This document shows, piece by piece, positions 1 through 64,000 of a DNA stretch of 64,000 nt. The stretch is from Anaerovibrio lipolyticus LB2005 (GTDB taxonomy: Bacteria > Bacillota > Negativicutes > Selenomonadales > Selenomonadaceae). Numbering within the stretch: position 1 is the stretch's first letter; every line of letters starts with the position of its first letter. The stretch is taken from assembly GCF_000621545.1 (NCBI RefSeq), contig NZ_JHYA01000002.1, positions 62,001 to 126,000 of the forward strand, in the 5' to 3' direction. The position numbers and the translations under genes are program-made. The notes under the pieces are model-generated. The model worked only from the letters and a program-made list of their open reading frames with translations, did no database searches and was not told the origin of the DNA.

Positions 1-182
1 CTAATAATGTAATGGTTTACATGAATCATTCTGTTCAGCTTAAGATGGGAGCTTTGGATAGTCTTCAGAAGAAGCTGGAGATTACGGAAAGTGTCAATCG
101 TGAGGTTAAGCAGGCAAAGCATCCTATAGATTATGTTGATGCCAGATTTGATGGTTCATATTCCATTAAGCTAAAGGAATAG
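1..182 (+). CDS. ftsQ: Cell-division protein FtsQ/DivIB, C-terminal end (partial)
   Basis: An open frame enters from the left edge (first full codon at base 3) and stops at 180-182. It encodes about 59 residues ending in YVDARFDGSYSIKLKE. This amphipathic tail with an I/V-D-x-R-F-D-G pattern resembles the end of the FtsQ/DivIB beta domain, which sits outside the membrane and links early and late divisome proteins. The position directly before DUF881, sbp and ftsZ fits the division clusters of Bacillota. The start and POTRA domain lie outside the window, so the name rests on a short tail plus context. Confidence 0.65.
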   Translation, partial: NNVMVYMNHSVQLKMGALDSLQKKLEITESVNREVKQAKHPIDYVDARFDGSYSIKLKE

Positions 183-201
183 TCGGTATAGGAGGAGAAA
201 A

Positions 202-897
202 ATGCAGTTAGAAAAAGGGCGATTGTCTATTGCCTGCGTTTGCATGGTTCTAGGTTTTATGCTGGTTATCCAGTTTAAAAGTACAGAGGATATACGGGCT
301 TCCCAGCCAAGTCAGCGCGTGGAGGAATTGGCTGCCCGTCTCCATCAGGCTGAGGCTGAGAATAAGGAGCTGGAAGCTGAAATTCGCGATTTGAGGGGAA
401 TGTCCGGGGATGCTAAATCAGAAAAAATAACAGATGATATAATGATGATTTCCGGAATGACACCTTTGGAGGGGCCTGGGGTCATTATTACCATTGATGA
501 TAGTGCCAAAAAGGCCAAAATGGAAAATGATCCAAATCTCTATCTGGTGCATGATGAGGATATTCTTAAAGTTGTAAATGAACTGAGGGCTGCTGGTGCA
601 GAGGCGCTTTCCATCAACGGTCAGCGCTTGACCGCAAATTCAGAAATACGCTGTGCCGGGCCGACTATTTCCGTAAACAATGTTCGTTCCGCTCCTCCCT
701 TTGAGATTCGTGCAATAGGAGACAAGGATAATCTTGTAAATTCTATCAATATGCGTGGCGGTGTGGCGGATTCCCTGAAGGTTTGGGGTATAAATCTGAC
801 CATACAACCATTGGATAATGTGTGGATTCCGGCCTACAAAGCAACGACCAAGTATAAGCTGGCAACCACATCGAGCAAAGAGGAGGAGACAAAATGA
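202..897 (+). CDS. DUF881 family membrane-anchored protein
   Basis: This 231-residue protein begins at an ATG preceded by AGGAGGAG. It has one N-terminal membrane segment (about residues 9-26), a coiled coil (about 36-66) and then a DUF881 domain to about residue 220. DUF881 proteins are common near ftsZ in Gram-positive and related genomes, and their biochemical role is not established. The topology places the coiled coil and domain outside the cytoplasmic membrane. Its stop codon overlaps the next start (ATGA at 894-897), indicating translational coupling with sbp. Context points to a division or envelope role; a specific function is not shown. Confidence 0.85.
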   Translation: MQLEKGRLSIACVCMVLGFMLVIQFKSTEDIRASQPSQRVEELAARLHQAEAENKELEAEIRDLRGMSGDAKSEKITDDIMMISGMTPLEGPGVIITIDDSAKKAKMENDPNLYLVHDEDILKVVNELRAAGAEALSINGQRLTANSEIRCAGPTISVNNVRSAPPFEIRAIGDKDNLVNSINMRGGVADSLKVWGINLTIQPLDNVWIPAYKATTKYKLATTSSKEEETK

Positions 898-1226
898 TTT
901 ATGCAGTAGTTGGTCTCCTCATTGGAGGTGCTTTGGGCTTTTTGGTACCTTTTGGAATTCCTGCGGGATACTCCAGTCTCTTTTCAGTTGCGCTTATGGC
1001 TTGTATGGACTCAGTTTTTGGCGGTATTAAGGCAGCTTGCAGTGGCACATTTGATGATAAGATTTTTATTTCTGGTTTTTTTACAAATTCTTTGATGGCA
1101 GCTTTCTTGGTTTATGTGGGTGACAGACTGGGAATAGATTTATATTATGTTGCTCTGTTAGCCTTCGGCCTAAGAATTTTTAATAACCTTGGCTTTATTC
1201 GTCAGCATTTGCTTAAAAAGCACTAA
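894..1226 (+). CDS. sbp: Small basic protein Sbp-like membrane protein (DUF1290)
   Basis: This 110-residue, almost entirely hydrophobic protein has three to four membrane helices and a basic C-terminal tail (RQHLLKKH). The pattern VPFGIPAGYSSLFSVALMA followed by a DSVFGGIKA motif is typical of the DUF1290 small basic protein encoded upstream of ftsZ in Bacillus and relatives. It overlaps the DUF881 gene by 4 bp and precedes ftsZ by about 110 bp. Its molecular function is unknown in the family; a membrane role at the division cluster is inferred from conserved neighbourhood. Confidence 0.85.
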   Translation: MIYAVVGLLIGGALGFLVPFGIPAGYSSLFSVALMACMDSVFGGIKAACSGTFDDKIFISGFFTNSLMAAFLVYVGDRLGIDLYYVALLAFGLRIFNNLGFIRQHLLKKH

Positions 1227-1336
1227 TTTCAGATTAGCTAGCTATAGATTTTGAAATTAATTAATGTTATAATATTTGATGTATGAGTATATTGATATTA
1301 TTTTCGAATTAAAGTATATATGTGGGGGTTTTTTGA

Positions 1337-2491
1337 GTGCCAATAGATTTTGATAGTTATGGAGATTTTGATGACAAGGCCGTGATTAAAGTTGTTGGTG
1401 TCGGCGGTGGCGGCAGCAACGCGGTGAATTGTATGGTTAATGCCGGTGTGAAGGGCGTTGAGTTTATCGCTGTAAACACTGATTCTCAGGCATTGGACCA
1501 GTCTTTGGCGTCCACTCGTATTCAGATTGGCGGTAAGGCAACCCGTGGATTGGGTGCTGGTGCCCGTCCAGAGGTTGGTGCCAAGGCAGCTGAGGAAAAT
1601 CGCGAGGAAATTATGGCAGCCCTTCAGGGTGCTGATATGGTATTTATCGCAGCAGGTATGGGCGGTGGTACCGGTACTGGTGCAGCTCCGGTTGTGGCAG
1701 AGTGTGCCAAGCAGGTTGGTGCTCTTACCGTTGGTGTCGTAACTCGTCCATTCTCTTATGAGGGCCGTATGCGCACGAAGCGTGCTGAAGCTGGTATTGC
1801 GGCTTTGCGTCAGCGTGTTGATACTATCATTACAATTCCAAACGAGAAGGTTTTGAATATTATTGATCGTAACACTTCATTTATTGATGCATTTAGAGAA
1901 GTTGATGACATCCTTCGTCAGGGTGTACAGAGTATTTCCGATCTTATCAACGAATCTGGTTATGTAAATCTGGATTTCGCCGATGTTGAGGCTGTTATGA
2001 GCAATGCTGGCCCTGCACTGATGGGCATAGGTGAAGCCTCTGGTGATAATGCACCTATGAACGCTCTTCGTGAGGCCGTTAATTCTCCACTTCTGGAGGT
2101 ATCCGTAAGTGGTGCAAGAGGTGTAATCATCAACTTTGTTGGTGAGTCTTCTCACCTCAATATGATGGAGCTTAACGAGGCCAGCCAGAGTATCACTGCT
2201 GAGGCTCATCCAGATGCGAATATTATTTGGGGTGTTTCTGTGGATGATACCATGGGTGATTCCATTCGTGTTACTGTCGTGGCTACTGACTTCGAGTCTG
2301 AACAGGGGCGTCAGAATACGACAATGCCTAATGCAAATCAGCAGGCACCACAGCAGACTCCACCAAGTGGCATGAGAGTTCCAGTGTTTGGCAATCAGGG
2401 TGCCAATGCAGCTAATATTGGCGTTCCAAAGCAGGATTTCTACAAGGCCAATGGAATTGATATTCCAGTATGGATGCGCTCAAACAAATAA
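1337..2491 (+). CDS. ftsZ: Cell-division GTPase FtsZ
   Basis: FtsZ is the tubulin-like GTPase that polymerises at midcell and recruits the divisome. The 384-residue product starts at GTG 1337 ([13 protein letters not shown]). It has the N-terminal nucleotide-binding fold with [10 protein letters not shown] (about residues 21-30) and the tubulin signature GGGTGTG at 109-115. The C-terminal domain runs to about 320, followed by a Q/P/N-rich linker. The end [10 protein letters not shown] matches the conserved peptide that binds FtsA, ZipA or SepF. No ATG lies in frame at the expected N-terminus, so GTG is the likely start, after a weak G-rich site (GTGGGGG). An intrinsic terminator follows closely. 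Confidence 0.98.
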
Positions 2492-2509
2492 TTTAGTTCA
2501 AACTGCGAG

Positions 2510-2544
2510 TCCTGCAGGGAGTTTCATTTCCTTGCAGGATTTTT
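2510..2544 (+). terminator. Intrinsic terminator after ftsZ
   Basis: A 10-bp stem (TCCTGCAGGG with CCTTGCAGGA, one G-U pair) spans 2510-2539 and is followed by five T residues. It closes the ftsZ transcription unit. Its T-run touches the start of the repeated element at 2542. Confidence 0.85.
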
Positions 2545-2596
2545 ACTATGAAATCTTAGTGAATCAAATCTGCAAGATGAAGATGAATTTAGATTT
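2542..2596 (+). repeat. Conserved intergenic element, copy 1 (candidate structured leader)
   Basis: Bases 2542-2580 match 24803-24841 at 35 of 39 positions. Both copies can form an outer 6-bp stem (here AAATCT 2551-2556 with AGATTT 2591-2596) and an inner hairpin ATCT-GCA-AGAT (2568-2578). The outer stem shows one compensatory change between copies (A-T here, G-C in copy 2). The hairpin difference falls in the loop. Copy 1 lies 30 nt before the solute-binding protein gene and directly after the ftsZ terminator. It could be an RNA leader, a protein-binding DNA site or a short dispersed repeat. I do not recognise it as a known riboswitch. Confidence 0.55.
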
Positions 2597-2626
2597 TTCT
2601 GTTTCTGAATCGATGGTGTATAGTAT

Positions 2627-3649
2627 ATGAAAAGATATTCAATGTTGCTGATTACCTCGTTTCTAATGATTGTTGCCTCCATATTCTGTGCCTTGTATTT
2701 TACCAATGGCAGCAGCTACGATGACAGTCGTCTTCGGGGGAACATTGTTGTTTATACTACCCTGCCGGCGGAGAACGTTGCCCCTGTGGCCGAGGCTTAT
2801 GAAAAAAGCCATAAGATTAGGGTTACCTTTGTTCCTATGACGGAAAGTGACCTTAAAGACAGAATAAAGGAAACTGGTAAGGCTGATCTTATACTGACTG
2901 ATAGCCGTGTGTTGCGCAGAAATGCTGCCGATGGCTGGCTTCAGCCTTATATTTCTGAGTATGGTGACTTGGTCAGCGATCGCTTTAAGGATGATAGGGG
3001 ATTTTGGACAGGTCTTTGGTATGACCCAGTGGTTTTCTGTGTGAATACGGATTATATGCAACGTCTGCCTCATATTCCTGCATCTTGGAAGGAATTAGGT
3101 CAATTGCAGAATTATCGGCTGGGTATAACGGATTTTATGGCGGCTGACAATGCAGCAAACATTTACATGTTTATGGTAGCCCAGAATGGTGAGGATAGTG
3201 CTCTTAATTACATGAAGCAGCTCCATCCCCATGTGGTGCAATACGCTAAGTATTTATCAACTCCTGCCCGAATGACCGGTATGGGAGAGGCAGATATTTC
3301 CGTGGTGGTTCAAAGTGAAGCCCTGCGATATATTGGTGATGGATATCCTTTAAAGATTATTTATCCTGATGAGGGTACGGCCTACACTCTTACGGGAATT
3401 GGGCTTCTTATAAATTGTCCAAATGGTGACAATGCCAAAGAGTTCATTAATTGGATGCTGACGGATGAGCCTCAGTTGGCCATGATGAATAATGGTTTTT
3501 ATTTTATGCCAGCCAATGGTTCACTTATGGCAGCCAAGCAATTTGCGGGTAAAAATGTCGTTTTATATGACCAGTTGGCAGATTATCCTGAAAAGGAACG
3601 CCGACAGCTGTTAGACCACTGGCTTAAAGAAGTAAGATTTGGCAGATAA
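2627..3649 (+). CDS. Extracellular solute-binding protein, iron/FbpA-like type 2
   Basis: This 340-residue protein has an N-terminal hydrophobic segment (about 4-25: MLLITSFLMIVASIFCALYF) serving as signal peptide or anchor. A type-2 periplasmic binding fold follows. It opens with IVVYTTLPAENVAPVAEAYEK, and WTGLWYDPVVFCVN and GIGLLINCP mark the hinge region seen in the FbpA/AfuA ferric-binding and related families. No clear lipobox cysteine is visible. The ribosome-binding site is weak (GGTG). No permease or ATPase gene is adjacent, so it is an orphan component or sensor; the ligand cannot be assigned. rimO follows after 35 bp. Confidence 0.75.
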   Translation: MKRYSMLLITSFLMIVASIFCALYFTNGSSYDDSRLRGNIVVYTTLPAENVAPVAEAYEKSHKIRVTFVPMTESDLKDRIKETGKADLILTDSRVLRRNAADGWLQPYISEYGDLVSDRFKDDRGFWTGLWYDPVVFCVNTDYMQRLPHIPASWKELGQLQNYRLGITDFMAADNAANIYMFMVAQNGEDSALNYMKQLHPHVVQYAKYLSTPARMTGMGEADISVVVQSEALRYIGDGYPLKIIYPDEGTAYTLTGIGLLINCPNGDNAKEFINWMLTDEPQLAMMNNGFYFMPANGSLMAAKQFAGKNVVLYDQLADYPEKERRQLLDHWLKEVRFGR

Positions 3650-3684
3650 TTTTAGATACTTAGATAATATTTAGGAGGTAAAGC

Positions 3685-5010
3685 TTGAAAGCAGGATTTG
3701 TAAGTCTTGGCTGTTCCAAGAACCTGGTAGATACAGAAGTGATGCTGGGACTCATTAAGGAACGGGAGATTGAACTTGTAAATGACCCATCTGATGCTGA
3801 TATACTAATTGTGAATACATGTGCTTTTATTCAGTCAGCAAAAGAGGAATCAATAAATACAATTTTAAATATGGCAGAATACAAGCAGCCAGAGAAGGGC
3901 CACTGCAAGAGTCTGATTATTGCAGGCTGTCTTGGCCAGAGATATGGTCAAGAGCTGTTGGATGAGCTGCCTGAGGCAGACGGTATTATTGGTACTGAAG
4001 CTTGGGGCCGCGTTACTGAGGTAATAGATGAGACATTAAAGGGCAATCGCTTGGTGATTAAGGGTGACGAAACTATCTATGATGCATCGGTGCCACGTAT
4101 TCCAACCACACCAAAGCATACTGCCTATGTCAAAATCGCCGAGGGCTGCAATAATCGTTGTGCCTTCTGTGCCATTCCACTGATTCGTGGCAAATACCGC
4201 AGCCGTAAGCTGGAGGATATTGTGGCAGAGGTAAGGAATTTGGCTGATAAGGGCGTTCGGGAAATTGTTCTTATTGCACAGGATACCACAAATTATGGCC
4301 ATGATATTTATGGTGAGCCACGCCTGGCACAGCTTTTGCGGGAATTGTGCAAAGTAGAAGGTATTAAGTGGATCAGAACCCTTTATAATTATCCACGATT
4401 CCTTAATGATGAGCTTATTGAGGTCATGGCCACTGAGGAAAAAATTGTAAAATATGTGGATATTCCATTGCAGCATGCCAGCAATGAAGTGCTTAGAAGA
4501 ATGCGCCGCCCTGACACAAAGGAGCAGATTACAGCTCTCTTGAAAAAGCTTCGTGAAAGGGTGCCAGGGGTGGTTATTCGCTCTACATTTATTGTGGGAT
4601 TTCCTGGGGAAACTGAGGAGCAGTTCCAGGAGCTTAAAGACTTTATTCAGGAGCAGCGCTTTGATCATGCTGGCTTCTTCACCTACTCCAAGGAAGAGGA
4701 TACTCCGGCAGCAAATATGGATGGACAGGTGGATGACGATGTTATGCAGGATCGTTATCATGAGATAAAGGCCATTCAGAGCCTTATTTCCCAAGAGATA
4801 AATGAGTCTCTGGTGGATCAGGTGCTGGAAGTAATTGTTGAAGGTCATACTGAAGATGGTACCTCCTATGGTCGTTCCTATCGCCAAGCGGATGATGTGG
4901 ATGATCTGGTGTATATTGAAGATGATACCACCAGCAAAGTGGGAGATATAGTTAAGGTTCGTATTCTCCAGGGCTTTACTGAGGATCTGGTGGGCGAATT
5001 GGCAGAGTGA
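3685..5010 (+). CDS. rimO: Ribosomal protein S12 methylthiotransferase RimO
   Basis: RimO is a radical-SAM enzyme that adds a methylthio group to the conserved aspartate of ribosomal protein S12. The 441-residue protein has the N-terminal UPF0004 domain with auxiliary-cluster cysteines C10, C46 and C82. The radical-SAM motif is CNNRCAFC (C155, C159, C162), and a C-terminal TRAM domain follows (about 370-440). VSLGCSKNLVDTE and the SHxAFC-free CAIPLIRGKYRSR segment favour RimO over MiaB. The start is TTG 3685, six bases after AGGAGG. It is followed 10 bp later by pncC, a common pairing in Bacillota. Confidence 0.95.
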   Translation: MKAGFVSLGCSKNLVDTEVMLGLIKEREIELVNDPSDADILIVNTCAFIQSAKEESINTILNMAEYKQPEKGHCKSLIIAGCLGQRYGQELLDELPEADGIIGTEAWGRVTEVIDETLKGNRLVIKGDETIYDASVPRIPTTPKHTAYVKIAEGCNNRCAFCAIPLIRGKYRSRKLEDIVAEVRNLADKGVREIVLIAQDTTNYGHDIYGEPRLAQLLRELCKVEGIKWIRTLYNYPRFLNDELIEVMATEEKIVKYVDIPLQHASNEVLRRMRRPDTKEQITALLKKLRERVPGVVIRSTFIVGFPGETEEQFQELKDFIQEQRFDHAGFFTYSKEEDTPAANMDGQVDDDVMQDRYHEIKAIQSLISQEINESLVDQVLEVIVEGHTEDGTSYGRSYRQADDVDDLVYIEDDTTSKVGDIVKVRILQGFTEDLVGELAE

Positions 5011-5020
5011 GGAGATAATC

Positions 5021-5488
5021 ATGCTATTGGAAGAGGAAGCGGGCAAGCTGCTGCTGGATTCCCATCAGACTATAGCCTGTGCTGAATCATGTACTGGTGG
5101 ACTGTTAACCAGTCGCCTTACAGACGTGGCTGGAAGCTCGGCCTATGTCTTGGGCTCCATTGTTTCCTATACGAATGAGGTTAAAATGTCTCATTTGGGA
5201 GTCAAGGAATACACCTTAAAACAGTTTGGGGCAGTAAGTGAACAGACCGCCCAGGAGATGTCCAGTGGTGTCAGGGGGAGAATTGGTGCTGATATCGGTG
5301 TGGGAATTACCGGAATCGCCGGTCCAGGTGGAGGCAGTGTGGAGAAACCAGTGGGGCTGGTGTATATTTCCATTGCTGGTCCCAAGGGCGTAATTGTAAC
5401 CAAAAACCTCTTTAAGGGCAGTCGCAGCGAGATAAAAAAACAAACTACTGACAAAGCCTTGACAATGCTGATAAAATATATTAGGTGA
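5021..5488 (+). CDS. pncC: Nicotinamide-nucleotide amidohydrolase PncC (CinA C-terminal domain)
   Basis: This 155-residue stand-alone CinA C-terminal domain deamidates nicotinamide mononucleotide to nicotinate mononucleotide in pyridine nucleotide recycling. Diagnostic segments are AESCTGGLL (about residues 21-29), GSIVSYTNEVK and GVTGIAGPGGG-like GITGIAGPGGG (about 94-104), followed by KPVGLVYI. The N-terminal CinA molybdopterin-like domain is absent, so this is the short PncC form. It sits 10 bp after rimO and probably shares its transcript. Confidence 0.93.
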   Translation: MLLEEEAGKLLLDSHQTIACAESCTGGLLTSRLTDVAGSSAYVLGSIVSYTNEVKMSHLGVKEYTLKQFGAVSEQTAQEMSSGVRGRIGADIGVGITGIAGPGGGSVEKPVGLVYISIAGPKGVIVTKNLFKGSRSEIKKQTTDKALTMLIKYIR

Positions 5489-5506
5489 TTTTAATGGTTA
5501 TTTAAT

Positions 5507-5526
5507 ATGGTTTTCACCATTTTTTC
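5507..5526 (+). terminator. Intrinsic terminator after pncC
   Basis: ATGGT and ACCAT (5507-5511, 5516-5520) form a short 5-bp stem with a TTTC loop, followed by six T residues. The stem is short but the placement between pncC and the next gene fits. Confidence 0.5.
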
Positions 5527-5589
5527 AAAAAAGTCCATTAGAATAGCCATAGTGGAATTCAAAGAATATTGAATTGTGGGGGAATAATA

Positions 5590-6327
5590 ATGAAAATAAA
5601 AAATGTGTTAATTAAAGGATTTATGGCTGCTGTTATGGGTGCCTTCCTCATGGTACCAGCTATGTCCTCCGTTTATGCGGAGGAGGCTGCACAGCCAGCA
5701 GATAAGGCAGTTACAACAGAGGCCAATGGTGACAACGTGGTTCAGGTAAATCTTCCGTACAAGTATACCAGCACCCGTTTCGGTTACACTATTATGTGTC
5801 CAACTCAGCCAAATGTGGTTCCTGCCAGCCTGTTTGACGAAACCTCCAAGGGTGACATTCTTATTTTTGAAGGAAATGTGGACGATGTAAAAAAGGCTTG
5901 GATTGTACTCATTAATGCTTATGATGATGGTGATATTCCAGCCAATGCCGGCAGCGTTTCCGATGCTGAGCGTAAGACTATTTTGGACAACTTCTCCAAT
6001 AAATATGTTTTAACCAATACCCGTGTGGTTGAGGTTGCAGAAAATGTATTTGGTATTTATGGCATTACTCCAAAGGAATTGCAGGTAGATACCAATGGTG
6101 ATGGTCAGCTGGATGAAACTGTTACAGCTGAGAACCAGATGGTACAGACTTATCTGCCAGGTGAGTTTGGCGGTCGTTTCATGATATCCTTGATTGATAG
6201 CCCAGAAATTTCCATGGCTGGTTTGGCAACCTACAATGCTGCCCTTACCACCTTTAAGCAGTGGCCAACCTCTGAGTATCAGCAGTTCCTTGAGCTGTCC
6301 AAGCTGCCAAAGAAAAAGAAGAACTAA
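5590..6327 (+). CDS. Secreted protein of unknown function
   Basis: The 245-residue product begins with a clear signal peptide (MKIKNVLIKGFMAAVMGAFL, then MVPAMSSVYA before EEA). I chose ATG 5590 because the GGGGG ribosome-binding site (5577-5581) lies inside the longer frame that would start at TTG 5569. The mature part opens acidic and then has a globular region with YKYTSTRFGYTIMCP and a Ca-site-like DTNGDGQLDE stretch. The Lys-rich end is KLPKKKKN. I do not recognise a family. The EF-hand-like loop could bind calcium, but one loop is weak evidence. It is monocistronic, with a terminator on each side. Confidence 0.7.
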   Translation: MKIKNVLIKGFMAAVMGAFLMVPAMSSVYAEEAAQPADKAVTTEANGDNVVQVNLPYKYTSTRFGYTIMCPTQPNVVPASLFDETSKGDILIFEGNVDDVKKAWIVLINAYDDGDIPANAGSVSDAERKTILDNFSNKYVLTNTRVVEVAENVFGIYGITPKELQVDTNGDGQLDETVTAENQMVQTYLPGEFGGRFMISLIDSPEISMAGLATYNAALTTFKQWPTSEYQQFLELSKLPKKKKN

Positions 6328-6344
6328 CTTACAGTTTAAATGAC

Positions 6345-6376
6345 AGAGCCTGTACTTATGTGCAGGTTCTTTTTTT
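6345..6376 (+). terminator. Intrinsic terminator
   Basis: AGAGCCTG (6345-6352) pairs with CAGGTTCT (6363-6370, one G-U pair), followed by a run of T to 6376. It separates the secreted-protein gene from the htpG promoter. Confidence 0.85.
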
Positions 6377-6393
6377 ATGTATTAAGTATATTT

Positions 6394-6422
6394 TTGACAT
6401 TCTTGACTTTTTGATGTATTAT
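6394..6422 (+). promoter_or_regulatory. Sigma-A-type promoter of htpG
   Basis: TTGACA (6394-6399), a 17-bp spacer and TATTAT (6417-6422) form a near-consensus vegetative promoter. The predicted transcription start near 6429 lies just before the CIRCE operator. Confidence 0.8.
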
Positions 6423-6434
6423 ATCAATTGTGAG

Positions 6435-6461
6435 TTAGCACTCACACATTGGGAGTGCTAA
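6435..6461 (+). promoter_or_regulatory. CIRCE operator (HrcA site) upstream of htpG
   Basis: TTAGCACTC (6435-6443), a 9-bp spacer and GAGTGCTAA (6453-6461) match the CIRCE consensus perfectly. HrcA repressor binds CIRCE and releases it on heat shock. The site starts about 6 bp after the predicted transcription start, so it would be in the 5' leader of htpG. Confidence 0.95.
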
Positions 6462-6501
6462 AATTTATCAATTATTATATTTACATAAAGGAGTCTTTAT
6501 A

Positions 6502-8460
6502 ATGGCAAAAGAAACCCATGAATTTCAAGCGGAAACAAAACAGCTGCTTAATCTGATGATTCACAGCATCTATACAAATCACGAAATATTCCTTCGTGAG
6601 CTGATTTCCAATGCCTCTGATGCCATCGATAAGCTGCACTTTGCTTCTCTTACCGATAAGAGCATTCTGGAGGGCAATGAAGATTATGAGATTTTCCTTG
6701 TTCCTGACAAGGACAGCCATACTCTTACCATCTCTGATAATGGTATTGGCATGAACAAGGAAGAAATTGTGGAGAATCTTGGTACTATTGCAAAATCAGG
6801 CACCAAGGCATTTTTGGAGCAGCTTAAGAAGGAAAAGGAAAATGCCGGCAATGCTGATATCAGTGATAATCTCATTGGTCAGTTCGGTGTGGGCTTCTAT
6901 TCCGCATTTATGGTGGCAGAGAAGGTTACTGTAGTAACCCGCAAGGCCGGTGAGAAGGAGGCTGTTCGTTGGGAGTCCACTGGTGATGGCTCTTACACCA
7001 TGGAGGAATGCGAAAAGGAAACCCGCGGTACCACCATTACCATTACCTTGGGCAAGGATTTCTACGGCGATAGCGCTGAGGAAAACTTCACTGACAATTG
7101 GAACATCCAGAATTTGGTTAAGAAGTATTCCGATTATGTCCGTTACCCTATCAAGATGAACTTTGAAACAGAGGAAACTCCTCGCGATGAAGAGGGCAAG
7201 GAAATTGAGGGGGCTGAGAAGATTAAGAAGACCGAGGTTCGTACTCTTAATTCCATGCAGCCACTGTGGACCAAGAATAAATCTGATATCTCCAAGGAAG
7301 AATACAGCAAGTTCCTTAAGACTCAGTTCCATGAGTGGGATGAGCCAATGGAGGTATTCCACAATAAGGCTGAGGGAACTGTTGAGTATACTTCTCTCCT
7401 GTATATTCCAGCCAAGGCACCATTTAACCTTTATCACACCGACTATGAGCCAGGCATTCAGCTTTATTCTCGTCACGTATTCATTATGGATAAGTGCAAG
7501 GATCTTCTGCCGGATTATCTTGGCTTTGTAAAGGGCTTGGTGGATTCTCCTGATTTGTCTTTGAATATTTCCCGTGAGCTTTTGCAGCAGAGCCGCGAGC
7601 TTAAGACCATCGGTAAGAACATGGAAAAGACTATTTTGAAGTCACTGGAAAGAAAGCTCAGCAAGGACCGTGAGGGCTACGAGAAGTTCTGGGCAGAGTT
7701 TGGCAAGTCCTTAAAGATTGGTATCTATAACAGTATGTTCACTGGCAATGATATTATCAATAAGCTGAAGGAATTGCTGCTCTTTGTATCCTCAAAGGAT
7801 GGCAAGAATGTTTCCCTGAAGGAATATGTTGAGCGTATGCCAGAAAGCCAGAAGAAGATTTATTATGCTACTGGTACCGATCAGGCAACCATTGAAAAGC
7901 TGCCTCAGATGGAGCTTTTGAAGGAAAAGGGACTTGAGGTTCTCTATCTCCTTGATCCGGTGGATGAATTCGCTATTGAAGCTATTCGTACCTATGCTGA
8001 CAAGGAATTCCAGTCCATCAGCCGTGGTGACCTTGATCTGGATGATGCTGAGTCCCAGGAGGTTAAGAAGGAAACTGAGGAGCTGGCCAAGACCAATGAT
8101 GACCTTATTAAGGATATTAAGGAAGCTCTGGCAGACAAGGTGGCTGAGGTTAAAATCTCTGCCCGTCTGAAATCCAGTGCCGTATGTCTTGTGGCTGATG
8201 CTCAGGGGCCATCCCTGTCCATGGAGCATACCTTTGCGGCTATGGATAATCCTATGTTCAAGGCTAAGCGTATTTTGGAGATTAATCCACATCACGCTCT
8301 CTTTACCCGCCTGCAGGGGCTTCATTCTGCCGGCAAGGATAGTCAGGATTTCAAGGATTACTGTGATCTGCTGTATACTCAGGCCCTTATCATTGAGGGC
8401 ATCATGCCGGAAAACCCAGTGGACTTCGCCAATAAGATTGCTGAATTGATGGCAAAATAA
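6502..8460 (+). CDS. htpG: Molecular chaperone HtpG (Hsp90)
   Basis: HtpG is the cytosolic bacterial Hsp90, an ATP-dependent dimeric chaperone. The 652-residue protein carries the GHKL ATPase motifs in order: ELISNASDA (33-41), DNGIGM (79-84) and GQFGVGFYSAF (about 126-136). A middle domain with NISRELLQ and a C-terminal dimerisation domain follow, and the length is normal. It lacks the eukaryotic EEVD tail, as expected. It is a single-gene unit behind a sigma-A promoter and a perfect CIRCE site, so HrcA-controlled heat induction is likely. A strong terminator follows. Confidence 0.98.
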   Translation: MAKETHEFQAETKQLLNLMIHSIYTNHEIFLRELISNASDAIDKLHFASLTDKSILEGNEDYEIFLVPDKDSHTLTISDNGIGMNKEEIVENLGTIAKSGTKAFLEQLKKEKENAGNADISDNLIGQFGVGFYSAFMVAEKVTVVTRKAGEKEAVRWESTGDGSYTMEECEKETRGTTITITLGKDFYGDSAEENFTDNWNIQNLVKKYSDYVRYPIKMNFETEETPRDEEGKEIEGAEKIKKTEVRTLNSMQPLWTKNKSDISKEEYSKFLKTQFHEWDEPMEVFHNKAEGTVEYTSLLYIPAKAPFNLYHTDYEPGIQLYSRHVFIMDKCKDLLPDYLGFVKGLVDSPDLSLNISRELLQQSRELKTIGKNMEKTILKSLERKLSKDREGYEKFWAEFGKSLKIGIYNSMFTGNDIINKLKELLLFVSSKDGKNVSLKEYVERMPESQKKIYYATGTDQATIEKLPQMELLKEKGLEVLYLLDPVDEFAIEAIRTYADKEFQSISRGDLDLDDAESQEVKKETEELAKTNDDLIKDIKEALADKVAEVKISARLKSSAVCLVADAQGPSLSMEHTFAAMDNPMFKAKRILEINPHHALFTRLQGLHSAGKDSQDFKDYCDLLYTQALIIEGIMPENPVDFANKIAELMAK

Positions 8461-8516
8461 TGATGATTAGTATGTCATCAACCTCGTGTATAATTCAATA
8501 ATTTAGTTCAGGTGAA

Positions 8517-8557
8517 AATCCCGTGACCATAAAATTATTATTGGTCATGGGATTTTT
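8517..8557 (+). terminator. Intrinsic terminator after htpG
   Basis: A stem of about 12 bp (ATCCCGTGACCA with TGGTCATGGGAT, one G-U pair) ends at 8553 and runs into TTTTTT. Confidence 0.9.
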
Positions 8558-8570
8558 TAGTGTGATGAGG

Positions 8571-8616
8571 TTTTAGTTCGCCCATCTATTTTTTAGGCTG
8601 GGAAGGAAAACTAAAA
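8571..8616 (+). promoter_or_regulatory. Inverted-repeat structure upstream of the chemoreceptor gene
   Basis: TTTTAGTT (8571-8578) is complementary to AACTAAAA (8609-8616). Inside it CCCA (8581-8584) pairs with TGGG (8599-8602). No T-run follows, so it is not a terminator. It lies 84 bp before the receptor start. A possible promoter, TTGTCG-17-TATATA (8655-8683), would start transcription too close to the gene to include this structure, so it may be an operator or belong to a longer transcript. Confidence 0.35.
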
Positions 8617-8699
8617 TAAAAAAACTTAGCGATAGGGTAGGAAAAAAATAATTATTGTCGAATAGGTAAGGTAAAACTATATAAAAAAGGGGTGGTATT

Positions 8700-10796
8700 A
8701 TGCAAGATGAATATTCCGGTAAATACCGTAGTGTTAAGTTGAAAATGTGCCTTTCATTGCTTCCGCCTATTGTAATAGGACTTATCATCATTACAGCCTT
8801 GGCGGGATATAATTCCTATGGCAATATTTCTGAATTGACAGAACAAAGTACGCACCAGACTATTAAGGCCAATGCCATTGATATTCAGTCAAGGCTCAGT
8901 CGCATGAAGCTTATTAGTGAGAATATGGCTGCTTCCATGGAATTCGATTATTTAAAGGAATCCCAGGAGGAAATGGCCAATGATTTGGTAAATACTCTGA
9001 AGGATGAGGAACTGGCCAATGGTGGCGGTGTATGGTTTGAACCATTTGCTTATCGCCCATCGGATATGTATGTATGTCCGTTTGTTTTCCGGGAGAATGG
9101 CAATTTAAAGGTTTCCTATGATTATGTCAAGGAAAGTGGAGACTACATTCCAACGGATTGGTATAAGCTGGGCAAGGCTGCCAAGCATGGTGATGCGGCC
9201 CTTACTGAGCCGTATTATGATTCAGCGGCCAAAATTATGATGGTGACCTATTCCTCACCGATGTATTCCGAGGGAGATGCAGGTAAATATGTTGGTAACG
9301 TAACTCTTGATATTTCTCTGGGCTCCATTTCTGAGATGGTTAAGGGAATACATATTAACGGCAAGGGATATGCGATACTGACCTCGGATGATGGTACTTA
9401 CATTGCCGGTGTTGATGAAGCAAAGTTGAACGGGGAGACAAAAGCTACCGAGGAGTCAAATGCTTCCATGGCTGCCGCCATGAAGCAGATGGTTTCTGCA
9501 ACGCAGGATGGCAATACCCAGTTTGAAAACGAAAATGGTGATACCATGATCGTTTATTATCAGACTATACCAGATATTAACTGGCATCTTGGTGTGGTTA
9601 TTTCCAAGAGCGATTTATATTCCGAAGCATATAAACTGTTATTTACTTTGGCAGGGATTGCAGTAGTAGTGCTGGTATTGCTTATGCTTGCGGCCTATCG
9701 TACTGTTTCTGGTTATGCGACGAGAATCGGTGTAGACAAGAAATTCGCTGAGGATTTGGCCGATGGAGATTATGCTCGTCCTGAGGTTATCGCAAAAGCT
9801 AATGATGAAATTGGGCATTTGGGTAACGCAATTAATAGGATGTATCGTCAGACCAAGCATGTTGTTAATATGATTTCCGAGCATTCTGGCAGCATAAACG
9901 AGTCCAGTCGTACTTTGGGAACTTCAGCCCAGGTGCTTACGGAAAGGATGAATGATATTCAGCAGAAAATGTCCTCCATAAATGAGGCAATGATGAATGC
10001 CAGCTCGGCAACTCAGGAGGTAAATGCTTCTGTTGATAGCGTAAGTGGAGCCGCCCATATATTATTGGGTGAGGCAACTAACAGCTTGAAGCAGGCTGAA
10101 GAAATTCGTGTTCGTGCCAAAGAGGTTGAGAAGAGCTCTATAGAGGCCAGTCTTTCTGCAGAAAAGCTGGCAAAAGAATTTAGCAGCAAGCTAAAAGATT
10201 CTATTGAACAGTCAAGGACCGTGGAACAGGTTGGTACGATGGCATCCACTATTTCCGGAATAGCAAAGCAGATAAACCTCCTTTCTCTGAATGCCTCTAT
10301 TGAGGCCGCCAGTGCAGGAGAGTCCGGTCGTGGATTTACTGTTGTAGCCATGGAAATCGGTAAATTGGCTAAGGAAACAGCTGATACTGTAGATGAAATT
10401 CAGACAAATATCAGTGCAGTGCAGAGTGCTGTAGCAACACTTTCAGGTGATGCCAAGGAAATTTTGACATTCCTAAACGAAACTGTAGCACCTCAATATA
10501 TTGAGTTCACAAAGGTAGCTGAGCAATATGGAGCTGATGCTGAAACATTCCGTTCAGTTTCCAAGAAGATTGCCGATATCTGTGGAAATGTTAACGAAAC
10601 TATGGAGCAGGTAAATACAGCTGTATCGCAGATTGCCAATTCGGCTCAGTCCACAGCAGCTCTTACGATTCAGGTTTCCGATGCAGTTAATGAGGTATCT
10701 GATTCCGTAAGTGATGTTACGGATATAAGTAAACAGCAATCTGAAATCGCTGATAGTCTGCGTGATGCCGTAAGTAATTTCAGGTTGAAGAAGTAA
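8700..10796 (+). CDS. Methyl-accepting chemotaxis protein with double-Cache sensor
   Basis: This 698-residue transmembrane receptor senses extracellular ligands and controls CheA. It has a membrane helix near residues 17-38, a long extracellular region with dCache features (about 45-300; GGGVWFEPFAYRP, GNVTLDISLG, INWHLGVVIS) and a second helix near 310-335. A HAMP-like linker precedes the cytoplasmic coiled-coil signalling domain. The hairpin tip is GIAKQINLLSLNASIEAASA with SGRGFTVVA, the conserved MCP core. No CheB/CheR pentapeptide is seen at the end (NFRLKK). The ligand is unknown. No chemotaxis genes are adjacent, so it is an orphan receptor locus. Confidence 0.93.
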   Translation: MQDEYSGKYRSVKLKMCLSLLPPIVIGLIIITALAGYNSYGNISELTEQSTHQTIKANAIDIQSRLSRMKLISENMAASMEFDYLKESQEEMANDLVNTLKDEELANGGGVWFEPFAYRPSDMYVCPFVFRENGNLKVSYDYVKESGDYIPTDWYKLGKAAKHGDAALTEPYYDSAAKIMMVTYSSPMYSEGDAGKYVGNVTLDISLGSISEMVKGIHINGKGYAILTSDDGTYIAGVDEAKLNGETKATEESNASMAAAMKQMVSATQDGNTQFENENGDTMIVYYQTIPDINWHLGVVISKSDLYSEAYKLLFTLAGIAVVVLVLLMLAAYRTVSGYATRIGVDKKFAEDLADGDYARPEVIAKANDEIGHLGNAINRMYRQTKHVVNMISEHSGSINESSRTLGTSAQVLTERMNDIQQKMSSINEAMMNASSATQEVNASVDSVSGAAHILLGEATNSLKQAEEIRVRAKEVEKSSIEASLSAEKLAKEFSSKLKDSIEQSRTVEQVGTMASTISGIAKQINLLSLNASIEAASAGESGRGFTVVAMEIGKLAKETADTVDEIQTNISAVQSAVATLSGDAKEILTFLNETVAPQYIEFTKVAEQYGADAETFRSVSKKIADICGNVNETMEQVNTAVSQIANSAQSTAALTIQVSDAVNEVSDSVSDVTDISKQQSEIADSLRDAVSNFRLKK

Positions 10797-10836
10797 TTGT
10801 AGCTGCATCATTTATGGCGATGATGAGGTGAATAGT

Positions 10837-10885
10837 AAAGCCCCCAGCTTTTCTCCCAGGGAGAAAGCAGGGGGCTTTCGTTTTG
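10837..10885. terminator. Terminator between convergent genes
   Basis: AAAGCCCCC (10837-10845) pairs with GGGGGCTTT (10870-10878), with an inner GCTTTTCTC/GAGAAAGC extension. T-rich sequence follows on the plus side and the A-rich left flank gives T on the minus side. It can serve both the receptor gene and the opposing AraC gene. Confidence 0.85.
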
Positions 10886-10895
10886 TTCAAAAATA

Positions 10896-11750
10896 TTATT
10901 CTTGGCGATATTTTCTGGCAGAGATTTTGAATTGCTTTTTAAATTCTCTGGAAAAGGTAGAGTAGTCCCTAAAGCCGCATTGGAAACAAATATCCGTAAT
11001 GGAGGCTGGGGTGGTGTTTAAAAGCTCCTTTGCCAAGAGGAGTCGCTTGCTGGTGATGTATTGGTGGACACTATAGCCGGTTTCAGCTTTGAATTTCCGC
11101 ATAAGGTGGTATTTGCTGACAAAGACAGTATCAGCAAGCAAGTCTACAGTAAGGTCCTCCTCCAGATGGGAATTGATGTACTCCAGCACAAGCTGGACCT
11201 TGGGGTCGTAGGTGGCTTCGTGGAGCTTCTCCAGCTGATTGGTCATAAGGGCTCGATTCAGCAATATCATAAATTCAATAAAAAGAATTTCTGTATAAAG
11301 CTCATTGGCAAAGCCCTGTCCCTTGTCCACCTTTTCGATTTTCTTCATGTGAAAAAGCAAATCATGCTCGGTGCCCTTTGGCATGTGCATTACACTGGAG
11401 CTTTCCTTGGCCCGCAGGAAGCAGCTGGAAAGATCAACTTCTCCCTCATTCCATTGCTCATTTTGCCAGTGGGTGAGAAAGTCCTGGGAAACATAGATAA
11501 CAATGCGTTCATATAGCTTGCCGGGATAGGTAACAGGACGGTGAATTTCGCCGGCGCTGACAAATAGTATGTCCCTGGGCTTTAAGGGGTAGTTTTTACC
11601 TTCGATGATATATTGACCTTCGCCGTCTATAAAAATAATGATTTTATGAAAATCGTGATAATGAAAGGGGATCTCCTTCATGGCGGTATCTTTTAGGTGA
11701 AAGATACGAAAATGCTGGTGCAGGAAGCCTTTCTTCTTATAAGTAGCCAT
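10896..11750 (-). CDS. AraC-family transcriptional regulator with cupin sensor domain
   Basis: The 284-residue protein has an N-terminal AraC-type cupin (about residues 20-150; FHYHDFHKIIIFIDGEGQY, PRDILFVSAGEIH). A C-terminal pair of helix-turn-helix motifs spans about 185-282 (LADTVFVSKYHLMRKFKAETG and ITDICFQCGFRDYSTFSREFK). Such proteins bind a small molecule in the cupin and activate nearby promoters. It is transcribed away from the small DapF-like gene, and the 135-bp intergenic region is the likely target. The ligand cannot be told from sequence. Confidence 0.92.
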   Translation of the reverse strand: MATYKKKGFLHQHFRIFHLKDTAMKEIPFHYHDFHKIIIFIDGEGQYIIEGKNYPLKPRDILFVSAGEIHRPVTYPGKLYERIVIYVSQDFLTHWQNEQWNEGEVDLSSCFLRAKESSSVMHMPKGTEHDLLFHMKKIEKVDKGQGFANELYTEILFIEFMILLNRALMTNQLEKLHEATYDPKVQLVLEYINSHLEEDLTVDLLADTVFVSKYHLMRKFKAETGYSVHQYITSKRLLLAKELLNTTPASITDICFQCGFRDYSTFSREFKKQFKISARKYRQE

Positions 11751-11846
11751 AATAGTACCTCATAGTTTGATAGTATTTCTTTATTATATTATAGCACTTT
11801 TTGCAATATAAAAAGCAATAAATTCATATTTTATGTAAAATGTGCC

Positions 11847-11855
11847 TGCTATAAT
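11847..11855 (+). promoter_or_regulatory. Extended -10 promoter of the small DapF-like gene
   Basis: TGCTATAAT is an extended -10 element with no good -35 box 17 bp upstream (TATTTT). A promoter lacking a -35 box often needs an activator, which fits the adjacent divergent AraC gene. The rest of 11751-11846 is AT-rich. Confidence 0.5.
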
Positions 11856-11885
11856 AAAACCATAAAAGGTAAGGAGGTAATGACC

Positions 11886-12212
11886 ATGCAGATCGTATAT
11901 GGCTTAGATATAAATAACCTGAAATACTTGGTACTGGACTATAATGAATCCCTGATGAACGGTGATACTGTTCGCAAGCTGGCTGCCTTTCGTAGCGGCA
12001 TAGGAGCAGACAGGGTAGTATTCATGGATATGGTTCATGATACCGTTATTGCCATCTATAATGCAGAGGGTCATAACGTGGTTCCTGACCTGAACGATTT
12101 TAAGGCAGCTAGAAATATATCTGCCGGCAGCCATGAACGTGAATATCATGTAACCGATTATTATTTAAGCACAATTGTGTCCGAAAAGACACTCATAAAA
12201 GCGGCTTGTTAA
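11886..12212 (+). CDS. Small protein resembling the N-terminal half of diaminopimelate epimerase
   Basis: The 108-residue product starts at ATG 11886, eight bases after GGAGG; ATG 11880 is too close to that site. The segment GIGADRVVFMD followed by IAIYNAEGHNV resembles DapF motifs (GIGADG, then R-x-F-N-A-D-G-S-E). The catalytic Cys of the CGNG motif, which should follow directly, is replaced by VPDLNDF, and the second DapF domain is missing. It therefore cannot be an epimerase of the known mechanism. It may be a binding protein, a regulator or a remnant. The divergent AraC gene suggests controlled expression. The resemblance is by eye. Confidence 0.55.
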   Translation: MQIVYGLDINNLKYLVLDYNESLMNGDTVRKLAAFRSGIGADRVVFMDMVHDTVIAIYNAEGHNVVPDLNDFKAARNISAGSHEREYHVTDYYLSTIVSEKTLIKAAC

Positions 12213-12236
12213 TACCAATCAATTTGAACTAATTTA

Positions 12237-12292
12237 AACACTGTTAACAAGGGGGATAAAGGCTTCCTTTTCGTTGACAGTGTTTTATTTTT
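12237..12292 (+). terminator. Intrinsic terminator before the purine operon
   Basis: AACACTGTTAAC (12237-12248) pairs with GTTGACAGTGTT (12273-12284; one G-U pair), enclosing a second short AAGG/CCTT stem, and runs into a T-rich tail. Confidence 0.85.
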
Positions 12293-12358
12293 GATGATAT
12301 ATTGTATGAGTAAGTTATCGTCTGTCATATTTATTTTAACAGAGGAGTTGAGAACTAA

Positions 12359-12853
12359 ATGAAAGCATCCATCATTATGGGGAGCGATTCAGATTGGCCA
12401 GTTTTAAAGCCGGGATATGATCTCTTGAAGCAGTTTGGCATTGAGGCAGAGGTTGTAGTGGCGTCGGCCCACCGTACCCCGGCAAAGGTTAAAGAAATAG
12501 TGACTACTGCACCTGAGCGAGGTGTAGGAGCATTCATATCAGCAGCTGGTGCTGCAGCCCATTTAGGTGGCGTTATTGCGAGTTATACCACCCTGCCAGT
12601 TATTGGAGTACCTATAAATGCTACTTCATTAAACGGCATGGATGCATTGCTTAGTACAGTTCAGATGCCTTCTGGCATACCTGTAGCTACTATGTCAATT
12701 AACGGAGCAAAGAACGCCGCCATTTTTATTGCAGAAATTTTCGCTCTCTCCGATAAGGAAATTAAGGAAAAGCTGATAAAGTACAGGGAAAAAATGGTTT
12801 CCGATGTTGAAGCAAAGGCAAAGCGTGTTGAGCAGCAGCTTAACAAGGACTGA
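12359..12853 (+). CDS. purE: N5-carboxyaminoimidazole ribonucleotide mutase PurE
   Basis: PurE (164 residues) converts N5-CAIR to CAIR in purine synthesis. Class-I motifs are present: GSDSDWPV (about residues 8-15), SAHRTP (about 40-45) and AGAAAHLGG (about 71-79). PurK, which makes N5-CAIR, is not in this window, so it must be elsewhere if this is class I. The start has a GAGGAG site. It is the first gene of a seven-gene operon, purE-C-F-M-N-H-D. I saw no PurR box or purine riboswitch in the leader. Confidence 0.95.
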   Translation: MKASIIMGSDSDWPVLKPGYDLLKQFGIEAEVVVASAHRTPAKVKEIVTTAPERGVGAFISAAGAAAHLGGVIASYTTLPVIGVPINATSLNGMDALLSTVQMPSGIPVATMSINGAKNAAIFIAEIFALSDKEIKEKLIKYREKMVSDVEAKAKRVEQQLNKD

Positions 12854-12913
12854 TCCTTTACTTTACATATAGAATTATTTTTTAGGTTTATTTAATTGGA
12901 GGTTATTTAAACA

Positions 12914-13630
12914 ATGGAAAAGAAGAACGCAATCTACGAAGGCAAAGCAAAGATTTTGTACGCAACTGAGAATCCAGACCAGCTGATTTGCTACTACAAG
13001 GATGATGCTACAGCCGGTAATGGTGCAAAGAAGGGTACAATTGTGGATAAGGGTATCATGAACAACAAGATTACCATGTTCTTCTTTGATTTGTTAGCAA
13101 AAGAGGGTATCAGCAATCACGTTATTGAGGTTATGGATGACCGTAACGTATTGATTAAGAAGCTGGATATCGTTCCACTGGAGGTTATTATCCGTAATGT
13201 GGCTGCTGGCAGCCTGGCTAAGCGTCTTGGCCTGGAGGAGGGTACTCCTATGTCCATGCCTGTTATTGAGCTTTGCTATAAGAATGATGATTTGGGTGAC
13301 CCAATGGTTAATCGTTATCATGTACTGGCCTGCAAGCTGGCTTCTGCAGAGGAGCTGGACGAGATTGAGGCCCAGGCATTGAAGATTAACAAGATTATGG
13401 TTGATTACCTTAAGACCAAGAACATTGACCTCATTGACTTTAAGCTGGAATTTGGCCGTGATAAGGATGGTAAGATTATCCTGGCTGATGAGATTTCTCC
13501 TGATAATTGCCGCTTCTGGGATTCCGTAACCAAGGAGAAGCTGGACAAGGACCGCTTCCGTCGTGACCTTGGCAATGTTGAGGATGCATACAAGGAAATC
13601 CTGAAGCGTCTCACCGGTGAAGTTCGCTAA
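12914..13630 (+). CDS. purC: SAICAR synthetase PurC
   Basis: PurC (238 residues) ligates aspartate to CAIR using ATP. Recognisable segments are IYEGKAKILYAT (about residues 6-17), VPLEVIIRNVAAGSLAKRLG and LADEISPDNCRFWD, all family signatures. The length is typical of the bacterial single-domain enzyme. It begins 61 bp after purE behind GGAGG and lies 42 bp before purF, in one co-directional unit. Confidence 0.97.
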   Translation: MEKKNAIYEGKAKILYATENPDQLICYYKDDATAGNGAKKGTIVDKGIMNNKITMFFFDLLAKEGISNHVIEVMDDRNVLIKKLDIVPLEVIIRNVAAGSLAKRLGLEEGTPMSMPVIELCYKNDDLGDPMVNRYHVLACKLASAEELDEIEAQALKINKIMVDYLKTKNIDLIDFKLEFGRDKDGKIILADEISPDNCRFWDSVTKEKLDKDRFRRDLGNVEDAYKEILKRLTGEVR

Positions 13631-13671
13631 TAGATAAAAATTGCATATTGATTTAGATTGGAAGGTTTAAA

Positions 13672-15114
13672 GTGATTGATTTAGAAGAAGACAAGATGAA
13701 GGAGGAGTGCGGCGTCTTTGGCGTCTACTCCCGGGAATTCAATGTCTCCGAATTGACTTATTATGGTCTTATTGCTTTGCAGCACCGGGGCCAGGAGAGC
13801 ACAGGCATCGCCGTAACTGACGGTGCCTGGATGGATGTGAGCCGGGGAATGGGCCTTGTGCGGGAGGTGTTCCGCCATCAGATTCCTCAGATGGAAAATC
13901 AGTACATTGCCATTGGCCATGTGCGGTACTCCACTACAGGTTCCAGCCTGTTGGCAAATACCCAGCCCTTGATGGTGTCCTATTCCGGTGGCAAGATTGC
14001 TCTGGCTCATAATGGTAATCTGACAAATGCCGGTGAGATCCGCCGCAAGCTGGAGGAAAGTGGTACTATATTTCAGACTACCATTGATTCAGAGGTTTTC
14101 GTAAATCTTATTGCCCGTTCCCGGAAAGTTACTGTTGAAGAAAAAATCATCGATAGCCTAAAGAAAATCAAGGGTGCCTACTGTCTCACAATTATGACTG
14201 AGGATAAGCTGATTGGAGCCAGGGACCCTCAGGGCTTCCGACCTCTTTGCATTGGCAGATTGGAGGATGGGGGCTATGTTCTTAGCTCTGAAAGCTGCGG
14301 CCTTGATGTGGTGGGAGCAGAATTTGTCCGTGATGTGGAGCCAGGTGAAATGGTGGTTATTGACGAAAATGGTCTGGAATCCCATCGTTTTGCCAAGGCA
14401 AAGCCATCCATGTGCATTTTTGAGTTTATTTATTTTGCCCGTCCTGACTCTATTATTGATGGTCAGAGTGTCCATGAGTCCCGCTTTGAAATGGGACGTA
14501 TACTGGCAAAAGAGGCAAAATGCAAGGGCGATATTGTGATTTCCGTTCCGGATTCAGGTAATGTGGCGGCCTCCGGCTATGCCTACGAGGCTGGACTTCC
14601 TTATGTCAGTGGTCTTATTAAGAACCGTTACATTGGCAGAACCTTCATCCAGCCTAGTCAGAAGCAGAGAGATACTGCCGTCAAGCTGAAGCTGAATCCT
14701 GTGAAGTCTGTGGTAAAGGGCAAATCTGTCATCGTAATTGATGATTCCATTGTTCGTGGTACCACCTCCGGCAAAATCGTGAAAATGCTGCGGGATGCGG
14801 GAGCTAAAGAGGTTCACATGGTTATCAGCTCACCGCCTATCGGATTCCCATGCTTTTATGGTATTGATACTTCGGCCCGTAAGGAGCTCATTGCAGCTAC
14901 CAAGTCTGTGGAGGAAATCAGGGAATACATAGGAGCTGACTCCTTGCACTTCCTTTCATTGGAAGGACTGAAGAGCTGCGTGCCGGAGCTTAATCCTAAA
15001 AATATGTGTTTTGCCTGCTTTAATGGAGGCTATCCTATTCAGCAGAAGACCCAGTCTCCAGCTGAGGCAGATAAGTATATTTTTGAGACTAGAAAGAAAA
15101 AGACAAATTGTTAA
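13672..15114 (+). CDS. purF: Amidophosphoribosyltransferase PurF
   Basis: PurF makes phosphoribosylamine from PRPP and glutamine, the first committed step. The 480-residue protein starts at GTG 13672 and carries a short propeptide. The catalytic Cys is C13 in KEECGVFG, exposed after processing in the Bacillus-type enzyme. The N-terminal Ntn glutaminase domain contains GHVRYSTTG. The phosphoribosyltransferase domain has VIVIDDSIVRGTT, the PRPP loop. Cysteines in FPCFYG and NMCFACFNGG fit the [4Fe-4S] cluster ligands of this subclass, implying oxygen-sensitive regulation. purM follows after 12 bp. Confidence 0.97.
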   Translation: MIDLEEDKMKEECGVFGVYSREFNVSELTYYGLIALQHRGQESTGIAVTDGAWMDVSRGMGLVREVFRHQIPQMENQYIAIGHVRYSTTGSSLLANTQPLMVSYSGGKIALAHNGNLTNAGEIRRKLEESGTIFQTTIDSEVFVNLIARSRKVTVEEKIIDSLKKIKGAYCLTIMTEDKLIGARDPQGFRPLCIGRLEDGGYVLSSESCGLDVVGAEFVRDVEPGEMVVIDENGLESHRFAKAKPSMCIFEFIYFARPDSIIDGQSVHESRFEMGRILAKEAKCKGDIVISVPDSGNVAASGYAYEAGLPYVSGLIKNRYIGRTFIQPSQKQRDTAVKLKLNPVKSVVKGKSVIVIDDSIVRGTTSGKIVKMLRDAGAKEVHMVISSPPIGFPCFYGIDTSARKELIAATKSVEEIREYIGADSLHFLSLEGLKSCVPELNPKNMCFACFNGGYPIQQKTQSPAEADKYIFETRKKKTNC

Positions 15115-15126
15115 TGGGGGATATAA

Positions 15127-16179
15127 ATGGAAGAAAAGCTGACTTACCGTGACGCCGGTGTTGATATTGATGCTGGTAATTACTCTGTAAAGCTTATCAA
15201 GGATAGTGTTAAAGCCACCTATCGCCCTGAGGTTTTGGGGGATCTGGGGGGCTTTGGCGGTCTCTTTGCCCTAAATACCGGCAAGTATAAGGAGCCAGTA
15301 TTGGTTTCTGGTACTGATGGTGTTGGTACTAAGCTGCGTTTGGCATTTATGTTGGACAAGCACGATACCATTGGACAGGATGCTGTGGCCATGTGCGTTA
15401 ATGATATTCTGGTACAGGGTGCTGAGCCACTTTACTTCTTGGATTATCTGGCAGTTGGCAAGCTGGACCCTGAGCAGGTGGCTGCTGTTGTAAAGGGCGT
15501 TGCCAACGCCTGCAAAGAATCCGGATGTGCCCTCATTGGTGGTGAGACCGCTGAAATGAGCGGCTTTTATCCTGTGGGTGAATACGATATTGCCGGCTTT
15601 GCAGTTGGTGTAGTAGATAAGTCAAGGATTATTACCTCTGAAAAGGTAAAGGGGGATGATGTGCTGCTGGCTTTGCCATCCTCTGGTGTTCATTCCAATG
15701 GATATTCCTTGGTTCGTAAGATAGTTTTTGAAAAGATGGGCTACAAGGGAAATGAGTTCATTGATGAGCTTGGGAAGACCATTGGTGAGGAGCTCCTGAC
15801 TCCTACCAGACTTTACCCTAAGACCTGTTTACCACTCATAGAGAAATACGATATTCACGGCATGGTTCATATTACTGGTGGCGGCTTCTACGAGAATATT
15901 CCTCGTGCCCTTCCTGATAATATGGGCTGTGTAGTGGATACTACTGCCTGGGAGGTTCCTGCCATCTTCAAGCTCCTGCAAAAGTGGGGCAATGTGGATT
16001 GGAAGGAAATGTATCGCACCTTTAATATGGGTATTGGTATGGTCCTTATCGTTTCCCGTGAGGATGCTGAGGCTATAAAGGCCGATCTTAAGGCAAAGAA
16101 TGAGCCTGTATATGAGATTGGCCATGTAACTACCGGCAATCACGAGGTTGTTACTAAAGGCGGCGTGTTCAATGAGTAA
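15127..16179 (+). CDS. purM: AIR synthetase PurM
   Basis: PurM (350 residues) closes FGAM to aminoimidazole ribonucleotide with ATP. The chain shows LTYRDAGVDIDAGN, SGTDGVGTKLRLA and ALIGGETAEMSGFYP, with the C-terminal ITGGGFYENIPR of the AIRS fold. The length matches the family. Its stop overlaps the purN start by eight bases (ATG at 16172), so translation is probably coupled. Confidence 0.98.
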   Translation: MEEKLTYRDAGVDIDAGNYSVKLIKDSVKATYRPEVLGDLGGFGGLFALNTGKYKEPVLVSGTDGVGTKLRLAFMLDKHDTIGQDAVAMCVNDILVQGAEPLYFLDYLAVGKLDPEQVAAVVKGVANACKESGCALIGGETAEMSGFYPVGEYDIAGFAVGVVDKSRIITSEKVKGDDVLLALPSSGVHSNGYSLVRKIVFEKMGYKGNEFIDELGKTIGEELLTPTRLYPKTCLPLIEKYDIHGMVHITGGGFYENIPRALPDNMGCVVDTTAWEVPAIFKLLQKWGNVDWKEMYRTFNMGIGMVLIVSREDAEAIKADLKAKNEPVYEIGHVTTGNHEVVTKGGVFNE

Positions 16180-16786
16180 GCATATATTAGGTATTCTATG
16201 CTCTGGTCGAGGCTCCAATATGCAGTCTATTTTGGCAGCCATTAAGTCCGGCCAGATTAAGGCTGAGGTAGGAATAGTGCTTACTGATAAGCCTGAAGCC
16301 AGGGCCCTCGCTGTGGCCAGAGAAAATGGCATCAAGAGTATTTGCATTAACCGCAAGGAATGTAAGGATCAGCAGGATTTTGAGGAGCAGCTGGTGGCTG
16401 AGCTTAGAAATGCTGGTGTTACTCTTGTGGTATTGGCTGGGTTTATGCGGATTTTGAGTCCGTATTTTGTAGGGGAATTCAGACATCAGATTTTAAATAT
16501 TCATCCGTCTCTGTTGCCATCCTTTGGAGGTGCCCACGCCCACCGGGATGTGCTGGCGTACGGTACCAAGGTATCGGGCTGCACTATTCATTTCGTGGAT
16601 GAGGGTATGGATCATGGTCCAATTATTTTGCAGGATACTGTGCCTGTTTTGGAGAATGATACAGAGGAGACTCTGGCTGCCAGAGTTCTGGAAAAGGAAC
16701 ATATCCTTTATCCAAGGGCCATTGAGCTTTATGTTGACGGAAAGCTGGAGCTCGTGGGCGAACGTCATGTTCGGATAAAAAATTAA
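16172..16786 (+). CDS. purN: Phosphoribosylglycinamide formyltransferase PurN
   Basis: PurN transfers a formyl group from 10-formyl-THF to GAR. I place the start at ATG 16172 ([16 protein letters not shown]), inside the end of purM. A TTG at 16148 would add eight residues with no family support. The 204-residue protein has [12 protein letters not shown], the catalytic segment [12 protein letters not shown] (Asn and His) and [18 protein letters not shown] with the third catalytic Asp. The length is normal. Confidence 0.95.
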
Positions 16787-16812
16787 TTTTTAATAATAAA
16801 GGAGACTTTACT

Positions 16813-17406
16813 ATGAAAATCAAACGCGCATTAATCAGTGTATCTGACAAAACTGGTGTGGTTGAGTTGGCAAAGAAGCTTCACGCTGCAGGAGTGGAAA
16901 TCGTATCCACTGGCGGCACCATGAAGGCTATTAAGGATGCTGGTATTCCTGTAATCTATGTCAGCGATGTTACTGGTTTTCCGGAGATTATGGATGGTCG
17001 TGTAAAGACACTGAACCCTATGATTCACGGTGGTATTCTGGCTGTCCGTGACAATCCAAATCACGTTCAGGCCATGAAGGAGCACAAGATTACCGCTATT
17101 GACATGGTTGTAGTAAATCTCTATCCTTTCAAGGAAACCATTTCCAAGCCGGAGGTCGCTTTGGCTGAGGCTATTGAGAATATTGATATTGGTGGCCCTG
17201 CCATGATTCGTGCAGCCGCCAAGAACTTTAAGTACGTTACCGTTATCACTAATCCAAGCCGTTATGACCAGGTGGCTGATGAGATTGCCAAGAACGGCTG
17301 CGTGAGCGGTATGCTTCGTATGGAGCTGGCTCAGGAGGCCTTCAAGCATACTTCTGAGTATGATGATTGCATTCAGAATTATCTTATGGAGCAGGTGAAC
17401 AAGTAA
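16813..17406 (+). CDS. purH: IMP cyclohydrolase, stand-alone N-terminal domain of PurH
   Basis: The 197-residue protein is the MGS-fold IMP cyclohydrolase part of PurH, which closes FAICAR to IMP. Clear signatures are [11 protein letters not shown] (about residues 5-15), [27 protein letters not shown] and [15 protein letters not shown]. Normal bifunctional PurH is about 510-525 residues. Here the frame ends in a natural stop, and the next base begins purD. The AICAR transformylase domain is absent from the window, and no remnant lies between the genes, so this is a split rather than a recent frameshift. A separate transformylase should exist elsewhere. Confidence 0.9.
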
Positions 17407-18686
17407 TGAATATTTTAGTAATCGGCAGTGGCGCAAGGGAGCACACTTTGGTATGGAAGCTGAGCCAGAGTGCCAAGGCTGACAAAATCTATGCGATACC
17501 CGGCAATCCTGGTATGGCCTCTTTGGCAGAGTGCGTTCCTGAGATTTCCATTACCGATAACGATTCCATGGTGAAATTTGCCAGGGAAAAGAATGTGGAG
17601 CTGGCAGTAGTTGGTCCGGAGGTACCTCTTACCAATGGCGCTGTAGATGCCTTTAATGCTGCTGGTATCAAGGCCTTTGGACCAGTACAGGCCGCAGCTG
17701 AAATCGAAGGCTCCAAGGCCTTTTCCAAGGGACTTATGAAGAAATACAATATCCCTACTGCTAAATACGAGGTTTTTACTGATGCGGCAGCAGCCAAGGA
17801 ATATATTAAAGCTGAGGGTGCTCCTATTGTTATTAAGGCCGACGGACTGGCTGCAGGCAAGGGGGTAATTGTGGCTATGACTCTGGATGAAGCACTGGGG
17901 GCCATTGATGAAATCATGGGTGACGGTGCCTTCGGCAATGCCGGGAGTCGTGTGGTGGTTGAAGAATTTATGGATGGTGAGGAGGTTTCTGTACTCTGCT
18001 TCACCGACGGTAAGACCATTATCCCAATGGTTCCTTCCCAGGATCATAAGCGTGTAAACGACAACGACCAGGGACCAAATACCGGTGGTATGGGTGCCTA
18101 TGCCCCTGCTCCAGTGGGTACTCCTGAGCTGTTGGCTGAAACCCAGAAGCTGATTCTCGAACCAACTATTAAGGCTATGGAAAAGGAAGGACGCCTTTAT
18201 AAGGGGTGCCTTTATGCAGGTCTTATGGTGACTGACGGTAAACCAAGAGTGGTGGAATTTAATGCCCGTTTTGGGGACCCTGAAACCCAGGTGGTTCTGC
18301 CACTTCTGGAAAGTGATTTGGTGGATGTTATGCTCTCCTGCATTGATGGCACTCTTGCTGAAACTGAGGTGAAGTGGAGCAAGGGGGCGGCTGTATGTGT
18401 TGTTATGGCTGCTGGTGGCTATCCGAAGAGCTACAATAAGGGTGATGAGATAACTGGTCTGAAAGAGGCTGAGGCTGGTGGCAATATTGTGTTCCATGCC
18501 GGCACCTCCGAAAAGGACGGTCATATCTACACCAATGGCGGTCGCGTATTAGGTGTGGTTGCCAAGGCTGCTGGTATCAAGGAAGCAGTGGATTCTGCTT
18601 ATGCATCTGTAGATAAAATCCACTTCAAGGATGCCCACTTCCGCCACGATATCGCCCATTGGGCATTGGAACGCTTGAAGAAGTGA
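17406..18686 (+). CDS. purD: Phosphoribosylamine-glycine ligase PurD
   Basis: PurD (426 residues) forms GAR from phosphoribosylamine, glycine and ATP. The true start is ATG 17406 ([19 protein letters not shown]), sharing one base with the purH stop. The ATP-grasp region shows ADGLAAGKGVIVA and NTGGMGAYAPAP, with VEFNARFGDPETQ carrying metal ligands. This ends the purine operon; purL, purQ, purS, purB and purK are not in the window. Confidence 0.97.
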   Translation: MNILVIGSGAREHTLVWKLSQSAKADKIYAIPGNPGMASLAECVPEISITDNDSMVKFAREKNVELAVVGPEVPLTNGAVDAFNAAGIKAFGPVQAAAEIEGSKAFSKGLMKKYNIPTAKYEVFTDAAAAKEYIKAEGAPIVIKADGLAAGKGVIVAMTLDEALGAIDEIMGDGAFGNAGSRVVVEEFMDGEEVSVLCFTDGKTIIPMVPSQDHKRVNDNDQGPNTGGMGAYAPAPVGTPELLAETQKLILEPTIKAMEKEGRLYKGCLYAGLMVTDGKPRVVEFNARFGDPETQVVLPLLESDLVDVMLSCIDGTLAETEVKWSKGAAVCVVMAAGGYPKSYNKGDEITGLKEAEAGGNIVFHAGTSEKDGHIYTNGGRVLGVVAKAAGIKEAVDSAYASVDKIHFKDAHFRHDIAHWALERLKK

Positions 18687-18703
18687 TAAAACTGCTGTAT
18701 ACT
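18675..18703 (+). promoter_or_regulatory. Promoter inside the end of purD
   Basis: TTGAAG (18675-18680), a 17-bp spacer and TATACT (18698-18703) form a good sigma-A promoter overlapping the last purD codons. It would start transcription near 18710 and drive the following small gene on its own. Confidence 0.6.
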
Positions 18704-18735
18704 TGAAGCATAATCTAATGAACGGAGTGAGCTCT

Positions 18736-18987
18736 ATGGTCGTTAATGAAAATGTTAATGAGAATGTTAATAAATTGGTGAAGGACCATGCTGTCAATAG
18801 GCCTGAAAAGATGAGAAGCTCGGCAGAAATTACTGCCAGATACAATCTTTCCTGCAAGAAGTATAAGGAGCTTAAGGCTGCCAAGGCTGAATTTCGTGAG
18901 CAGAAGGTTATGGTATACGCAGAACTTAAGGTTTTGGGATGGGTGCTGGGAAAGAACGAGCAGACCATATCCAAGGACGCAAACTGA
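18736..18987 (+). CDS. Small helical protein of unknown function
   Basis: The 83-residue, charged and probably all-helical protein starts at ATG 18736, nine bases after GGAG. A TTG at 18703 is excluded because it lies in the -10 box of the promoter. The N-terminus holds a short repeat (VNENVNENVNK). A lysine-rich helix with LSCKKYKELKAAKAEF and ELKVLGWVLGKNEQT follows. No domain is recognised. It has its own promoter and terminator, so it is an independent unit between the purine operon and the M16C protease gene. Confidence 0.6.
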   Translation: MVVNENVNENVNKLVKDHAVNRPEKMRSSAEITARYNLSCKKYKELKAAKAEFREQKVMVYAELKVLGWVLGKNEQTISKDAN

Positions 18988-19001
18988 TATTTGTATTTTG
19001 G

Positions 19002-19033
19002 ACTGCCCTGTGTTTTTTCATGGGGCAGTTTTA
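19002..19033 (+). terminator. Intrinsic terminator
   Basis: ACTGCCC (19002-19008) pairs with GGGCAGT (19023-19029), followed by TTTATT. It closes the small-protein gene. Confidence 0.75.
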
Positions 19034-19064
19034 TTGTGTCCGTTTTTATATACAGGGTATTTTA

Positions 19065-19073
19065 TGCTATACT
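19065..19073 (+). promoter_or_regulatory. Extended -10 promoter of the M16C protease gene
   Basis: TGCTATACT is an extended -10 element 38 bp before the start codon, with no clear -35 box. The predicted transcription start is near 19080. Confidence 0.45.
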
Positions 19074-19110
19074 TATTACATTAGTGAGTACTTAAGGAGG
19101 TCATTTTTTT

Positions 19111-22041
19111 ATGAATGTAAATGACATTATTCATGGCTTTAAGCTGATAAAAACCGACCATGTGCCAGAGGTGGCTTCTGACACATTTGAATTTAGACAT
19201 GTTAAGAGCGGTGCCCGTCTTTTATATTTGAAGAATAAGGATGATAATAAGGTATTTTCCATTGCCTTTCGCACCCCTCCAACAGATGATACTGGTGTGC
19301 CCCATATTATTGAGCATTCCACTCTCTGTGGTTCACGAAAATTTCCATTAAAGGAGCCATTTGTAGAGCTGGTGAAGGGGTCCCTTAATACCTTCCTCAA
19401 CGCCATGACATATCCGGATAAGACCATATATCCTGTGGCCAGCTGCAACGACAAGGATTTCCACAATCTTATGGATGTTTACCTCGATGCGGTATTTTAT
19501 CCTGTAATGCTGGAAAATCCTGAAATCCTTATGCAGGAGGGCTGGCATTATGAAATCGAAAAGCAGGATGAACCATTAAAGTACAGTGGTGTGGTTTATA
19601 ATGAAATGAAGGGGGCCCTGTCCTCTCCTGAGGATTTGCTTGCAAATGAAATAATGCGTGCCCTTTATCCTGATACTACCTATTCCAAGGAGTCCGGTGG
19701 TAATCCGGCGGCCATTCCAAGCCTCACCTATGAGCAGTTTAAGGAGTTCCATAGAAAGTATTATTCCCCAGCCAACAGCTACATATATCTCTATGGCGAT
19801 ATGGATATTGAGGAGCAGCTGAAGTTTATTGACGAGGAATACCTTAGCAACTTTGACATTGTGGATGTGGATTCTACCATTGAGGAGCAGAAGGCTTTCA
19901 ACGAAATTAAGCGGGTGGTGGCTGATTATCCAATTGGTGAGGCGGAAACCACCGAGGCTAAGACTTTCCTGTCCTATTCCGTAGTTGCAGGAGATACTGA
20001 TGAGGTGGAAGATCTGCTGGCTATGTCCCTTTTAGAGGAGGCTCTTTTAAAGAATCACGCTTCACCTCTGCGAATGGCCCTTATTGAATCTGGTATTGGT
20101 AAGGATGTGTCCTCCAGCTTTGAAGGTGCAATGCTCCAGCCATTTTTTAGCATTGAGATGAACGGCTCTGAGCCACAGCATGCGGACAAGTTTGTGGATA
20201 TAATACGTACTACTCTGGCTAAGATTGTTAAAGAGGGCATTGACCGCAATCTTTTGGAGGGTACTTTGAACCGTATGGAGTTCCGTCTCCGTGAATCTGA
20301 TTTTGGTACAGCACCAAAGGGACTTATTTATAACCTGACCCTTATGAATAGCTGGCTTTATGATAGGGATCCACTTATCATGCTGCGTTATGAGGACTTG
20401 TTGGTGTCCCTTCGCGAGAAGCTGTCCACCAGATATTATGAGGACCTTATTCAGACTAAGCTCCTGGACAATAAATTTGGTGCATTGGTGGTATTAAAGC
20501 CAAGTGTTACTATGGCGGCTGAAAATACCAAAAAGATGGAGGAGCAGCTGGCCAAGGTGAAGGCAGGCATGACCCCAGAGGAAATTCAGGGCCTTATAGA
20601 TGCTGCTGCAAAGCTGAAAAAACGTCAGCAGACTCCTGACAGCCCAGAGGCACTGGCAACTATTCCACTGCTTAAAATTTCTGATATTAACCCTAAGGCC
20701 AGGGTGTTCCCGTTGGAGGAGAAGGAAATTGACGGTGTTAAGGTGCTTTTCTCCGATGTGGATACCAAGGGGATTGTATATTATTCCGTATATTTCGATA
20801 TGGATGTTATTCCACAGGAGCTGGTGCCTTATGCCTTCCTGTTTAATGACCTTATGGGACGGGTGGATACCAAGTCCAATGACTACGTGGAGCTCAGCAA
20901 GAAGATGACCTTCTATACTGGAGGTATGGGGGGAGATATTGATGTATTCCCTATTGCTGGAAAGCCTGATGAGTTCCGTCCTATGTTCAGACTTACCTCC
21001 AAGGTGTTCTATCGCAATCTGCCTATTGCTGTGGAACTGATGAATGAGGTTATTAATGAGACTATATTTGAGAATGATACCCGCCTCAAGGAGCTGATTA
21101 TCCAGTCCAAGGTTGGCATGGAAATGGAGATGCTGAATTCTTCTGTAGCCGTTGCCCGCAGCCGCTTGGCATCCTTTATTTCCAAGGATGGTGTATTTGA
21201 GGAAATGGGCGAGCTGTCCCTTTACCCTATACTGAAGGACCTGGCAGATAATTTTGATGAGCGTTTTGCAGACTTTAAGTCCAAGCTTCAGCAGATAAAG
21301 AAATTGCTGTTTAGCTCTAAGCGACTTACTATTGGTGTTACTATGCCTAAGGCTGATTATGGCATGTTCGAGAAGGAAATTAAGGTACTTATTGAGGCTT
21401 TGAAGGCAAACAAGGAGGCTGACCAGGCTGTCGGCTGTTCTTATGAATTACCGGTAGAAAATCATCAGGAGGCCCTCTTATCATCAAGTCAGGTGCAGTA
21501 TGTGGGCAAGGGTGCCAACCTCATTAAGCTGGGCTATGATGTGCCGGGATATCTCCGTGTAATGGAGGTAATGTTAAAATACGAATACTTCTGGATAAAA
21601 ATAAGGGTTCAGGGCGGTGCCTATGGTGCTATGACCAGCATTAACAGCAATGGTAATGTTATGTTCCTGTCTTATAGAGATCCAAAGCTGAAGGAAACTT
21701 TGCAGGTCTTTGATGAAACCGCTGATTTCTTGAAGAATTTTGATGCGGATGAACGGGAAATGACCAAGTATATTATTGGTACCATAAGCAATGCTGATAT
21801 GCCATTGACACCAAAGATGATGGGCAGCTTTGCCCAGAGCCTGTATTTCAGAAAATATAGCCAGAAGCAGCGCCAGAAGGTAAGAGATGAGATTCTTTCC
21901 ACCACTCCAAAGGATATAAGAAATCTTGCTCCAGCCATTGAGGCTGCCATGAAGGCTGATAATATCTGTATTTTTGGCAACGAAACTGTTCTGGAAGAAA
22001 ATAAGGATGTATTTGACAGAATGACCCGGGTAATGGACTAA
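19111..22041 (+). CDS. M16C zinc metalloprotease (presequence-protease/Cym1-like)
   Basis: The 976-residue protein is a single-chain pitrilysin-type protease of the M16C subfamily, which degrades peptides in a closed chamber. The inverted zinc motif HIIEH lies at residues 65-69 in VPHIIEHSTLCGS, followed by FLNAMTYPDKTIYP, a hallmark of M16C. The distal Glu is expected near residue 145 (VVYNEMKGALSS). The C-terminal half contains the Arg/Tyr-type substrate-binding segment (RVQGGAYGAM). No signal peptide is seen, so it is cytosolic and probably clears peptides. It stands alone behind AAGGAGG. Confidence 0.92.
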   Translation: MNVNDIIHGFKLIKTDHVPEVASDTFEFRHVKSGARLLYLKNKDDNKVFSIAFRTPPTDDTGVPHIIEHSTLCGSRKFPLKEPFVELVKGSLNTFLNAMTYPDKTIYPVASCNDKDFHNLMDVYLDAVFYPVMLENPEILMQEGWHYEIEKQDEPLKYSGVVYNEMKGALSSPEDLLANEIMRALYPDTTYSKESGGNPAAIPSLTYEQFKEFHRKYYSPANSYIYLYGDMDIEEQLKFIDEEYLSNFDIVDVDSTIEEQKAFNEIKRVVADYPIGEAETTEAKTFLSYSVVAGDTDEVEDLLAMSLLEEALLKNHASPLRMALIESGIGKDVSSSFEGAMLQPFFSIEMNGSEPQHADKFVDIIRTTLAKIVKEGIDRNLLEGTLNRMEFRLRESDFGTAPKGLIYNLTLMNSWLYDRDPLIMLRYEDLLVSLREKLSTRYYEDLIQTKLLDNKFGALVVLKPSVTMAAENTKKMEEQLAKVKAGMTPEEIQGLIDAAAKLKKRQQTPDSPEALATIPLLKISDINPKARVFPLEEKEIDGVKVLFSDVDTKGIVYYSVYFDMDVIPQELVPYAFLFNDLMGRVDTKSNDYVELSKKMTFYTGGMGGDIDVFPIAGKPDEFRPMFRLTSKVFYRNLPIAVELMNEVINETIFENDTRLKELIIQSKVGMEMEMLNSSVAVARSRLASFISKDGVFEEMGELSLYPILKDLADNFDERFADFKSKLQQIKKLLFSSKRLTIGVTMPKADYGMFEKEIKVLIEALKANKEADQAVGCSYELPVENHQEALLSSSQVQYVGKGANLIKLGYDVPGYLRVMEVMLKYEYFWIKIRVQGGAYGAMTSINSNGNVMFLSYRDPKLKETLQVFDETADFLKNFDADEREMTKYIIGTISNADMPLTPKMMGSFAQSLYFRKYSQKQRQKVRDEILSTTPKDIRNLAPAIEAAMKADNICIFGNETVLEENKDVFDRMTRVMD

Positions 22042-22068
22042 GATATATTAGTTTAATAAGGACTTTCA

Positions 22069-22097
22069 TTGACTTTGTTTGGTCACCATGCAATAAT
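22069..22097 (+). promoter_or_regulatory. Promoter of dapA
   Basis: TTGACT (22069-22074), a 17-bp spacer and AATAAT (22092-22097) form a strong sigma-A-like promoter. Predicted start of transcription is near 22104. Confidence 0.7.
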
Positions 22098-22101
22098 TAT
22101 G

Positions 22102-22131
22102 TTGGTTATGTAAATTAACTTGGTTATGTAA
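22102..22131 (+). repeat. Two direct copies of TTGGTTATGTAA in the dapA leader
   Basis: TTGGTTATGTAA occurs at 22102-22113 and 22120-22131, 18 bp apart start to start, directly after the predicted transcription start. It may be an operator or an RNA feature. It is not a lysine riboswitch, as the leader is only about 50 nt. Confidence 0.6.
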
Positions 22132-22156
22132 CATGACAATGTTTGGAGGTTTTTTT

Positions 22157-23041
22157 GTGAAGGATGTTGTTTTTAGAGGTGCTGGCGTAGCTATTATTAC
22201 ACCATTTACTGAAGATGGAATCAATTTCGAGGAGCTGGGCCGTGTTATTGAGGATCAGATTGCTGGTGGCACAGATGCCATTGTAATTACTGGTACTACG
22301 GGCGAGTCCGCTACAATGTCTGATGAAGAACATAAAGCCGCTATTAAATATGCAGTGGAGAAGGTTGCTGGCCGTATTCCTGTGGTTGCAGGTACCGGCT
22401 CCAACGAGACAGCCTATGCCATTCAGCTTTCCCAGTATGCTGAGAAGGTGGGGGCAGATGCACTGCTGGTGGTTACTCCATACTATAATAAATGTACCCA
22501 GAAGGGCTTGGTTAAGCATTATACTGCTATTGCAGATTCTGTTAATATTCCAATTATCATGTATAATGTTCCTTCCCGTACCGGTGTGAATATTCAGCTT
22601 TCTACTTATAAGGAGCTGTCTAAGCATCCACGGATTGTGGCAGTAAAGGAAGCCAGTGGTGATCTTTCACAGATTGTAAAGATTCGCCATGAGTGCGGCG
22701 ATGATTTGGCTGTTTATTCTGGCAATGATGATCAGATTATTCCTATTCTGTCCTTGGGTGGTCAGGGGGTTATCTCCGTATTGTCCAACGTGGCACCAAG
22801 GGAAACCCATGATATCTGTCAGCTGTTTTTTGATGGCAAGGTGAAGGAAGCTGCCCAGTTGCAGATTGATTTCATAGATTTGATTGGTGCGCTTTTCTGT
22901 GAGGTGAATCCTATTCCCGTTAAGGTTGCTATGCGCATGAAGGGATATAATGCCGGCCCATTGCGCCTGCCACTTACAGAGATGGAACCAGAGCATGAGA
23001 CGTTACTAAAGAAGTGTTTGGAAGCACACAAGCTCCTGTAA
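22157..23041 (+). CDS. dapA: 4-hydroxy-tetrahydrodipicolinate synthase DapA
   Basis: DapA condenses pyruvate with aspartate semialdehyde in lysine and diaminopimelate synthesis. The start is GTG 22157, seven bases after GGAGG (22145-22149); the in-frame ATG at 22133 lies upstream of that site. The 294-residue chain has GTTGESATM (about residues 46-54), the catalytic Tyr in YNVPSRTG (Y136) and the Schiff-base Lys in VAVKEASGD (K164). It is a single gene between two terminator-like regions. Confidence 0.96.
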   Translation: MKDVVFRGAGVAIITPFTEDGINFEELGRVIEDQIAGGTDAIVITGTTGESATMSDEEHKAAIKYAVEKVAGRIPVVAGTGSNETAYAIQLSQYAEKVGADALLVVTPYYNKCTQKGLVKHYTAIADSVNIPIIMYNVPSRTGVNIQLSTYKELSKHPRIVAVKEASGDLSQIVKIRHECGDDLAVYSGNDDQIIPILSLGGQGVISVLSNVAPRETHDICQLFFDGKVKEAAQLQIDFIDLIGALFCEVNPIPVKVAMRMKGYNAGPLRLPLTEMEPEHETLLKKCLEAHKLL

Positions 23042-23054
23042 TACTTCTTAATAT

Positions 23055-23131
23055 ACAATCCTAAAACGGTTGTAGGATTGTCGAAGGATTGATGTCGAGG
23101 GCTGCAACTGCATAGGTTGCAGCTCTTTTTT
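23055..23131 (+). terminator. Hairpin and intrinsic terminator after dapA
   Basis: ACAATCCT (23055-23062) pairs with AGGATTGT (23074-23081) but lacks a T-run. A second hairpin GCTGCAAC (23101-23108) with GTTGCAGC (23116-23123), flanked by GAG/CTC-like bases, runs into TTTTTT and is the likely terminator. Confidence 0.8.
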
Positions 23132-23185
23132 ATGGGTATAGCTTTTGAGGGGAAGGCTATGCCAGGGGATATTTAGGAGGTTATT

Positions 23186-23848
23186 ATGAGAGGAGTTTTC
23201 GACATTGTTGGTCCAATTATGATTGGACCATCCAGCTCCCATACGGCTGGTGCGGCCAGATTAGGGCTTATGGCAGGGAAAATTTTAGGGGAACCGGTGG
23301 CAAAAGCGGAGATTTTATTGCATGGTTCCTTTGCCAGAACCTATCGGGGACACGGTACCGACAAGGCCTTAATAGGTGGCTTGTTGGGCTTTTCCCCTGA
23401 GGATGAACGAATTCGCGATGCCTTGGATATTGCCAAGGAGCGCGGGCTGGATTATTCATTTGCACCAGTGGATTTAGGGGATGCCCATCCTAATACGGCG
23501 GTGTTTGTCCTGACCGGTATTAATGGACGCAAAATTACTGTTGGCGGTGCCTCTGTAGGCGGTGGCAATATTGAGGTGAGGAACATTGATAGCTTCCAGA
23601 TAGCTCTCACTGGTCAGTATCCATCTTTGATTATCGTTCATACGGACAAGCCAGGGGTTATTCGGGATATTTCCGATGTACTGGCAAAGCATCGCGTAAA
23701 TATTGCTTTTATGCGTGTTTTTCGCCGCAACCGTGGCCAGCAGGCCATGATGATAATTGAGACAGATGAAGAGCTGACGGAAGATATTATTCAGGATTGC
23801 CGCAGTACAGGCGTCATTGAAAATGCTTTTGCAGTTCCAGCTATATAG
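23186..23848 (+). CDS. sdaAB: L-serine dehydratase beta subunit SdaAB
   Basis: Together with SdaAA this subunit forms the iron-sulfur L-serine deaminase that makes pyruvate and ammonia. The 220-residue protein has the N-terminal beta domain (GPIMIGPSSSHTAGAARLG) and FARTYRGHGTDKALIGG. A C-terminal ACT domain (about 150-218) contains LIIVHTDKPGVIRDISDVLA. The two-subunit form is typical of Bacillota anaerobes. sdaAA follows after 11 bp. Confidence 0.95.
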   Translation: MRGVFDIVGPIMIGPSSSHTAGAARLGLMAGKILGEPVAKAEILLHGSFARTYRGHGTDKALIGGLLGFSPEDERIRDALDIAKERGLDYSFAPVDLGDAHPNTAVFVLTGINGRKITVGGASVGGGNIEVRNIDSFQIALTGQYPSLIIVHTDKPGVIRDISDVLAKHRVNIAFMRVFRRNRGQQAMMIIETDEELTEDIIQDCRSTGVIENAFAVPAI

Positions 23849-23859
23849 GAGATGGGCAC

Positions 23860-24729
23860 ATGGTAAATTTTAATTCAATAAAAGAGCTCATTGAGCTGGC
23901 TAAGGAGAATAAGACTACTATTGGTAAAATAACCATGGAGTATGAGATGGAGCATTCCTTTGACAGCAAGGAGCACATGCTAAAATCCATGGAGGATAAC
24001 TGGCGGGTAATGCAGGAATCCATTGAGCGTGGAGTATCAAACAAGGATAAGTCCCTTAGTGGTCTCACAGGGGGAGATGCCATAAAAATTTATGCCCATA
24101 GGGATAATAGCTATACAGGGAAAACGGTTATGACAGCTGCAGCCAGTGCTGTGGGTGTCAGTGAGGTTAATGCGGTAATGGGCCGTATTGTAGCTTGTCC
24201 AACGGCTGGATCCTGTGGTATTGTTCCGGCGGCCATTAAGACAGCAGCGGAAAAGAATAATAATACTGAAGAAGAAATAGTGGATGCTTTATTTACTGCA
24301 GCTGGTATCGGACTGGTAATAGAGGCCAATGCCTCCATTGCAGGGGCCTATGGCGGCTGCCAGGCGGAGTGTGGTACGGCAGCTGGTATGGCTGCCGGTG
24401 CTATGGTACAGCTTGCGGGAGGTACTCCTGACCAGGTGGGACACGCTGTAGCTTTGGCTATAAAAAATCTTTTGGGCCTTGCCTGTGATCCGGTAGCAGG
24501 ACTGGTGGAGGTGCCTTGTGTCAAAAGAAATGGCTTTGTGGCTGTCCATTCCATGGTGGCAGCGGATATGGCTTTGGCTGGGGTGGAATCCGTTATTCCA
24601 GTGGATGAGGTAATTGATGCTATGGACCGTATTGGACGGAGCCTGCCTCGCACCGTTAAGGAAACTGCTGAGGGAGGATTGGCGCTTACCAAGACGGGTA
24701 AAGAAATCTCCAAGCGAGTCTTTGGTTAA
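23860..24729 (+). CDS. sdaAA: L-serine dehydratase alpha subunit SdaAA
   Basis: The 289-residue catalytic subunit carries the [4Fe-4S] cluster that acts as Lewis acid in serine deamination. Cluster cysteines are visible in ACPTAGSCGIVPA, in GLACDPVAG and in VPCVKRN. The start ATG 23860 follows GGAG and is 11 bp after sdaAB. The cluster is oxygen labile, consistent with an anaerobic host. No terminator is obvious directly after it; the next 200 bp hold a conserved intergenic element. Confidence 0.96.
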   Translation: MVNFNSIKELIELAKENKTTIGKITMEYEMEHSFDSKEHMLKSMEDNWRVMQESIERGVSNKDKSLSGLTGGDAIKIYAHRDNSYTGKTVMTAAASAVGVSEVNAVMGRIVACPTAGSCGIVPAAIKTAAEKNNNTEEEIVDALFTAAGIGLVIEANASIAGAYGGCQAECGTAAGMAAGAMVQLAGGTPDQVGHAVALAIKNLLGLACDPVAGLVEVPCVKRNGFVAVHSMVAADMALAGVESVIPVDEVIDAMDRIGRSLPRTVKETAEGGLALTKTGKEISKRVFG

Positions 24730-24802
24730 GGTTAATCCTTTGAATTTTATATAGATAGTTTAATCATGTTTTAATGGACAAATATGACTGTTTATATTAA
24801 AC

Positions 24803-24851
24803 TTTACTAGGGAATCTTAGAGAATCAAATCTGAAAGATGAACTTAGATTC
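24803..24851 (+). repeat. Conserved intergenic element, copy 2 (candidate structured leader)
   Basis: This is the partner of the element at 2542-2596 (35 of 39 identical in the first 39 bases). Its outer stem is GAATCT (24812-24817) with AGATTC (24846-24851), the compensatory change to copy 1, around an inner ATCT-GAA-AGAT hairpin. TTACTAGGGA recurs at 24804-24813 and 24892-24901. The start codon of the next gene is 82 nt downstream. The upstream part 24730-24802 is AT-rich with no clear terminator. Confidence 0.55.
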
Positions 24852-24863
24852 ACTATAAGGGCT

Positions 24864-24887
24864 GATGAAAACCGGTATGTTTTCATC
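24864..24887 (+). promoter_or_regulatory. Nine-bp hairpin in the leader of the next gene
   Basis: GATGAAAAC (24864-24872) pairs perfectly with GTTTTCATC (24879-24887) around CGGTAT. No T-run follows, so it is not a terminator. It lies between the conserved element and the ribosome-binding site. Confidence 0.5.
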
Positions 24888-24932
24888 TTGCTTACTAGGG
24901 ATTAAAACTAGACTTTTATGGAGGTAATTTTA

Positions 24933-25661
24933 ATGAAGAAGATTATACAGCTGCTGACTGTGATGTGCATTATGGTTTTTGGCACCCAGTTTGCATTTGC
25001 CTGGGAAGTGGGTACTTCAAAGGAAACCGTATACAGCTATGGTATGCTGGATGCAAAGTCCTTCGTAATTGGTAATCCGCAGTTCTCTCCACAGGATGAG
25101 GAGCCAACTGTTGAAGAGCTTACCAAGATGATTTACGATCAGGCTGTAAAGAACAACAAGAAGAATCAGTTCTCTTATATGTCCTATCAGGATTTTTGTA
25201 GAACCGTAAACAATAAGGAGCATATCGATATCTATCGTCTGGGCCGTCATAAGGCACTGGAGCTCTTTAAGGAAAGAGTTAAGGATTATGGTGATGCGTA
25301 TATCGTTTGCACTGTATCCAATGATACCCGTCTTAATGTGTTCTTTGATGTTGTGGATTCCAAGTCCCATGAGGTACTGTATTCCTACAGAAAGCTCGCT
25401 CCAAAGGGTACCCCTCGTGACACAAAGCTCTATGAAGAAATTTGCCGTGATTTCTTCAATGCCTACAGCAATAGAATCAAGGTTGTAGCAAAGGAGAAGA
25501 AGGAAGAGGATGAGCTTATCCTGAAGATGGGTAAGGAAAACTACGAGAAGTACAAGAAGGAAAAGCTGGCTAAGCAGAAGGCTCAGGAAATCGTTGAAAA
25601 TGATTTGGACAGATATCTGAGACCTGACCACAGAGTAGGCCGTGGCTGGGGCAACGAATAA
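24933..25661 (+). CDS. Secreted protein of unknown function with charged C-terminus
   Basis: I start the protein at ATG 24933, because the in-frame ATG at 24918 contains the GGAGG site itself. The 242-residue product has a signal peptide (MKKIIQLLTVMCIMVFGTQF, then AFA before WEV). A mixed domain (about 40-175) has DAYIVCTVSNDTRLNVFFDVVD-type strands and a YSYRKLAPKG turn. A lysine/glutamate-rich helix runs from about 185 to 230. The order 'strand pair, DVVDSKSHEVLYSYR, helix with FFNAYSNRI' resembles many small periplasmic proteins that build a ferredoxin-like or TolB-N-like fold; that is inference only. A long terminator follows. Confidence 0.7.
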   Translation: MKKIIQLLTVMCIMVFGTQFAFAWEVGTSKETVYSYGMLDAKSFVIGNPQFSPQDEEPTVEELTKMIYDQAVKNNKKNQFSYMSYQDFCRTVNNKEHIDIYRLGRHKALELFKERVKDYGDAYIVCTVSNDTRLNVFFDVVDSKSHEVLYSYRKLAPKGTPRDTKLYEEICRDFFNAYSNRIKVVAKEKKEEDELILKMGKENYEKYKKEKLAKQKAQEIVENDLDRYLRPDHRVGRGWGNE

Positions 25662-25672
25662 TAATTAAATTT

Positions 25673-25720
25673 AAAAGAAGCTTTTATGAAATGTTTTCAT
25701 TTCGTAAAGGCTTCTTTTTT
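25673..25720. terminator. Bidirectional terminator
   Basis: An approximately 20-bp stem (left arm from 25673, right arm from 25698; wobble pairs in the middle) is flanked by A and T runs. It ends the secreted-protein gene and may also stop the opposing glycosyltransferase gene. Confidence 0.85.
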
Positions 25721-25813
25721 GTATGCAGATTATTAATTGTTCAATTTTGCAGAAAAGTATTGCTGTGCCTATGAACTTTTCCTTGGGTTGGTATTTATCA
25801 TCATCTGGATAGA

Positions 25814-26557
25814 TTATTGATGGGCCAGATACAACGGTTTTATTTTGGCATCCTCGGCAATGTTTTCTCTAAGGTATCCTGCCCGCACCATGGCATCGAG
25901 AACAATAAATTGGCGTTGCTTGGCCAGCTTAAAGTTTTCATAAGGGGAATAAACAGAAGGTGCGTTGGGAATACCAGCCAGCATGGCGGCCTCAGGCAAC
26001 GCAAGCTGGTCAGGAGTTTTATCGAAATAGCCCTTGCAGGCATCCTTTAACCCGTAAAAGCCCGAGCCAAAGTAAATGGTATTCAGATACATTTCCAGAA
26101 TCTGTTCCTTGGAGTAGTGTAGCTCCATATCAAGGGCCAGCAATAATTCCTCAGCCTTTCGCCCGTAGGTCTGGTCCTGGGAGAGAAACATATTTTTTAC
26201 CAGCTGCTGGGTAATGGTGCTGGCTCCCTCTTTGACTTCGCCATATTGGAGATTTACCAGGGCTGCTCTGCCAATTCCCTCTGGGTCAAAACCATGATGC
26301 GTGTAGAAACGGTTATCCTCTACGGCCACTACTGCCTGAGTCAGGGATTCCGGCATTTCATCAATGGTAACGTAATTGTCACGGTCCAAGGAGTTGTTGA
26401 CCTCCCGCTCAAGAAAAACAATACGATTAATTCGCAGGGCAGTGGCCGGTTCAAAGAAAATGGTGCCACCAGAAAAATAATAGGCCCCACAGAACATAAT
26501 GGCAAGCAGAATTGCCAGCATTATAAGCCGTTTAAGTAATCTAATTAAGAACATCAT
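25814..26557 (-). CDS. mtgA: Monofunctional peptidoglycan glycosyltransferase (GT51)
   Basis: This 247-residue protein polymerises lipid II into glycan strands. A single N-terminal membrane helix (about residues 9-29) anchors a GT51 domain. Its motifs are AVEDNRFYTHHGFDP with the catalytic Glu, EGASTITQQLVKN, RKAEELLLALDMEL and EMYLNTIYFG. No transpeptidase domain follows, so it is the monofunctional form. Start is ATG 26557 or the adjacent ATG 26554. It stands alone on the minus strand, divergent from argC. Confidence 0.93.
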   Translation of the reverse strand: MMFLIRLLKRLIMLAILLAIMFCGAYYFSGGTIFFEPATALRINRIVFLEREVNNSLDRDNYVTIDEMPESLTQAVVAVEDNRFYTHHGFDPEGIGRAALVNLQYGEVKEGASTITQQLVKNMFLSQDQTYGRKAEELLLALDMELHYSKEQILEMYLNTIYFGSGFYGLKDACKGYFDKTPDQLALPEAAMLAGIPNAPSVYSPYENFKLAKQRQFIVLDAMVRAGYLRENIAEDAKIKPLYLAHQ

Positions 26558-26668
26558 GCTATATATTTTCCTTCTTTATGAATCATAATTGGTAACGCAA
26601 TTAATTCTAACACAGTTGTTCGTAATTTTCCATTTCCAAGCTAAAAAGTAATAAATATCATGTATACT

Positions 26669-26720
26669 GATGCATAATTATTAATAAAATCTTGCATTTT
26701 ATGAATAAAAGGTGTATACT
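26669..26720 (+). promoter_or_regulatory. argC promoter with tandem ARG-box candidates
   Basis: TTGCAT (26692-26697), a 17-bp spacer and TATACT (26715-26720) form the promoter. TGCAT-AATT-ATTAA at 26671-26684 matches the ArgR half-sites TGNAT-N4-ATNCA with one mismatch. A second TGCAT at 26693, 22 bp away, begins a degenerate box overlapping the -35. ArgR typically binds two boxes about 21 bp apart, so arginine repression is likely. Confidence 0.65.
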
Positions 26721-26747
26721 CTACTCATTGACAAGGAGGAATTGACC

Positions 26748-27785
26748 ATGAAGAAGGTAAGCGTTATTGGTGCAACTGGCTATGCTGGTGCCGAATTGTT
26801 GAGAATATTACATAATCACCCTGAGGCTCATGTGGTGCATATTACCTCTGAAAGCCATGCAGGTGAGAATATTTCTGATATATACCCTCATTTGCGAGGA
26901 ATTTATGATAAACAGCTCATCAGTATGAGTGAGATGGAACAAATCGGTAATGACAGTGATTTCGTTTTCATAGGCTTGCCTCATGGTCATGCCATGAAAG
27001 TGGGAAAGGCGTTGGAGGATAAGCCAACCCGTATTATTGATTTGGGTGCGGATTACCGCTTTGATGATACTGATGTATATGAGGCCTGGTACAAGGTGGA
27101 GCATATCCACAAGGATGCCCCTAGAGTATATGGCTTGGCAGAGCTTTACAGAGATCAGATAAAGGATGCCAAGATAATAGGCAATGCAGGCTGTTATACC
27201 ACTGCCAGCATTTTGGCTCTGGCACCATTGGCCAAGGCCAATCTTATCGATATGGATACTATTGTGATTGATGCCAAGTCAGGAGTTTCCGGAGCAGGCA
27301 GGGGAGCAAAGCTGCCAAATCATTTCCCGGAGCTATATGATAGCTTCAAAGCCTATGGCGTAGCTAACCACCGTCATACACCGGAAATTGAGCAGGCGCT
27401 GACAGAATTGTCCGGGAAAAATACGGTACTTAATTTCACACCTCACTTGGTGCCAATGTCCAGGGGAATTTTGAGCACATGCTATGCAAAGCTCTTGGAC
27501 GGAGTGAAGCCGGAGCAGGTTGACAAGGCCTATGAGGAAATGTATGGTAAGGAGTTCTTTGTCAGACTTCTTGGCAGAAATGGTTATCCAGCTACCAAGA
27601 ATGTGCGAGGCTCAAATTACTGTGAGCTGGGTTGGCACATTGACCCGAGAACCAACAGGGTAATTGTTCTATCAGCCATTGATAATTTGGTGAAGGGGGC
27701 GGCTGGTCAGGCCGTTCAAAATTTCAACATTGCCTGTGGCTTTGACGAAAAGCTGGGGCTGGATGTTGTGCCAATGTACCCTTAA
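26748..27785 (+). CDS. argC: N-acetyl-gamma-glutamyl-phosphate reductase ArgC
   Basis: ArgC reduces N-acetylglutamyl phosphate with NADPH in arginine synthesis. The start is ATG 26748 after AAGGAGG; a longer frame from 26712 would include the promoter. The 345-residue protein has GATGYAGAELLRIL (residues 8-21), the catalytic Cys C149 in IGNAGCYTTAS and a His in FTPHLVPMSRG. It heads argC-argJ-argB-argD. Confidence 0.97.
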   Translation: MKKVSVIGATGYAGAELLRILHNHPEAHVVHITSESHAGENISDIYPHLRGIYDKQLISMSEMEQIGNDSDFVFIGLPHGHAMKVGKALEDKPTRIIDLGADYRFDDTDVYEAWYKVEHIHKDAPRVYGLAELYRDQIKDAKIIGNAGCYTTASILALAPLAKANLIDMDTIVIDAKSGVSGAGRGAKLPNHFPELYDSFKAYGVANHRHTPEIEQALTELSGKNTVLNFTPHLVPMSRGILSTCYAKLLDGVKPEQVDKAYEEMYGKEFFVRLLGRNGYPATKNVRGSNYCELGWHIDPRTNRVIVLSAIDNLVKGAAGQAVQNFNIACGFDEKLGLDVVPMYP

Positions 27786-27852
27786 TTAATATAGAAATTA
27801 TTACCTTCCCCATCTTGGTGAAGGCATTACAGTTATATAGGAGGAATAAAAA

Positions 27853-29064
27853 ATGTTTTCTGAGAAAAATGCAAAGGCCGGCGTAACCTTCCCTAAGGGA
27901 TTTAAGGCTGCTGGTGTCAAGGCTGGTATAAAAAAGAGCGGCAATTTGGATTTAGCATTGATATATACTGAAAAGGAAGCAGCTGTTGCTGGTGTATTTA
28001 CCAAGAATGCCGTGGCTGCGGCTCCGGTTATTGTGGATAAGGAACATCTTAAGAACGGCAAGGCTCATGCTATTGTGGCAAATGCCGGCTGTGCCAATGC
28101 CTGCACCGGCGAAGTGGGGCTGAAGAATGCCCAGGAAATGGCCAAGCTGGCAGCTGCTGAGCTGGGATGTGATCCTTATGATGTATTTGTTGGTTCCACT
28201 GGCATTATTGGTGTTAATCTGCCTATGGACAAGATGGCAGCTGGTATTAAGGCGGCTGCAGCTGAGCTTTCTGAGGATGGCAGTGTGAATGCCGGAAACG
28301 CCATTATTACTACAGATACTTATTCCAAGGCATGCTCCTTCTCCGTACAGATCGGAGGCAAGGAGGTTCGCTTTGGTGCTATTGCCAAGGGCTCTGGCAT
28401 GATTCAGCCAAATATGGCTACCATGCTTTGCTATATTTCCACTGATGCCAACATAGCTGCACCTCTCCTGCAAAAGACCTTGTCTGACATTGTGGAGGTT
28501 TCCTTCAATATGATTTCCGTGGACGGTGATATGAGTACAAATGATACCGTGCTGGTTCTGGCAAATGGTGAGGCCGGCAATGCGGAAATCAAGGAAGGGA
28601 CTGAGGACTATAAAGTGTTCTATGATTCCCTAAAGACCATCTGCCAGGAGCTGTCCAAGCGTATTGCTGCTGATGGCGAAGGGGCTACCAAGTTCCTTAC
28701 CATTAATGTACATGGCACCAAGACCTTTGAGGATGCCAAGACTGTGGCCATGAGCATTGCCAAGTCTCCATTGGTTAAAACTGCTTTCTTTGGCGAAGAC
28801 CCTAACTGGGGCCGGGTAATCTGTGCTGTGGGCTATGCCGGGGTTCCAATGGTGCCTGAAAAGACTGTAATTAAATTTGGTGATATTACTGTTTACGCCA
28901 ATGGCTTGGGAGCAGAATTTGATATGGATGAGCTTTCCAAGGTAATGGCAGAGCATGATATTGAAATCAATGTGGAAATGGGCATGGGAGATGCCACTGC
29001 CACAGTGTGGAGCTGTGATTTCTCCTATGAGTATGTAAAGATTAACGGTGAGTATCACACCTGA
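27853..29064 (+). CDS. argJ: Bifunctional glutamate N-acetyltransferase/ornithine acetyltransferase ArgJ
   Basis: ArgJ recycles the acetyl group from N-acetylornithine to glutamate. The 403-residue precursor self-cleaves before Thr190 in PNMATMLCY; the new N-terminal Thr is the nucleophile. GSTGIIGVNLPM forms the oxyanion region. Presence of ArgJ explains why no argA or argE is needed here. AGGAGG precedes the ATG, and argB starts 14 bp after its stop. Confidence 0.97.
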   Translation: MFSEKNAKAGVTFPKGFKAAGVKAGIKKSGNLDLALIYTEKEAAVAGVFTKNAVAAAPVIVDKEHLKNGKAHAIVANAGCANACTGEVGLKNAQEMAKLAAAELGCDPYDVFVGSTGIIGVNLPMDKMAAGIKAAAAELSEDGSVNAGNAIITTDTYSKACSFSVQIGGKEVRFGAIAKGSGMIQPNMATMLCYISTDANIAAPLLQKTLSDIVEVSFNMISVDGDMSTNDTVLVLANGEAGNAEIKEGTEDYKVFYDSLKTICQELSKRIAADGEGATKFLTINVHGTKTFEDAKTVAMSIAKSPLVKTAFFGEDPNWGRVICAVGYAGVPMVPEKTVIKFGDITVYANGLGAEFDMDELSKVMAEHDIEINVEMGMGDATATVWSCDFSYEYVKINGEYHT

Positions 29065-29077
29065 TGAGGTGATTTAC

Positions 29078-29974
29078 ATGGCTATAATGGAGCATGCAGA
29101 AAAAAAGGCAGGCACCCTTATTGAGGCCTTGCCATACATTCAAGAATTTTACGGCAAAACCATCGTTATAAAATACGGTGGCAATGCTATGATAAACGAA
29201 GAGCTAAAGCAGAAGGTTATGGAGGATGTGAGCCTGCTGAAATATGTGGGGATGCGGCCGGTAATCGTACATGGCGGTGGCCCGGACATCACCCAATTTT
29301 TAAAGAAGGTGGGTAAACAGTCTGCCTTTGTCAGTGGTCTTAGAGTAACGGATGAGGAAACAGTGGAAATAGCGGAGATGGTCCTTGATGGCAAGGTAAA
29401 CTCCGATATTGTAAATATGCTTAATTGCCGCGGTGTAAAGGCAGTAGGCCTTAGCGGTAAGGATGCGGGACTGATTAAAGCCTCCAAGAAGCTGGCCACT
29501 GTATATGATGAAGCAGGAAAGCAGGCCAATGTGGATATCGGCTATGTAGGCCAGGTGGCCGCCATTGACACGTCCATTTTGGATACCCTGTTGGATAACG
29601 GCTACATTCCAGTTATCGCCCCTATCGGTGTAGGCGATGACGGCGAAAGCTACAATATCAATGCTGATTATGTGGCAGCGGAAATAGCTGGCGCCCTAAA
29701 GGCAGAAAAACTGCTGTTGCTTACAGATACTGAAGGAGTTTATAAGGATTTTGAGGACAAGGATACCTTTATCTCTACTCTTACAGTGGCGGAGGCCAAG
29801 GACTATATTAAAGCTGGAATAATTTCCGGGGGCATGATTCCAAAAATCGAAGCCTGTCTTAAATCCATTGAAAGTGGTACCAACAAGGTCCACATTATAG
29901 ATGGTCGTCAGCCTCACTCCATCATATTGGAGCTGCTGACCTCCAGTGGTATTGGTACTCAGGTTATTAAATGA
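29078..29974 (+). CDS. argB: Acetylglutamate kinase ArgB
   Basis: ArgB phosphorylates N-acetylglutamate, usually the feedback-controlled step in the cyclic pathway. I start at ATG 29078, five bases after GAGGTGA; GTG 29048 would overlap argJ. The 298-residue protein shows IKYGGNAM, VHGGGPDI and a C-terminal GGMIPKIEACL segment. An N-terminal helix of about 20 residues precedes the kinase fold, as in arginine-sensitive hexameric enzymes, so feedback inhibition is plausible. Confidence 0.96.
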   Translation: MAIMEHAEKKAGTLIEALPYIQEFYGKTIVIKYGGNAMINEELKQKVMEDVSLLKYVGMRPVIVHGGGPDITQFLKKVGKQSAFVSGLRVTDEETVEIAEMVLDGKVNSDIVNMLNCRGVKAVGLSGKDAGLIKASKKLATVYDEAGKQANVDIGYVGQVAAIDTSILDTLLDNGYIPVIAPIGVGDDGESYNINADYVAAEIAGALKAEKLLLLTDTEGVYKDFEDKDTFISTLTVAEAKDYIKAGIISGGMIPKIEACLKSIESGTNKVHIIDGRQPHSIILELLTSSGIGTQVIK

Positions 29975-29998
29975 TTGACAATGAAAGGGTGTACATAT

Positions 29999-31192
29999 AT
30001 GACTGATGAACAGATTTATGAAAAGGACGCCAGAGACTATCTTCCGGTCTTTGCCCGATACAAAATCGTATTGGACCATGGCGACGGGGTCTATGTTTAT
30101 GACACCCATGGGAAGAAATACATCGATTTTCTGGGAGGCATTGCTGTAAATGTCTTGGGGCACAATCATCCTCAGCTGGTAAAGGCAGTGGCTGAACAGG
30201 CAGGGAAAATGATTCACTGTTCCAATCTCTATTACACACAAGTACAGGCTGATGCGGCGGAAAAGCTCACCAAATTAAGCGGACTTAATAAGGTGTTCTT
30301 TGGAAATTCCGGAGCGGAGGCCAATGAGGGAGCCATTAAATTGGCCCGTAAGTATGCGCATAGCATTGATGCAGATAAATCCCAGATTATCACAGCTGTT
30401 CACAGCTTCCATGGCCGCACCATTGCCACTTTGACGGCAACTGGTCAGCCAAAGTATCAGGAGGGCTTCGGCCCACTTCCTGAGGGCTTTGATTATGTGC
30501 CATATAACGATATAGAAGCCCTTGAAAAGATAATGAGTGATAAAACCGCAGCAGTTATGCTGGAGCCTATCCAAGGCGAAGGCGGCGTGCATGTTCCAGA
30601 TGGTGCTTATTTAACCAAGGTCCGTGAGCTTTGCAATAAGCACAACGCCCTGCTGATATTTGATGAAATCCAGACAGGTATCGGTCGCAGCGGTAAATTC
30701 TTCACTTATGATAAATTTGGCGTTAAGCCGGATATTGTAACCTTGGCCAAGGGATTGGCCGGCGGGGTACCAATTGGTGCCTTTATTGCCTCTGATAAGG
30801 TGGCAGCCGTATTCCATGCAGGAGATCACGGTTCCACCTTCGGTGGCAATCCTCTAGCTTGTGCTGCAGCCAATGTGGTGCTTGATTTGGTAGGGGATGA
30901 TAAGTTCCTCGATAACGTAGAGGCTATGGGTGATTATATGAAATCCCGTCTGGAGAAAATCCAGAACAAATTCCCAGACCTTGTAAAAGAGGTGCGGGGC
31001 ATGGGGCTTATTTTGGGCATGGAGCTTACCAAGCCAGGAAGGGATATTGTAAACTCCTGTCTGGAAAAGGGTGCTATCATTAACTGCACCGCTGGTAATG
31101 TGTTGAGATTTGTACCACCTCTGATTGTTACCAAGGAACACATTGATGAGGTGTGCGATATATTAGAAAGCGTATTACCTGATTTTGCATAA
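29999..31192 (+). CDS. argD: Acetylornithine aminotransferase ArgD
   Basis: ArgD is a class-III PLP aminotransferase that makes N-acetylornithine. Start ATG 29999 (MTDEQIYEKDARDY) follows AAAGGGTG; TTG 29975 is upstream of that site. The 397-residue chain has FFGNSGAEANEGAIKLAR, LIFDEIQTGIGRSG and the PLP-Lys in TLAKGLAGGVPIGA. It ends the argCJBD block; a 183-bp palindromic element follows before argF. Confidence 0.96.
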   Translation: MTDEQIYEKDARDYLPVFARYKIVLDHGDGVYVYDTHGKKYIDFLGGIAVNVLGHNHPQLVKAVAEQAGKMIHCSNLYYTQVQADAAEKLTKLSGLNKVFFGNSGAEANEGAIKLARKYAHSIDADKSQIITAVHSFHGRTIATLTATGQPKYQEGFGPLPEGFDYVPYNDIEALEKIMSDKTAAVMLEPIQGEGGVHVPDGAYLTKVRELCNKHNALLIFDEIQTGIGRSGKFFTYDKFGVKPDIVTLAKGLAGGVPIGAFIASDKVAAVFHAGDHGSTFGGNPLACAAANVVLDLVGDDKFLDNVEAMGDYMKSRLEKIQNKFPDLVKEVRGMGLILGMELTKPGRDIVNSCLEKGAIINCTAGNVLRFVPPLIVTKEHIDEVCDILESVLPDFA

Positions 31193-31197
31193 TATAC

Positions 31198-31380
31198 GAC
31201 GGTGAATGTTACCTTTCACGACGACTTCGTCACTAAAACCATTTTTTTCGTTATTTAAATAGCAGAAAAAATCATAACTCGCTTCGCTCAAACAAATGAT
31301 TTTTTCAGCTAATGCAGGTATGAAAAAAATAGTTTCTTAACGCTCCTCAGTCTAAGTGTTCAAGGTAATCATTCGCCGTC
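31198..31380. repeat. 183-bp nested palindromic intergenic element
   Basis: Outer arms 31198-31215 (GACGGTGAATGTTACCTT) and 31362-31380 are inverted copies with one wobble and one inserted base. A middle pair shares ATTTTTTTC-type blocks. The inner arms GAAAAAATCAT (31265-31275) and ATGATTTTTTC (31296-31306) are perfect and enclose CTCGCTTCGCTC. No open frame is present. It looks like a folded non-autonomous repeat or MITE-like unit. It may also stop or process transcripts between argD and argF. Confidence 0.6.
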
Positions 31381-31420
31381 CTATTCCACATAATCAGATG
31401 AAAATATCCGAAAATTGTAG

Positions 31421-31460
31421 TATAATATATACCGTTGGTGTACAAAAGTATTTCAACGGT
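31421..31460 (+). promoter_or_regulatory. argF -10 box and leader hairpin
   Basis: TATAAT at 31421-31426 could be the -10 of argF, with a poor -35. Directly downstream ACCGTTG (31431-31437) pairs with CAACGGT (31454-31460), ending two bases before the GGGAGG ribosome-binding site. The hairpin would lie at the mRNA 5' end. Confidence 0.4.
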
Positions 31461-31475
31461 TGGGAGGTTAGATAG

Positions 31476-32408
31476 ATGTTAAAAGGCAAGGATTTACTCT
31501 CAATCCATGATTTGTCCGTGGATGAGGTAAATGAAATATTGGCTTTGGGCCATGAGCTGAAGGCCAAACAGAAGGCGGGTATTGAACACCACCTGTTGAA
31601 GGGCAAGACCTTGGGTATGATTTTTGAGAAGTCTTCGACCCGTACCCGTTTGTCCTTTGAGACTGGTATGTATCAGCTGGGCGGTCAGGCCCTGTTCCTG
31701 TCCAACCGTGATTTGCAGCTTGGGCGGGGAGAGCCTATTAAGGATACCGCAAGGGTTATGTCCCGTTATCTGGACGGTATTATGATTCGTACCTACGGCC
31801 ATGACAGGGTAGAGGAATTCGCTCAATGGTCGGATGTACCGGTTATTAACGCCTTGACTGATCTCTTACATCCATGCCAGGTTCTTACTGACCTTCTCAC
31901 CATTCAGGAGCACAAGGGCAAAAACCTTAAGGGGCTGAAAATGGCCTATGTTGGTGATGGCAATAACATGACTAATTCATATATGTATGGTTGCGCTAAG
32001 GCGGGAATGGAATTTGTGGCGGCTACACCAAAGGGCTTCGAGCCAGATGAGCAGGTGATGAAAAACGCCATTGAGGATGCCAAGGAAACTGGCGCATCCA
32101 TTAAGCTGGTAACAGATCCATTTGAGGCTGCCAAGGGGGCAGACATTGTGGTTACCGACACCTGGGCCAGCATGGGGCAAGAGGCAGAGCACGATGAGCG
32201 CAAGAAAATCTTCAAGGATTATCAGGTCAATGCCGAGCTCCTTAAAGAAGCAGACAAGCGTGTTATCGTAATGCACTGCTTACCAGCGTATCGGGGAGAG
32301 GAAATCACCGATGAAATTATGGAGGCCTATGCCGACGTAATATTTGATGAGGCAGAAAACAGACTTCACACCCAGAAGGCCATTATGGCACTTCTTATGG
32401 GTGACTGA
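31476..32408 (+). CDS. argF: Ornithine carbamoyltransferase ArgF
   Basis: ArgF makes citrulline from ornithine and carbamoyl phosphate. The 310-residue protein has the carbamoyl-phosphate motif SSTRTR (53-58), [11 protein letters not shown] and the ornithine-site [10 protein letters not shown] near the C-terminus. Anabolic identity follows from the arginine-synthesis neighbours; no arcA or arcC is present. Carbamoyl-phosphate synthetase genes are not in the window. Confidence 0.97.
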
Positions 32409-32485
32409 TTAAGTATTGTATTATTGTAATTTTAGACAGGAAACATTTTCTGTCGAATGAAAAAATAAAAAAGGAGATAATGATT

Positions 32486-33697
32486 ATGGCAGAGTTTAAG
32501 AAGGTTGTATTGGCATATTCCGGTGGCTTGGATACCTCAGTAATTATTCCGTGGTTGAAGGAAAACTATGGCGGCTGCGAGGTTATCGCATGCTGCGCTG
32601 ATATCGGACAGGGGGACGATATGCAGGCCATTCACGACAAGGCACTGCGTTCTGGTGCTTCCAAGTGCTACATCGCTGATCTCACTGAGGAATTCCTTAC
32701 TGATTATGTATGGCCTACCCTTAAGGCTGGTGCCGTATATGAGGGAAAATATCTCCTTGGTACCTCCTTTGCCCGTCCTTTGATTGCCAAGAAGCTGGTG
32801 GAGATTGCCAAGCAGGAAGGTGCTGACGCCATTGCACACGGTGCTACTGGTAAGGGTAATGACCAGGTTCGTTTTGAGCTGACTGTAAAGGCATTGGCTC
32901 CTAATATGGCTATTATTGCTCCATGGCGTGAGTGGGAGCTTCTTTCCCGTACCCAGGAGATTGAGTATGCCAAGGCTCATAATATTGATATTCCAACTGA
33001 CAACAAGAAGTATTCCATGGATAAGAATATTTGGCATCTTTCCCACGAGGGCTCTGATTTGGAGGACCCTTGGAATGCTCCAAATAATGAGATGTTCCTG
33101 GTTTCCAAGGCTCCAGAGGATGCTCCGGATAAGCCTGAGGAGCTTACTGTTTGCTTCGAAAAGGGTGTGCCAGTAGCTGTAAATGGCGAGCGCATGGGAG
33201 CTGTGGAGCTCTTAAATAAGCTCAATGAAATCGGTGCCCGCAACGGCGTAGGTATCGTGGATATTTGTGAGAATCGTCTCGTTGGCATGAAGTCCCGTGG
33301 CGTTTATGAGAACCCAGGCGGAGCAATTCTCTACTATGCCCATCGTGAACTGGAGTATTTGTGCCTTGATCGCGCTACCTATCACTTCAAGGAGGGCGTG
33401 GCTATCCGCTTTGGTGAGCTGGTATATGATGGTATGTGGTTCTGTCAGCTTCGCGAGGCACTGTCTGCATTCGTAGACAGCACCCAGGAGAGTGTTACTG
33501 GTACCGTTAAGCTCAAGCTCTATAAGGGTAATATTATGAGTGCTGGCGCCAAGTCTCCATATTCTCTCTATAATCAGGAATTTGTAACCTTCGAGGAAGA
33601 TCATGTATATAATCAGGCAGATGCTGAGGGCTTCATCAACCTCTTCGGTCTTCCATTAAAGGTTCGTGCACTTATGCAGGAAAAGGCAGGTAAATAA
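32486..33697 (+). CDS. argG: Argininosuccinate synthase ArgG
   Basis: ArgG joins citrulline and aspartate with ATP. I start at ATG 32486 ([16 protein letters not shown]), nine bases after GGAG; ATG 32480 is only three bases away from it. The 403-residue protein has the N-type ATP pyrophosphatase loop AYSGGLDTS (about 10-18), [16 protein letters not shown] and the conserved [12 protein letters not shown]. The argH start lies two bases after its stop region, indicating coupling. Confidence 0.97.
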
Positions 33698-33698
33698 T

Positions 33699-35126
33699 AT
33701 GGCTGAACAGCTCTGGGGCGGACGTTTTTCCAAGTCCACTGACGAGATGATAAATGATTTTCAGGCTTCAATTGATTTTGATAAGCGGATGTATGCCGAG
33801 GATATTGCTGGCTCTATTGCCCATGCCACCATGCTGGCCAAGGTTGGTATTATTTCCGAGGTGGATCGGGATGCCATTATCGCTGGGTTGAAGGACATAT
33901 ATAAGAAAATAGAGGAAGGCAACTTCTCCTTTGAGGTGGCTTTAGAAGATATTCATATGAATATTGAAAAGCGCCTTACTGATGCCATTGGTGATGCTGG
34001 TGGCAGACTTCATACCGCCCGCAGCCGCAACGATCAGGTGGCTTTGGATACCCACATGTTCATTCGTCGCCAGGTGGTGGAGGTACAGAAGCTGATTTTG
34101 GATATGCAGAAGGCTCTGGTGGAGACGGCAGAAAAATACAGTGATGTTATTATGCCGGGTTATACCCATCTCCAGCGGGCTCAGCCAGTTCTGTTCTCAC
34201 ATCATATGATGGCTTATTTCTCCATGCTGAAAAGGGATTTTGATCGCTTTGTAGGAGTATATGAGCGCTGTGATATTATGCCACTGGGCGCCGGAGCTTT
34301 GGCTGGTACCACCTTCCCTATTGACAGGAAATATGTAGCAGAACAGTTAAATTTTGAGAATATCTATTCCAATAGCCTGGATGCGGTTTCTGACCGTGAC
34401 TATATTATGGAATTTTTATCAGCTGCTTCAATTTTGATGGTTCATCTGTCAAGACTCAGCGAGGAAACAATCCTTTGGTGCTCCAGAGAGTTCTTCTTTA
34501 TAGAGCTGGATGATGCCCATTGTACTGGTTCATCCATGATGCCACAGAAAAAGAATCCTGATGTATCTGAGCTGGTACGTGGCAAGACTGGCCGTGTGGT
34601 TGGTCATCTTATGGCTATGCTCAGCACTGTAAAAGGGCTGCCTTTGGCATATAATAAGGACCTTCAGGAGGACAAAGAGGGTATCTTCGATACCATTGAT
34701 ACCATTAAATTTAGTCTGGCAGTGTATGCCAGAATTTTGCGGGGTATGAAGGTTCGCCCAGAGGTTATGCGCAGGGCTGTTGCAGAGGATTTCTCCAATG
34801 CTACGGATTTGGCGGATTATCTGGTAAAGAAGGGCATGCCTTTCAGACAGGCTCATGCTGTTTCTGGCAAGGCAGTTCATTACTGCATTGAGCAGGGTAA
34901 GTGGCTGGCTGATATGTCCATGAATGAGTTTAAGGAGCTTTCAGAGCTGTTTGAGGATGACATTTACGATGCCATCAGCCCGGAGACCTGCGTAAAGAAC
35001 CGCAACTCCTATGGTGGTACCTCATATAATCAGGTGGAGATGCAGCTAAATTTGGCCCATGGCATCATGAATATGGAAAGTGCCGTGGTAGAGGACAGGA
35101 CAACTAAGCAGATTGTAGTTAAGTAG
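33699..35126 (+). CDS. argH: Argininosuccinate lyase ArgH
   Basis: ArgH splits argininosuccinate into arginine and fumarate. The start is ATG 33699, one base after argG ends; the longer frame from 33666 lies inside argG. The 475-residue chain has WGGRFSKSTDEM, HTARSRNDQVALD, the TxxQ-containing YTHLQRAQPV and the signature GSSMMPQKKNPD. A terminator follows, ending the arginine gene block. Confidence 0.97.
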   Translation: MAEQLWGGRFSKSTDEMINDFQASIDFDKRMYAEDIAGSIAHATMLAKVGIISEVDRDAIIAGLKDIYKKIEEGNFSFEVALEDIHMNIEKRLTDAIGDAGGRLHTARSRNDQVALDTHMFIRRQVVEVQKLILDMQKALVETAEKYSDVIMPGYTHLQRAQPVLFSHHMMAYFSMLKRDFDRFVGVYERCDIMPLGAGALAGTTFPIDRKYVAEQLNFENIYSNSLDAVSDRDYIMEFLSAASILMVHLSRLSEETILWCSREFFFIELDDAHCTGSSMMPQKKNPDVSELVRGKTGRVVGHLMAMLSTVKGLPLAYNKDLQEDKEGIFDTIDTIKFSLAVYARILRGMKVRPEVMRRAVAEDFSNATDLADYLVKKGMPFRQAHAVSGKAVHYCIEQGKWLADMSMNEFKELSELFEDDIYDAISPETCVKNRNSYGGTSYNQVEMQLNLAHGIMNMESAVVEDRTTKQIVVK

Positions 35127-35144
35127 TAAATAGTTCAAACATTT

Positions 35145-35189
35145 AAACCCGTCGGTATTGTGATCAATGCTGCCGGGTTTATTTTTTTA
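35145..35189 (+). terminator. Intrinsic terminator after argH
   Basis: AAACCCG (35145-35151) pairs with CGGGTTT (35174-35180), with an inner imperfect GGTATTG/CAATGCTGCC extension, and is followed by ATTTTTTT. Confidence 0.85.
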
Positions 35190-35191
35190 CT

Positions 35192-35205
35192 AGAAAGCGC
35201 TAATT
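35192..35205 (+). promoter_or_regulatory. cre-like site upstream of the GH13 gene
   Basis: AGAAAGCGCTAATT matches the CcpA consensus TGWNANCGNTNWCA at all positions but the first and the last two. It lies between the argH terminator and the glucosidase gene. No ccpA gene is visible, so function is uncertain. Confidence 0.3.
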
Positions 35206-35277
35206 GGAAGATTTTTCTTTTAAAGAAGAAAAAATTGAACAATGGCATTATAATATAGACGATGGTATATTGCGTAT

Positions 35278-37080
35278 ATGTTTTATTTAATAATAATGGA
35301 ACAGGGGATGGCTATTATAAAACAGGGTAGTGATATTTTGACGTTATGGAGCATTGCTGTTTTAATCTGTGTATGTGGACTATTTTTGACATCCACAGTT
35401 TCTGCCAAGGAGCAGGAGAAAAAGGACTTAAAATGGTGGCAGAAGACTACTGTTTACCAGATTTACCCAAGGAGCTATGCGGATACAACAGGTAATGGTA
35501 TCGGTGATATTCCAGGTATTACCAATCATTTGGATCATATACAGCAATTGGGCGTGGGAGCTATTTGGCTCACACCGGTATATTCCTCACCTATGGTGGA
35601 TAATGGCTACGATATTGCCGATTATACAGCTATTGATCCCCTATATGGAACTATGGAGGACTTTGACCGACTGGTGGCGGAGGCCCAAAAACGTGATATG
35701 CGTATTGTTATGGATTTGGTGTTTAACCACAGCTCTGATCAAAATCCATGGTTTCAGGAATCAAGAAAAAGCCGCACCAATCCTAAGGCAGATTGGTATA
35801 TTTGGCGGGATGCCAAGCCAGATGGTAGTGCACCAACTAACTGGCGCAGTATTTTCGGGGGAAGTGCTTGGACATGGTGCGAGGAACGTGGGCAATATTA
35901 TCTTCATACCTTCGCTGCCCAACAGCCTGACCTTAATTGGGAGAATCCTGAGGTTAGACGTGCACTTTATGCAGCTGCTAAATTTTGGCTGGATAAGGGA
36001 GTGGGAGGGTTCCGGATTGATGCCATTACTTATATAAAAAAACCAGCCTTTCAGGATGGTACTCCAGACGGTGTAGATGGTATGGTAAACATTCATAGCA
36101 TGACAGCTAATACCACAGGAATTTTAGATTTTCTCCACGAATTCAAAAATGAAGTGTTTGTGGGACGGGATATTTTCACTGTAGGTGAAGCTAATGGTAT
36201 ACAGCCCAAGGATTTGCCGCAATGGGTAGGCGATAATGGGGTATTTGATATGGTGTTTGAGTTCAGCCATGTGAATCTTAACCTTAAAAATGGAGAAATA
36301 TGGTATCGGCCTACCTCGTGGACATTGCCAGAGCTGAAATCTGCCCTGTCAGCTACTCAGAAGGCCACAAAGGATGATGGCTGGTGCCCGGTCTTTTTTG
36401 AAAATCATGATCAGCCTCGTTGCGTGAATCATTTTTTTCCAGCTACTGCCAACAAGGATAAGGCTGCCAAGGTTATTGCTGCTGTGTTGCTCACATTACG
36501 GGGAACACCATTTATCTATCAGGGGCAGGAATTGGGCTATTCCAATGTTGTATGGTCATATATAGAAGATTATGATGATATTTCCTCCCATGGACAATAC
36601 AAAAATGCCTTGCAGGAGGGCTTTTCACACGAACAGGCCATGGAGTTCGTTCATTTTTTCAGTCGGGATAACGCCAGAACACCTATGGGATGGAATAATA
36701 GTAAAAATGCAGGCTTTACAACAGGAGAGCCTTGGCTGCCACTCCATGATAATTATGCTGTGAAAAATGTTGAAGCGGAGGAAAATGATGAAGCTTCTGT
36801 CCTCAATTGGTACCACCGTCTGGCAGAATTCCGCAAAAATCATCTGACATTGACCGAAGGAAGTTATGAGGAGCTTTTGCCAGATGATGAGAAAGTTTTC
36901 GCTTTTACACGAACCTCGGAAAAGGAACAGGTTACAACAATTGCGAATTTCTCTTTGGAAGAGGTAAAGATTCCAAAGGAGATTATTGATGGGAAAAAGA
37001 TGGTATTAAGTAGTGAAGAAGATGCAAATGAGATACTTCTTAAGCCATTGGAGACCCGTATTTATGAAAAGGTGAATTGA
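35278..37080 (+). CDS. Exported GH13 alpha-glucosidase (oligo-1,6-glucosidase-like)
   Basis: The protein (600 residues from ATG 35278; other starts possible up to the signal sequence) carries an N-terminal signal-like helix (LWSIAVLICVCGLFLTSTVS before AKEQE) and a GH13 barrel. The barrel begins WWQKTTVYQIYPRSYADT. Catalytic residues are nucleophile D248 (GGFRIDAI), acid/base E304 (VGEANG) and transition-state D378 (FENHDQPR). QPDLNWENPEV and HDQPR fit the alpha-1,4/1,6-glucosidase group that also includes dextran glucosidase and trehalose-6-phosphate hydrolase. Those relatives are usually cytosolic, so the export signal is unusual. No sugar transporter is adjacent. Confidence 0.88.
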   Translation: MFYLIIMEQGMAIIKQGSDILTLWSIAVLICVCGLFLTSTVSAKEQEKKDLKWWQKTTVYQIYPRSYADTTGNGIGDIPGITNHLDHIQQLGVGAIWLTPVYSSPMVDNGYDIADYTAIDPLYGTMEDFDRLVAEAQKRDMRIVMDLVFNHSSDQNPWFQESRKSRTNPKADWYIWRDAKPDGSAPTNWRSIFGGSAWTWCEERGQYYLHTFAAQQPDLNWENPEVRRALYAAAKFWLDKGVGGFRIDAITYIKKPAFQDGTPDGVDGMVNIHSMTANTTGILDFLHEFKNEVFVGRDIFTVGEANGIQPKDLPQWVGDNGVFDMVFEFSHVNLNLKNGEIWYRPTSWTLPELKSALSATQKATKDDGWCPVFFENHDQPRCVNHFFPATANKDKAAKVIAAVLLTLRGTPFIYQGQELGYSNVVWSYIEDYDDISSHGQYKNALQEGFSHEQAMEFVHFFSRDNARTPMGWNNSKNAGFTTGEPWLPLHDNYAVKNVEAEENDEASVLNWYHRLAEFRKNHLTLTEGSYEELLPDDEKVFAFTRTSEKEQVTTIANFSLEEVKIPKEIIDGKKMVLSSEEDANEILLKPLETRIYEKVN

Positions 37081-37091
37081 TAATTGAGTAA

Positions 37092-37168
37092 AGCCCGTCA
37101 GTATTTGAAGTACTGGCGGGCTGCTGCGTTGAAACGCTTAATAAGAGATTTTTCCATGTATGGAAAAA
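37092..37168 (+). terminator. Two hairpins after the GH13 gene
   Basis: AGCCCGTCAGTA (37092-37103) pairs with TACTGGCGGGCT (37111-37122), strong but without a T-run. A second perfect hairpin TTTTTCCA (37149-37156) with TGGAAAAA (37161-37168) follows. Together they probably mark the 3' end. Confidence 0.5.
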
Positions 37169-37245
37169 TTTGAATAACTGCGTTATAATTATATAGTATC
37201 TGTGTTCGTGATGGGCATGGAATAGTATTGCTTTTGGAGGTTCTT

Positions 37246-37428
37246 ATGAAGATAGAAGGAATGAATAAGTCTGACTGGCTTATGCTGGTGCTTATTGTAG
37301 TAGTCCTGTTTCTGACCAACTTTAATGATTTGCAGACCATTGATTATGTGCTTATAGTCAGTGTTGTGGCATGGCTGATTATGCTGGGTATCCGACTTTA
37401 TGTTGTAAATGTGCGCAATAAACGATAA
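37246..37428 (+). CDS. Small membrane protein of unknown function
   Basis: ATG 37246 follows TTGGAGG by about seven bases and opens a 60-residue frame with two hydrophobic helices (WLMLVLIVVVLFLTNF and YVLIVSVVAWLIMLGI). A basic tail (RLYVVNVRNKR) suggests cytoplasmic termini. It begins the cluster with the ComEC-like lipoprotein, starting 14 bp before that gene. No family is recognised. It may be an accessory to its neighbours. Confidence 0.6.
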   Translation: MKIEGMNKSDWLMLVLIVVVLFLTNFNDLQTIDYVLIVSVVAWLIMLGIRLYVVNVRNKR

Positions 37429-37441
37429 GGTTGGTGCTAAA

Positions 37442-38410
37442 ATGACAAAGAATATGTATAGATATCTTGTGGTTATGGTTTTTACCTTGGCTATACTGGT
37501 ATCAGGCTGTGGCCAGGGGGCTGTTTCCAATAATGGAACTGCGGATAATACTGGCACTACCACTACTGCAGAAACACAGATTAAGGGGCAGCTTACAGTA
37601 AAGGTGCTTGATGTGGGTCAGGGAGATGCAATTCTAATTAATACCGGAGAACAGGTTATTCTCATAGATACCGGTGATGACAAATATCGGGAGGATAATC
37701 GCAAGAATGAGGATAACAATCAGCTTTTTGCAGCTCTGGACAAGGAGGGCGTTACCCATATTGACAAGCTGATTATGACCCATGCCCATGCGGATCACAT
37801 TGGTAAAGCGGCCAAGGTAATAAAGCAGTATGGGGTTACGGAATTAATTCATAATGGTATCCCGTCTGCCAGCGGGGCTTTTCGCAATGCCTTAAAAGCG
37901 GCAAAGGCCCAGGGTACAAAGCAGATAAAGGTTAAGGCCGGTGATGTACTGGATTTTGGCAATGGTGTTTCTTTCAAGGTGTTGAATCCAACATCTCAGA
38001 TAATTGAAAATGATACGCGGGATTTACAGGCAGATAAGAAGGTCAACGTCAACAATGAATCTATTGTGGGGATATTGTCCTTAGGAGATTTTTCCATGCT
38101 TCTTACCGGTGACGCCGAAAAGGAAGTGGAGAAGGATTTGCTGGCAGCTTATGGCAATAGCCTAAAGTGTAAGGTGTATAAGGCACCGCATCATGGCAGC
38201 CACACTTCTTCCACTTTTAATTACGTGAAGGCTGTGCAGCCGGAATATGCCATTATTTCCTGTGGTCCTAACAACAAATATGGGCATCCTCACAAAGAAA
38301 CCATGCAGACCTTTAAAAAGCTGAATATTAATGTCTTGGAAACTGACAAGGACGGTACAGTAACCGTTACAACTGATGGTAATACCTATTCTGTAAAAGG
38401 AGAGCGGTAA
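37442..38410 (+). CDS. ComEC-like metallo-beta-lactamase-fold lipoprotein
   Basis: Start ATG 37442 gives a 322-residue lipoprotein precursor with lipobox LVSGC (Cys about 23) and a low-complexity N/T/G linker. A metallo-beta-lactamase domain similar to the C-terminal part of ComEC/Rec2 follows: LDVGQGDAILI, the metal motif THAHADHIG and APHHGSHTSST. The membrane-channel part of ComEC is absent. Such secreted MBL proteins are often annotated as competence-related, but their substrate is not known; nuclease or phosphodiesterase activity is plausible. It is followed within two bases by DUF3006, a frequent partner. Confidence 0.88.
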   Translation: MTKNMYRYLVVMVFTLAILVSGCGQGAVSNNGTADNTGTTTTAETQIKGQLTVKVLDVGQGDAILINTGEQVILIDTGDDKYREDNRKNEDNNQLFAALDKEGVTHIDKLIMTHAHADHIGKAAKVIKQYGVTELIHNGIPSASGAFRNALKAAKAQGTKQIKVKAGDVLDFGNGVSFKVLNPTSQIIENDTRDLQADKKVNVNNESIVGILSLGDFSMLLTGDAEKEVEKDLLAAYGNSLKCKVYKAPHHGSHTSSTFNYVKAVQPEYAIISCGPNNKYGHPHKETMQTFKKLNINVLETDKDGTVTVTTDGNTYSVKGER

Positions 38411-38411
38411 A

Positions 38412-38612
38412 ATGATTTCAGGATATGTTGACAGAATTGAGGAAGGTTTGGCTATTATTCTGCTGGGGGAAGAGGAGTATCAGATTGAGATTCCCTGTAA
38501 GCTGTTACCAGATGATATCAATGAAGGTAATTTCATAAAGCTGGATATCAAAAAAGATAAACAATCAACTCAGGTGGCTTTGAAAGAAGCCATGGAGCTT
38601 ATGGAAGACTAA
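38412..38612 (+). CDS. DUF3006 domain protein
   Basis: This 66-residue acidic protein with SGYVDRIEEGLAIILLGEEE is a full DUF3006 domain, a small beta-rich family often encoded beside secreted ComEC-like MBL proteins. It starts one base after the lipoprotein stop and lies 10 bp before the amidase gene, so all are probably one transcript. It has no signal peptide. The function is unknown in the family. Confidence 0.85.
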   Translation: MISGYVDRIEEGLAIILLGEEEYQIEIPCKLLPDDINEGNFIKLDIKKDKQSTQVALKEAMELMED

Positions 38613-38622
38613 TAAGGAGCGA

Positions 38623-39705
38623 ATGTCATTGAAGAAAACATGGTGTAGGTTGCTTATTGTGATTTGCTGTGTTCTGGGAATAATGGGGACAGGCAGTTTA
38701 ACAGCTCAGGCGGCCGTAAATCATACATTAAATTATTTCCGCTACAATAACTTTAAAGATGATGACGGAAGAAACTGGGTCCGTATCGAAATGGGCATGA
38801 ACAAGGGGGACCTTGAATACGAGGTTAGCCAAAACCCCGATAAGCCATTTCAACTTATTATAAAGATGAATAACACCAATCGGGGAGATGTAAAGAAAAA
38901 TATTGGTCTTGACCGCAAAATTGCCAGATATATGACCTTGAAAAATGAAAATAGGGATATGGTGGCCACAATTGCGGTGACAGATTCTTTGGAAGATCAT
39001 GAATACAAGGTTTATGCCGCCGAAGCTGATAAAAAGGCCAAAAAGCCTTATCGCCTTGTAGTCGAGATTGCAGCAGATAAGGGGTCCCCTAATAAGGCCA
39101 TAGGCGATGAAAAGCTGTATGGTGTAGAGGGACGTACAGTGGTTATTGACCCTGGTCATGGCGGTAGTGACTCGGGTGCTATTGGCCCAAGCTATGTTAA
39201 AGAAAAAAATGTAACCCTTAATATTTCCTTGGATGTGGCACGTATTCTGGAAAACAATGGTGTCAACGTGGTAATGACCCGTACCACCGATGTGGATGTA
39301 TATGGACCAGATGCTACTGATAAACAGGAGCTGCAGGCCCGTGTCAACGTGAGTCGTCGTCATCCTGAGGCGGATATATTTGTCAGCATTCACTGTAATG
39401 CCTTTACCAATTCATCAGCCCATGGTACTGGTACATATTATTATGGCCACAGCTCCAGGGATTCCTTGTTGGCACAGCTCATTCAGGATGAAATGGTTGC
39501 TGCAACAGGACTTTATGACCGTGGGATTCACAGTGCAAATTTCTACGTGCTGAGAAATTCATGGATTCCGGCAACCTTGGTTGAAACAGCATTTATATCA
39601 AATCCTTATGAGGAAAATATGTTGGCCAGTGCAGAGGTTCAGCATACCATGGCCTTGGCTATCTGCAAGGGTATAAGCAATTACTTCCAAAATATTGGAA
39701 AATAA
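38623..39705 (+). CDS. N-acetylmuramoyl-L-alanine amidase with AMIN-like domain
   Basis: The 360-residue protein cleaves the amide bond between peptidoglycan glycan and peptide. A signal peptide (LLIVICCVLGIMGTGSLTA, then QAA) is followed by an N-terminal AMIN-like beta domain (about 35-155). An Amidase_3 domain spans about 170-355. Zinc ligands are visible in VVIDPGHGGSDSGA (His), VKEKNVTLNISLDVA (Glu) and FVSIHCNAF (His), with the catalytic Glu in LVETAFISNP. ATG 38623 is close to GGAG; TTG 38629 is an alternative start. It sits with a GerMN lipoprotein gene 15 bp downstream. Confidence 0.93.
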   Translation: MSLKKTWCRLLIVICCVLGIMGTGSLTAQAAVNHTLNYFRYNNFKDDDGRNWVRIEMGMNKGDLEYEVSQNPDKPFQLIIKMNNTNRGDVKKNIGLDRKIARYMTLKNENRDMVATIAVTDSLEDHEYKVYAAEADKKAKKPYRLVVEIAADKGSPNKAIGDEKLYGVEGRTVVIDPGHGGSDSGAIGPSYVKEKNVTLNISLDVARILENNGVNVVMTRTTDVDVYGPDATDKQELQARVNVSRRHPEADIFVSIHCNAFTNSSAHGTGTYYYGHSSRDSLLAQLIQDEMVAATGLYDRGIHSANFYVLRNSWIPATLVETAFISNPYEENMLASAEVQHTMALAICKGISNYFQNIGK

Positions 39706-39720
39706 GGAGGATTATCCAGA

Positions 39721-40275
39721 ATGAAAATGACAAAGATTATTGCAGCACTGATGCTTGTGCTTATGACCCTCGTGGTGGCTGGCTGCGATAAGGATAATAA
39801 CCAGCAGTCTAATAAGAGCACCAATACTGTGGTGGAGAACAAGACTGAAAAACTAGCAGAAGAAAAAATCAAGATTAAGGTGTACTTCCCGAATAGTGAT
39901 GCCACTAAGCTGGTGGCAATTGACAAGACTGTGAAGGTTGCTGGTACCACCAAGTATAAGGCTGCTATGGATGCACTGATGGAAGGCACTGACGACAGTA
40001 AACTCACTACAGTAATACCAAAGCAGGCCAAGCTGTTAGGAGTAACAGTCAGCGGTGATACAGCCAAGGTGGATTTTGACAAGGGGCTTATAAAGCACTT
40101 CAATGGCGGCTCTACTGGTGAGGAGTTCTTGGTAGGTTCCGTTGTTAATACACTTACGGAGTTCCCGGAGATTAAGAAGGTGCAGATAACCATTGATGGC
40201 CGTAACGTGGAGACACTGAAGGGACACATGGATGTCAGCAAGCCACTTTCCCGCATGGATGAGTTGCTTAAATAA
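39721..40275 (+). CDS. GerMN-domain lipoprotein
   Basis: This 184-residue lipoprotein has lipobox LVVAGC (Cys about 22), a short N/Q/S linker and one GerMN domain (about 48-170). Typical segments are KIKVYFPNSDATKLV, KAAMDALMEGT and VSGDTAKVDFDKGL with an end near VQITIDGRNVETL. GerMN domains occur in the GerM spore protein and in lipoproteins next to amidases in non-sporulating bacteria. Here it adjoins the amidase, so a cell-wall remodelling role is likely. It does not by itself show that the organism forms spores. Confidence 0.88.
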   Translation: MKMTKIIAALMLVLMTLVVAGCDKDNNQQSNKSTNTVVENKTEKLAEEKIKIKVYFPNSDATKLVAIDKTVKVAGTTKYKAAMDALMEGTDDSKLTTVIPKQAKLLGVTVSGDTAKVDFDKGLIKHFNGGSTGEEFLVGSVVNTLTEFPEIKKVQITIDGRNVETLKGHMDVSKPLSRMDELLK

Positions 40276-40300
40276 AATTTTATAGAGTATAAAGAAGTAT

Positions 40301-40352
40301 GAGACATTTTTCACGATATTGCTTAGGCAATACACGGAAGGTGTCTCTTTTT
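40301..40352 (+). terminator. Intrinsic terminator after the GerMN gene
   Basis: GAGACA (40301-40306) pairs with TGTCTC (40342-40347) around an inner TATTGC/GCAATA stem, followed by TTTTT. The remaining 160 bp before the next gene is AT-rich with no convincing element. Confidence 0.75.
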
Positions 40353-40515
40353 ATGTGAGAAGCAGTATTTATTTTTTTCCGCTTATGGAGCAAAAGTCAT
40401 ATTTATTTGGATAGTAAAAGGTTTTTTATAATAAATATAGAATAAATAATTGTAGTATTGTTGATTTGAATAACGATTGTTAAAGGTTTAATTCTTTGTA
40501 TGGGAGGTATATTCT

Positions 40516-41889
40516 ATGGGTCTTATTAAAGCAGCTATGGGAGCCGTTGGCGGTACTTTGGCGGATCAGTGGAAGGAATTTATTTATTGTGACAGTATTC
40601 CGGCTGATTTGCTTATTGTGAAGGGGCAAAAGAGAACCAGCAGTCAAGGACGTAGCTCTAATACCAGTGCTGAGGATAACGTTATTTCCAACGGGTCTGT
40701 GGTGGCTGTTAATACGGGACAGTGTATGATTATCGTGGAGCAGGGCAAGGTGGTAGATATTTGCTCTGAGCCAGGTGAGTACAGATATGACACTTCCCTC
40801 CAGCCATCTGTATTTACTGGCGGTTTGGCAGACAATGTAAAGGCAATCTTTGGTGAAATTGGCAAGCGTTTTACCTTTGGCGGAGATCCGGGGAAGGATC
40901 AGCGGGTGTATTTTGTTAATACAAAGGAAATCATCGGTAACAAATACGGTACTCCAAGTCCTGTGCCATTCGAAACCTTTGATCCCCGCAGCGGTCTTAG
41001 CATGACGGTTTCACTGCGGTGCTTCGGTGAGTACAGCTATCGTATAACCAATCCTATTTTGTTCTATACTAATCTTAGCGGCAACATCAGTGATTCCTAT
41101 TCCAGAGAGGAAATTGACAGCCAGCTTAAATCTGAGTTGATGACCAAGCTCCAGTCGGCTTTGTCCAAGCTGTCTGAGAAGGAAATTAAATATACCAGTA
41201 TTCCAGGTCATGTGGATGAGCTGGCAGATACTCTCAATGATCTCCTAAGCCAAAAATGGCGTGATCTTAGAGGTATTGAGATTGTTTCCTTCGGTGTCAG
41301 CAGCGTAAAGGCCAGTGACGAGGACGAAGAGAAGATTAAGGACTTCCAGCGTTATGCCAGCATGGGCAATGCACACATGGCTGGTCTCCAGATGGCTGGT
41401 GCCACTGCTGACAGCATGAAGATGGCAGCCTCCAACGAGTCCGGTGGTATGGGCGCTATGGGGGCATTCATGGGCATGGGAATGGCTGGTAATATGGGGG
41501 GCAATAATGCTGCCCAGATGATGCAGATGGGAGCAATGCAGCAACAGCAAGCCCAGCAGGCTCAGCAAGCACAACAGCAGCCTCCACAGACTCCATCACC
41601 AGTGGCAGCAGCTCCAGCGGGCAATACGTGGAAGTGCTCCTGCGGCGCTGAAAATACCGGTAAGTTCTGTACCCAGTGCGGTGCCAAAAAGCCAGAGCCA
41701 CAGGGCTGGACCTGTAGCTGTGGCAGTGTAAATCAAGGAAAATTCTGTCCTAATTGTGGCGCCAAGAAGCCGGCAGATGCGCCACTTTATAAGTGCGACA
41801 AGTGCGGTTGGCAGCCGGAGGACCCTCATCATCCACCTAAATTCTGTCCTGAATGTGGTGATATATTTGACGAAAACGACATTCAGTGA
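40516..41889 (+). CDS. SPFH-domain protein with C-terminal zinc ribbons (YdjI-like)
   Basis: The 457-residue protein has an N-terminal SPFH/band-7 domain of the YdjI type (about 25-285; SVVAVNTGQCMIIVEQGKVV, SLRCFGEYSYRITNP, GIEIVSFGVSSV). A Met/Gly/Gln-rich linker (about 300-370) leads to three zinc ribbons (CSCGAENTGKFCTQCG, CSCGSVNQGKFCPNCG, CDKCGW...FCPECG). In Bacillus subtilis YdjI acts with YdjG, YdjH and the PspA-like YdjF in membrane stress. It is followed by YdjG- and YdjH-like genes here, but no PspA gene is near. Confidence 0.88.
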   Translation: MGLIKAAMGAVGGTLADQWKEFIYCDSIPADLLIVKGQKRTSSQGRSSNTSAEDNVISNGSVVAVNTGQCMIIVEQGKVVDICSEPGEYRYDTSLQPSVFTGGLADNVKAIFGEIGKRFTFGGDPGKDQRVYFVNTKEIIGNKYGTPSPVPFETFDPRSGLSMTVSLRCFGEYSYRITNPILFYTNLSGNISDSYSREEIDSQLKSELMTKLQSALSKLSEKEIKYTSIPGHVDELADTLNDLLSQKWRDLRGIEIVSFGVSSVKASDEDEEKIKDFQRYASMGNAHMAGLQMAGATADSMKMAASNESGGMGAMGAFMGMGMAGNMGGNNAAQMMQMGAMQQQQAQQAQQAQQQPPQTPSPVAAAPAGNTWKCSCGAENTGKFCTQCGAKKPEPQGWTCSCGSVNQGKFCPNCGAKKPADAPLYKCDKCGWQPEDPHHPPKFCPECGDIFDENDIQ

Positions 41890-41892
41890 ATA

Positions 41893-41971
41893 TAGCCTTC
41901 CCCTTTGGGGAAGCACCCAAGGGTACTAGGGCAAAGCCCGTCGGTGCCCTGATAATACCGGATGAGGTGTA
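41893..41971. repeat. GC-rich palindromic intergenic repeat
   Basis: CTTCCCC (41897-41903) and GGGGAAG (41907-41913) form one hairpin. GCACC (41913-41917) pairs with GGTGC (41943-41947) around GGGC-AAA-GCCC (41929-41939), and the unit ends in CCGGATGAGGTG. It lies between two operon genes without a T-run. Its GC content is well above the surroundings. It resembles intergenic palindromes I recall from gut Bacillota, which I cannot verify here. Confidence 0.6.
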
Positions 41972-42001
41972 GTTGAAATAATACATGATAGGGGGATGAA
42001 T

Positions 42002-43138
42002 ATGGCAGATACCTCGGTAAACTATAAGTGTCCCAGCTGTAGTGCGCCTCTTGCCTATACTCCTGGCAGTGGCAGTAAGATAAAATGTGAATACTGCGAG
42101 GCGGAATTTACAGTAGAGGAACTGGAAAAGCTTTACGCAGAGCAGGAAGCTGCGGCAGCTCAGGCCAATAAGGTCAAGGATGCGAAAATTGAGAAAAAGC
42201 AGTTTGAGATGGAGGCGGCAGGAGGAGCCTGGGATGCGGAAGAAATTGCCATCCTGAAGGCCATGACCTGTTCCTCCTGTGGTGCGGAAATAGTTTGCGA
42301 TAACAATACAATGGCCACGGAATGTGTTTATTGCGGTAATACTACCATGGTACCGGGCCGTTATGAAAAGCAGCTTCGTCCTGACATGGTAATACCCTTC
42401 CAAAAGAACAAGGAAGATGCCAAAAGGGCTTTTGCAGAATATCATAAAGGAAAGTGGTTACTTCCAAGCAATTTTGCCAACAGCGCCCGTATTGAAGCCA
42501 TTCAGGGTATGTATGTGCCTTATTGGCTATTTGATGAGACTATAGAGGCCCATGGAGTGTTTTCAGCTACAAAAACCCGTTGTTATACAGACGGAGATTA
42601 TGACGTAACGGAAACAGACCATTACAGGGTGACCCGTGCAGGCACCATGAGCTTTTACAATGTGCCGGTGGATGGCAGTGTGAAGATGGACGATGCCTGG
42701 ATGGAAAGTATAGAGCCGTTTGATTATACCCAGATGGTACCATTTAACACCACCTATATGGCTGGCTTCTTGGCGGATAAATATGATGTGGATGCTGAAA
42801 AGGCCTATCCTTACGCAGAGGAACGGGTATATCAGTCAGCTGATGGGGTACTTCAGAGTACAGTGGAAGGATATGATTCCTGCAGCAGGGATTCTCTGAA
42901 TGTGGTACAGACTGCGGGGAAGCAGCAATATGCCATGGCTCCGGTATGGATTTTGACAACTAAATACCAGGACAAACCATATACTTTCATTATGAATGGC
43001 CAGACGGGAAAATTGGTGGGTGAGCTGCCAGTGGATGAGACCAAAGCCAAAATGTATTGGGCTGCTGCCACTGTAATAGTTCTGCCAATTATGTATTTTA
43101 TTTGTAAGTGGCTATGGCTGCTTATAATGGAAGACTGA
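42002..43138 (+). CDS. Zinc-ribbon membrane protein (YdjG-like)
   Basis: I start at ATG 42002, six bases after GGGGG; ATG 41996 abuts that site. The 378-residue protein has two zinc-binding pairs (CPSCSAPL...CEYC near residues 8-30, CSSCGAEI...CVYCG near 93-116) and a coiled segment between them. A globular domain (about 130-340) follows, with a C-terminal membrane helix (about 345-370). Architecture and neighbours match YdjG of B. subtilis, which with YdjH recruits a PspA homologue to the membrane. Its cysteine pairs may bind zinc or nucleic acid; partner unknown here. Confidence 0.82.
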   Translation: MADTSVNYKCPSCSAPLAYTPGSGSKIKCEYCEAEFTVEELEKLYAEQEAAAAQANKVKDAKIEKKQFEMEAAGGAWDAEEIAILKAMTCSSCGAEIVCDNNTMATECVYCGNTTMVPGRYEKQLRPDMVIPFQKNKEDAKRAFAEYHKGKWLLPSNFANSARIEAIQGMYVPYWLFDETIEAHGVFSATKTRCYTDGDYDVTETDHYRVTRAGTMSFYNVPVDGSVKMDDAWMESIEPFDYTQMVPFNTTYMAGFLADKYDVDAEKAYPYAEERVYQSADGVLQSTVEGYDSCSRDSLNVVQTAGKQQYAMAPVWILTTKYQDKPYTFIMNGQTGKLVGELPVDETKAKMYWAAATVIVLPIMYFICKWLWLLIMED

Positions 43139-43154
43139 GACAGGGGGCAGAAAA

Positions 43155-44018
43155 ATGAAACGGATATTTACAGTTTTTATGTCCCTGTTGCTTCTGTTGG
43201 CTTTTACCATGCCAGTTATGGCAGAGACTACTAAAGTAAAAAAAGTAACAAATACTGTAACCCAGACGACTAAACAGCCGGAAAGTAATGCGACTTTGCC
43301 TAATAATCTGGCAGACTTCAGCATATATGATATGGCAGACCTTATAGCCAGCGATCAGGAAGCTGATAAATTGCTGGATAAGCTAAACCGCATTGAGCAA
43401 AAGCACAATGTTCGTGTTGTGGTAATGACGGTGACAGATTTAAAGGGCAAGGATATCAAGGCCTTTGCCGATGATACATTGAACAAGTATTACCGTGATG
43501 AGGCCCACAATAATGGCTGTATTATGATGGTGGTGTGCCCAAGTGTAAGAAAATGGGCCGTAACCACGGATAACAATATGCGTCAACGTATTACTGATGA
43601 AAACGGCTATCCGGCAATTCGGGACAGCTTTATGGATAATCTGAAGGCTAATAATTATGTAGGTGCCTTCAATGATTATGCTGACAAGGTAGACGAGCTG
43701 TTGAACTACTATGAGAAGGAGGGAGAGCCATGGGATCCAGCGAATGCTTTTAGCATAGGGGGATTTGTAATAGCCCTGTTACTGTCTGTGGGGATAGGTT
43801 ATCTCTTTGAGGAATATTTGCGTGGTAAAATGAGTAACGTTAGCTTTGTTGGTGAAGCGGATGAATATTTGGACAGAAATTCAGTCAACATAACTGAGCA
43901 GTCAGATACATTCCTGCATACCACCAGAACCGTAACCAAACGGTCCAAGAGTGATAACAGCAGCTCCAGCTCTGGAGGCAGCAGTAGCAGCAATGGCGGT
44001 GGCAGTGGCAGCTATTAG
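43155..44018 (+). CDS. TPM-domain membrane protein (YdjH-like)
   Basis: This 287-residue protein has a signal peptide (MKRIFTVFMSLLLLLAFTMP, then VMA), a TPM domain (about 50-195; DKLNRIEQKHNVRVVVMTV, NNGCIMMVVCPSVRKWAVTT) and a membrane helix near 202-222. A Ser/Gly-rich tail (SSSSSGGSSSSNGGGSGSY) ends the chain. TPM proteins help maintain membrane or photosystem proteins in several lineages, and YdjH is the B. subtilis counterpart in the ydjFGHI operon. It begins 16 bp after the YdjG-like gene. Confidence 0.85.
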   Translation: MKRIFTVFMSLLLLLAFTMPVMAETTKVKKVTNTVTQTTKQPESNATLPNNLADFSIYDMADLIASDQEADKLLDKLNRIEQKHNVRVVVMTVTDLKGKDIKAFADDTLNKYYRDEAHNNGCIMMVVCPSVRKWAVTTDNNMRQRITDENGYPAIRDSFMDNLKANNYVGAFNDYADKVDELLNYYEKEGEPWDPANAFSIGGFVIALLLSVGIGYLFEEYLRGKMSNVSFVGEADEYLDRNSVNITEQSDTFLHTTRTVTKRSKSDNSSSSSGGSSSSNGGGSGSY

Positions 44019-44051
44019 TATAGTCTGCTATAGAGATAAATAACAAATTTT

Positions 44052-44085
44052 GCGGGATGCGGCCTCGTGTCCCGCTTGTTTTTTG
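44052..44085 (+). terminator. Intrinsic terminator after the ydjIGH-like module
   Basis: GCGGGA (44052-44057) pairs with TCCCGC (44070-44075), with a GC-rich loop, followed by TTGTTTTTTG. Confidence 0.75.
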
Positions 44086-44098
44086 TATATTTTTCTTG

Positions 44099-44127
44099 TG
44101 GAAAAAAATTATATTTAGGGGTATAAT
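44099..44127 (+). promoter_or_regulatory. Promoter of uppP
   Basis: TGGAAA (44099-44104), a 17-bp spacer and TATAAT (44122-44127) give a consensus -10 with a moderate -35, 41 bp before the uppP start. Confidence 0.5.
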
Positions 44128-44167
44128 ATGGCAGTTAGATTGAATTTAATTAGGAGAGAGATAAAAG

Positions 44168-45013
44168 ATGGATTTAAGCTTTATGGAACTTATTAAGACT
44201 GTCATATTAGGTATAGTGGAGGGCCTTACGGAGTGGCTACCTATCAGCAGCACCGGCCACATGATTTTGGTGGACGAGTTTATCAAGCTGGATGTTTCCA
44301 AATCATTTATGGATATGTTCCTCGTAGTTATTCAGCTGGGAGCTATTCTGGCAGTTGTGGTGTTGAATTTTGATAGGCTGAACCCATTTTCCAGTCACAA
44401 ATCCAGCATTGAAAAGAAGGAAACCTATCAGCTGTGGTACAAGGTAATATTTGCCTGCCTCCCGGCGGCGATTATTGGCCTTATGTTCAACAAGTACATG
44501 GAGGAGCACTTCATGACGGCTCCAGTGGTGGCCTTTACCCTGATTTTCTACGGTATCATGTTTATTGTGGTGGAGAATTATAACAAGAACCGCACACCAG
44601 CAGTTACTGATTTGAATAAGCTGAGCTATAAGACAGCGTTTATCATCGGCCTTTTCCAGGTGCTTTCCTTGGTTCCGGGCACCTCCCGTTCCGGCTCTAC
44701 GATTTTGGGCGGTATCCTTTTCGGTGCTTCCCGCTATGTGGCAGCTGAGTTTACCTTCTTTTTGGCAATACCGGTTATGTTTGGTGCCAGCCTTTTGAAA
44801 ATCGTTAAGTTCGGTATCCATTTCTCCGGTGCGGAACTGCTGATTCTGGTTATCGGTATGGCTACTGCCTTCGTGGTATCTGTTATTTCCATTAAGTTCC
44901 TGCTCAGATATATTAAAAATAATGATTTCAAGCCATTTGGCTACTACCGTATAGCTTTGGGCATTATTGTAATTGCGTATCTCCTGATGGTTGGTGATCC
45001 AACTCAGGGGTAA
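44168..45013 (+). CDS. uppP: Undecaprenyl-diphosphatase UppP/BacA
   Basis: UppP dephosphorylates undecaprenyl diphosphate to recycle the lipid carrier of cell-wall synthesis and confers bacitracin tolerance. The 281-residue polytopic protein has the two family motifs: [18 protein letters not shown] (about residues 17-34, catalytic Glu) and the [10 protein letters not shown] motif (about 174-183, with Arg and Ser). Length and helix pattern are normal. exoA follows after 14 bp. Confidence 0.97.
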
Positions 45014-45027
45014 TGGGGGGATAGAGT

Positions 45028-45780
45028 ATGCGTTTTGTATCATGGAATGTTAATGGCCTTCGGGCCTGTTTGACAAAGGGGTTCATGGAATCCTTCAGGG
45101 ATATGGATGCGGATGTTTTCTGCCTTCAGGAAACCAAGATGCAGGAGGGGCAGGCTATCCTTGATTTGCCTGGTTACAAGCAGTTCTGGAACAGCGCGGA
45201 AAAGAAGGGATATTCCGGCACTGCTATTTTCACAAGGGTGGAGCCTATAGATGTAACCTATGGTATCGGCATTGAGGAGCATGACCATGAGGGCCGTGTC
45301 ATTACTATGGAGTTTGAGGACTACTATCTGGTGACGGTGTACACTCCAAATTCTCAAAAAGAGCTGGCCCGTCTGGCTTATCGTATGACCTGGGAAGAAG
45401 CCTTTAAGGATTATGTTTGCGGTCTGGATAAGAAGAAACCGGTTATTATCTGCGGTGATCTTAATGTTGCCCATAAGGAAATCGACTTAAAAAATCCAAA
45501 GACAAATCATAAGAACGCCGGCTTTACTGACGATGAGCGCCAGAAATTTACGGAGCTTTTGCAGGCCGGATTTACCGATACATTTAGAAAGGTGTATCCA
45601 GATGTAACCGGGGCATACACCTGGTGGTCTTATCTTAGAAAGGCCAGAGCCAACAACGCCGGATGGCGCATTGACTACTTCCTGATTTCTAATCGCTTGG
45701 ATGATAAAATTGAGTCCGCCACCATATATAATGAAATCTTCGGCAGCGACCACTGCCCAGTAGGGTTGGAGCTGAAATAA
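45028..45780 (+). CDS. exoA: Exodeoxyribonuclease III / AP endonuclease ExoA
   Basis: ExoA repairs abasic sites in DNA. The 250-residue EEP-fold protein has [14 protein letters not shown] at the start, [11 protein letters not shown] with the metal-binding Glu and [13 protein letters not shown]. It ends with WRIDYFLIS and [11 protein letters not shown], carrying the catalytic Asp-His. The length matches XthA/ExoA of Bacillota. It is probably co-transcribed with uppP and the DnaQ-like gene downstream. Confidence 0.97.
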
Positions 45781-45805
45781 GAAATCATAATAGAAAGAGG
45801 AAGTT

Positions 45806-46384
45806 ATGTTAGGAAAAACTAAGGGGAAGCAGTTATTGGAATACGTGCCGGACTATGTGGTATTCGATTTGGAAACCACGGGTATTAGCTGCTTCAAGGA
45901 TAGTGTGGTGGAGATTTCTGCGGTGAAGGTTATTGGGGGACGGGTGGAGGATGAATTTTCCAGCCTTGTTAATCCCCAGAGGAGTATTCCTTATGAGGTT
46001 TCCAAGGTAAATGGCATTACAGATGCCATGGTTGCTGAGGCACCAACCTTTGACAAGGTGTTAGAGAAGTTTATTGAATTTACTGAGGGGATGACTCTGG
46101 TAGGGCATAATATCCACAATTTTGATTTGAAGTTTATCTATCGTGATAGTGAAAAGTTTTACGGCGGTATACCTGGAAATAATTATGTGGATACTCTAAG
46201 ATTGGCCAGAAAATATTTGCCTCAGCTAAAGCGGCACAGCCTTACTGTATTGGCAGAATATTATGGTATTTCCACCGAGGGTGCCCACCGGGCTTTAAAT
46301 GACTGCCGCATGAATCAGCAGGTGTATGAACAGCTGGGGCTTATTATGAATAAGGGATGTATGCCACTGTTCTCCTTTTTGTAA
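45806..46384 (+). CDS. DnaQ-like 3'-5' exonuclease (DEDDh)
   Basis: This 192-residue protein is a stand-alone DEDDh exonuclease domain. Exo I is VVFDLETTGIS (Asp-x-Glu, about residues 20-30). Exo II is LVGHNIHNFDLKF, and Exo III includes GAHRALNDCRM with the catalytic His and Asp. The family includes DNA polymerase III epsilon and PolC proofreading domains and RNase T-type enzymes. No polymerase or helicase part is attached, so a repair or RNA trimming role is possible. It follows exoA by 25 bp. Confidence 0.9.
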   Translation: MLGKTKGKQLLEYVPDYVVFDLETTGISCFKDSVVEISAVKVIGGRVEDEFSSLVNPQRSIPYEVSKVNGITDAMVAEAPTFDKVLEKFIEFTEGMTLVGHNIHNFDLKFIYRDSEKFYGGIPGNNYVDTLRLARKYLPQLKRHSLTVLAEYYGISTEGAHRALNDCRMNQQVYEQLGLIMNKGCMPLFSFL

Positions 46385-46447
46385 AATATATTAACCTAAT
46401 TGATAATATTTACAAATTAGTATATCTATGATAATCATACATTTTTA

Positions 46448-46476
46448 TTGCAGAAAAATACAATATATGGTACAAT
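46448..46476 (+). promoter_or_regulatory. Promoter of the ileS T-box leader
   Basis: TTGCAG (46448-46453), a 17-bp spacer and TACAAT (46471-46476) lie just before the T-box leader; transcription would start near 46483. Bases 46385-46447 are AT-rich without other signals. Confidence 0.65.
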
Positions 46477-46499
46477 TTCAAACAGTTTAAGAAATGAAA

Positions 46500-46780
46500 G
46501 ACAATGATGAAGAAAGTAATCTGTAGGTGAACCTTTTAGCGAGCAGGGAAGCGGTGAAAGCCCTGTAGTAGTAGCGACAGATGAAAATCACTTCGGAGTA
46601 GCAGGTCAAAATGCGATATGCTTGTTGCAGAGTAGGCTGAGCCGGGATCTCCCGTTACAGAGATAGTATATGCTGGTATACGAAATAGGTGGTATAGTGA
46701 AGCTAGGCTTCATCCTGTTTTGGGGTGAAGTCTTTTATTTTACATTGTAGCTCCCGTCCTATTTTGGGCGGGAGTTTTTA
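46500..46780 (+). ncRNA. T-box riboswitch (tRNA-Ile sensing) upstream of ileS
   Basis: The leader shows T-box parts in order: stem I with AGCGAG and GGAAGCGGTGAAAGCC, then the specifier ATC (Ile codon) at 46587-46589 in GAAAATCAC. The T-box follows as AGGTGGTATAGTGA (46687-46700). The antiterminator pairs AGG 46687-46689 with CCT 46714-46716 and GTGAAGC 46697-46703 with GCTTCAT 46707-46713, leaving the UGGU bulge for the uncharged tRNA ACCA end. The competing terminator is CTTCATCC (46708-46715) with GGGTGAAG (46723-46730) plus a T-rich tail. A second GC-rich terminator, CTCCCGTCC with GGGCGGGAG and TTTTT (46751-46779), follows. Confidence 0.95.
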
Positions 46781-46822
46781 TTATGATGGCTGCCAGTACA
46801 GCAAAAACAGGAGGTAATCATT

Positions 46823-49800
46823 TTGTACAACAAGGTTGACACAAACCTGAATTTCGTTCAGCGCGAAAGGGAAATCCTGAAGTTTTGGAAGGAAAATGAC
46901 ATTGCCAAGAAGTGTATTGATATCCGTGAAGGATGCGATACCTTTACATTCTATGATGGACCGCCAACTGCCAACGGCAAGCCTCATATCGGTCACGTAT
47001 TGACCCGTGTAATCAAGGATATGCTGCCACGTTACCAGTCCATGAAGGGCAAAAAGATTCTTCGTAAGGCTGGTTGGGATACCCATGGTCTCCCAGTAGA
47101 GCTGGAGGTAGAGAAAAAGCTGGGCCTGGACGGCAAGGAGCAGATTGAAAAATACGGCATTGAGCCATTTATCAAGGAATGCCGTGAGTCTGTATGGAAG
47201 TACAAGGGCATGTGGGAGGAATTCTCCGATGTTGTTGGCTTCTGGGCAGATATGGATGATCCGTATATCACTTATGAAAATAACTACATTGAGTCTGTTT
47301 GGTGGGCTCTTAATGAAATTTGGAAGAAGGGCCTTCTCTACAAGGGACATAAGGTAGTTCCATATTGCCCTCGTTGTGGTACCCCTCTTTCTTCTCACGA
47401 GGTAGCTCAGGGCTATAAGGATATCAAGGAGCGTTCTGCCATTGTTCGCTTCAAGGTGAAGGGTGAGGAGAATACCTCCTTCCTGGCTTGGACTACCACC
47501 CCTTGGACCTTGCCTTCCAACCTGGGCTTGGTAGTAAATGCAGACGTGGATTATGTAAAGGTAAAGTGCAACGGTGAGTACCTGATTTTGGCTGAGGCTT
47601 TGGTAGAAAGCGTATTCTCCGGTGTTAAAGCCAAGGATAATCCAGAGGACGCTGCCAAGGTAGAAATCGTTGAGCGTTTCAAGGGTAAGACCCTGGAGCG
47701 CAAGGAATATGAACCTCTTTATAACTTTGCAGAGGGCAAGATCAAGAAGCAGTGCTTCTATGTAATGTGTGATGATTATGTAACAACCTCTGATGGTACT
47801 GGTATCGTTCATACTGCACCAGCCTTTGGTGAGGATGATGCCCGTGTTTGCCGCAAGTATGATATGGACTTTGTTCAGTTCGTTGATTCCAAGGGCGGTA
47901 TGACCGCAGATACCAAGTGGCCTGGCGTATTCGTTAAGGATGCAGACCCATTAATTCTAGATGATTTGAAGGCTTCTGGTGCCCTCTTTAAGGCTCCTAA
48001 GTTCGAGCATAGCTATCCACACTGCTGGCGTTGTGATACTCCACTTATCTACTATGCCCGCGAGTCCTGGTTCATTAAGATGACTGACGTAAAGGAAAAG
48101 CTCATCGCCAACAACAAGACCATTAACTGGATGCCTGATACTATCGGTACCGGTCGTTTCGGTGAGTGGCTGGAGCACCTTCAGGATTGGGGTATTAGCC
48201 GTAACCGTTACTGGGGAACCCCACTTAATATTTGGGAGTGCTCCTGTGGCTGTCAGCATTCCATCGGTTCCATTGAGGAGCTGAAGTCCATGTCTGATAA
48301 CTGCCCAGATGATATTGAGCTTCATCGTCCATATATTGATGATGTTACCATTAAGTGTCCGGACTGCGGCAAGGAAATGCATCGTGTGCCAGAGGTAATT
48401 GACTGCTGGTTCGATTCTGGTTCCATGCCATTTGCCCAGTGGCATTATCCATTTGAAAACAAAGAAATTTTTGAGGAACGCTATCCAGCTGACTTCATTT
48501 CTGAGGCAGTAGACCAGACCCGTGGCTGGTTCTATTCTCTGCTGGCAATTTCCACATTGCTCTTTGATAATTCATCCTATAAGAACGTAATTGTTCTGGG
48601 TCACGTTCAGGATAAAGACGGCAAGAAGATGAGTAAGTCCAAGGGCAATGCCGTTGACCCTATGGATGCCCTTAATAAGCATGGTGCTGATGCTATTCGT
48701 TGGTACTTCTACGAAAATAGTGCTCCTTGGCTGCCAAACCGTTTCCATGATGATGCGGTTCAGGAGGGTCAGCGCAAGTTCATGGGTACCCTGTGGAACA
48801 CCTATGCATTCTATGTGCTTTATGCCAATATTGATAATTTTGATGCTACCAAGCATGAGCTGGATTATGACAAGCTGTCCGTAATGGACAAGTGGGTTCT
48901 GTCCCGTCTCAATACCCTTATCAAGACCGTAGACAACAATCTGGCTAATTATAAGGTTACAGAGACTGCCAAGGCTCTGCAGGAATTTGTGGATGAGCTG
49001 TCCAACTGGTATGTACGTCGCAGCCGTGAGCGTTTCTGGGGCAAGGAAATGAACCAGGATAAGATTAACGCTTATATGACTCTGTACACTGCATTGGTTA
49101 CTGTTATTAAGCTGTCTGCTCCAATGGTTCCATTTATCACTGAGAGTATTTACCGCAATTTGGTTTGCAGTGTTGATGACAAAGCACCTATTTCTGTACA
49201 TCTCACAGACTTCCCAGTGGCAAATGAAGCATTTATTGATGCTGAGCTGGAGAAGAACATGGAGCTGGTACTGGAGGTTGTAGTTCTTGGCCGTGCTGCC
49301 CGTAATGCTTCCAATATCAAGAATCGTCAGCCTATCGGTAATATCTTTGTTAAGGCTGACAGCCAGCTGGATGATTTCTTCAAGGAAATCGTGGCTGGTG
49401 AGCTGAATGTGAAGCATGTTGAGTTCAAGGATGATATGGAGGAATACCTCTCCTATACCCTGAAGCCACAGTTCAAGGTGCTTGGCCCTAAGGTAGGCAA
49501 GCAGATTGGCGAGGTTAAGGCTGCTCTGGCAACTCTGGATGGTGCTGCTGCCAAGGAAGAGCTGGATAAGACCGGCAAACTGAAGCTGTCCTTAAAGAGC
49601 GGCGAGGTAGAGCTGATTCCTGAGGATATTGATATTACCATGTCCCAGACTGAAGGCTTTGCAACCCAGCGCTATGGCAAGGTTACTATTGCCCTTGAAA
49701 CAACCTTGACTCCTGAGCTCGTTGAGGAGGGCTTTGTTCGCGAGATTATCTCAAAGCTCCAGACCATGCGTAAGGAGAATGGCTTTGAGGTTACTGACCG

Positions 49801-49969
49801 CATTAATGTCTTTGCGGCTGGTAACGACAAGCTCACCGATATCCTGTCCCGCAATGAGGATATGGTAAAGAGCATTGTTCTCTGTGATGGTATTACCTAT
49901 GGTACTACTGATGGATTCACCAAGGAATGGAATATCAATGGTGAGAACATCACTTTAGGTGTAAAATAA
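46823..49969 (+). CDS. ileS: Isoleucyl-tRNA synthetase, type 2 (IleS2)
   Basis: IleS charges tRNA-Ile. The 1048-residue enzyme starts at TTG 46823, seven bases after AGGAGGT. It has HIGH at 55-58 in GPPTANGKPHIGHVL and the CP1 editing domain with WTTTPWTLPSN. KMSKS lies at 602-606 in GKKMSKSKGN, followed by the anticodon-binding and C-terminal domains. Length and motif flavour (GPPTANG, SKSKGN) match the type-2/eukaryote-like class, which is poorly inhibited by mupirocin; type-1 enzymes are about 920-940 residues. Its expression is under the tRNA-Ile T-box. A terminator follows. Confidence 0.96.
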   Translation: MYNKVDTNLNFVQREREILKFWKENDIAKKCIDIREGCDTFTFYDGPPTANGKPHIGHVLTRVIKDMLPRYQSMKGKKILRKAGWDTHGLPVELEVEKKLGLDGKEQIEKYGIEPFIKECRESVWKYKGMWEEFSDVVGFWADMDDPYITYENNYIESVWWALNEIWKKGLLYKGHKVVPYCPRCGTPLSSHEVAQGYKDIKERSAIVRFKVKGEENTSFLAWTTTPWTLPSNLGLVVNADVDYVKVKCNGEYLILAEALVESVFSGVKAKDNPEDAAKVEIVERFKGKTLERKEYEPLYNFAEGKIKKQCFYVMCDDYVTTSDGTGIVHTAPAFGEDDARVCRKYDMDFVQFVDSKGGMTADTKWPGVFVKDADPLILDDLKASGALFKAPKFEHSYPHCWRCDTPLIYYARESWFIKMTDVKEKLIANNKTINWMPDTIGTGRFGEWLEHLQDWGISRNRYWGTPLNIWECSCGCQHSIGSIEELKSMSDNCPDDIELHRPYIDDVTIKCPDCGKEMHRVPEVIDCWFDSGSMPFAQWHYPFENKEIFEERYPADFISEAVDQTRGWFYSLLAISTLLFDNSSYKNVIVLGHVQDKDGKKMSKSKGNAVDPMDALNKHGADAIRWYFYENSAPWLPNRFHDDAVQEGQRKFMGTLWNTYAFYVLYANIDNFDATKHELDYDKLSVMDKWVLSRLNTLIKTVDNNLANYKVTETAKALQEFVDELSNWYVRRSRERFWGKEMNQDKINAYMTLYTALVTVIKLSAPMVPFITESIYRNLVCSVDDKAPISVHLTDFPVANEAFIDAELEKNMELVLEVVVLGRAARNASNIKNRQPIGNIFVKADSQLDDFFKEIVAGELNVKHVEFKDDMEEYLSYTLKPQFKVLGPKVGKQIGEVKAALATLDGAAAKEELDKTGKLKLSLKSGEVELIPEDIDITMSQTEGFATQRYGKVTIALETTLTPELVEEGFVREIISKLQTMRKENGFEVTDRINVFAAGNDKLTDILSRNEDMVKSIVLCDGITYGTTDGFTKEWNINGENITLGVK

Positions 49970-49995
49970 TTTAATTAATTAAAGCATTAATTCAG

Positions 49996-50045
49996 GTCCC
50001 TGTTATTGGATTGTATTTTCTGATAGCAGGGACTTTGTTTTTCTT
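49996..50045 (+). terminator. Intrinsic terminator after ileS
   Basis: GTCCCTGTTAT (49996-50006) pairs with ATAGCAGGGAC (50023-50033, one G-U pair), followed by TTTGTTTTT. Confidence 0.9.
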
Positions 50046-50050
50046 TGAGG

Positions 50051-50080
50051 TTTACATTTTTTTGTATCTTGGTGTAAAAT
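50051..50080 (+). promoter_or_regulatory. Promoter of the acyltransferase gene
   Basis: TTTACA (50051-50056), an 18-bp spacer and TAAAAT (50075-50080) form a reasonable promoter 44 bp before the start codon. Confidence 0.45.
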
Positions 50081-50123
50081 TTACATAGTATTTTAATTAA
50101 AAAGAGAGTTTGGGGATATTATC

Positions 50124-51023
50124 ATGAAAGAAATCGTCGTGGATTTACGCAAAATTAGTGATGAAGATAGAAATGAAGCAATTGAACTGGAAAAAAAGCT
50201 ATTTAAGCTGAATCATACCATGCCTCGGACCGAGGAATACATGACGGCTATTAAGGATATTTTTGGCGAGCGGTTTGGTGAAGGCAGTTATATAGTTGCA
50301 CCTCTGTCGGCGGTTTGTGCTCATAATATCGTTATTGGAAAGAATGTATATATTAACAGCAATTTTCTGGCCATGGCCCGTGGGGGCATAACCATTGAGG
50401 ATGATGTGCAGATTGCAGGCAATGTTTCTGTACTTTCAAATAATCACGATCCTTATGAACGGATGCTTTTGACCTGTAAACCGGTCCGTATTAAGCAAAG
50501 AGCATGGATTGGTGCCGGTGCTACCATATTACCTGGGGTGACAGTTGGCAAGTATGCTATTGTAGGAGCCGGTTCAGTAGTTACCCAGGATGTACCGGAC
50601 TATAGTGTGGTAGTAGGAAACCCAGCCCGTGTAGTAAAGGAGCTGGATATTGAAAAATTCCCTGATATGGCGTCTCCGTCCATAAAAAACAGCTATATGG
50701 GCAGCTATAATTTTCAGGGGGGTGAAACCGGGTATTTCAGCATGATTCCTTATGGTGAACGGGATAGTCTGGCAGAAATCAGATTTTTGGCGCCTGAGGG
50801 AGCGGAGAAGCTTACCTTTGAAAATGGCGAGGTGGGCTGGAAGCTGGCTGATGGCACTGAATTAAATATCAGCCGGGGTATGTTTACCAGACGGCTGGGT
50901 GACATAATTGAACCGGTGATTAAGGATCCCCGTGATCCTGGCAAGATGATTGCCATTGGTTATGAGGTAACAGACGGTGATATGACCTTGGAGGCTGAAT
51001 GGTCATTCTTAGATGAATTTTGA
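50124..51023 (+). CDS. Hexapeptide-repeat acyltransferase with extra C-terminal domain
   Basis: The 299-residue protein contains an N-terminal helical cap and a left-handed beta-helix of the maltose/galactoside O-acetyltransferase group (about residues 58-175). The markers are NIVIGKNVYINSNF, NNHDPYERM, the WIGAGATILPGVTVG turn and VVVGNPARVVKEL. His107 in NNHDP is the likely catalytic base. Enzymes of this group are about 185-210 residues, so about 100 extra C-terminal residues form a second, unrecognised domain (FLAPEGAEKLTFENGEVGW). Acetyl-CoA donor and sugar acceptor are presumed. It overlaps the region ahead of the nucleoside phosphorylase gene. Confidence 0.82.
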   Translation: MKEIVVDLRKISDEDRNEAIELEKKLFKLNHTMPRTEEYMTAIKDIFGERFGEGSYIVAPLSAVCAHNIVIGKNVYINSNFLAMARGGITIEDDVQIAGNVSVLSNNHDPYERMLLTCKPVRIKQRAWIGAGATILPGVTVGKYAIVGAGSVVTQDVPDYSVVVGNPARVVKELDIEKFPDMASPSIKNSYMGSYNFQGGETGYFSMIPYGERDSLAEIRFLAPEGAEKLTFENGEVGWKLADGTELNISRGMFTRRLGDIIEPVIKDPRDPGKMIAIGYEVTDGDMTLEAEWSFLDEF

Positions 51024-51049
51024 TTATTCATAGAAGGGAGAATGGTGAT

Positions 51050-52510
51050 ATGCGCCAGCTGATGATTTGCCTGTTAGTTATTTATATGGTTTCAGTATCG
51101 TCAGTATGCATTGCCAGTACTGGCCTTCATAAAGAGAATAAGGGAGCTGATTGGGGAGGAGCAGATTATATGCCAGAGGAAAAACAGTTTCGAATGGTGG
51201 ATATTATCAGCAAAAAGCGTGATGGAGCCAGCCTAAGCAAGGGAGAAATACAGTATTTTATTGATGGCTGCGTGGATGGTTCTATCCCTGATTATCAGAC
51301 CTCGGCCCTGTTGATGGCTATTTATTTCCAGGGGATGGAGGATCGGGAGCTGGCCGATTTTACCATGGCCATGGCCCATTCCGGAGAAATGATTGATTTG
51401 TCACCCATTAAAGGCGTCAAGGTAGATAAGCACTCTACCGGTGGTGTTGGTGACAAAACCACCATGGCGGTGGCCCCTATTGTGGCCTCTTGTGATGTAA
51501 AAATTGCCAAGATGAGTGGCCGGGGATTAGGACATACCGGAGGTACAGTGGACAAGCTGGAATCCATACCGGGATACCGTACTGTGCTGGACAAGGATGA
51601 ATTTTTTAATCAGGTGAATGAAATAGGGGCAAGTGTCATCGGCCAAAGCGGCAATTTGGCTCCGGCTGATAAAAAGCTTTACGCTCTGCGGGATGTAACG
51701 GGCAGTGTGCCTAGCATTCCCCTTATAGCATCTTCAATCATGAGCAAAAAGCTGGCTGCCGGGGCGGATTGCATTTTGCTTGACGTAAAGTGTGGCAGTG
51801 GAGCTTTTATGAAAAATGTGGCGGATGCGGTTACCTTGGCAGAAAAAATGGTGACCATTGGCGAGCACAACGGGAAAAGAACCATGGCCTATGTAACCAA
51901 TATGAATATGCCGCTGGGGCAAAATATTGGTAATGCCTTGGAGGTAAAGGAGGTCGTCGATGTACTCAATGGTAAGGGGCCGGAGGACCTGACCAAGGAG
52001 TGCGAGGAATTATCCGCCACCCTTTTGATGATGGCTGGCAAGGGGCGTCACTCTGAGTGCCTTGCCATGGTAAAAGAGGTCATAAAGAATGGCCAGGCCA
52101 TGAATAAATTTAAGGAAATGGTGCAGGCTCAGGGCGGTGATGTTTCTGTATTTGATGATCTTGATGGGTTTACCAAGGCGGCTGTGTGCTACGAAGTCAA
52201 GGCTGATAGAGATGGATATATAGCTAGTATGGACACTGAGGCTATTGGTATAGCATCAACTATGCTTGGTGCAGGGCGAGAGACCATGGAAAGTGTTATT
52301 GATCCAACCGCTGGTATCACAATATGCAAAAAAACCGGGGATAAGGTACATGTCGGAGATGTGTTGGCTGTATTCCATACCTCCAGAGAGGAGCTGCTGT
52401 CACCGGCAGTGAAGCGGTATCTTGAAGCTCTGACCTACAGTCAGCAGACACCGGAGCAGTCCAAGCTGGTGTATGCCGTGGTGGACAAAAATGGGGTAAG
52501 AAAGCTCTAG
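51050..52510 (+). CDS. pdp: Pyrimidine-nucleoside phosphorylase with N-terminal signal-like extension
   Basis: The enzyme phosphorolyses uridine, thymidine or deoxyuridine. From ATG 51050 (after GAAGGGAG) the chain has 486 residues. Its first 25 form a signal-peptide-like helix (MRQLMICLLVIYMVSVSSV, then CIAS). The catalytic part begins near FRMVDIISKKRDG and includes KHSTGGVGDKTT, KMSGRGLGHTGGT-type motifs and KCGSGAFMK. Usual Pdp proteins start about at that point (433-440 residues). An internal ATG 51170, ten bases after GGAGG, would give a 446-residue cytosolic form. Two translation starts, or a remnant leader, are both possible. Confidence 0.9.
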   Translation: MRQLMICLLVIYMVSVSSVCIASTGLHKENKGADWGGADYMPEEKQFRMVDIISKKRDGASLSKGEIQYFIDGCVDGSIPDYQTSALLMAIYFQGMEDRELADFTMAMAHSGEMIDLSPIKGVKVDKHSTGGVGDKTTMAVAPIVASCDVKIAKMSGRGLGHTGGTVDKLESIPGYRTVLDKDEFFNQVNEIGASVIGQSGNLAPADKKLYALRDVTGSVPSIPLIASSIMSKKLAAGADCILLDVKCGSGAFMKNVADAVTLAEKMVTIGEHNGKRTMAYVTNMNMPLGQNIGNALEVKEVVDVLNGKGPEDLTKECEELSATLLMMAGKGRHSECLAMVKEVIKNGQAMNKFKEMVQAQGGDVSVFDDLDGFTKAAVCYEVKADRDGYIASMDTEAIGIASTMLGAGRETMESVIDPTAGITICKKTGDKVHVGDVLAVFHTSREELLSPAVKRYLEALTYSQQTPEQSKLVYAVVDKNGVRKL

Positions 52511-52584
52511 GCACCATATTTCAATATTTAAATAAAAATGCGGATACAAACGAGCATGTATGAGTAAGAAAGGTGAGGCAAATT

Positions 52585-53082
52585 ATGGATGCAATTTTTT
52601 CACGTACCAGTGTGCGCAGCTATGAGGAAAAGCCAGTAGAGTCTAGTAAAATTGAAAAGATTTTGCGGGCAGCTATGGCAGCTCCTTCCGCCATGAATCA
52701 GCAGCCTTGGGAGTTTTATGTCGTAACAGACAAGTCTGTTTTGCAGGAGCTTTCTCAGGCCAGTCCTTACACCAGCATGGTGGCAGGTGCCCCTGTGGCA
52801 ATAGTGGTGTGTGGGCGAAAGGAGAATATGCCGGTTCCTGATTTGGTGCAGGTGGATTTGTCACTGTCTACTGAAAATGTTTTGCTGGAGATTGAGGAGC
52901 AAGGGCTGGGTGGCGTTATGCTGGGTATAGCACCTTTTGCTGACAGAATGGAAAGGGTTGCCAGAGCTCTGGCTTTACCAGACACTCTGGAGGTATTTAC
53001 CGTTGTGCCATTTGGATATCCTGCCAAGAAGAATCCTCAGCAGGACCGATATGACGAGTCACGGGTTCATTATGTTAAATAA
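52585..53082 (+). CDS. Nitroreductase-family FMN protein
   Basis: This 165-residue flavoprotein of the nitroreductase superfamily starts at ATG 52585 after AGGTGAGG; GTG 52573 lies in that site. The N-terminal FSRTSVRSYEEKPV binds FMN phosphate through Arg-Ser-x-Arg-like residues. AAPSAMNQQPWEFYVV and a Gly-rich GLGGVMLGI segment complete the fold. It is a small form of the family. The substrate cannot be inferred; quinone, nitro compound or flavin reduction are all known in the family. Confidence 0.88.
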   Translation: MDAIFSRTSVRSYEEKPVESSKIEKILRAAMAAPSAMNQQPWEFYVVTDKSVLQELSQASPYTSMVAGAPVAIVVCGRKENMPVPDLVQVDLSLSTENVLLEIEEQGLGGVMLGIAPFADRMERVARALALPDTLEVFTVVPFGYPAKKNPQQDRYDESRVHYVK

Positions 53083-53115
53083 AGATAATTAATTGTCAGA
53101 CGTAATACAAAAAAT

Positions 53116-53161
53116 AAAAGGATTTCTACCATAATGTCGTTTGTGGTAGGAATCCTTTTTG
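53116..53161. terminator. Intrinsic terminator after the nitroreductase gene
   Basis: A 16-bp stem (AAAAGGATTTCTACCA at 53116-53131 with 53144-53159, one G-U pair) ends in a T-run. The A/T flanks make it usable in both directions. Confidence 0.9.
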
Positions 53162-53235
53162 TGTTTACAAAAACTAATATTTTATTGCCAGAAATTATTT
53201 TATTTTTTTATTTTCAAAAGAAGGAATATATTCAG

Positions 53236-53267
53236 ATTTGTCGAACAAATTTATAGTAGGACATTAT
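53236..53267 (+). promoter_or_regulatory. FadR/GntR-type operator over the glcD promoter
   Basis: ATTTGT-CGA-ACAAAT (53236-53250) is an inverted repeat whose core TTGTCGAACAA matches the FadR-subfamily GntR consensus TNGTNNNACNA exactly. It overlaps a possible -35 (TTGTCG 53238-53243) with CATTAT (53262-53267) as -10. A lactate- or glycolate-responsive repressor is suggested; no regulator gene is adjacent. Confidence 0.5.
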
Positions 53268-53303
53268 CGGTGTTATTTTGATTTATTATAAAGGAGAGTA
53301 AGT

Positions 53304-54689
53304 ATGGAAAAAGATCAATTGATTGCCGAGATGAAGAAGATTGTCGGGGAAGAAAATGTTCTTCATTCCAAGGAAGCCCTTTACGCATATTCTTATGATG
53401 CGACACCAGGTCATATTTATATGCCTGATGTGGTGGTTTCTCCTGGCAATGTACAAGAAGTATCCGCTATTATGAAGTTTGCCAACGAGCACAAAATTCC
53501 GGTTTATCCTAGAGGCTCTGGCACTAATCTTTCAGCTGGTACGGCACCTCTTAAGGGCGGTATCGTTCTGTTGATGCTTCGTTTTAACAAAATTCTTGAT
53601 CTGGATTTGGAGAACCTTATTGCTGAGGTTGAGGTTGGCGTTGTGGTTCAGGATATTAATGATTATGTGGCACCACATGGTCTTATTTATCCACCTGATC
53701 CTGGTACTGTAAAGACTGCCAGCCTTGGTGGTACTATCTGTGAAAATTCCGGTGGCCTTCGTGGCCTGAAATATGGTATTACCAAGAATTATGTTCAGGG
53801 GCTGGAAGTAGTTTTGGCCAATGGTGACATTATTCATACAGGTGGCAAGAATGTAAAGGATGTTTCTGGTTATGATATGACTAAGCTCTTTACAGGCTCC
53901 GAGGGTACCCTGGGTATTATCACCAAGGCATATCTTAAGCTGGTTCCAAAGCCTGAGGCTCAGGCCAGTATGATAGCTGTATTTAATACTTTGGAGGATG
54001 CTGGTAATGCAGTATCTGATATCATTGCTGCCAAGATTATTCCTGCAACAATGGAAATTCTTGACAATTCCTCCATCCGTACAGTTGAGGACTTTATGCA
54101 TGTAGGTTTGCCAACGGATGCGGCTGCTATTTTGCTTCTGGAGGTTGACGGTCATCCAGTTATCGTGGCTGACGAAAAGGAAAAGGTCCTTGAGGTATTG
54201 AAGAAAAACAATGCTGCTGAGGTTACCCTGGCAAAGTCTCCTGAACACAAGGAACAGCTTTGGACTGCACGCCGTATGGCACTTCCTTGTCTGGCCAAGC
54301 TCCGTCCTACTACCTTTGTTGAGGATGCCACAGTTCCTAGAAGCAAGCTGACCCAGTTCCTTAAGATTGTTACCAAGGCTGCCAAGGATTACAATGTAAC
54401 TATTGGTACCTTTGGTCATGCTGGAGACGGCAATATGCATCCTACTATTGTGTGTGACCTTCGTGATAAGGAGGAAATGGAGCGGGTTCATAAGGCTATG
54501 GACGTTATCTTCCGTGGTGCTGTTGAATTGGGCGGTACACTTTCTGGAGAGCATGGCATTGGCCTTGGTAAGCTCCCTTGGATGGAACTCCAGCACGGCA
54601 AGGAAGGTATGAATGCCATGAAGGCTATCAAGCGGGCTCTTGATCCTAATCTGATTTTGAACCCTGGCAAGCTGATAGGAGAGTGTTAA
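53304..54689 (+). CDS. glcD: FAD-linked lactate/glycolate dehydrogenase subunit (GlcD-like)
   Basis: The 461-residue protein oxidises a 2-hydroxyacid such as D-lactate or glycolate. A PCMH-type FAD domain (about residues 35-215) has YPRGSGTNLSAGTAPL and LGGTICENSGGLRGLKYG. The C-terminal FAD-oxidase domain has GHAGDGNMHPTI and GTLSGEHGIGLGK with conserved His residues. Ending in ALDPNLILNPGK, it is typical GlcD. The Fe-S subunit gene starts one base after its stop. Lactate is the likelier substrate in a fermenter, but glycolate is not excluded. Confidence 0.92.
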   Translation: MEKDQLIAEMKKIVGEENVLHSKEALYAYSYDATPGHIYMPDVVVSPGNVQEVSAIMKFANEHKIPVYPRGSGTNLSAGTAPLKGGIVLLMLRFNKILDLDLENLIAEVEVGVVVQDINDYVAPHGLIYPPDPGTVKTASLGGTICENSGGLRGLKYGITKNYVQGLEVVLANGDIIHTGGKNVKDVSGYDMTKLFTGSEGTLGIITKAYLKLVPKPEAQASMIAVFNTLEDAGNAVSDIIAAKIIPATMEILDNSSIRTVEDFMHVGLPTDAAAILLLEVDGHPVIVADEKEKVLEVLKKNNAAEVTLAKSPEHKEQLWTARRMALPCLAKLRPTTFVEDATVPRSKLTQFLKIVTKAAKDYNVTIGTFGHAGDGNMHPTIVCDLRDKEEMERVHKAMDVIFRGAVELGGTLSGEHGIGLGKLPWMELQHGKEGMNAMKAIKRALDPNLILNPGKLIGEC

Positions 54690-54690
54690 T

Positions 54691-56004
54691 ATGGCTAATG
54701 AAATCACAGCAGAGGAAATAAATAAGCACGATGCCACATTGCTTAAGGATATAGATGATGCGTTGGCCAACTGCATGAAATGCGGTAACTGTCAGGCCGG
54801 GTGCCCAATTTATAGGGAAACCCGCAAGGAATTCTCCGTTGCCCGAGGCAAGATTTCCCTGATGCAGGCCATCCTTAGTGGCAAGCTGGAAATTACCAAG
54901 GAGTTTGACTCTATGATGGCTCAGTGTCTTACCTGTAAGACCTGTGCTGCCAACTGTCCTTGCGGTGTAAAGGCAGATGAGCTGATTCTTCGTGGCAGAC
55001 ATGCCACTATTAAGGCCCGTGGTCTTAATCCAATAAAAAAGACTGTATTCAGCTTATTGTCCAATCGTCCGCTGTTTAATACAGTATTGCGCATGGGCGG
55101 TATGTTTGGCTGGCTTACCTTTAAGGATATTCCGGATAAAAATGCGGTACTTTCACGCTTGCCAATGCCTGGTATGGATCCTAACAGAGCAACGGCACCA
55201 TTGGCTTCTACACCATTGAGAGCGGAGTACCCACCAGTAATCAAGGTGGATAATCCTAGATATAAGGTTGCTTTCTTCACTGGCTGTACCATCAACTTCA
55301 TGTATACTGATATGGGTAAAGCAGTTATTGAAGTGTTAAAGGAAAATGGTCATGAGGTTATACTGCCGGGAGCTCAGCATTGCTGTGGTACCCCTGTTCA
55401 TGTATCCGGCGCCTTTGAGCTGGCTAACGAAATGGCCAAGCATAACATTGAAGTGTTTGAACGTTATGAATGCGACTACATCGTAGGTGCCTGCGGTTCC
55501 TGTGTGGAAGCATTGCTTGACTATCCAAAATGGTTGGAGGATGAGCCGGATTGGGCGGCACGAGCTCAGAATATAGCCGATAAGGTTCGGGAAATCAGCC
55601 AGTTCCTGGTGGAGACTGGCTATAAGACAGACAATTTAGGTGCCATTAACAAGACCGTAACCATGCATGATCCTTGTCATATGGTTCGTGGTATTCATGT
55701 TACGGAGCAGCCTAGAGAGATTCTGAAGTCCATTCCTGGCCTTAATTTCGTAGAAATGAAGGAGCATGATCGTTGCTGCGGCTCTGGTGGTTCCTTTAGC
55801 TTGGCTCATTATGAGCTGTCACGCCAGATTAATGACAGGAAGTGTGAAAATATCAAGGCTACCAATGCAGACTATGTATGTGCCAGCTGCCCAAGCTGTC
55901 GTATGCATATAACAGATGGTATCGTTCAGAACAAAATGCCACAGGTAGTTTATCATCCAATACAGCTTTTGGCAGAGTCCTATAAGCTGGGTAAACAAAA
56001 GTAA
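54691..56004 (+). CDS. glcF: Fe-S/CCG-domain subunit of lactate/glycolate oxidase (GlcF-like)
   Basis: The 437-residue partner passes electrons from the flavin subunit. Two [4Fe-4S] motifs near the N-terminus are CMKCGNCQAGCPIYR and CLTCKTCAANCPCGV. Two CCG (heterodisulfide-reductase-like) domains follow, with FFTGC...HCCGTPVH and TMHDPCHMVR...DRCCGSGGSF. It is encoded directly after glcD and ends at a terminator, so the two form a two-gene operon. An electron-bifurcating EtfAB partner is not present nearby. Confidence 0.92.
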   Translation: MANEITAEEINKHDATLLKDIDDALANCMKCGNCQAGCPIYRETRKEFSVARGKISLMQAILSGKLEITKEFDSMMAQCLTCKTCAANCPCGVKADELILRGRHATIKARGLNPIKKTVFSLLSNRPLFNTVLRMGGMFGWLTFKDIPDKNAVLSRLPMPGMDPNRATAPLASTPLRAEYPPVIKVDNPRYKVAFFTGCTINFMYTDMGKAVIEVLKENGHEVILPGAQHCCGTPVHVSGAFELANEMAKHNIEVFERYECDYIVGACGSCVEALLDYPKWLEDEPDWAARAQNIADKVREISQFLVETGYKTDNLGAINKTVTMHDPCHMVRGIHVTEQPREILKSIPGLNFVEMKEHDRCCGSGGSFSLAHYELSRQINDRKCENIKATNADYVCASCPSCRMHITDGIVQNKMPQVVYHPIQLLAESYKLGKQK

Positions 56005-56016
56005 AATAAATCATAT

Positions 56017-56063
56017 AAAGCCAGTTGGAGGGATATGTGCCCAGAATTCCAGCTGGCTTTTTA
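56017..56063 (+). terminator. Intrinsic terminator after glcF
   Basis: AAAGCCAGTTGGA (56017-56029) pairs with TCCAGCTGGCTTT (56048-56060, one G-U pair), followed by TTAAA. The stem is 13 bp. Confidence 0.85.
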
Positions 56064-56162
56064 AATGCAAAAAATTTATAAAAAGACTTGACTTATATCT
56101 TACTCTAACTGTTAAAATAGGAAAACGATAGAAATTGTAATGCAAAATAGGATTGATGAAAA

Positions 56163-57470
56163 ATGACAGAAAAGAACAAAATTTCACGCCGGAATTTCAT
56201 AAAGGTCATGGCCGGAATTGGTGTATTGGCTGCTGGTGGCGGTATTTTTACTTTGAGAAAAACCTCCCTTGGCCGCGATATAGAAAATCAGGCCCGGGAG
56301 CTTTTACAGGATAAACAGTTTCAATACCTTCGTCAGATGGTGACATCCGATAATACAAGGAGTCGCAGAATAATGTGGCAGGCTTCGGAATATATGAGCA
56401 ATCCTCAAATCCGTCTGCGTCTGCAAAATGATACTAAACGTGAAATGGTTATTCCTGCTCAGGATGATTCCTTTTTTGATGATGGAGAAAATCACATTCA
56501 ATATTCCGCCCTGCTGGATAGATTAGAACCAGGTACTAAATATGAATTTGCTGTGGAAGACGGCAGTAAGGCCAGTAAATGGTTTCCGGTGCAGACTGCC
56601 ACAGATAATAAAGATAGGTTTTCTATGCTGATCTTCACGGACTCCCAGTCCAGCGATTACAGTGACTGGAGAAATGTGGCCCAAAATGCCATTAAACGTC
56701 ATCCAGACGCGGAGATTTTCACTAATCTGGGAGATTTAGTGGATAACGGAGAGGATAGCAGCCAATGGCGAGCTTGGTTTGGTGCTCTTGATGGCATTAT
56801 TGACCAAATTCCATTTGCACCTGTCGTGGGCAACCATGAATGCTATAACCGTGATTGGAAGGAACAGCTTCCTATGGCTTATTTGCGCTTTTTCAATGTT
56901 CCTGAGAATAACAGTAAGGACTTCAATCGCTACTACTATTCCTTCGATTATGGGCAGGTTCATTTTGCTGTATTGGGAACAGTGGAAAAGGAGATTAAGA
57001 ATTTTAAATCAGGATTAATGGATGAGCAGGCGGATTGGCTGGAAAAGGATTTGCAGCGTACAACCAAGCCATGGAAAATTGTCCTGATGCATAAGGATGT
57101 TCTTCAATATCGTATTGCCAGAATGCCAGAACGTAAGGAAGGCTTTTCAGAGGAAGGGCAGCTATTCATGCCTATTTTTGAAAAATATAATGTAGATATT
57201 GTATTAACAGGGCATCTTCATACCTATAGAAATCGTGGACATATTGTACAAGGAAAGCACGACCCTAATGGTCCATTGTATATTTTGTGTGGCTTATCCG
57301 GTAATGTACGATATGATCGTCTGTGGACTGATCATGCTTTGGATGAGGTGGTGGCACCACAGCCGGAAACAGATAATTATATGACCATGGATGTAGAAGG
57401 AAATGTAATCACTATTCGCTGCTTCTTACCTGATGGAACGAAGATTGATGAGGTTAAGGTGAATAAATAG
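56163..57470 (+). CDS. Tat-exported metallophosphoesterase (purple-acid-phosphatase-like)
   Basis: The 435-residue protein starts with a twin-arginine signal (ISRRNFIKVMAGIGVLAAG). A fibronectin-like N-terminal domain (about 55-145) as in purple acid phosphatases follows, then a calcineurin-type domain (about 155-410). Metal-binding blocks are FTDSQSSDY, NLGDLVDNGED, VGNHECYN and LTGHLHTYRN. The usual first GDxH block reads TDSQ, so one ligand is altered. The substrate is unknown. Tat export implies folding, probably with metal, before transport. No Tat genes are in the window. Confidence 0.87.
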   Translation: MTEKNKISRRNFIKVMAGIGVLAAGGGIFTLRKTSLGRDIENQARELLQDKQFQYLRQMVTSDNTRSRRIMWQASEYMSNPQIRLRLQNDTKREMVIPAQDDSFFDDGENHIQYSALLDRLEPGTKYEFAVEDGSKASKWFPVQTATDNKDRFSMLIFTDSQSSDYSDWRNVAQNAIKRHPDAEIFTNLGDLVDNGEDSSQWRAWFGALDGIIDQIPFAPVVGNHECYNRDWKEQLPMAYLRFFNVPENNSKDFNRYYYSFDYGQVHFAVLGTVEKEIKNFKSGLMDEQADWLEKDLQRTTKPWKIVLMHKDVLQYRIARMPERKEGFSEEGQLFMPIFEKYNVDIVLTGHLHTYRNRGHIVQGKHDPNGPLYILCGLSGNVRYDRLWTDHALDEVVAPQPETDNYMTMDVEGNVITIRCFLPDGTKIDEVKVNK

Positions 57471-57529
57471 CAAAATCATTATTAAAATATTGAATGCCAG
57501 AAGGAGTTCTTTTTGGCTTTTGAATTTTG

Positions 57530-57538
57530 TGCTATACT
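57530..57538 (+). promoter_or_regulatory. Extended -10 promoter
   Basis: TGCTATACT forms an extended -10 element 38 bp before the chosen ATG 57576. A -35 is poor. It lies inside the longer frame that would begin at 57513, so that frame's upstream part is not coding. Confidence 0.5.
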
Positions 57539-57575
57539 CAAGGGAGACTACAGTTATTTGAGGAGATGGGTTAGT

Positions 57576-58064
57576 ATGATTAGAAAACAGCTGCTGATGC
57601 TTTGTAGGCTTGTTGTTGTAGTAATGATATTATTTTTAGCTGGCAATATGGATGCAGCTACTGGTGAGGCCTCTGTATGGAATAAGGCATTTACCTATAG
57701 GGGTGATGTATACAGCATAGATAATTTCCGGACCAGCATTGTGGATTTTCCTAAATCTGGGAAGGCATTGGTATCCTGGTGGCGTGTAGAGATGGAGGAT
57801 GGCTCTTACTCCATAGAGAAATGGGCGTATAAAGGAAACCTAGCTCGCGGTACGGCCAAAGGGTGTTTGTTGGCCGTTGCTAAATACAATATAATGGGCG
57901 ACAGTGAGGAAAGTAAGACCATAACCGATAATCCGTTGGAGAATGATTATGAGGTTGTTTTTCCAGAGTCCATTGGTGAAGAAAAGTATCGGACGGCTAT
58001 ACAGGTATATTGTGATAGACGGGGACTCTATCAGGCAGAAGAAATGTCTGATGTATGGAAATAA
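57576..58064 (+). CDS. Secreted protein of unknown function
   Basis: The 162-residue product starts at ATG 57576, after GAGGAGATGGG and the promoter. It has a signal peptide (LLMLCRLVVVVMILFLAG, then NMDAAT). The mature part is a small mixed domain (NKAFTYRGDVYSIDNFRTS, SWWRVEMEDGSYSIEKWAYK). The end is charged and cysteine poor, with one Cys near the middle and one near the end. I recognise no family. It is followed by the bidirectional terminator at 58133-58159. Confidence 0.65.
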   Translation: MIRKQLLMLCRLVVVVMILFLAGNMDAATGEASVWNKAFTYRGDVYSIDNFRTSIVDFPKSGKALVSWWRVEMEDGSYSIEKWAYKGNLARGTAKGCLLAVAKYNIMGDSEESKTITDNPLENDYEVVFPESIGEEKYRTAIQVYCDRRGLYQAEEMSDVWK

Positions 58065-58132
58065 GCTGATGTTAGTATAAAACAGCTAGTTATTTTAGAT
58101 TGATTAATATAATACTTATATGAACTATAAAA

Positions 58133-58159
58133 GCCAGCCCAAAATGGGCTGGCCTTTTT
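58133..58159. terminator. Terminator between convergent genes
   Basis: GCCAGCCCA (58133-58141) pairs with TGGGCTGGC (58145-58153), then CTTTTTG. It separates the secreted-protein gene from the opposing XRE gene. Confidence 0.85.
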
Positions 58160-58163
58160 GTTT

Positions 58164-58397
58164 TTAATCATTCTCCGGTGGAATATATTCAATTAAATCA
58201 GTAATATCGCAGTCAAGGGCGTAACATAGTCTGGCTAAGACCGCTGTGTCAAGACGTTGTATTGTATTTTTACAATAACCTCTGACTTGGGACCGCTGTA
58301 ATTCAGCTCGAAATGCCAATTTGTTGATACTAATATTTTGTGTTTGAAGTATACTATCTAGTTTTATATTTATTCTCCCGTAGTTTATTTCTTTCAT
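58164..58397 (-). CDS. XRE/HTH_26-type transcriptional regulator
   Basis: The 77-residue protein is little more than a Cro/C1-type helix-turn-helix (about residues 10-70; ILQTQNISINKLAFRAELQRSQ, then DTAVLARLCYALDCDITDL). ATG 58397 is chosen because the preceding AGGTGA is seven bases away, whereas ATG 58403 abuts it. It is divergent from the 472-residue secreted protein. A 20-bp palindrome in the shared intergenic region (58494-58513) is its likely operator. Confidence 0.82.
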   Translation of the reverse strand: MKEINYGRINIKLDSILQTQNISINKLAFRAELQRSQVRGYCKNTIQRLDTAVLARLCYALDCDITDLIEYIPPEND

Positions 58398-58460
58398 AAT
58401 CATTCACCTAAAACAAGCCTGAAACATCTCAATATATATTTTATTCTTTTTATCGTCTAA

Positions 58461-58513
58461 TTGTAATGGATAAGATATTATGATAATATTTACATGGGTA
58501 GATATATACCCAT
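58461..58513 (+). promoter_or_regulatory. Promoter and palindromic operator upstream of the secreted 472-residue protein
   Basis: TTGTAA (58461-58466), a 17-bp spacer and TAATAT (58484-58489) form a promoter. ATGGGTA-GATATA-TACCCAT (58494-58513) is a perfect inverted repeat over the predicted transcription start, well placed for repression by the divergent XRE protein. Confidence 0.6.
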
Positions 58514-58594
58514 ATTAAGCATGTGATTTTTAAAAATGTTTAATTTTTAATATTTTTATAATACCGTTCTTTAGTTGAGGGGAGGAAATGGGAT

Positions 58595-60013
58595 ATGTTT
58601 AAACATCATATTTCAGCAGGGATAGCAGCTTTTCTTTTGTGTACGGGTGTGATGGTTGGCCTGCCAACCATGGCTGTTGCTGCAACATCGGTGAATCTAG
58701 ATAGAGATGATGTGGCGTATTACCGGGTGGCTGATACCCAGTCTAAAAAGGTGGATTTTGAATATGAGCCACAGCAAGGCATAAAGGTAGGGTATATTAT
58801 TACCGGTGATTATGAGGCCTTGTTGGATGATAATACTATGGGGTATATTCGTCGTGTTCTCCATACTAAGTTCCCAGGAGCCCGTTACCCAATGGAAAGA
58901 ATGGAGAATATTGATGGACATATCCATATGGGACGTCGCAATACTGGAGATACCTTTATCTTAAGTGAAGCCCATGACGTATTGGCTTTGGAATTTGAAA
59001 AATTGGAGAATATGTATCAGAGGATTCCAAGGCGTACAATTTCCAGTGATAGCACTATTAATGAAAAATCAAATGGTGTGGATATTGGGATTTCAAAAAT
59101 AAATGATAGAGGGAATGTGGTGCGTAGTGGGATTCTTAATGGTGTATTAAATGGAACAATTAGTGGTTCTGGATCTTCTACTAATTCCTCTTCAACAAGT
59201 GGTGCTTATAATGATACTACTGGTGCTTTTGGTAGCAATACTACAGGCTCTTCATCAGGTAGCGGGAACAGTGCAATTTCAGCTAATGGTTCTCTTAGCG
59301 GTGTTGAGGGAACGCATATAGATGAAGATATTACTGCAAAGGGCATACATTTTGGTACTGGAGATAGGGAAATTACCAGACATGATGATGTTATAGAAGA
59401 TTACGATTCCTTAGGTGCTGATAATTCCTATGACTTTACACCACATCTTACAACTCTTCCAAAGGATGACTATGTACAGTTTGCCCGTGAATTGGAGGAA
59501 GAAGGATTAGGTGGTTATGATTACCTTATAATGTTTAATATTAAGCCACTAAAGAGTGTGGTTAAGGGGAAATTGTTTGGCTCTACCCGTCAAAGTGACT
59601 TTAGATTGTCAGTTCGTGCAATTGACGTAGCTACTGGACGTTATATTGATCGTGGAGAATATTTATCAAGAGGAACTTCGTCCAGTGCCAACCTATCATT
59701 GCCAATTATTGGCAATTTAGGCCCAGGTCCTAGCTGGCGACGGGCAATGAGAAAATCTCTTATTGATGCCATGATAAAGAGCTTTGATCATATGCCAATA
59801 GGCAAGTATTCAGTTTGTGATAATCCATACTGTGCCAGACGGCAGGATGAAATTCGTATGGAAAGTGTATTTGGTAAAAGCCATCGTCATTGCGTAAAGC
59901 ATTGTAATGAAAGAACGTCATGTGATGATCATATGGTAAGTTATCAGCTTGATGCGGATTTACCATCAGGGTATGTAAAGGGCCAGAAGGATGAGCTCTA
60001 TATCCGTGATTAA
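58595..60013 (+). CDS. Secreted protein of unknown function with Ser/Gly/Asn linker and Cys-His cluster
   Basis: This 472-residue protein has a signal peptide (to about VAA at residue 30). An N-terminal domain (about 35-145) is followed by a low-complexity S/G/N/T linker (about 185-240). A second domain (about 285-400) has YDYLIMFNIKPLKSVVKG and DFRLSVRAIDVATGRYIDRG. The C-terminal region, rich in Cys and His (CDNPYC...HRHCVKHC...TSCDDH), could bind metal. The strand-DVATG-helix order resembles periplasmic domains of the LPP20/CsgG-like type. I do not recognise a family. Its promoter and the divergent XRE gene suggest repression. Confidence 0.6.
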   Translation: MFKHHISAGIAAFLLCTGVMVGLPTMAVAATSVNLDRDDVAYYRVADTQSKKVDFEYEPQQGIKVGYIITGDYEALLDDNTMGYIRRVLHTKFPGARYPMERMENIDGHIHMGRRNTGDTFILSEAHDVLALEFEKLENMYQRIPRRTISSDSTINEKSNGVDIGISKINDRGNVVRSGILNGVLNGTISGSGSSTNSSSTSGAYNDTTGAFGSNTTGSSSGSGNSAISANGSLSGVEGTHIDEDITAKGIHFGTGDREITRHDDVIEDYDSLGADNSYDFTPHLTTLPKDDYVQFARELEEEGLGGYDYLIMFNIKPLKSVVKGKLFGSTRQSDFRLSVRAIDVATGRYIDRGEYLSRGTSSSANLSLPIIGNLGPGPSWRRAMRKSLIDAMIKSFDHMPIGKYSVCDNPYCARRQDEIRMESVFGKSHRHCVKHCNERTSCDDHMVSYQLDADLPSGYVKGQKDELYIRD

Positions 60014-60088
60014 ATGATTGTTGTTCTTTAACAAAACTAATAATTTATATAAACAGCTGTAAACATGAAACGTTAATAGTTGGTGATT

Positions 60089-60127
60089 ATGAGGCTTTGC
60101 ATTTTTGTGAGGCCTCATTTTGTTTTT
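60089..60127 (+). terminator. Intrinsic terminator
   Basis: ATGAGGC (60089-60095) pairs with GCCTCAT (60112-60118), followed by TTTGTTTTTT. It ends the secreted-protein unit. Confidence 0.75.
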
Positions 60128-60169
60128 TGCATGAATGTTCCATAGTTGTTTTTAAAACATAATTTCTTC

Positions 60170-60198
60170 TTGTTGTTAGTATGCCAATGGCGTATAAT
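60170..60198 (+). promoter_or_regulatory. Promoter of the toxin-antitoxin operon (leaderless)
   Basis: TTGTTG (60170-60175), a 17-bp spacer and TATAAT (60193-60198) form a near-consensus promoter. Transcription should begin six or seven bases after the -10, at or next to A60205, the first base of the chosen toxin start codon. Confidence 0.65.
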
Positions 60199-60204
60199 GG
60201 AACT

Positions 60205-60570
60205 ATGAATATTGAATTTATAGTTCCACAGGTTCTGCTAGAAACAAATGCATACAGAAAAGCTGTGAATGATATTTGGGACGAAGATGAGCAGACAGAA
60301 TTTAAAAATTATATTGGTTCGAATCCCTATGCTGGAGTTGTGATTCCGGGTACAGGTGGTATTAGAAAAATACGTTGGCAAGCATCTGGACATGGTAAGC
60401 GTGGAGGGGCCAGAGTTATTTACTATATATATGACGAAAATAATCCGTTATATTTGTTGTATGCTTATCCCAAAAATGTTCAGGTTAATATTAGCGAAGC
60501 TGAAAAGAAGGTTCTCGCCTCTGTTGTTGACGAAATAAAACAAGCTATTAGAAGTAGAAGGGGTGAATAA
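60205..60570 (+). CDS. RelE/HigB-like type II toxin
   Basis: The 121-residue protein matches the RelE/ParE-fold HigB2-like ribonuclease toxins that cut mRNA on the ribosome. GTGGIRKIRWQASGHGKRGG and ARVIYYIYDENN are the family core; basic residues in that block are the expected catalytic ones. I start at ATG 60205 (MNIEFIVPQVLLE), the usual family N-terminus. ATG 60181 and 60187 lie in the promoter and have no ribosome-binding site. The mRNA would therefore be leaderless. The antitoxin start follows two bases after its stop, in the toxin-first order of higBA. Confidence 0.87.
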   Translation: MNIEFIVPQVLLETNAYRKAVNDIWDEDEQTEFKNYIGSNPYAGVVIPGTGGIRKIRWQASGHGKRGGARVIYYIYDENNPLYLLYAYPKNVQVNISEAEKKVLASVVDEIKQAIRSRRGE

Positions 60571-60571
60571 T

Positions 60572-60871
60572 ATGGATAAAGAGATGTCTTCCGTTGCTGC
60601 TGGAATAATGAATGGCTTAAAAGAGGTTTTAGAAGATGTAAAGGGAGAAAAGGCTGAAAAACTCCATAAAACTGTAGTTTATCGTATAAGTGCAAGGGCT
60701 GTACGGGAAAATTTAAATATGTCCCAATCAGAATTTTCAAGGAATTTTGGTATTCCTTTGGCTACACTAAGAAATTGGGAACAGGGGCGCCGTGATATGG
60801 ATGCCACTGCTGAAGCTTATCTCAAAACTATAAGTAAGTTTCCAAAAGAAGCAATGTCTGCACAACAATAA
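60572..60871 (+). CDS. HigA-like antitoxin with XRE HTH domain
   Basis: The 99-residue partner has an N-terminal helical region that probably wraps the toxin (ASSVAAGIMNGLKEVLEDVKG) and a C-terminal XRE-type helix-turn-helix (NLNMSQSEFSRNFGIPLATLRNWEQGRR). ATG 60572 has an AGAAGGGG site eight bases away; GTG 60563 would overlap the toxin. Toxin-first order, tight spacing and HTH fit NadS/HigA-type antitoxins that repress their own operon. A terminator follows. Confidence 0.86.
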   Translation: MDKEMSSVAAGIMNGLKEVLEDVKGEKAEKLHKTVVYRISARAVRENLNMSQSEFSRNFGIPLATLRNWEQGRRDMDATAEAYLKTISKFPKEAMSAQQ

Positions 60872-60889
60872 ATAGTTGTTATGTATTGA

Positions 60890-60919
60890 AAAAAGAGGAG
60901 TTGACGGGCTTCTCTTTTT
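60890..60919 (+). terminator. Intrinsic terminator of the toxin-antitoxin operon
   Basis: AAAAAGAG (60890-60897) pairs with CTCTTTTT (60912-60919). The T-run is part of the right arm. Confidence 0.65.
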
Positions 60920-60923
60920 AGTT

Positions 60924-60962
60924 ACTTCAATACAACTTCAAACAAACTTCAATTTACTTCAA
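60924..60962 (+). repeat. Four helically phased ACTTCAA repeats upstream of hydE
   Basis: ACTTCAA starts at 60924, 60935, 60946 and 60956, with spacings of 11, 11 and 10 bp, about one DNA turn. All lie on the same strand and face of the helix. The array sits between the toxin-antitoxin terminator and the hydrogenase-maturation operon, so it is a plausible multimer-binding operator or iteron-like array. Bases 60963-61029 are AT-rich. Confidence 0.65.
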
Positions 60963-61029
60963 AATCACCATATTGGCGAAAAATGTCAGACAAATAATAA
61001 AAGTCTTTATATTGATAAAATAAACCAAA

Positions 61030-61055
61030 AGTTATACCATAATATATGTATAACT
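61030..61055 (+). promoter_or_regulatory. Inverted repeat near the hydE start
   Basis: AGTTATAC (61030-61037) and GTATAACT (61048-61055) are perfect 8-bp arms around a 10-bp AT-rich centre. TTGATA (61012-61017) and TACCAT (61035-61040) with a 17-bp spacer may be the promoter, so the left arm would cover its -10. Confidence 0.5.
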
Positions 61056-61078
61056 AGCTAAAATATTGGGGTGGTTTT

Positions 61079-62101
61079 ATTTCTGTCGTAGATGAAGTTG
61101 AGGCAAAAAAGAATATAACTTTGAAACAGCTTCAATATCTCCTTGATGGAAATGAGGCTGCTTACCTTAAAGAGCGGGCTCTGGCAGTACGGCGGGAGCA
61201 TTATGGCAATGAGGTGTTTATTCGGGGATTGATTGAATTTACAAATTATTGCCGGAATAACTGTTATTATTGTGGTATTCGTCGTGATAACCAGAATGTT
61301 GACAGGTACCGTCTTTCAGAAGGGGAAATAATGGAGTGCTGCACAGAAGGATATCGTCTGGGCTTTCGTACCTTTGTACTTCAGGGAGGCGAGGATGGAT
61401 TTTTTACGGATGAGAAAATTTGCCACATAGTATCATCCATAAAGGGCAGCTTTCCGGATTGTGCTGTCACCCTTTCTATAGGAGAGAAAACGAGAGAGAG
61501 CTATAAGGCTTTTTTTGAGGCTGGGGCAGACAGATACCTTCTTCGCCATGAAACTGCCAATGATGCCCATTACCAAAGGCTTCATCCATCTGAATTATCC
61601 TTGGCTAACCGCAAGGGATGTCTAAATAATCTTAAGGATATAGGCTATCAGGTGGGAGCAGGATTTATGGTGGGGTCCCCAGGCCAGACAACACAAACAC
61701 TATGTGATGATTTGCAGTTTCTACGTGAACTAAATCCTCACATGGTGGGTATAGGTCCCTTTATTCCCCAGCATGATACCCCATTTGCTGCGGAGAAGAC
61801 GGGAACAGTGGATATGACGGTAACCTTGTTGGCTGTTATAAGGCTATTGCTGCCACGGGTTTTATTGCCCGCAACTACAGCTTTGGGTACAATTGACCCA
61901 GTTGGGCGGGAGAAGGGCCTTATGGCAGGAGCCAATGTGGTGATGCCAAATCTTTCGCCAAAGAGGGTTAGAGAGAAATACGCTCTGTATGACAAGAAAA
62001 TCTGTACCGGGGAAGAGGCGGCAGAATGTATAGAGTGTCTTAAAAGAAGGGTAAATAAAATCGGTTGCAGTGTTGTGTGTGACCGGGGAGATTATAGGTG
62101 A
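61079..62101 (+). CDS. hydE: [FeFe]-hydrogenase maturase HydE (radical SAM)
   Basis: HydE is a radical-SAM enzyme needed to build the hydrogenase H-cluster. The cluster motif is CRNNCYYCGIRRDN. TFVLQGGED, RYLLRHETAND and GIGPFIPQHDTP are strongly HydE-like. The frame is open from 61058. TTG 61121 has no ribosome-binding site. The residues upstream (VDEVEAKKNITLKQLQYLL) align with the usual HydE N-terminus, and ATT 61079 is preceded by GGGGTGG. I therefore extend the gene to 61079 (340 residues), a rare start codon; 61121 is the fallback. The stop overlaps hydG by 4 bp. Confidence 0.85.
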   Translation: MSVVDEVEAKKNITLKQLQYLLDGNEAAYLKERALAVRREHYGNEVFIRGLIEFTNYCRNNCYYCGIRRDNQNVDRYRLSEGEIMECCTEGYRLGFRTFVLQGGEDGFFTDEKICHIVSSIKGSFPDCAVTLSIGEKTRESYKAFFEAGADRYLLRHETANDAHYQRLHPSELSLANRKGCLNNLKDIGYQVGAGFMVGSPGQTTQTLCDDLQFLRELNPHMVGIGPFIPQHDTPFAAEKTGTVDMTVTLLAVIRLLLPRVLLPATTALGTIDPVGREKGLMAGANVVMPNLSPKRVREKYALYDKKICTGEEAAECIECLKRRVNKIGCSVVCDRGDYR

Positions 62102-63525
62102 TTCAAATGTATGATATGAAATCTATGAAGGCTGAGGAGTTTATTTCCGATGAGGAAATTCAGGCAACTCTAAGGTATGCTGACGAAAACAAAGATAATA
62201 TGGAGGTCCTTGATGCCATTATTGCCAAGGCAAAATTGGGGAAGGGCCTCAGCCATCGTGAGGCATCTGTGCTTTTGGCCTGTGACAATGAGGAAAAGCT
62301 CCAGGAGATCTATGATTTGGCAAGACAGATTAAGGAGGATTATTACGGTAACCGTATAGTATTATTTGCTCCCTTATATTTGTCCAATTATTGTGTAAAT
62401 GGCTGTCTTTATTGTCCATACCACGCAAAGAATAAACATATCAGCCGCAAGAAGCTGACTCAGGATGAAATACGTCGTGAGGTAATGGCTTTGCAGGATA
62501 TGGGACATAAGCGTCTGGCAATTGAACTTGGTGAGGATCCTGTAAATAATCCTATTGAATATGTACTGGAGTCTATTAATACCATTTACAATATCAAGCA
62601 CAAGAATGGTGCTATACGCCGTGTTAATGTTAATATTGCGGCAACCACTGTGGAGAATTACAAAAAGCTCCATGATGCGGGAATTGGCACATATATACTT
62701 TTTCAGGAGACTTATAACAAAAAGTCTTATGAGGAGCTTCATCCAACGGGACCAAAGCATGATTACGCATATCATACTGAGGCCATGGACAGAGCCCAGG
62801 AGGGCGGAATTGATGATGTGGGCTTAGGCGTCCTCTTTGGGCTTGAGGGATATCGTTATGAGTTTGCGGGACTTTTGATGCACGCAGAGCATTTGGAGGC
62901 AGTTCATGGCGTTGGGCCGCATACCATTAGTGTACCAAGGGTTAAGAAGGCAGATGACATTGATCCGGAAGCCTTTGATAACGGTATCAGTGATGAAATC
63001 TTTGAGAAGATTATTGCCCTCATTCGTGTGGCAGTGCCTTATACGGGAATGATTATTTCCACCCGTGAAGGCAAGACTGTCCGTGAAAAGGCATTGGAGC
63101 TGGGGATTTCCCAGATAAGTGGTGGATCCCGTACCAGTGTTGGCGGTTATGTAGAGGAGGAGCCGGAGGATGATAACTCTGCTCAGTTTGATGTAAGTGA
63201 CCGACGTACTCTGGATGAGGTGTTGAACTGGCTTATTACCCTTGGCTATGTGCCAAGCTTCTGCACTGCATGTTATCGGGAGGGACGTACTGGCGATCGG
63301 TTCATGTCCCTCTGTAAGAGCAAACAGATATTGAATTGCTGTCATCCAAATGCCCTTATGACCTTAAAGGAGTATTTGGAGGATTATGCTAGTGAGGATA
63401 CCAAGAAAAAGGGCATGGCAATGATTGAGTCGGAGCTGAAGAAAATTCCAAATGAAAAGGTTCGTCAGATTGCAGCCCAGCATTTAGCCGAAATAAGTGA
63501 AGGTAAGAGGGACTTTAGGTTTTAA
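62098..63525 (+). CDS. hydG: [FeFe]-hydrogenase maturase HydG (tyrosine lyase)
   Basis: HydG splits tyrosine to supply the CO and CN ligands of the H-cluster. The 475-residue protein starts at GTG 62098, eight bases after GGGGAG. The radical-SAM cluster is C99, C103, C106 in NYCVNGCLYC. The C-terminal auxiliary cluster and its region read CTACYREGRTGDRFM...CKSKQILNCCHPNA, diagnostic of HydG over ThiH. The overlap with hydE and one-base gap to hydF show a single operon. Confidence 0.97.
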   Translation: MIQMYDMKSMKAEEFISDEEIQATLRYADENKDNMEVLDAIIAKAKLGKGLSHREASVLLACDNEEKLQEIYDLARQIKEDYYGNRIVLFAPLYLSNYCVNGCLYCPYHAKNKHISRKKLTQDEIRREVMALQDMGHKRLAIELGEDPVNNPIEYVLESINTIYNIKHKNGAIRRVNVNIAATTVENYKKLHDAGIGTYILFQETYNKKSYEELHPTGPKHDYAYHTEAMDRAQEGGIDDVGLGVLFGLEGYRYEFAGLLMHAEHLEAVHGVGPHTISVPRVKKADDIDPEAFDNGISDEIFEKIIALIRVAVPYTGMIISTREGKTVREKALELGISQISGGSRTSVGGYVEEEPEDDNSAQFDVSDRRTLDEVLNWLITLGYVPSFCTACYREGRTGDRFMSLCKSKQILNCCHPNALMTLKEYLEDYASEDTKKKGMAMIESELKKIPNEKVRQIAAQHLAEISEGKRDFRF

Positions 63526-63526
63526 T

Positions 63527-64000
63527 ATGGCAGAGTTAAATTCAACACCAAATGCCAATAGACTTCACATAGGAATCTTTGGTAGAACAAATAGTGGTAA
63601 ATCTTCTTTGATAAATCTTCTGACGGGGCAAAAAACATCTATTGTGTCTGAGGTGGCAGGTACTACCACAGACCCGGTCTATAAGGCCATGGAAATAAGC
63701 CCTTTGGGAGCCTGTGTTATCATCGACACTCCGGGTATAGAGGATAATTCCTCTTTAGGAGCACAGCGTTTGGTGAAGACCAAGCTGGCCATGGAAAAGA
63801 CGGACGTGGCAATTCTGGTTTTTGCGGCTAATTTCCAAGGCAATTTTGAGGAAGAATATAAGCTGCTGGAAATTTTTCAAAAGAAAAAAGTGCCTGTCCT
63901 ATGTCTTGTTAATTCCTTTGGGAAGATTTTGGGGGAAGACAAGTTAAAGGATACAATATCCGAAAGGCTTCATGGCGACAGCAATGCACTTCTGGTGGCA
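63527..64000 (+). CDS. hydF: [FeFe]-hydrogenase maturation GTPase HydF (partial)
   Basis: The first 158 residues of HydF are present, cut by the window end. HydF is the GTPase scaffold that assembles the diiron subcluster and delivers it to the hydrogenase. The G1 loop GRTNSGKS (about residues 19-26), the switch segment VAGTTTDPVYK and DTPGIED follow in order. The ATG is two bases after the hydG stop. The C-terminal [4Fe-4S] domain is not visible. Confidence 0.95.
   Translation, partial: MAELNSTPNANRLHIGIFGRTNSGKSSLINLLTGQKTSIVSEVAGTTTDPVYKAMEISPLGACVIIDTPGIEDNSSLGAQRLVKTKLAMEKTDVAILVFAANFQGNFEEEYKLLEIFQKKKVPVLCLVNSFGKILGEDKLKDTISERLHGDSNALLVA

Follow-up and report, generated by a model that had tools for sequence, protein, structure and literature searches.

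A phased heptamer array upstream of hydE in Anaerovibrio lipolyticus as the probable relic operator of a lost Schlafen-type gene

The window, a 64,000-nucleotide stretch of the Anaerovibrio lipolyticus LB2005 genome, carries four copies of the heptamer ACTTCAA at about one helical turn from each other (60924-60962, plus strand; TTGAAGT on the minus strand). This array is probably a fossil, the truncated operator of a lost gene for a protein with Schlafen AlbA_2, HATPase_c_4 and winged-helix (wHTH) domains, and the full element is a putative cooperative autorepression switch. The link between array and gene is established by comparison; binding, repression, a signal and RNase activity we infer.

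A word search of the window placed exact plus-strand copies at 60924, 60935, 60946 and 60956, confirming the four identical 7-mers at steps of 11, 11 and 10 bp described in the initial annotation. When chains of any 7-mer at 10-12 bp steps were compared across the window, this array was the longest, with four copies; the longest chain in each of 100 dinucleotide shuffles had two. The phased array is real and far outside chance. As a word ACTTCAA is not over-represented, occurring 15 times in the window against a shuffle mean of 10.1, with 8 of 100 shuffles reaching 15, and the unusual feature is its phased clustering. In the window's own genome (G000), a pattern search found one array with at least three copies, that at 60924-60962. 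The sole further match to a two-copy pattern was a pair 11 bp apart (C8:769-786, locus L099), upstream of what by eye is a chemotaxis-receptor-like gene, with the other strand reading TATAAT between the copies. A coding repeat was considered and rejected, as the 11-bp period is no multiple of three and the single listed plus-strand ORF across the array has 61 aa.

The array is flanked on both sides by plus-strand genes. On its left lies a RelE-like toxin and HTH antitoxin-like pair (60205-60871) and then, directly before the array, a terminator-like hairpin with a T-run (60890-60919), identified by folding (-14.1 kcal/mol, z -3.96) and not among the matches of a consensus terminator scan of the window. 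A similar sequence also precedes the array in two relatives, G008 and G002, there behind a different gene (identified by eye in G002); on this comparison the hairpin is not specific to the toxin-antitoxin pair. The initial annotation had placed the array just past the toxin-antitoxin terminator, and a hairpin does lie there. On the right are hydE (61079-62101; HydE equivalog, with an inferred ATT start codon), hydG (62098-63525) and a gene with a GTPase domain, probably hydF by its position, which is cut by the window end (63497-64000). We regard hydE as a neighbour of the array and not its owner. The distance from the array end to the probable hydE start is 116 bp, close to the roughly 110 bp previously estimated.

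The hydE start itself is probably the ATT at 61079-61081, behind a GGGGTGG ribosome site. There is no in-frame ATG, GTG or TTG in the window from the upstream stop to this codon. Across 15 hydE loci of the genus, the start position holds ATT in 14 and ATA in the remaining one, and a canonical in-frame codon lies further upstream in seven of the 15. A candidate hydE promoter, TTGATA-17-TACCAT (61012-61040, plus strand), falls in a stretch conserved in some array-free relatives; a consensus promoter scan of the window performed no better than on shuffles.

The probable owner of the array emerged from a class-wide pattern search of 380 genomes in which three copies were required. Such arrays were present in 15 genomes, all in the window's own family. 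In five of these (G015, G024, G222, G266 and G268) the array lay directly upstream of a close ortholog of one gene, cut by the contig end in G266, which encodes a protein of about 476 residues. A protein search found no close ortholog in the other ten, some of them drafts such as G006 and G128 in which absence is less sure.

An alignment of the five proteins was then used as a query. It confirmed 118 loci, of which the best 80 (at least 59% identity) were kept; plasmid pCY360 of Butyrivibrio proteoclasticus and one unannotated phage-collection scaffold brought the total to 82. By their record titles these loci span several phyla and include Lachnospiraceae, Selenomonas, Treponema, Coriobacteriaceae and Erysipelotrichaceae, with Treponema ruminis RU1, Kandleria vitulina DSM 20405 and Acetatifactor muris DSM 23669 among the named strains. 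Upstream regions were taken from 81 loci, leaving out L287, whose contig starts at the gene. TTGAAGT occurred within 300 nt upstream of the start in all 81 orthologs, in at least two copies in 79 and as a phased run of at least three in 63, counts that ignore kinship amongst mutually related and in many cases metagenome-assembled sequences. Control windows from the same loci contained TTGAAGT on that strand in 61 of 2059 cases and a run of at least three, on either strand, in 4 of 2059. After removal of the four genomes already found by their array, 77/77 had TTGAAGT, 75/77 at least two copies and 59/77 a run.

No TTGAAGT run was found upstream of any of 28 distant paralogs (24-40% identity) in relatives, several of which matched over part of the protein only, with an uncertain start, and one of which has just 43 nt upstream. 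The link is therefore to this subfamily. An early scan had hinted that distant paralogs have arrays of their own, phased 6-mers of other words (L063, L064, L065 and others). This idea was dropped: in the 300 nt upstream, 27 of the 28 had no phased 6-mer, and L068 had a three-copy AGATTA run.

The TTGAAGT copies point towards the gene, and ACTTCAA on the plus strand of the window therefore predicts a minus-strand gene to the left. The likely owner of the window array is thus an absent Schlafen/GHKL/wHTH gene on the minus strand, on the side now holding the toxin-antitoxin pair. No neighbour family was widely shared within flanks of up to about 4 kb, the largest, transporter-like by eye, occurring at 9 of 81 loci; the subfamily therefore looks like a one-gene module. 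A regulon search covered 49 ortholog-bearing genomes (those of 50 of the 80 loci, less L222) and returned a three-copy match in 39, the listed matches of each genome lying on one contig. Loci with extra arrays were inspected closely in six genomes. Second arrays of the same heptamer, oriented like the first, were present in the vicinity of the Schlafen-type gene in L214, L217, L249, L261 and L289 (5/82 loci), and also in L323. In L214 and L261 the second array lies directly behind the gene, so that arrays flank it. The operator may thus act on other promoters or have another purpose.

The upstream regions revealed how the complete element is built. Within 200 nt upstream of the 81 orthologs there were 402 exact copies of TTGAAGT, compared with 2.7 after shuffling. 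Neighbouring units (up to one mismatch) mostly lay 11 bp (269 steps) or 12 bp (108 steps) apart, and in at least 63 of the 108 longer steps the gap sequence was TTGACT (41) or TTGACA (22). Runs in complete elements were mostly of 3-9 copies, with up to 15 counted. In the 70 regions with a promoter score of at least 9, units clustered at offsets of -28, -17, -6, +6, +17 and +28, counted from where the -35 box begins, such that TTGAC[A/T] occupies a 12-bp step and the second gap downstream contains the -10 box. By these positions, a sigma-70-type promoter is interleaved with the array in most orthologs. Intact copies of the gene with this element occur in many gut and rumen bacteria. A promoter score of at least 10 was reached by 55 of 81 upstream regions and 66 of 810 shuffled sequences, a contrast somewhat overstated by a half-point bonus for 17-bp spacers and by shuffles that do not keep the units; the register between units and promoter is independent of this bonus. 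Many arrays end, by eye, in an inverted half-site (e.g. TTGAAGT-A-GTTCAA) near the expected transcription start. The geometry of cooperative binding in helical register, proposed earlier from four copies, is well supported by the sequence of this wider element, with its 402 copies at mostly 11- or 12-bp steps.

The two proteins examined contain a Schlafen AlbA_2 domain (Pfam PF04326) and a HATPase_c_4 domain, to which a structure model adds a C-terminal winged helix (mean pLDDT 77.7, pTM 0.53, domain placement uncertain). The best Foldseek match of the model over its length was 3lmm (E 4e-19, TM-score 0.40), followed by human Schlafens at E 7e-6 and above, which the N-terminal part resembles. 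ArsR-type repressors (HlyU, SmtB, NolR), which the C-terminal winged helix resembles, matched one short domain with weak E-values of 0.035 and above. Residues E13 and E18 are conserved in 30 of 30 sequences and D52 in 29 of 30; they align with E205, E210 and D248 of SLFN13 (PDB 5yd0; numbering offset by hand), the Glu/Glu/Asp tripod described in the accessible text of PMC5862951. By its AlbA_2 domain with this tripod, the protein is a candidate bacterial Schlafen-type RNase. The gene probably encodes an RNase effector, because its AlbA_2 domain keeps the residues that align with the SLFN13 RNase centre. An anti-phage role for such an effector is plausible.

In the mechanism we propose, the protein would polymerise on the array, its C-terminal winged helix binding cooperatively with a single protomer at each unit, and would thereby block its own promoter. 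A signal felt by the ATPase part would relieve the block.

The window copy matches the complete element in part. It has exact heptamers at 10-12 bp steps in more than three copies; it lacks an in-register -35 box in a 12-bp step with a -10 box 17 bp on, and no cognate gene lies directly behind its TTGAAGT strand. No close ortholog was found in the window's genome or in G008, only proteins at 27-29% identity, and no gene remnant was found beside the window array.

The same hydE site in relatives indicates what has been lost. An array was seen at four of 15 hydE loci of the genus (G000, G008, G006 and, as a remnant, G002) and at none of the other 11; G005 yielded no close hydE match. In G006 the array has 11 units, ten of them exact, and on the gene strand TTGACT-17-TATATT lies in register, followed by what remains of the C-terminal part of the Schlafen-type gene, with side and strand as predicted. 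The longer array of G008 has seven copies with weak promoter boxes, the window retains four promoter-distal units and no boxes, and G002 has two right-hand units left, one mutated. Because the boxes are present in G006, weak in G008 and absent in the window, we consider the window array a relic and not a complete member; the four hydE-site arrays count as one event. An ancestor of the window species would have had a Schlafen-type gene adjoining hydE and pointing away from it. To judge from the G006 remnant and the series G006, G008, window, G002, both the gene and the promoter-proximal part of the array would then have been lost. The order of genes from a metallophosphatase-like gene to hydE (57513-60871 in the window) differs from that in G008 (homologies by eye).

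Remnants of the gene were found beside three of 12 gene-less arrays (G006, G013b and G267a), all on the predicted side and strand. None of the 12 had a remnant on the opposite side and nine, including that of the window, had no remnant at all; G248 was left out of these counts, its locus repeating that of G246. In gene-less arrays 53 of 57 units were exact; in gene-linked arrays, counting those with three copies in succession, 347 of 415 were. All four window units are exact. Degeneracy is no higher in gene-less than in gene-linked arrays, which could mean continued function, yet the search picked arrays with three perfect copies.

Further loci show the element in decay. L328 (G245) has a decaying array followed by the gene in separate pieces, N-terminal and C-terminal, without its middle part, and L329 (G257) has a decayed array. 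L136 (G013) has two imperfect arrays at a distance of about 3 kb from each other, in surroundings that by eye contain ATP-binding and helicase-like genes; a C-terminal remnant of the Schlafen-type gene adjoins one of these arrays. G245 and G257 were both found through a reversed-pattern control, which matched in 8 of 380 genomes. This pattern overlaps real arrays and is no clean control: five of the eight genomes also have forward matches, the G013 arrays are imperfect and those of G245 and G257 decayed.

A bolder reading than a relic operator takes array and single gene as a self-contained, horizontally moving immune switch, in which orphan arrays are kept for a purpose. The RNase would sense infection through its ATPase part, and the winged helix, polymerised on the array, would hold the promoter shut. 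Orphan arrays would titrate the repressor of incoming copies, or re-use the repressor to couple neighbours such as hydEGF to the signal. We regard this extension as speculative and rather doubtful.

It is unlikely that the array is a working hydEGF operator, on which a host activator or repressor would tune hydrogenase maturation. Its position before hydE, its retention in G000, G008 and G006 (and, as two residual units, in G002) and the exactness of all four window copies agree with such a role. The initial annotation had suggested an activator array for hydEGF; as the main reading this was set aside, since the hydE promoter region also occurs in relatives that lack the array. Four array-free relatives were aligned, and three of them (G014, G004 and G010, but not G013) have this region, including the candidate promoter, in common with the window; the other seven array-free loci fell outside the alignment and look diverged. 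With no array at 11 of 15 loci and the promoter region shared by three of the four aligned array-free relatives, the array is no standard part of hydE control. It has moreover decayed in G002, and elsewhere arrays accompany the Schlafen-type gene. The genome-wide motif scan proposed in the initial annotation found no second three-copy array in the genome. The Rex consensus is the inverted repeat TTGTGAA-N6-TTCACAA; the direct ACTTCAA repeats (by eye) bear no resemblance to it, as stated previously. For hydE, the four copies that are left are probably dispensable.

The arrays could also belong to a mobile element that carries the gene along, serving for instance as its target or attachment repeats, and not be operators of the Schlafen-type gene. 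Orphan arrays outnumber gene-linked ones in the family (10 of 15 genomes), the gene is bracketed by arrays in L214 and L261, and it occurs on a plasmid as well as in distant groups. The -35/-10 register in most orthologs is however needed by an operator and not by an attachment site, second arrays are confined to 5 of 82 loci, and no recombinase or other neighbour family is widely shared. We consider this reading quite improbable. In viral contigs, 73 stretches matched the three-copy pattern, and no homolog of the Schlafen-type protein was found in them; 41 of 64 counted runs had 12-bp steps only, and the 12 with 11, 11 steps are not explained. A phage collection held two unannotated scaffolds with close homologs, and the one examined, L211, has the array; we do not claim phage carriage of the gene from it.

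HTH antitoxins bind their own operators and the RelE/HTH pair adjoins the array in the window, but an operator of this pair, the other possibility raised initially, is scarcely credible for an array that lies downstream of the genes and past the terminator-like hairpin, not upstream of them, and that is not linked to them in relatives, standing in G008 with no such pair seen within 3 kb beyond it and in G002 behind another gene.

As a relic operator, the array has parallels in known systems. Operators of CarH and CarA consist of direct repeats about one helical turn apart over the promoter and are bound by a repressor with a wHTH domain. Protein and sequence are unrelated to those studied here, and no B12 domain was found in the present protein. 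BldC of Streptomyces, a MerR-like protein, resembles our system in its head-to-tail direct repeats of varying number at promoters and in cooperative multimers of a winged helix, shown for BldC and proposed here. According to the available text of PMC5859096, BldC has 68 residues and its repeat is AATTXXXX(C), whereas here an invariant heptamer recurs every 11-12 bp, woven into the promoter of a gene whose Schlafen/GHKL/wHTH product is much larger. Both repeat and protein thus set the element apart from the family of small MerR-like BldC proteins. The domain order is identical in proteins combining a Schlafen RNase, a minimal histidine kinase and a wHTH domain that are linked to BREX loci and have been proposed to act in defence as backup suicidal RNase effectors (PMC12839542, in the part available). 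The available part of that source mentions no operator array, and in the subfamily here even the commonest neighbour family is confined to 9 of 81 loci. The best fold match over the length of the model, DIP2311 of Corynebacterium diphtheriae (PDB 3lmm), shares about 14% identity at a TM-score of 0.40, and its entry title gives no function. A literature search, with most subscription journals and bioRxiv outside its reach, found no description of the heptamer array or of DNA sites of these proteins. By its sequence, the full element appears to be a cooperative autorepression switch, not described before in the literature covered, on the gene for a probable Schlafen-type RNase.

Proteins in which a Schlafen RNase domain is combined with an ATPase and a winged helix are common among bacteria, and recent work ties them to phage defence (PMC12839542, in the part available). 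A heptamer array in promoter register offers a precise, testable answer to why such an RNase has a winged helix: the helix would serve to hold the protein's own promoter closed. As a DNA signature, the array may also help to locate copies of the gene and their scars, the window being an example of such a scar beside an unrelated operon.
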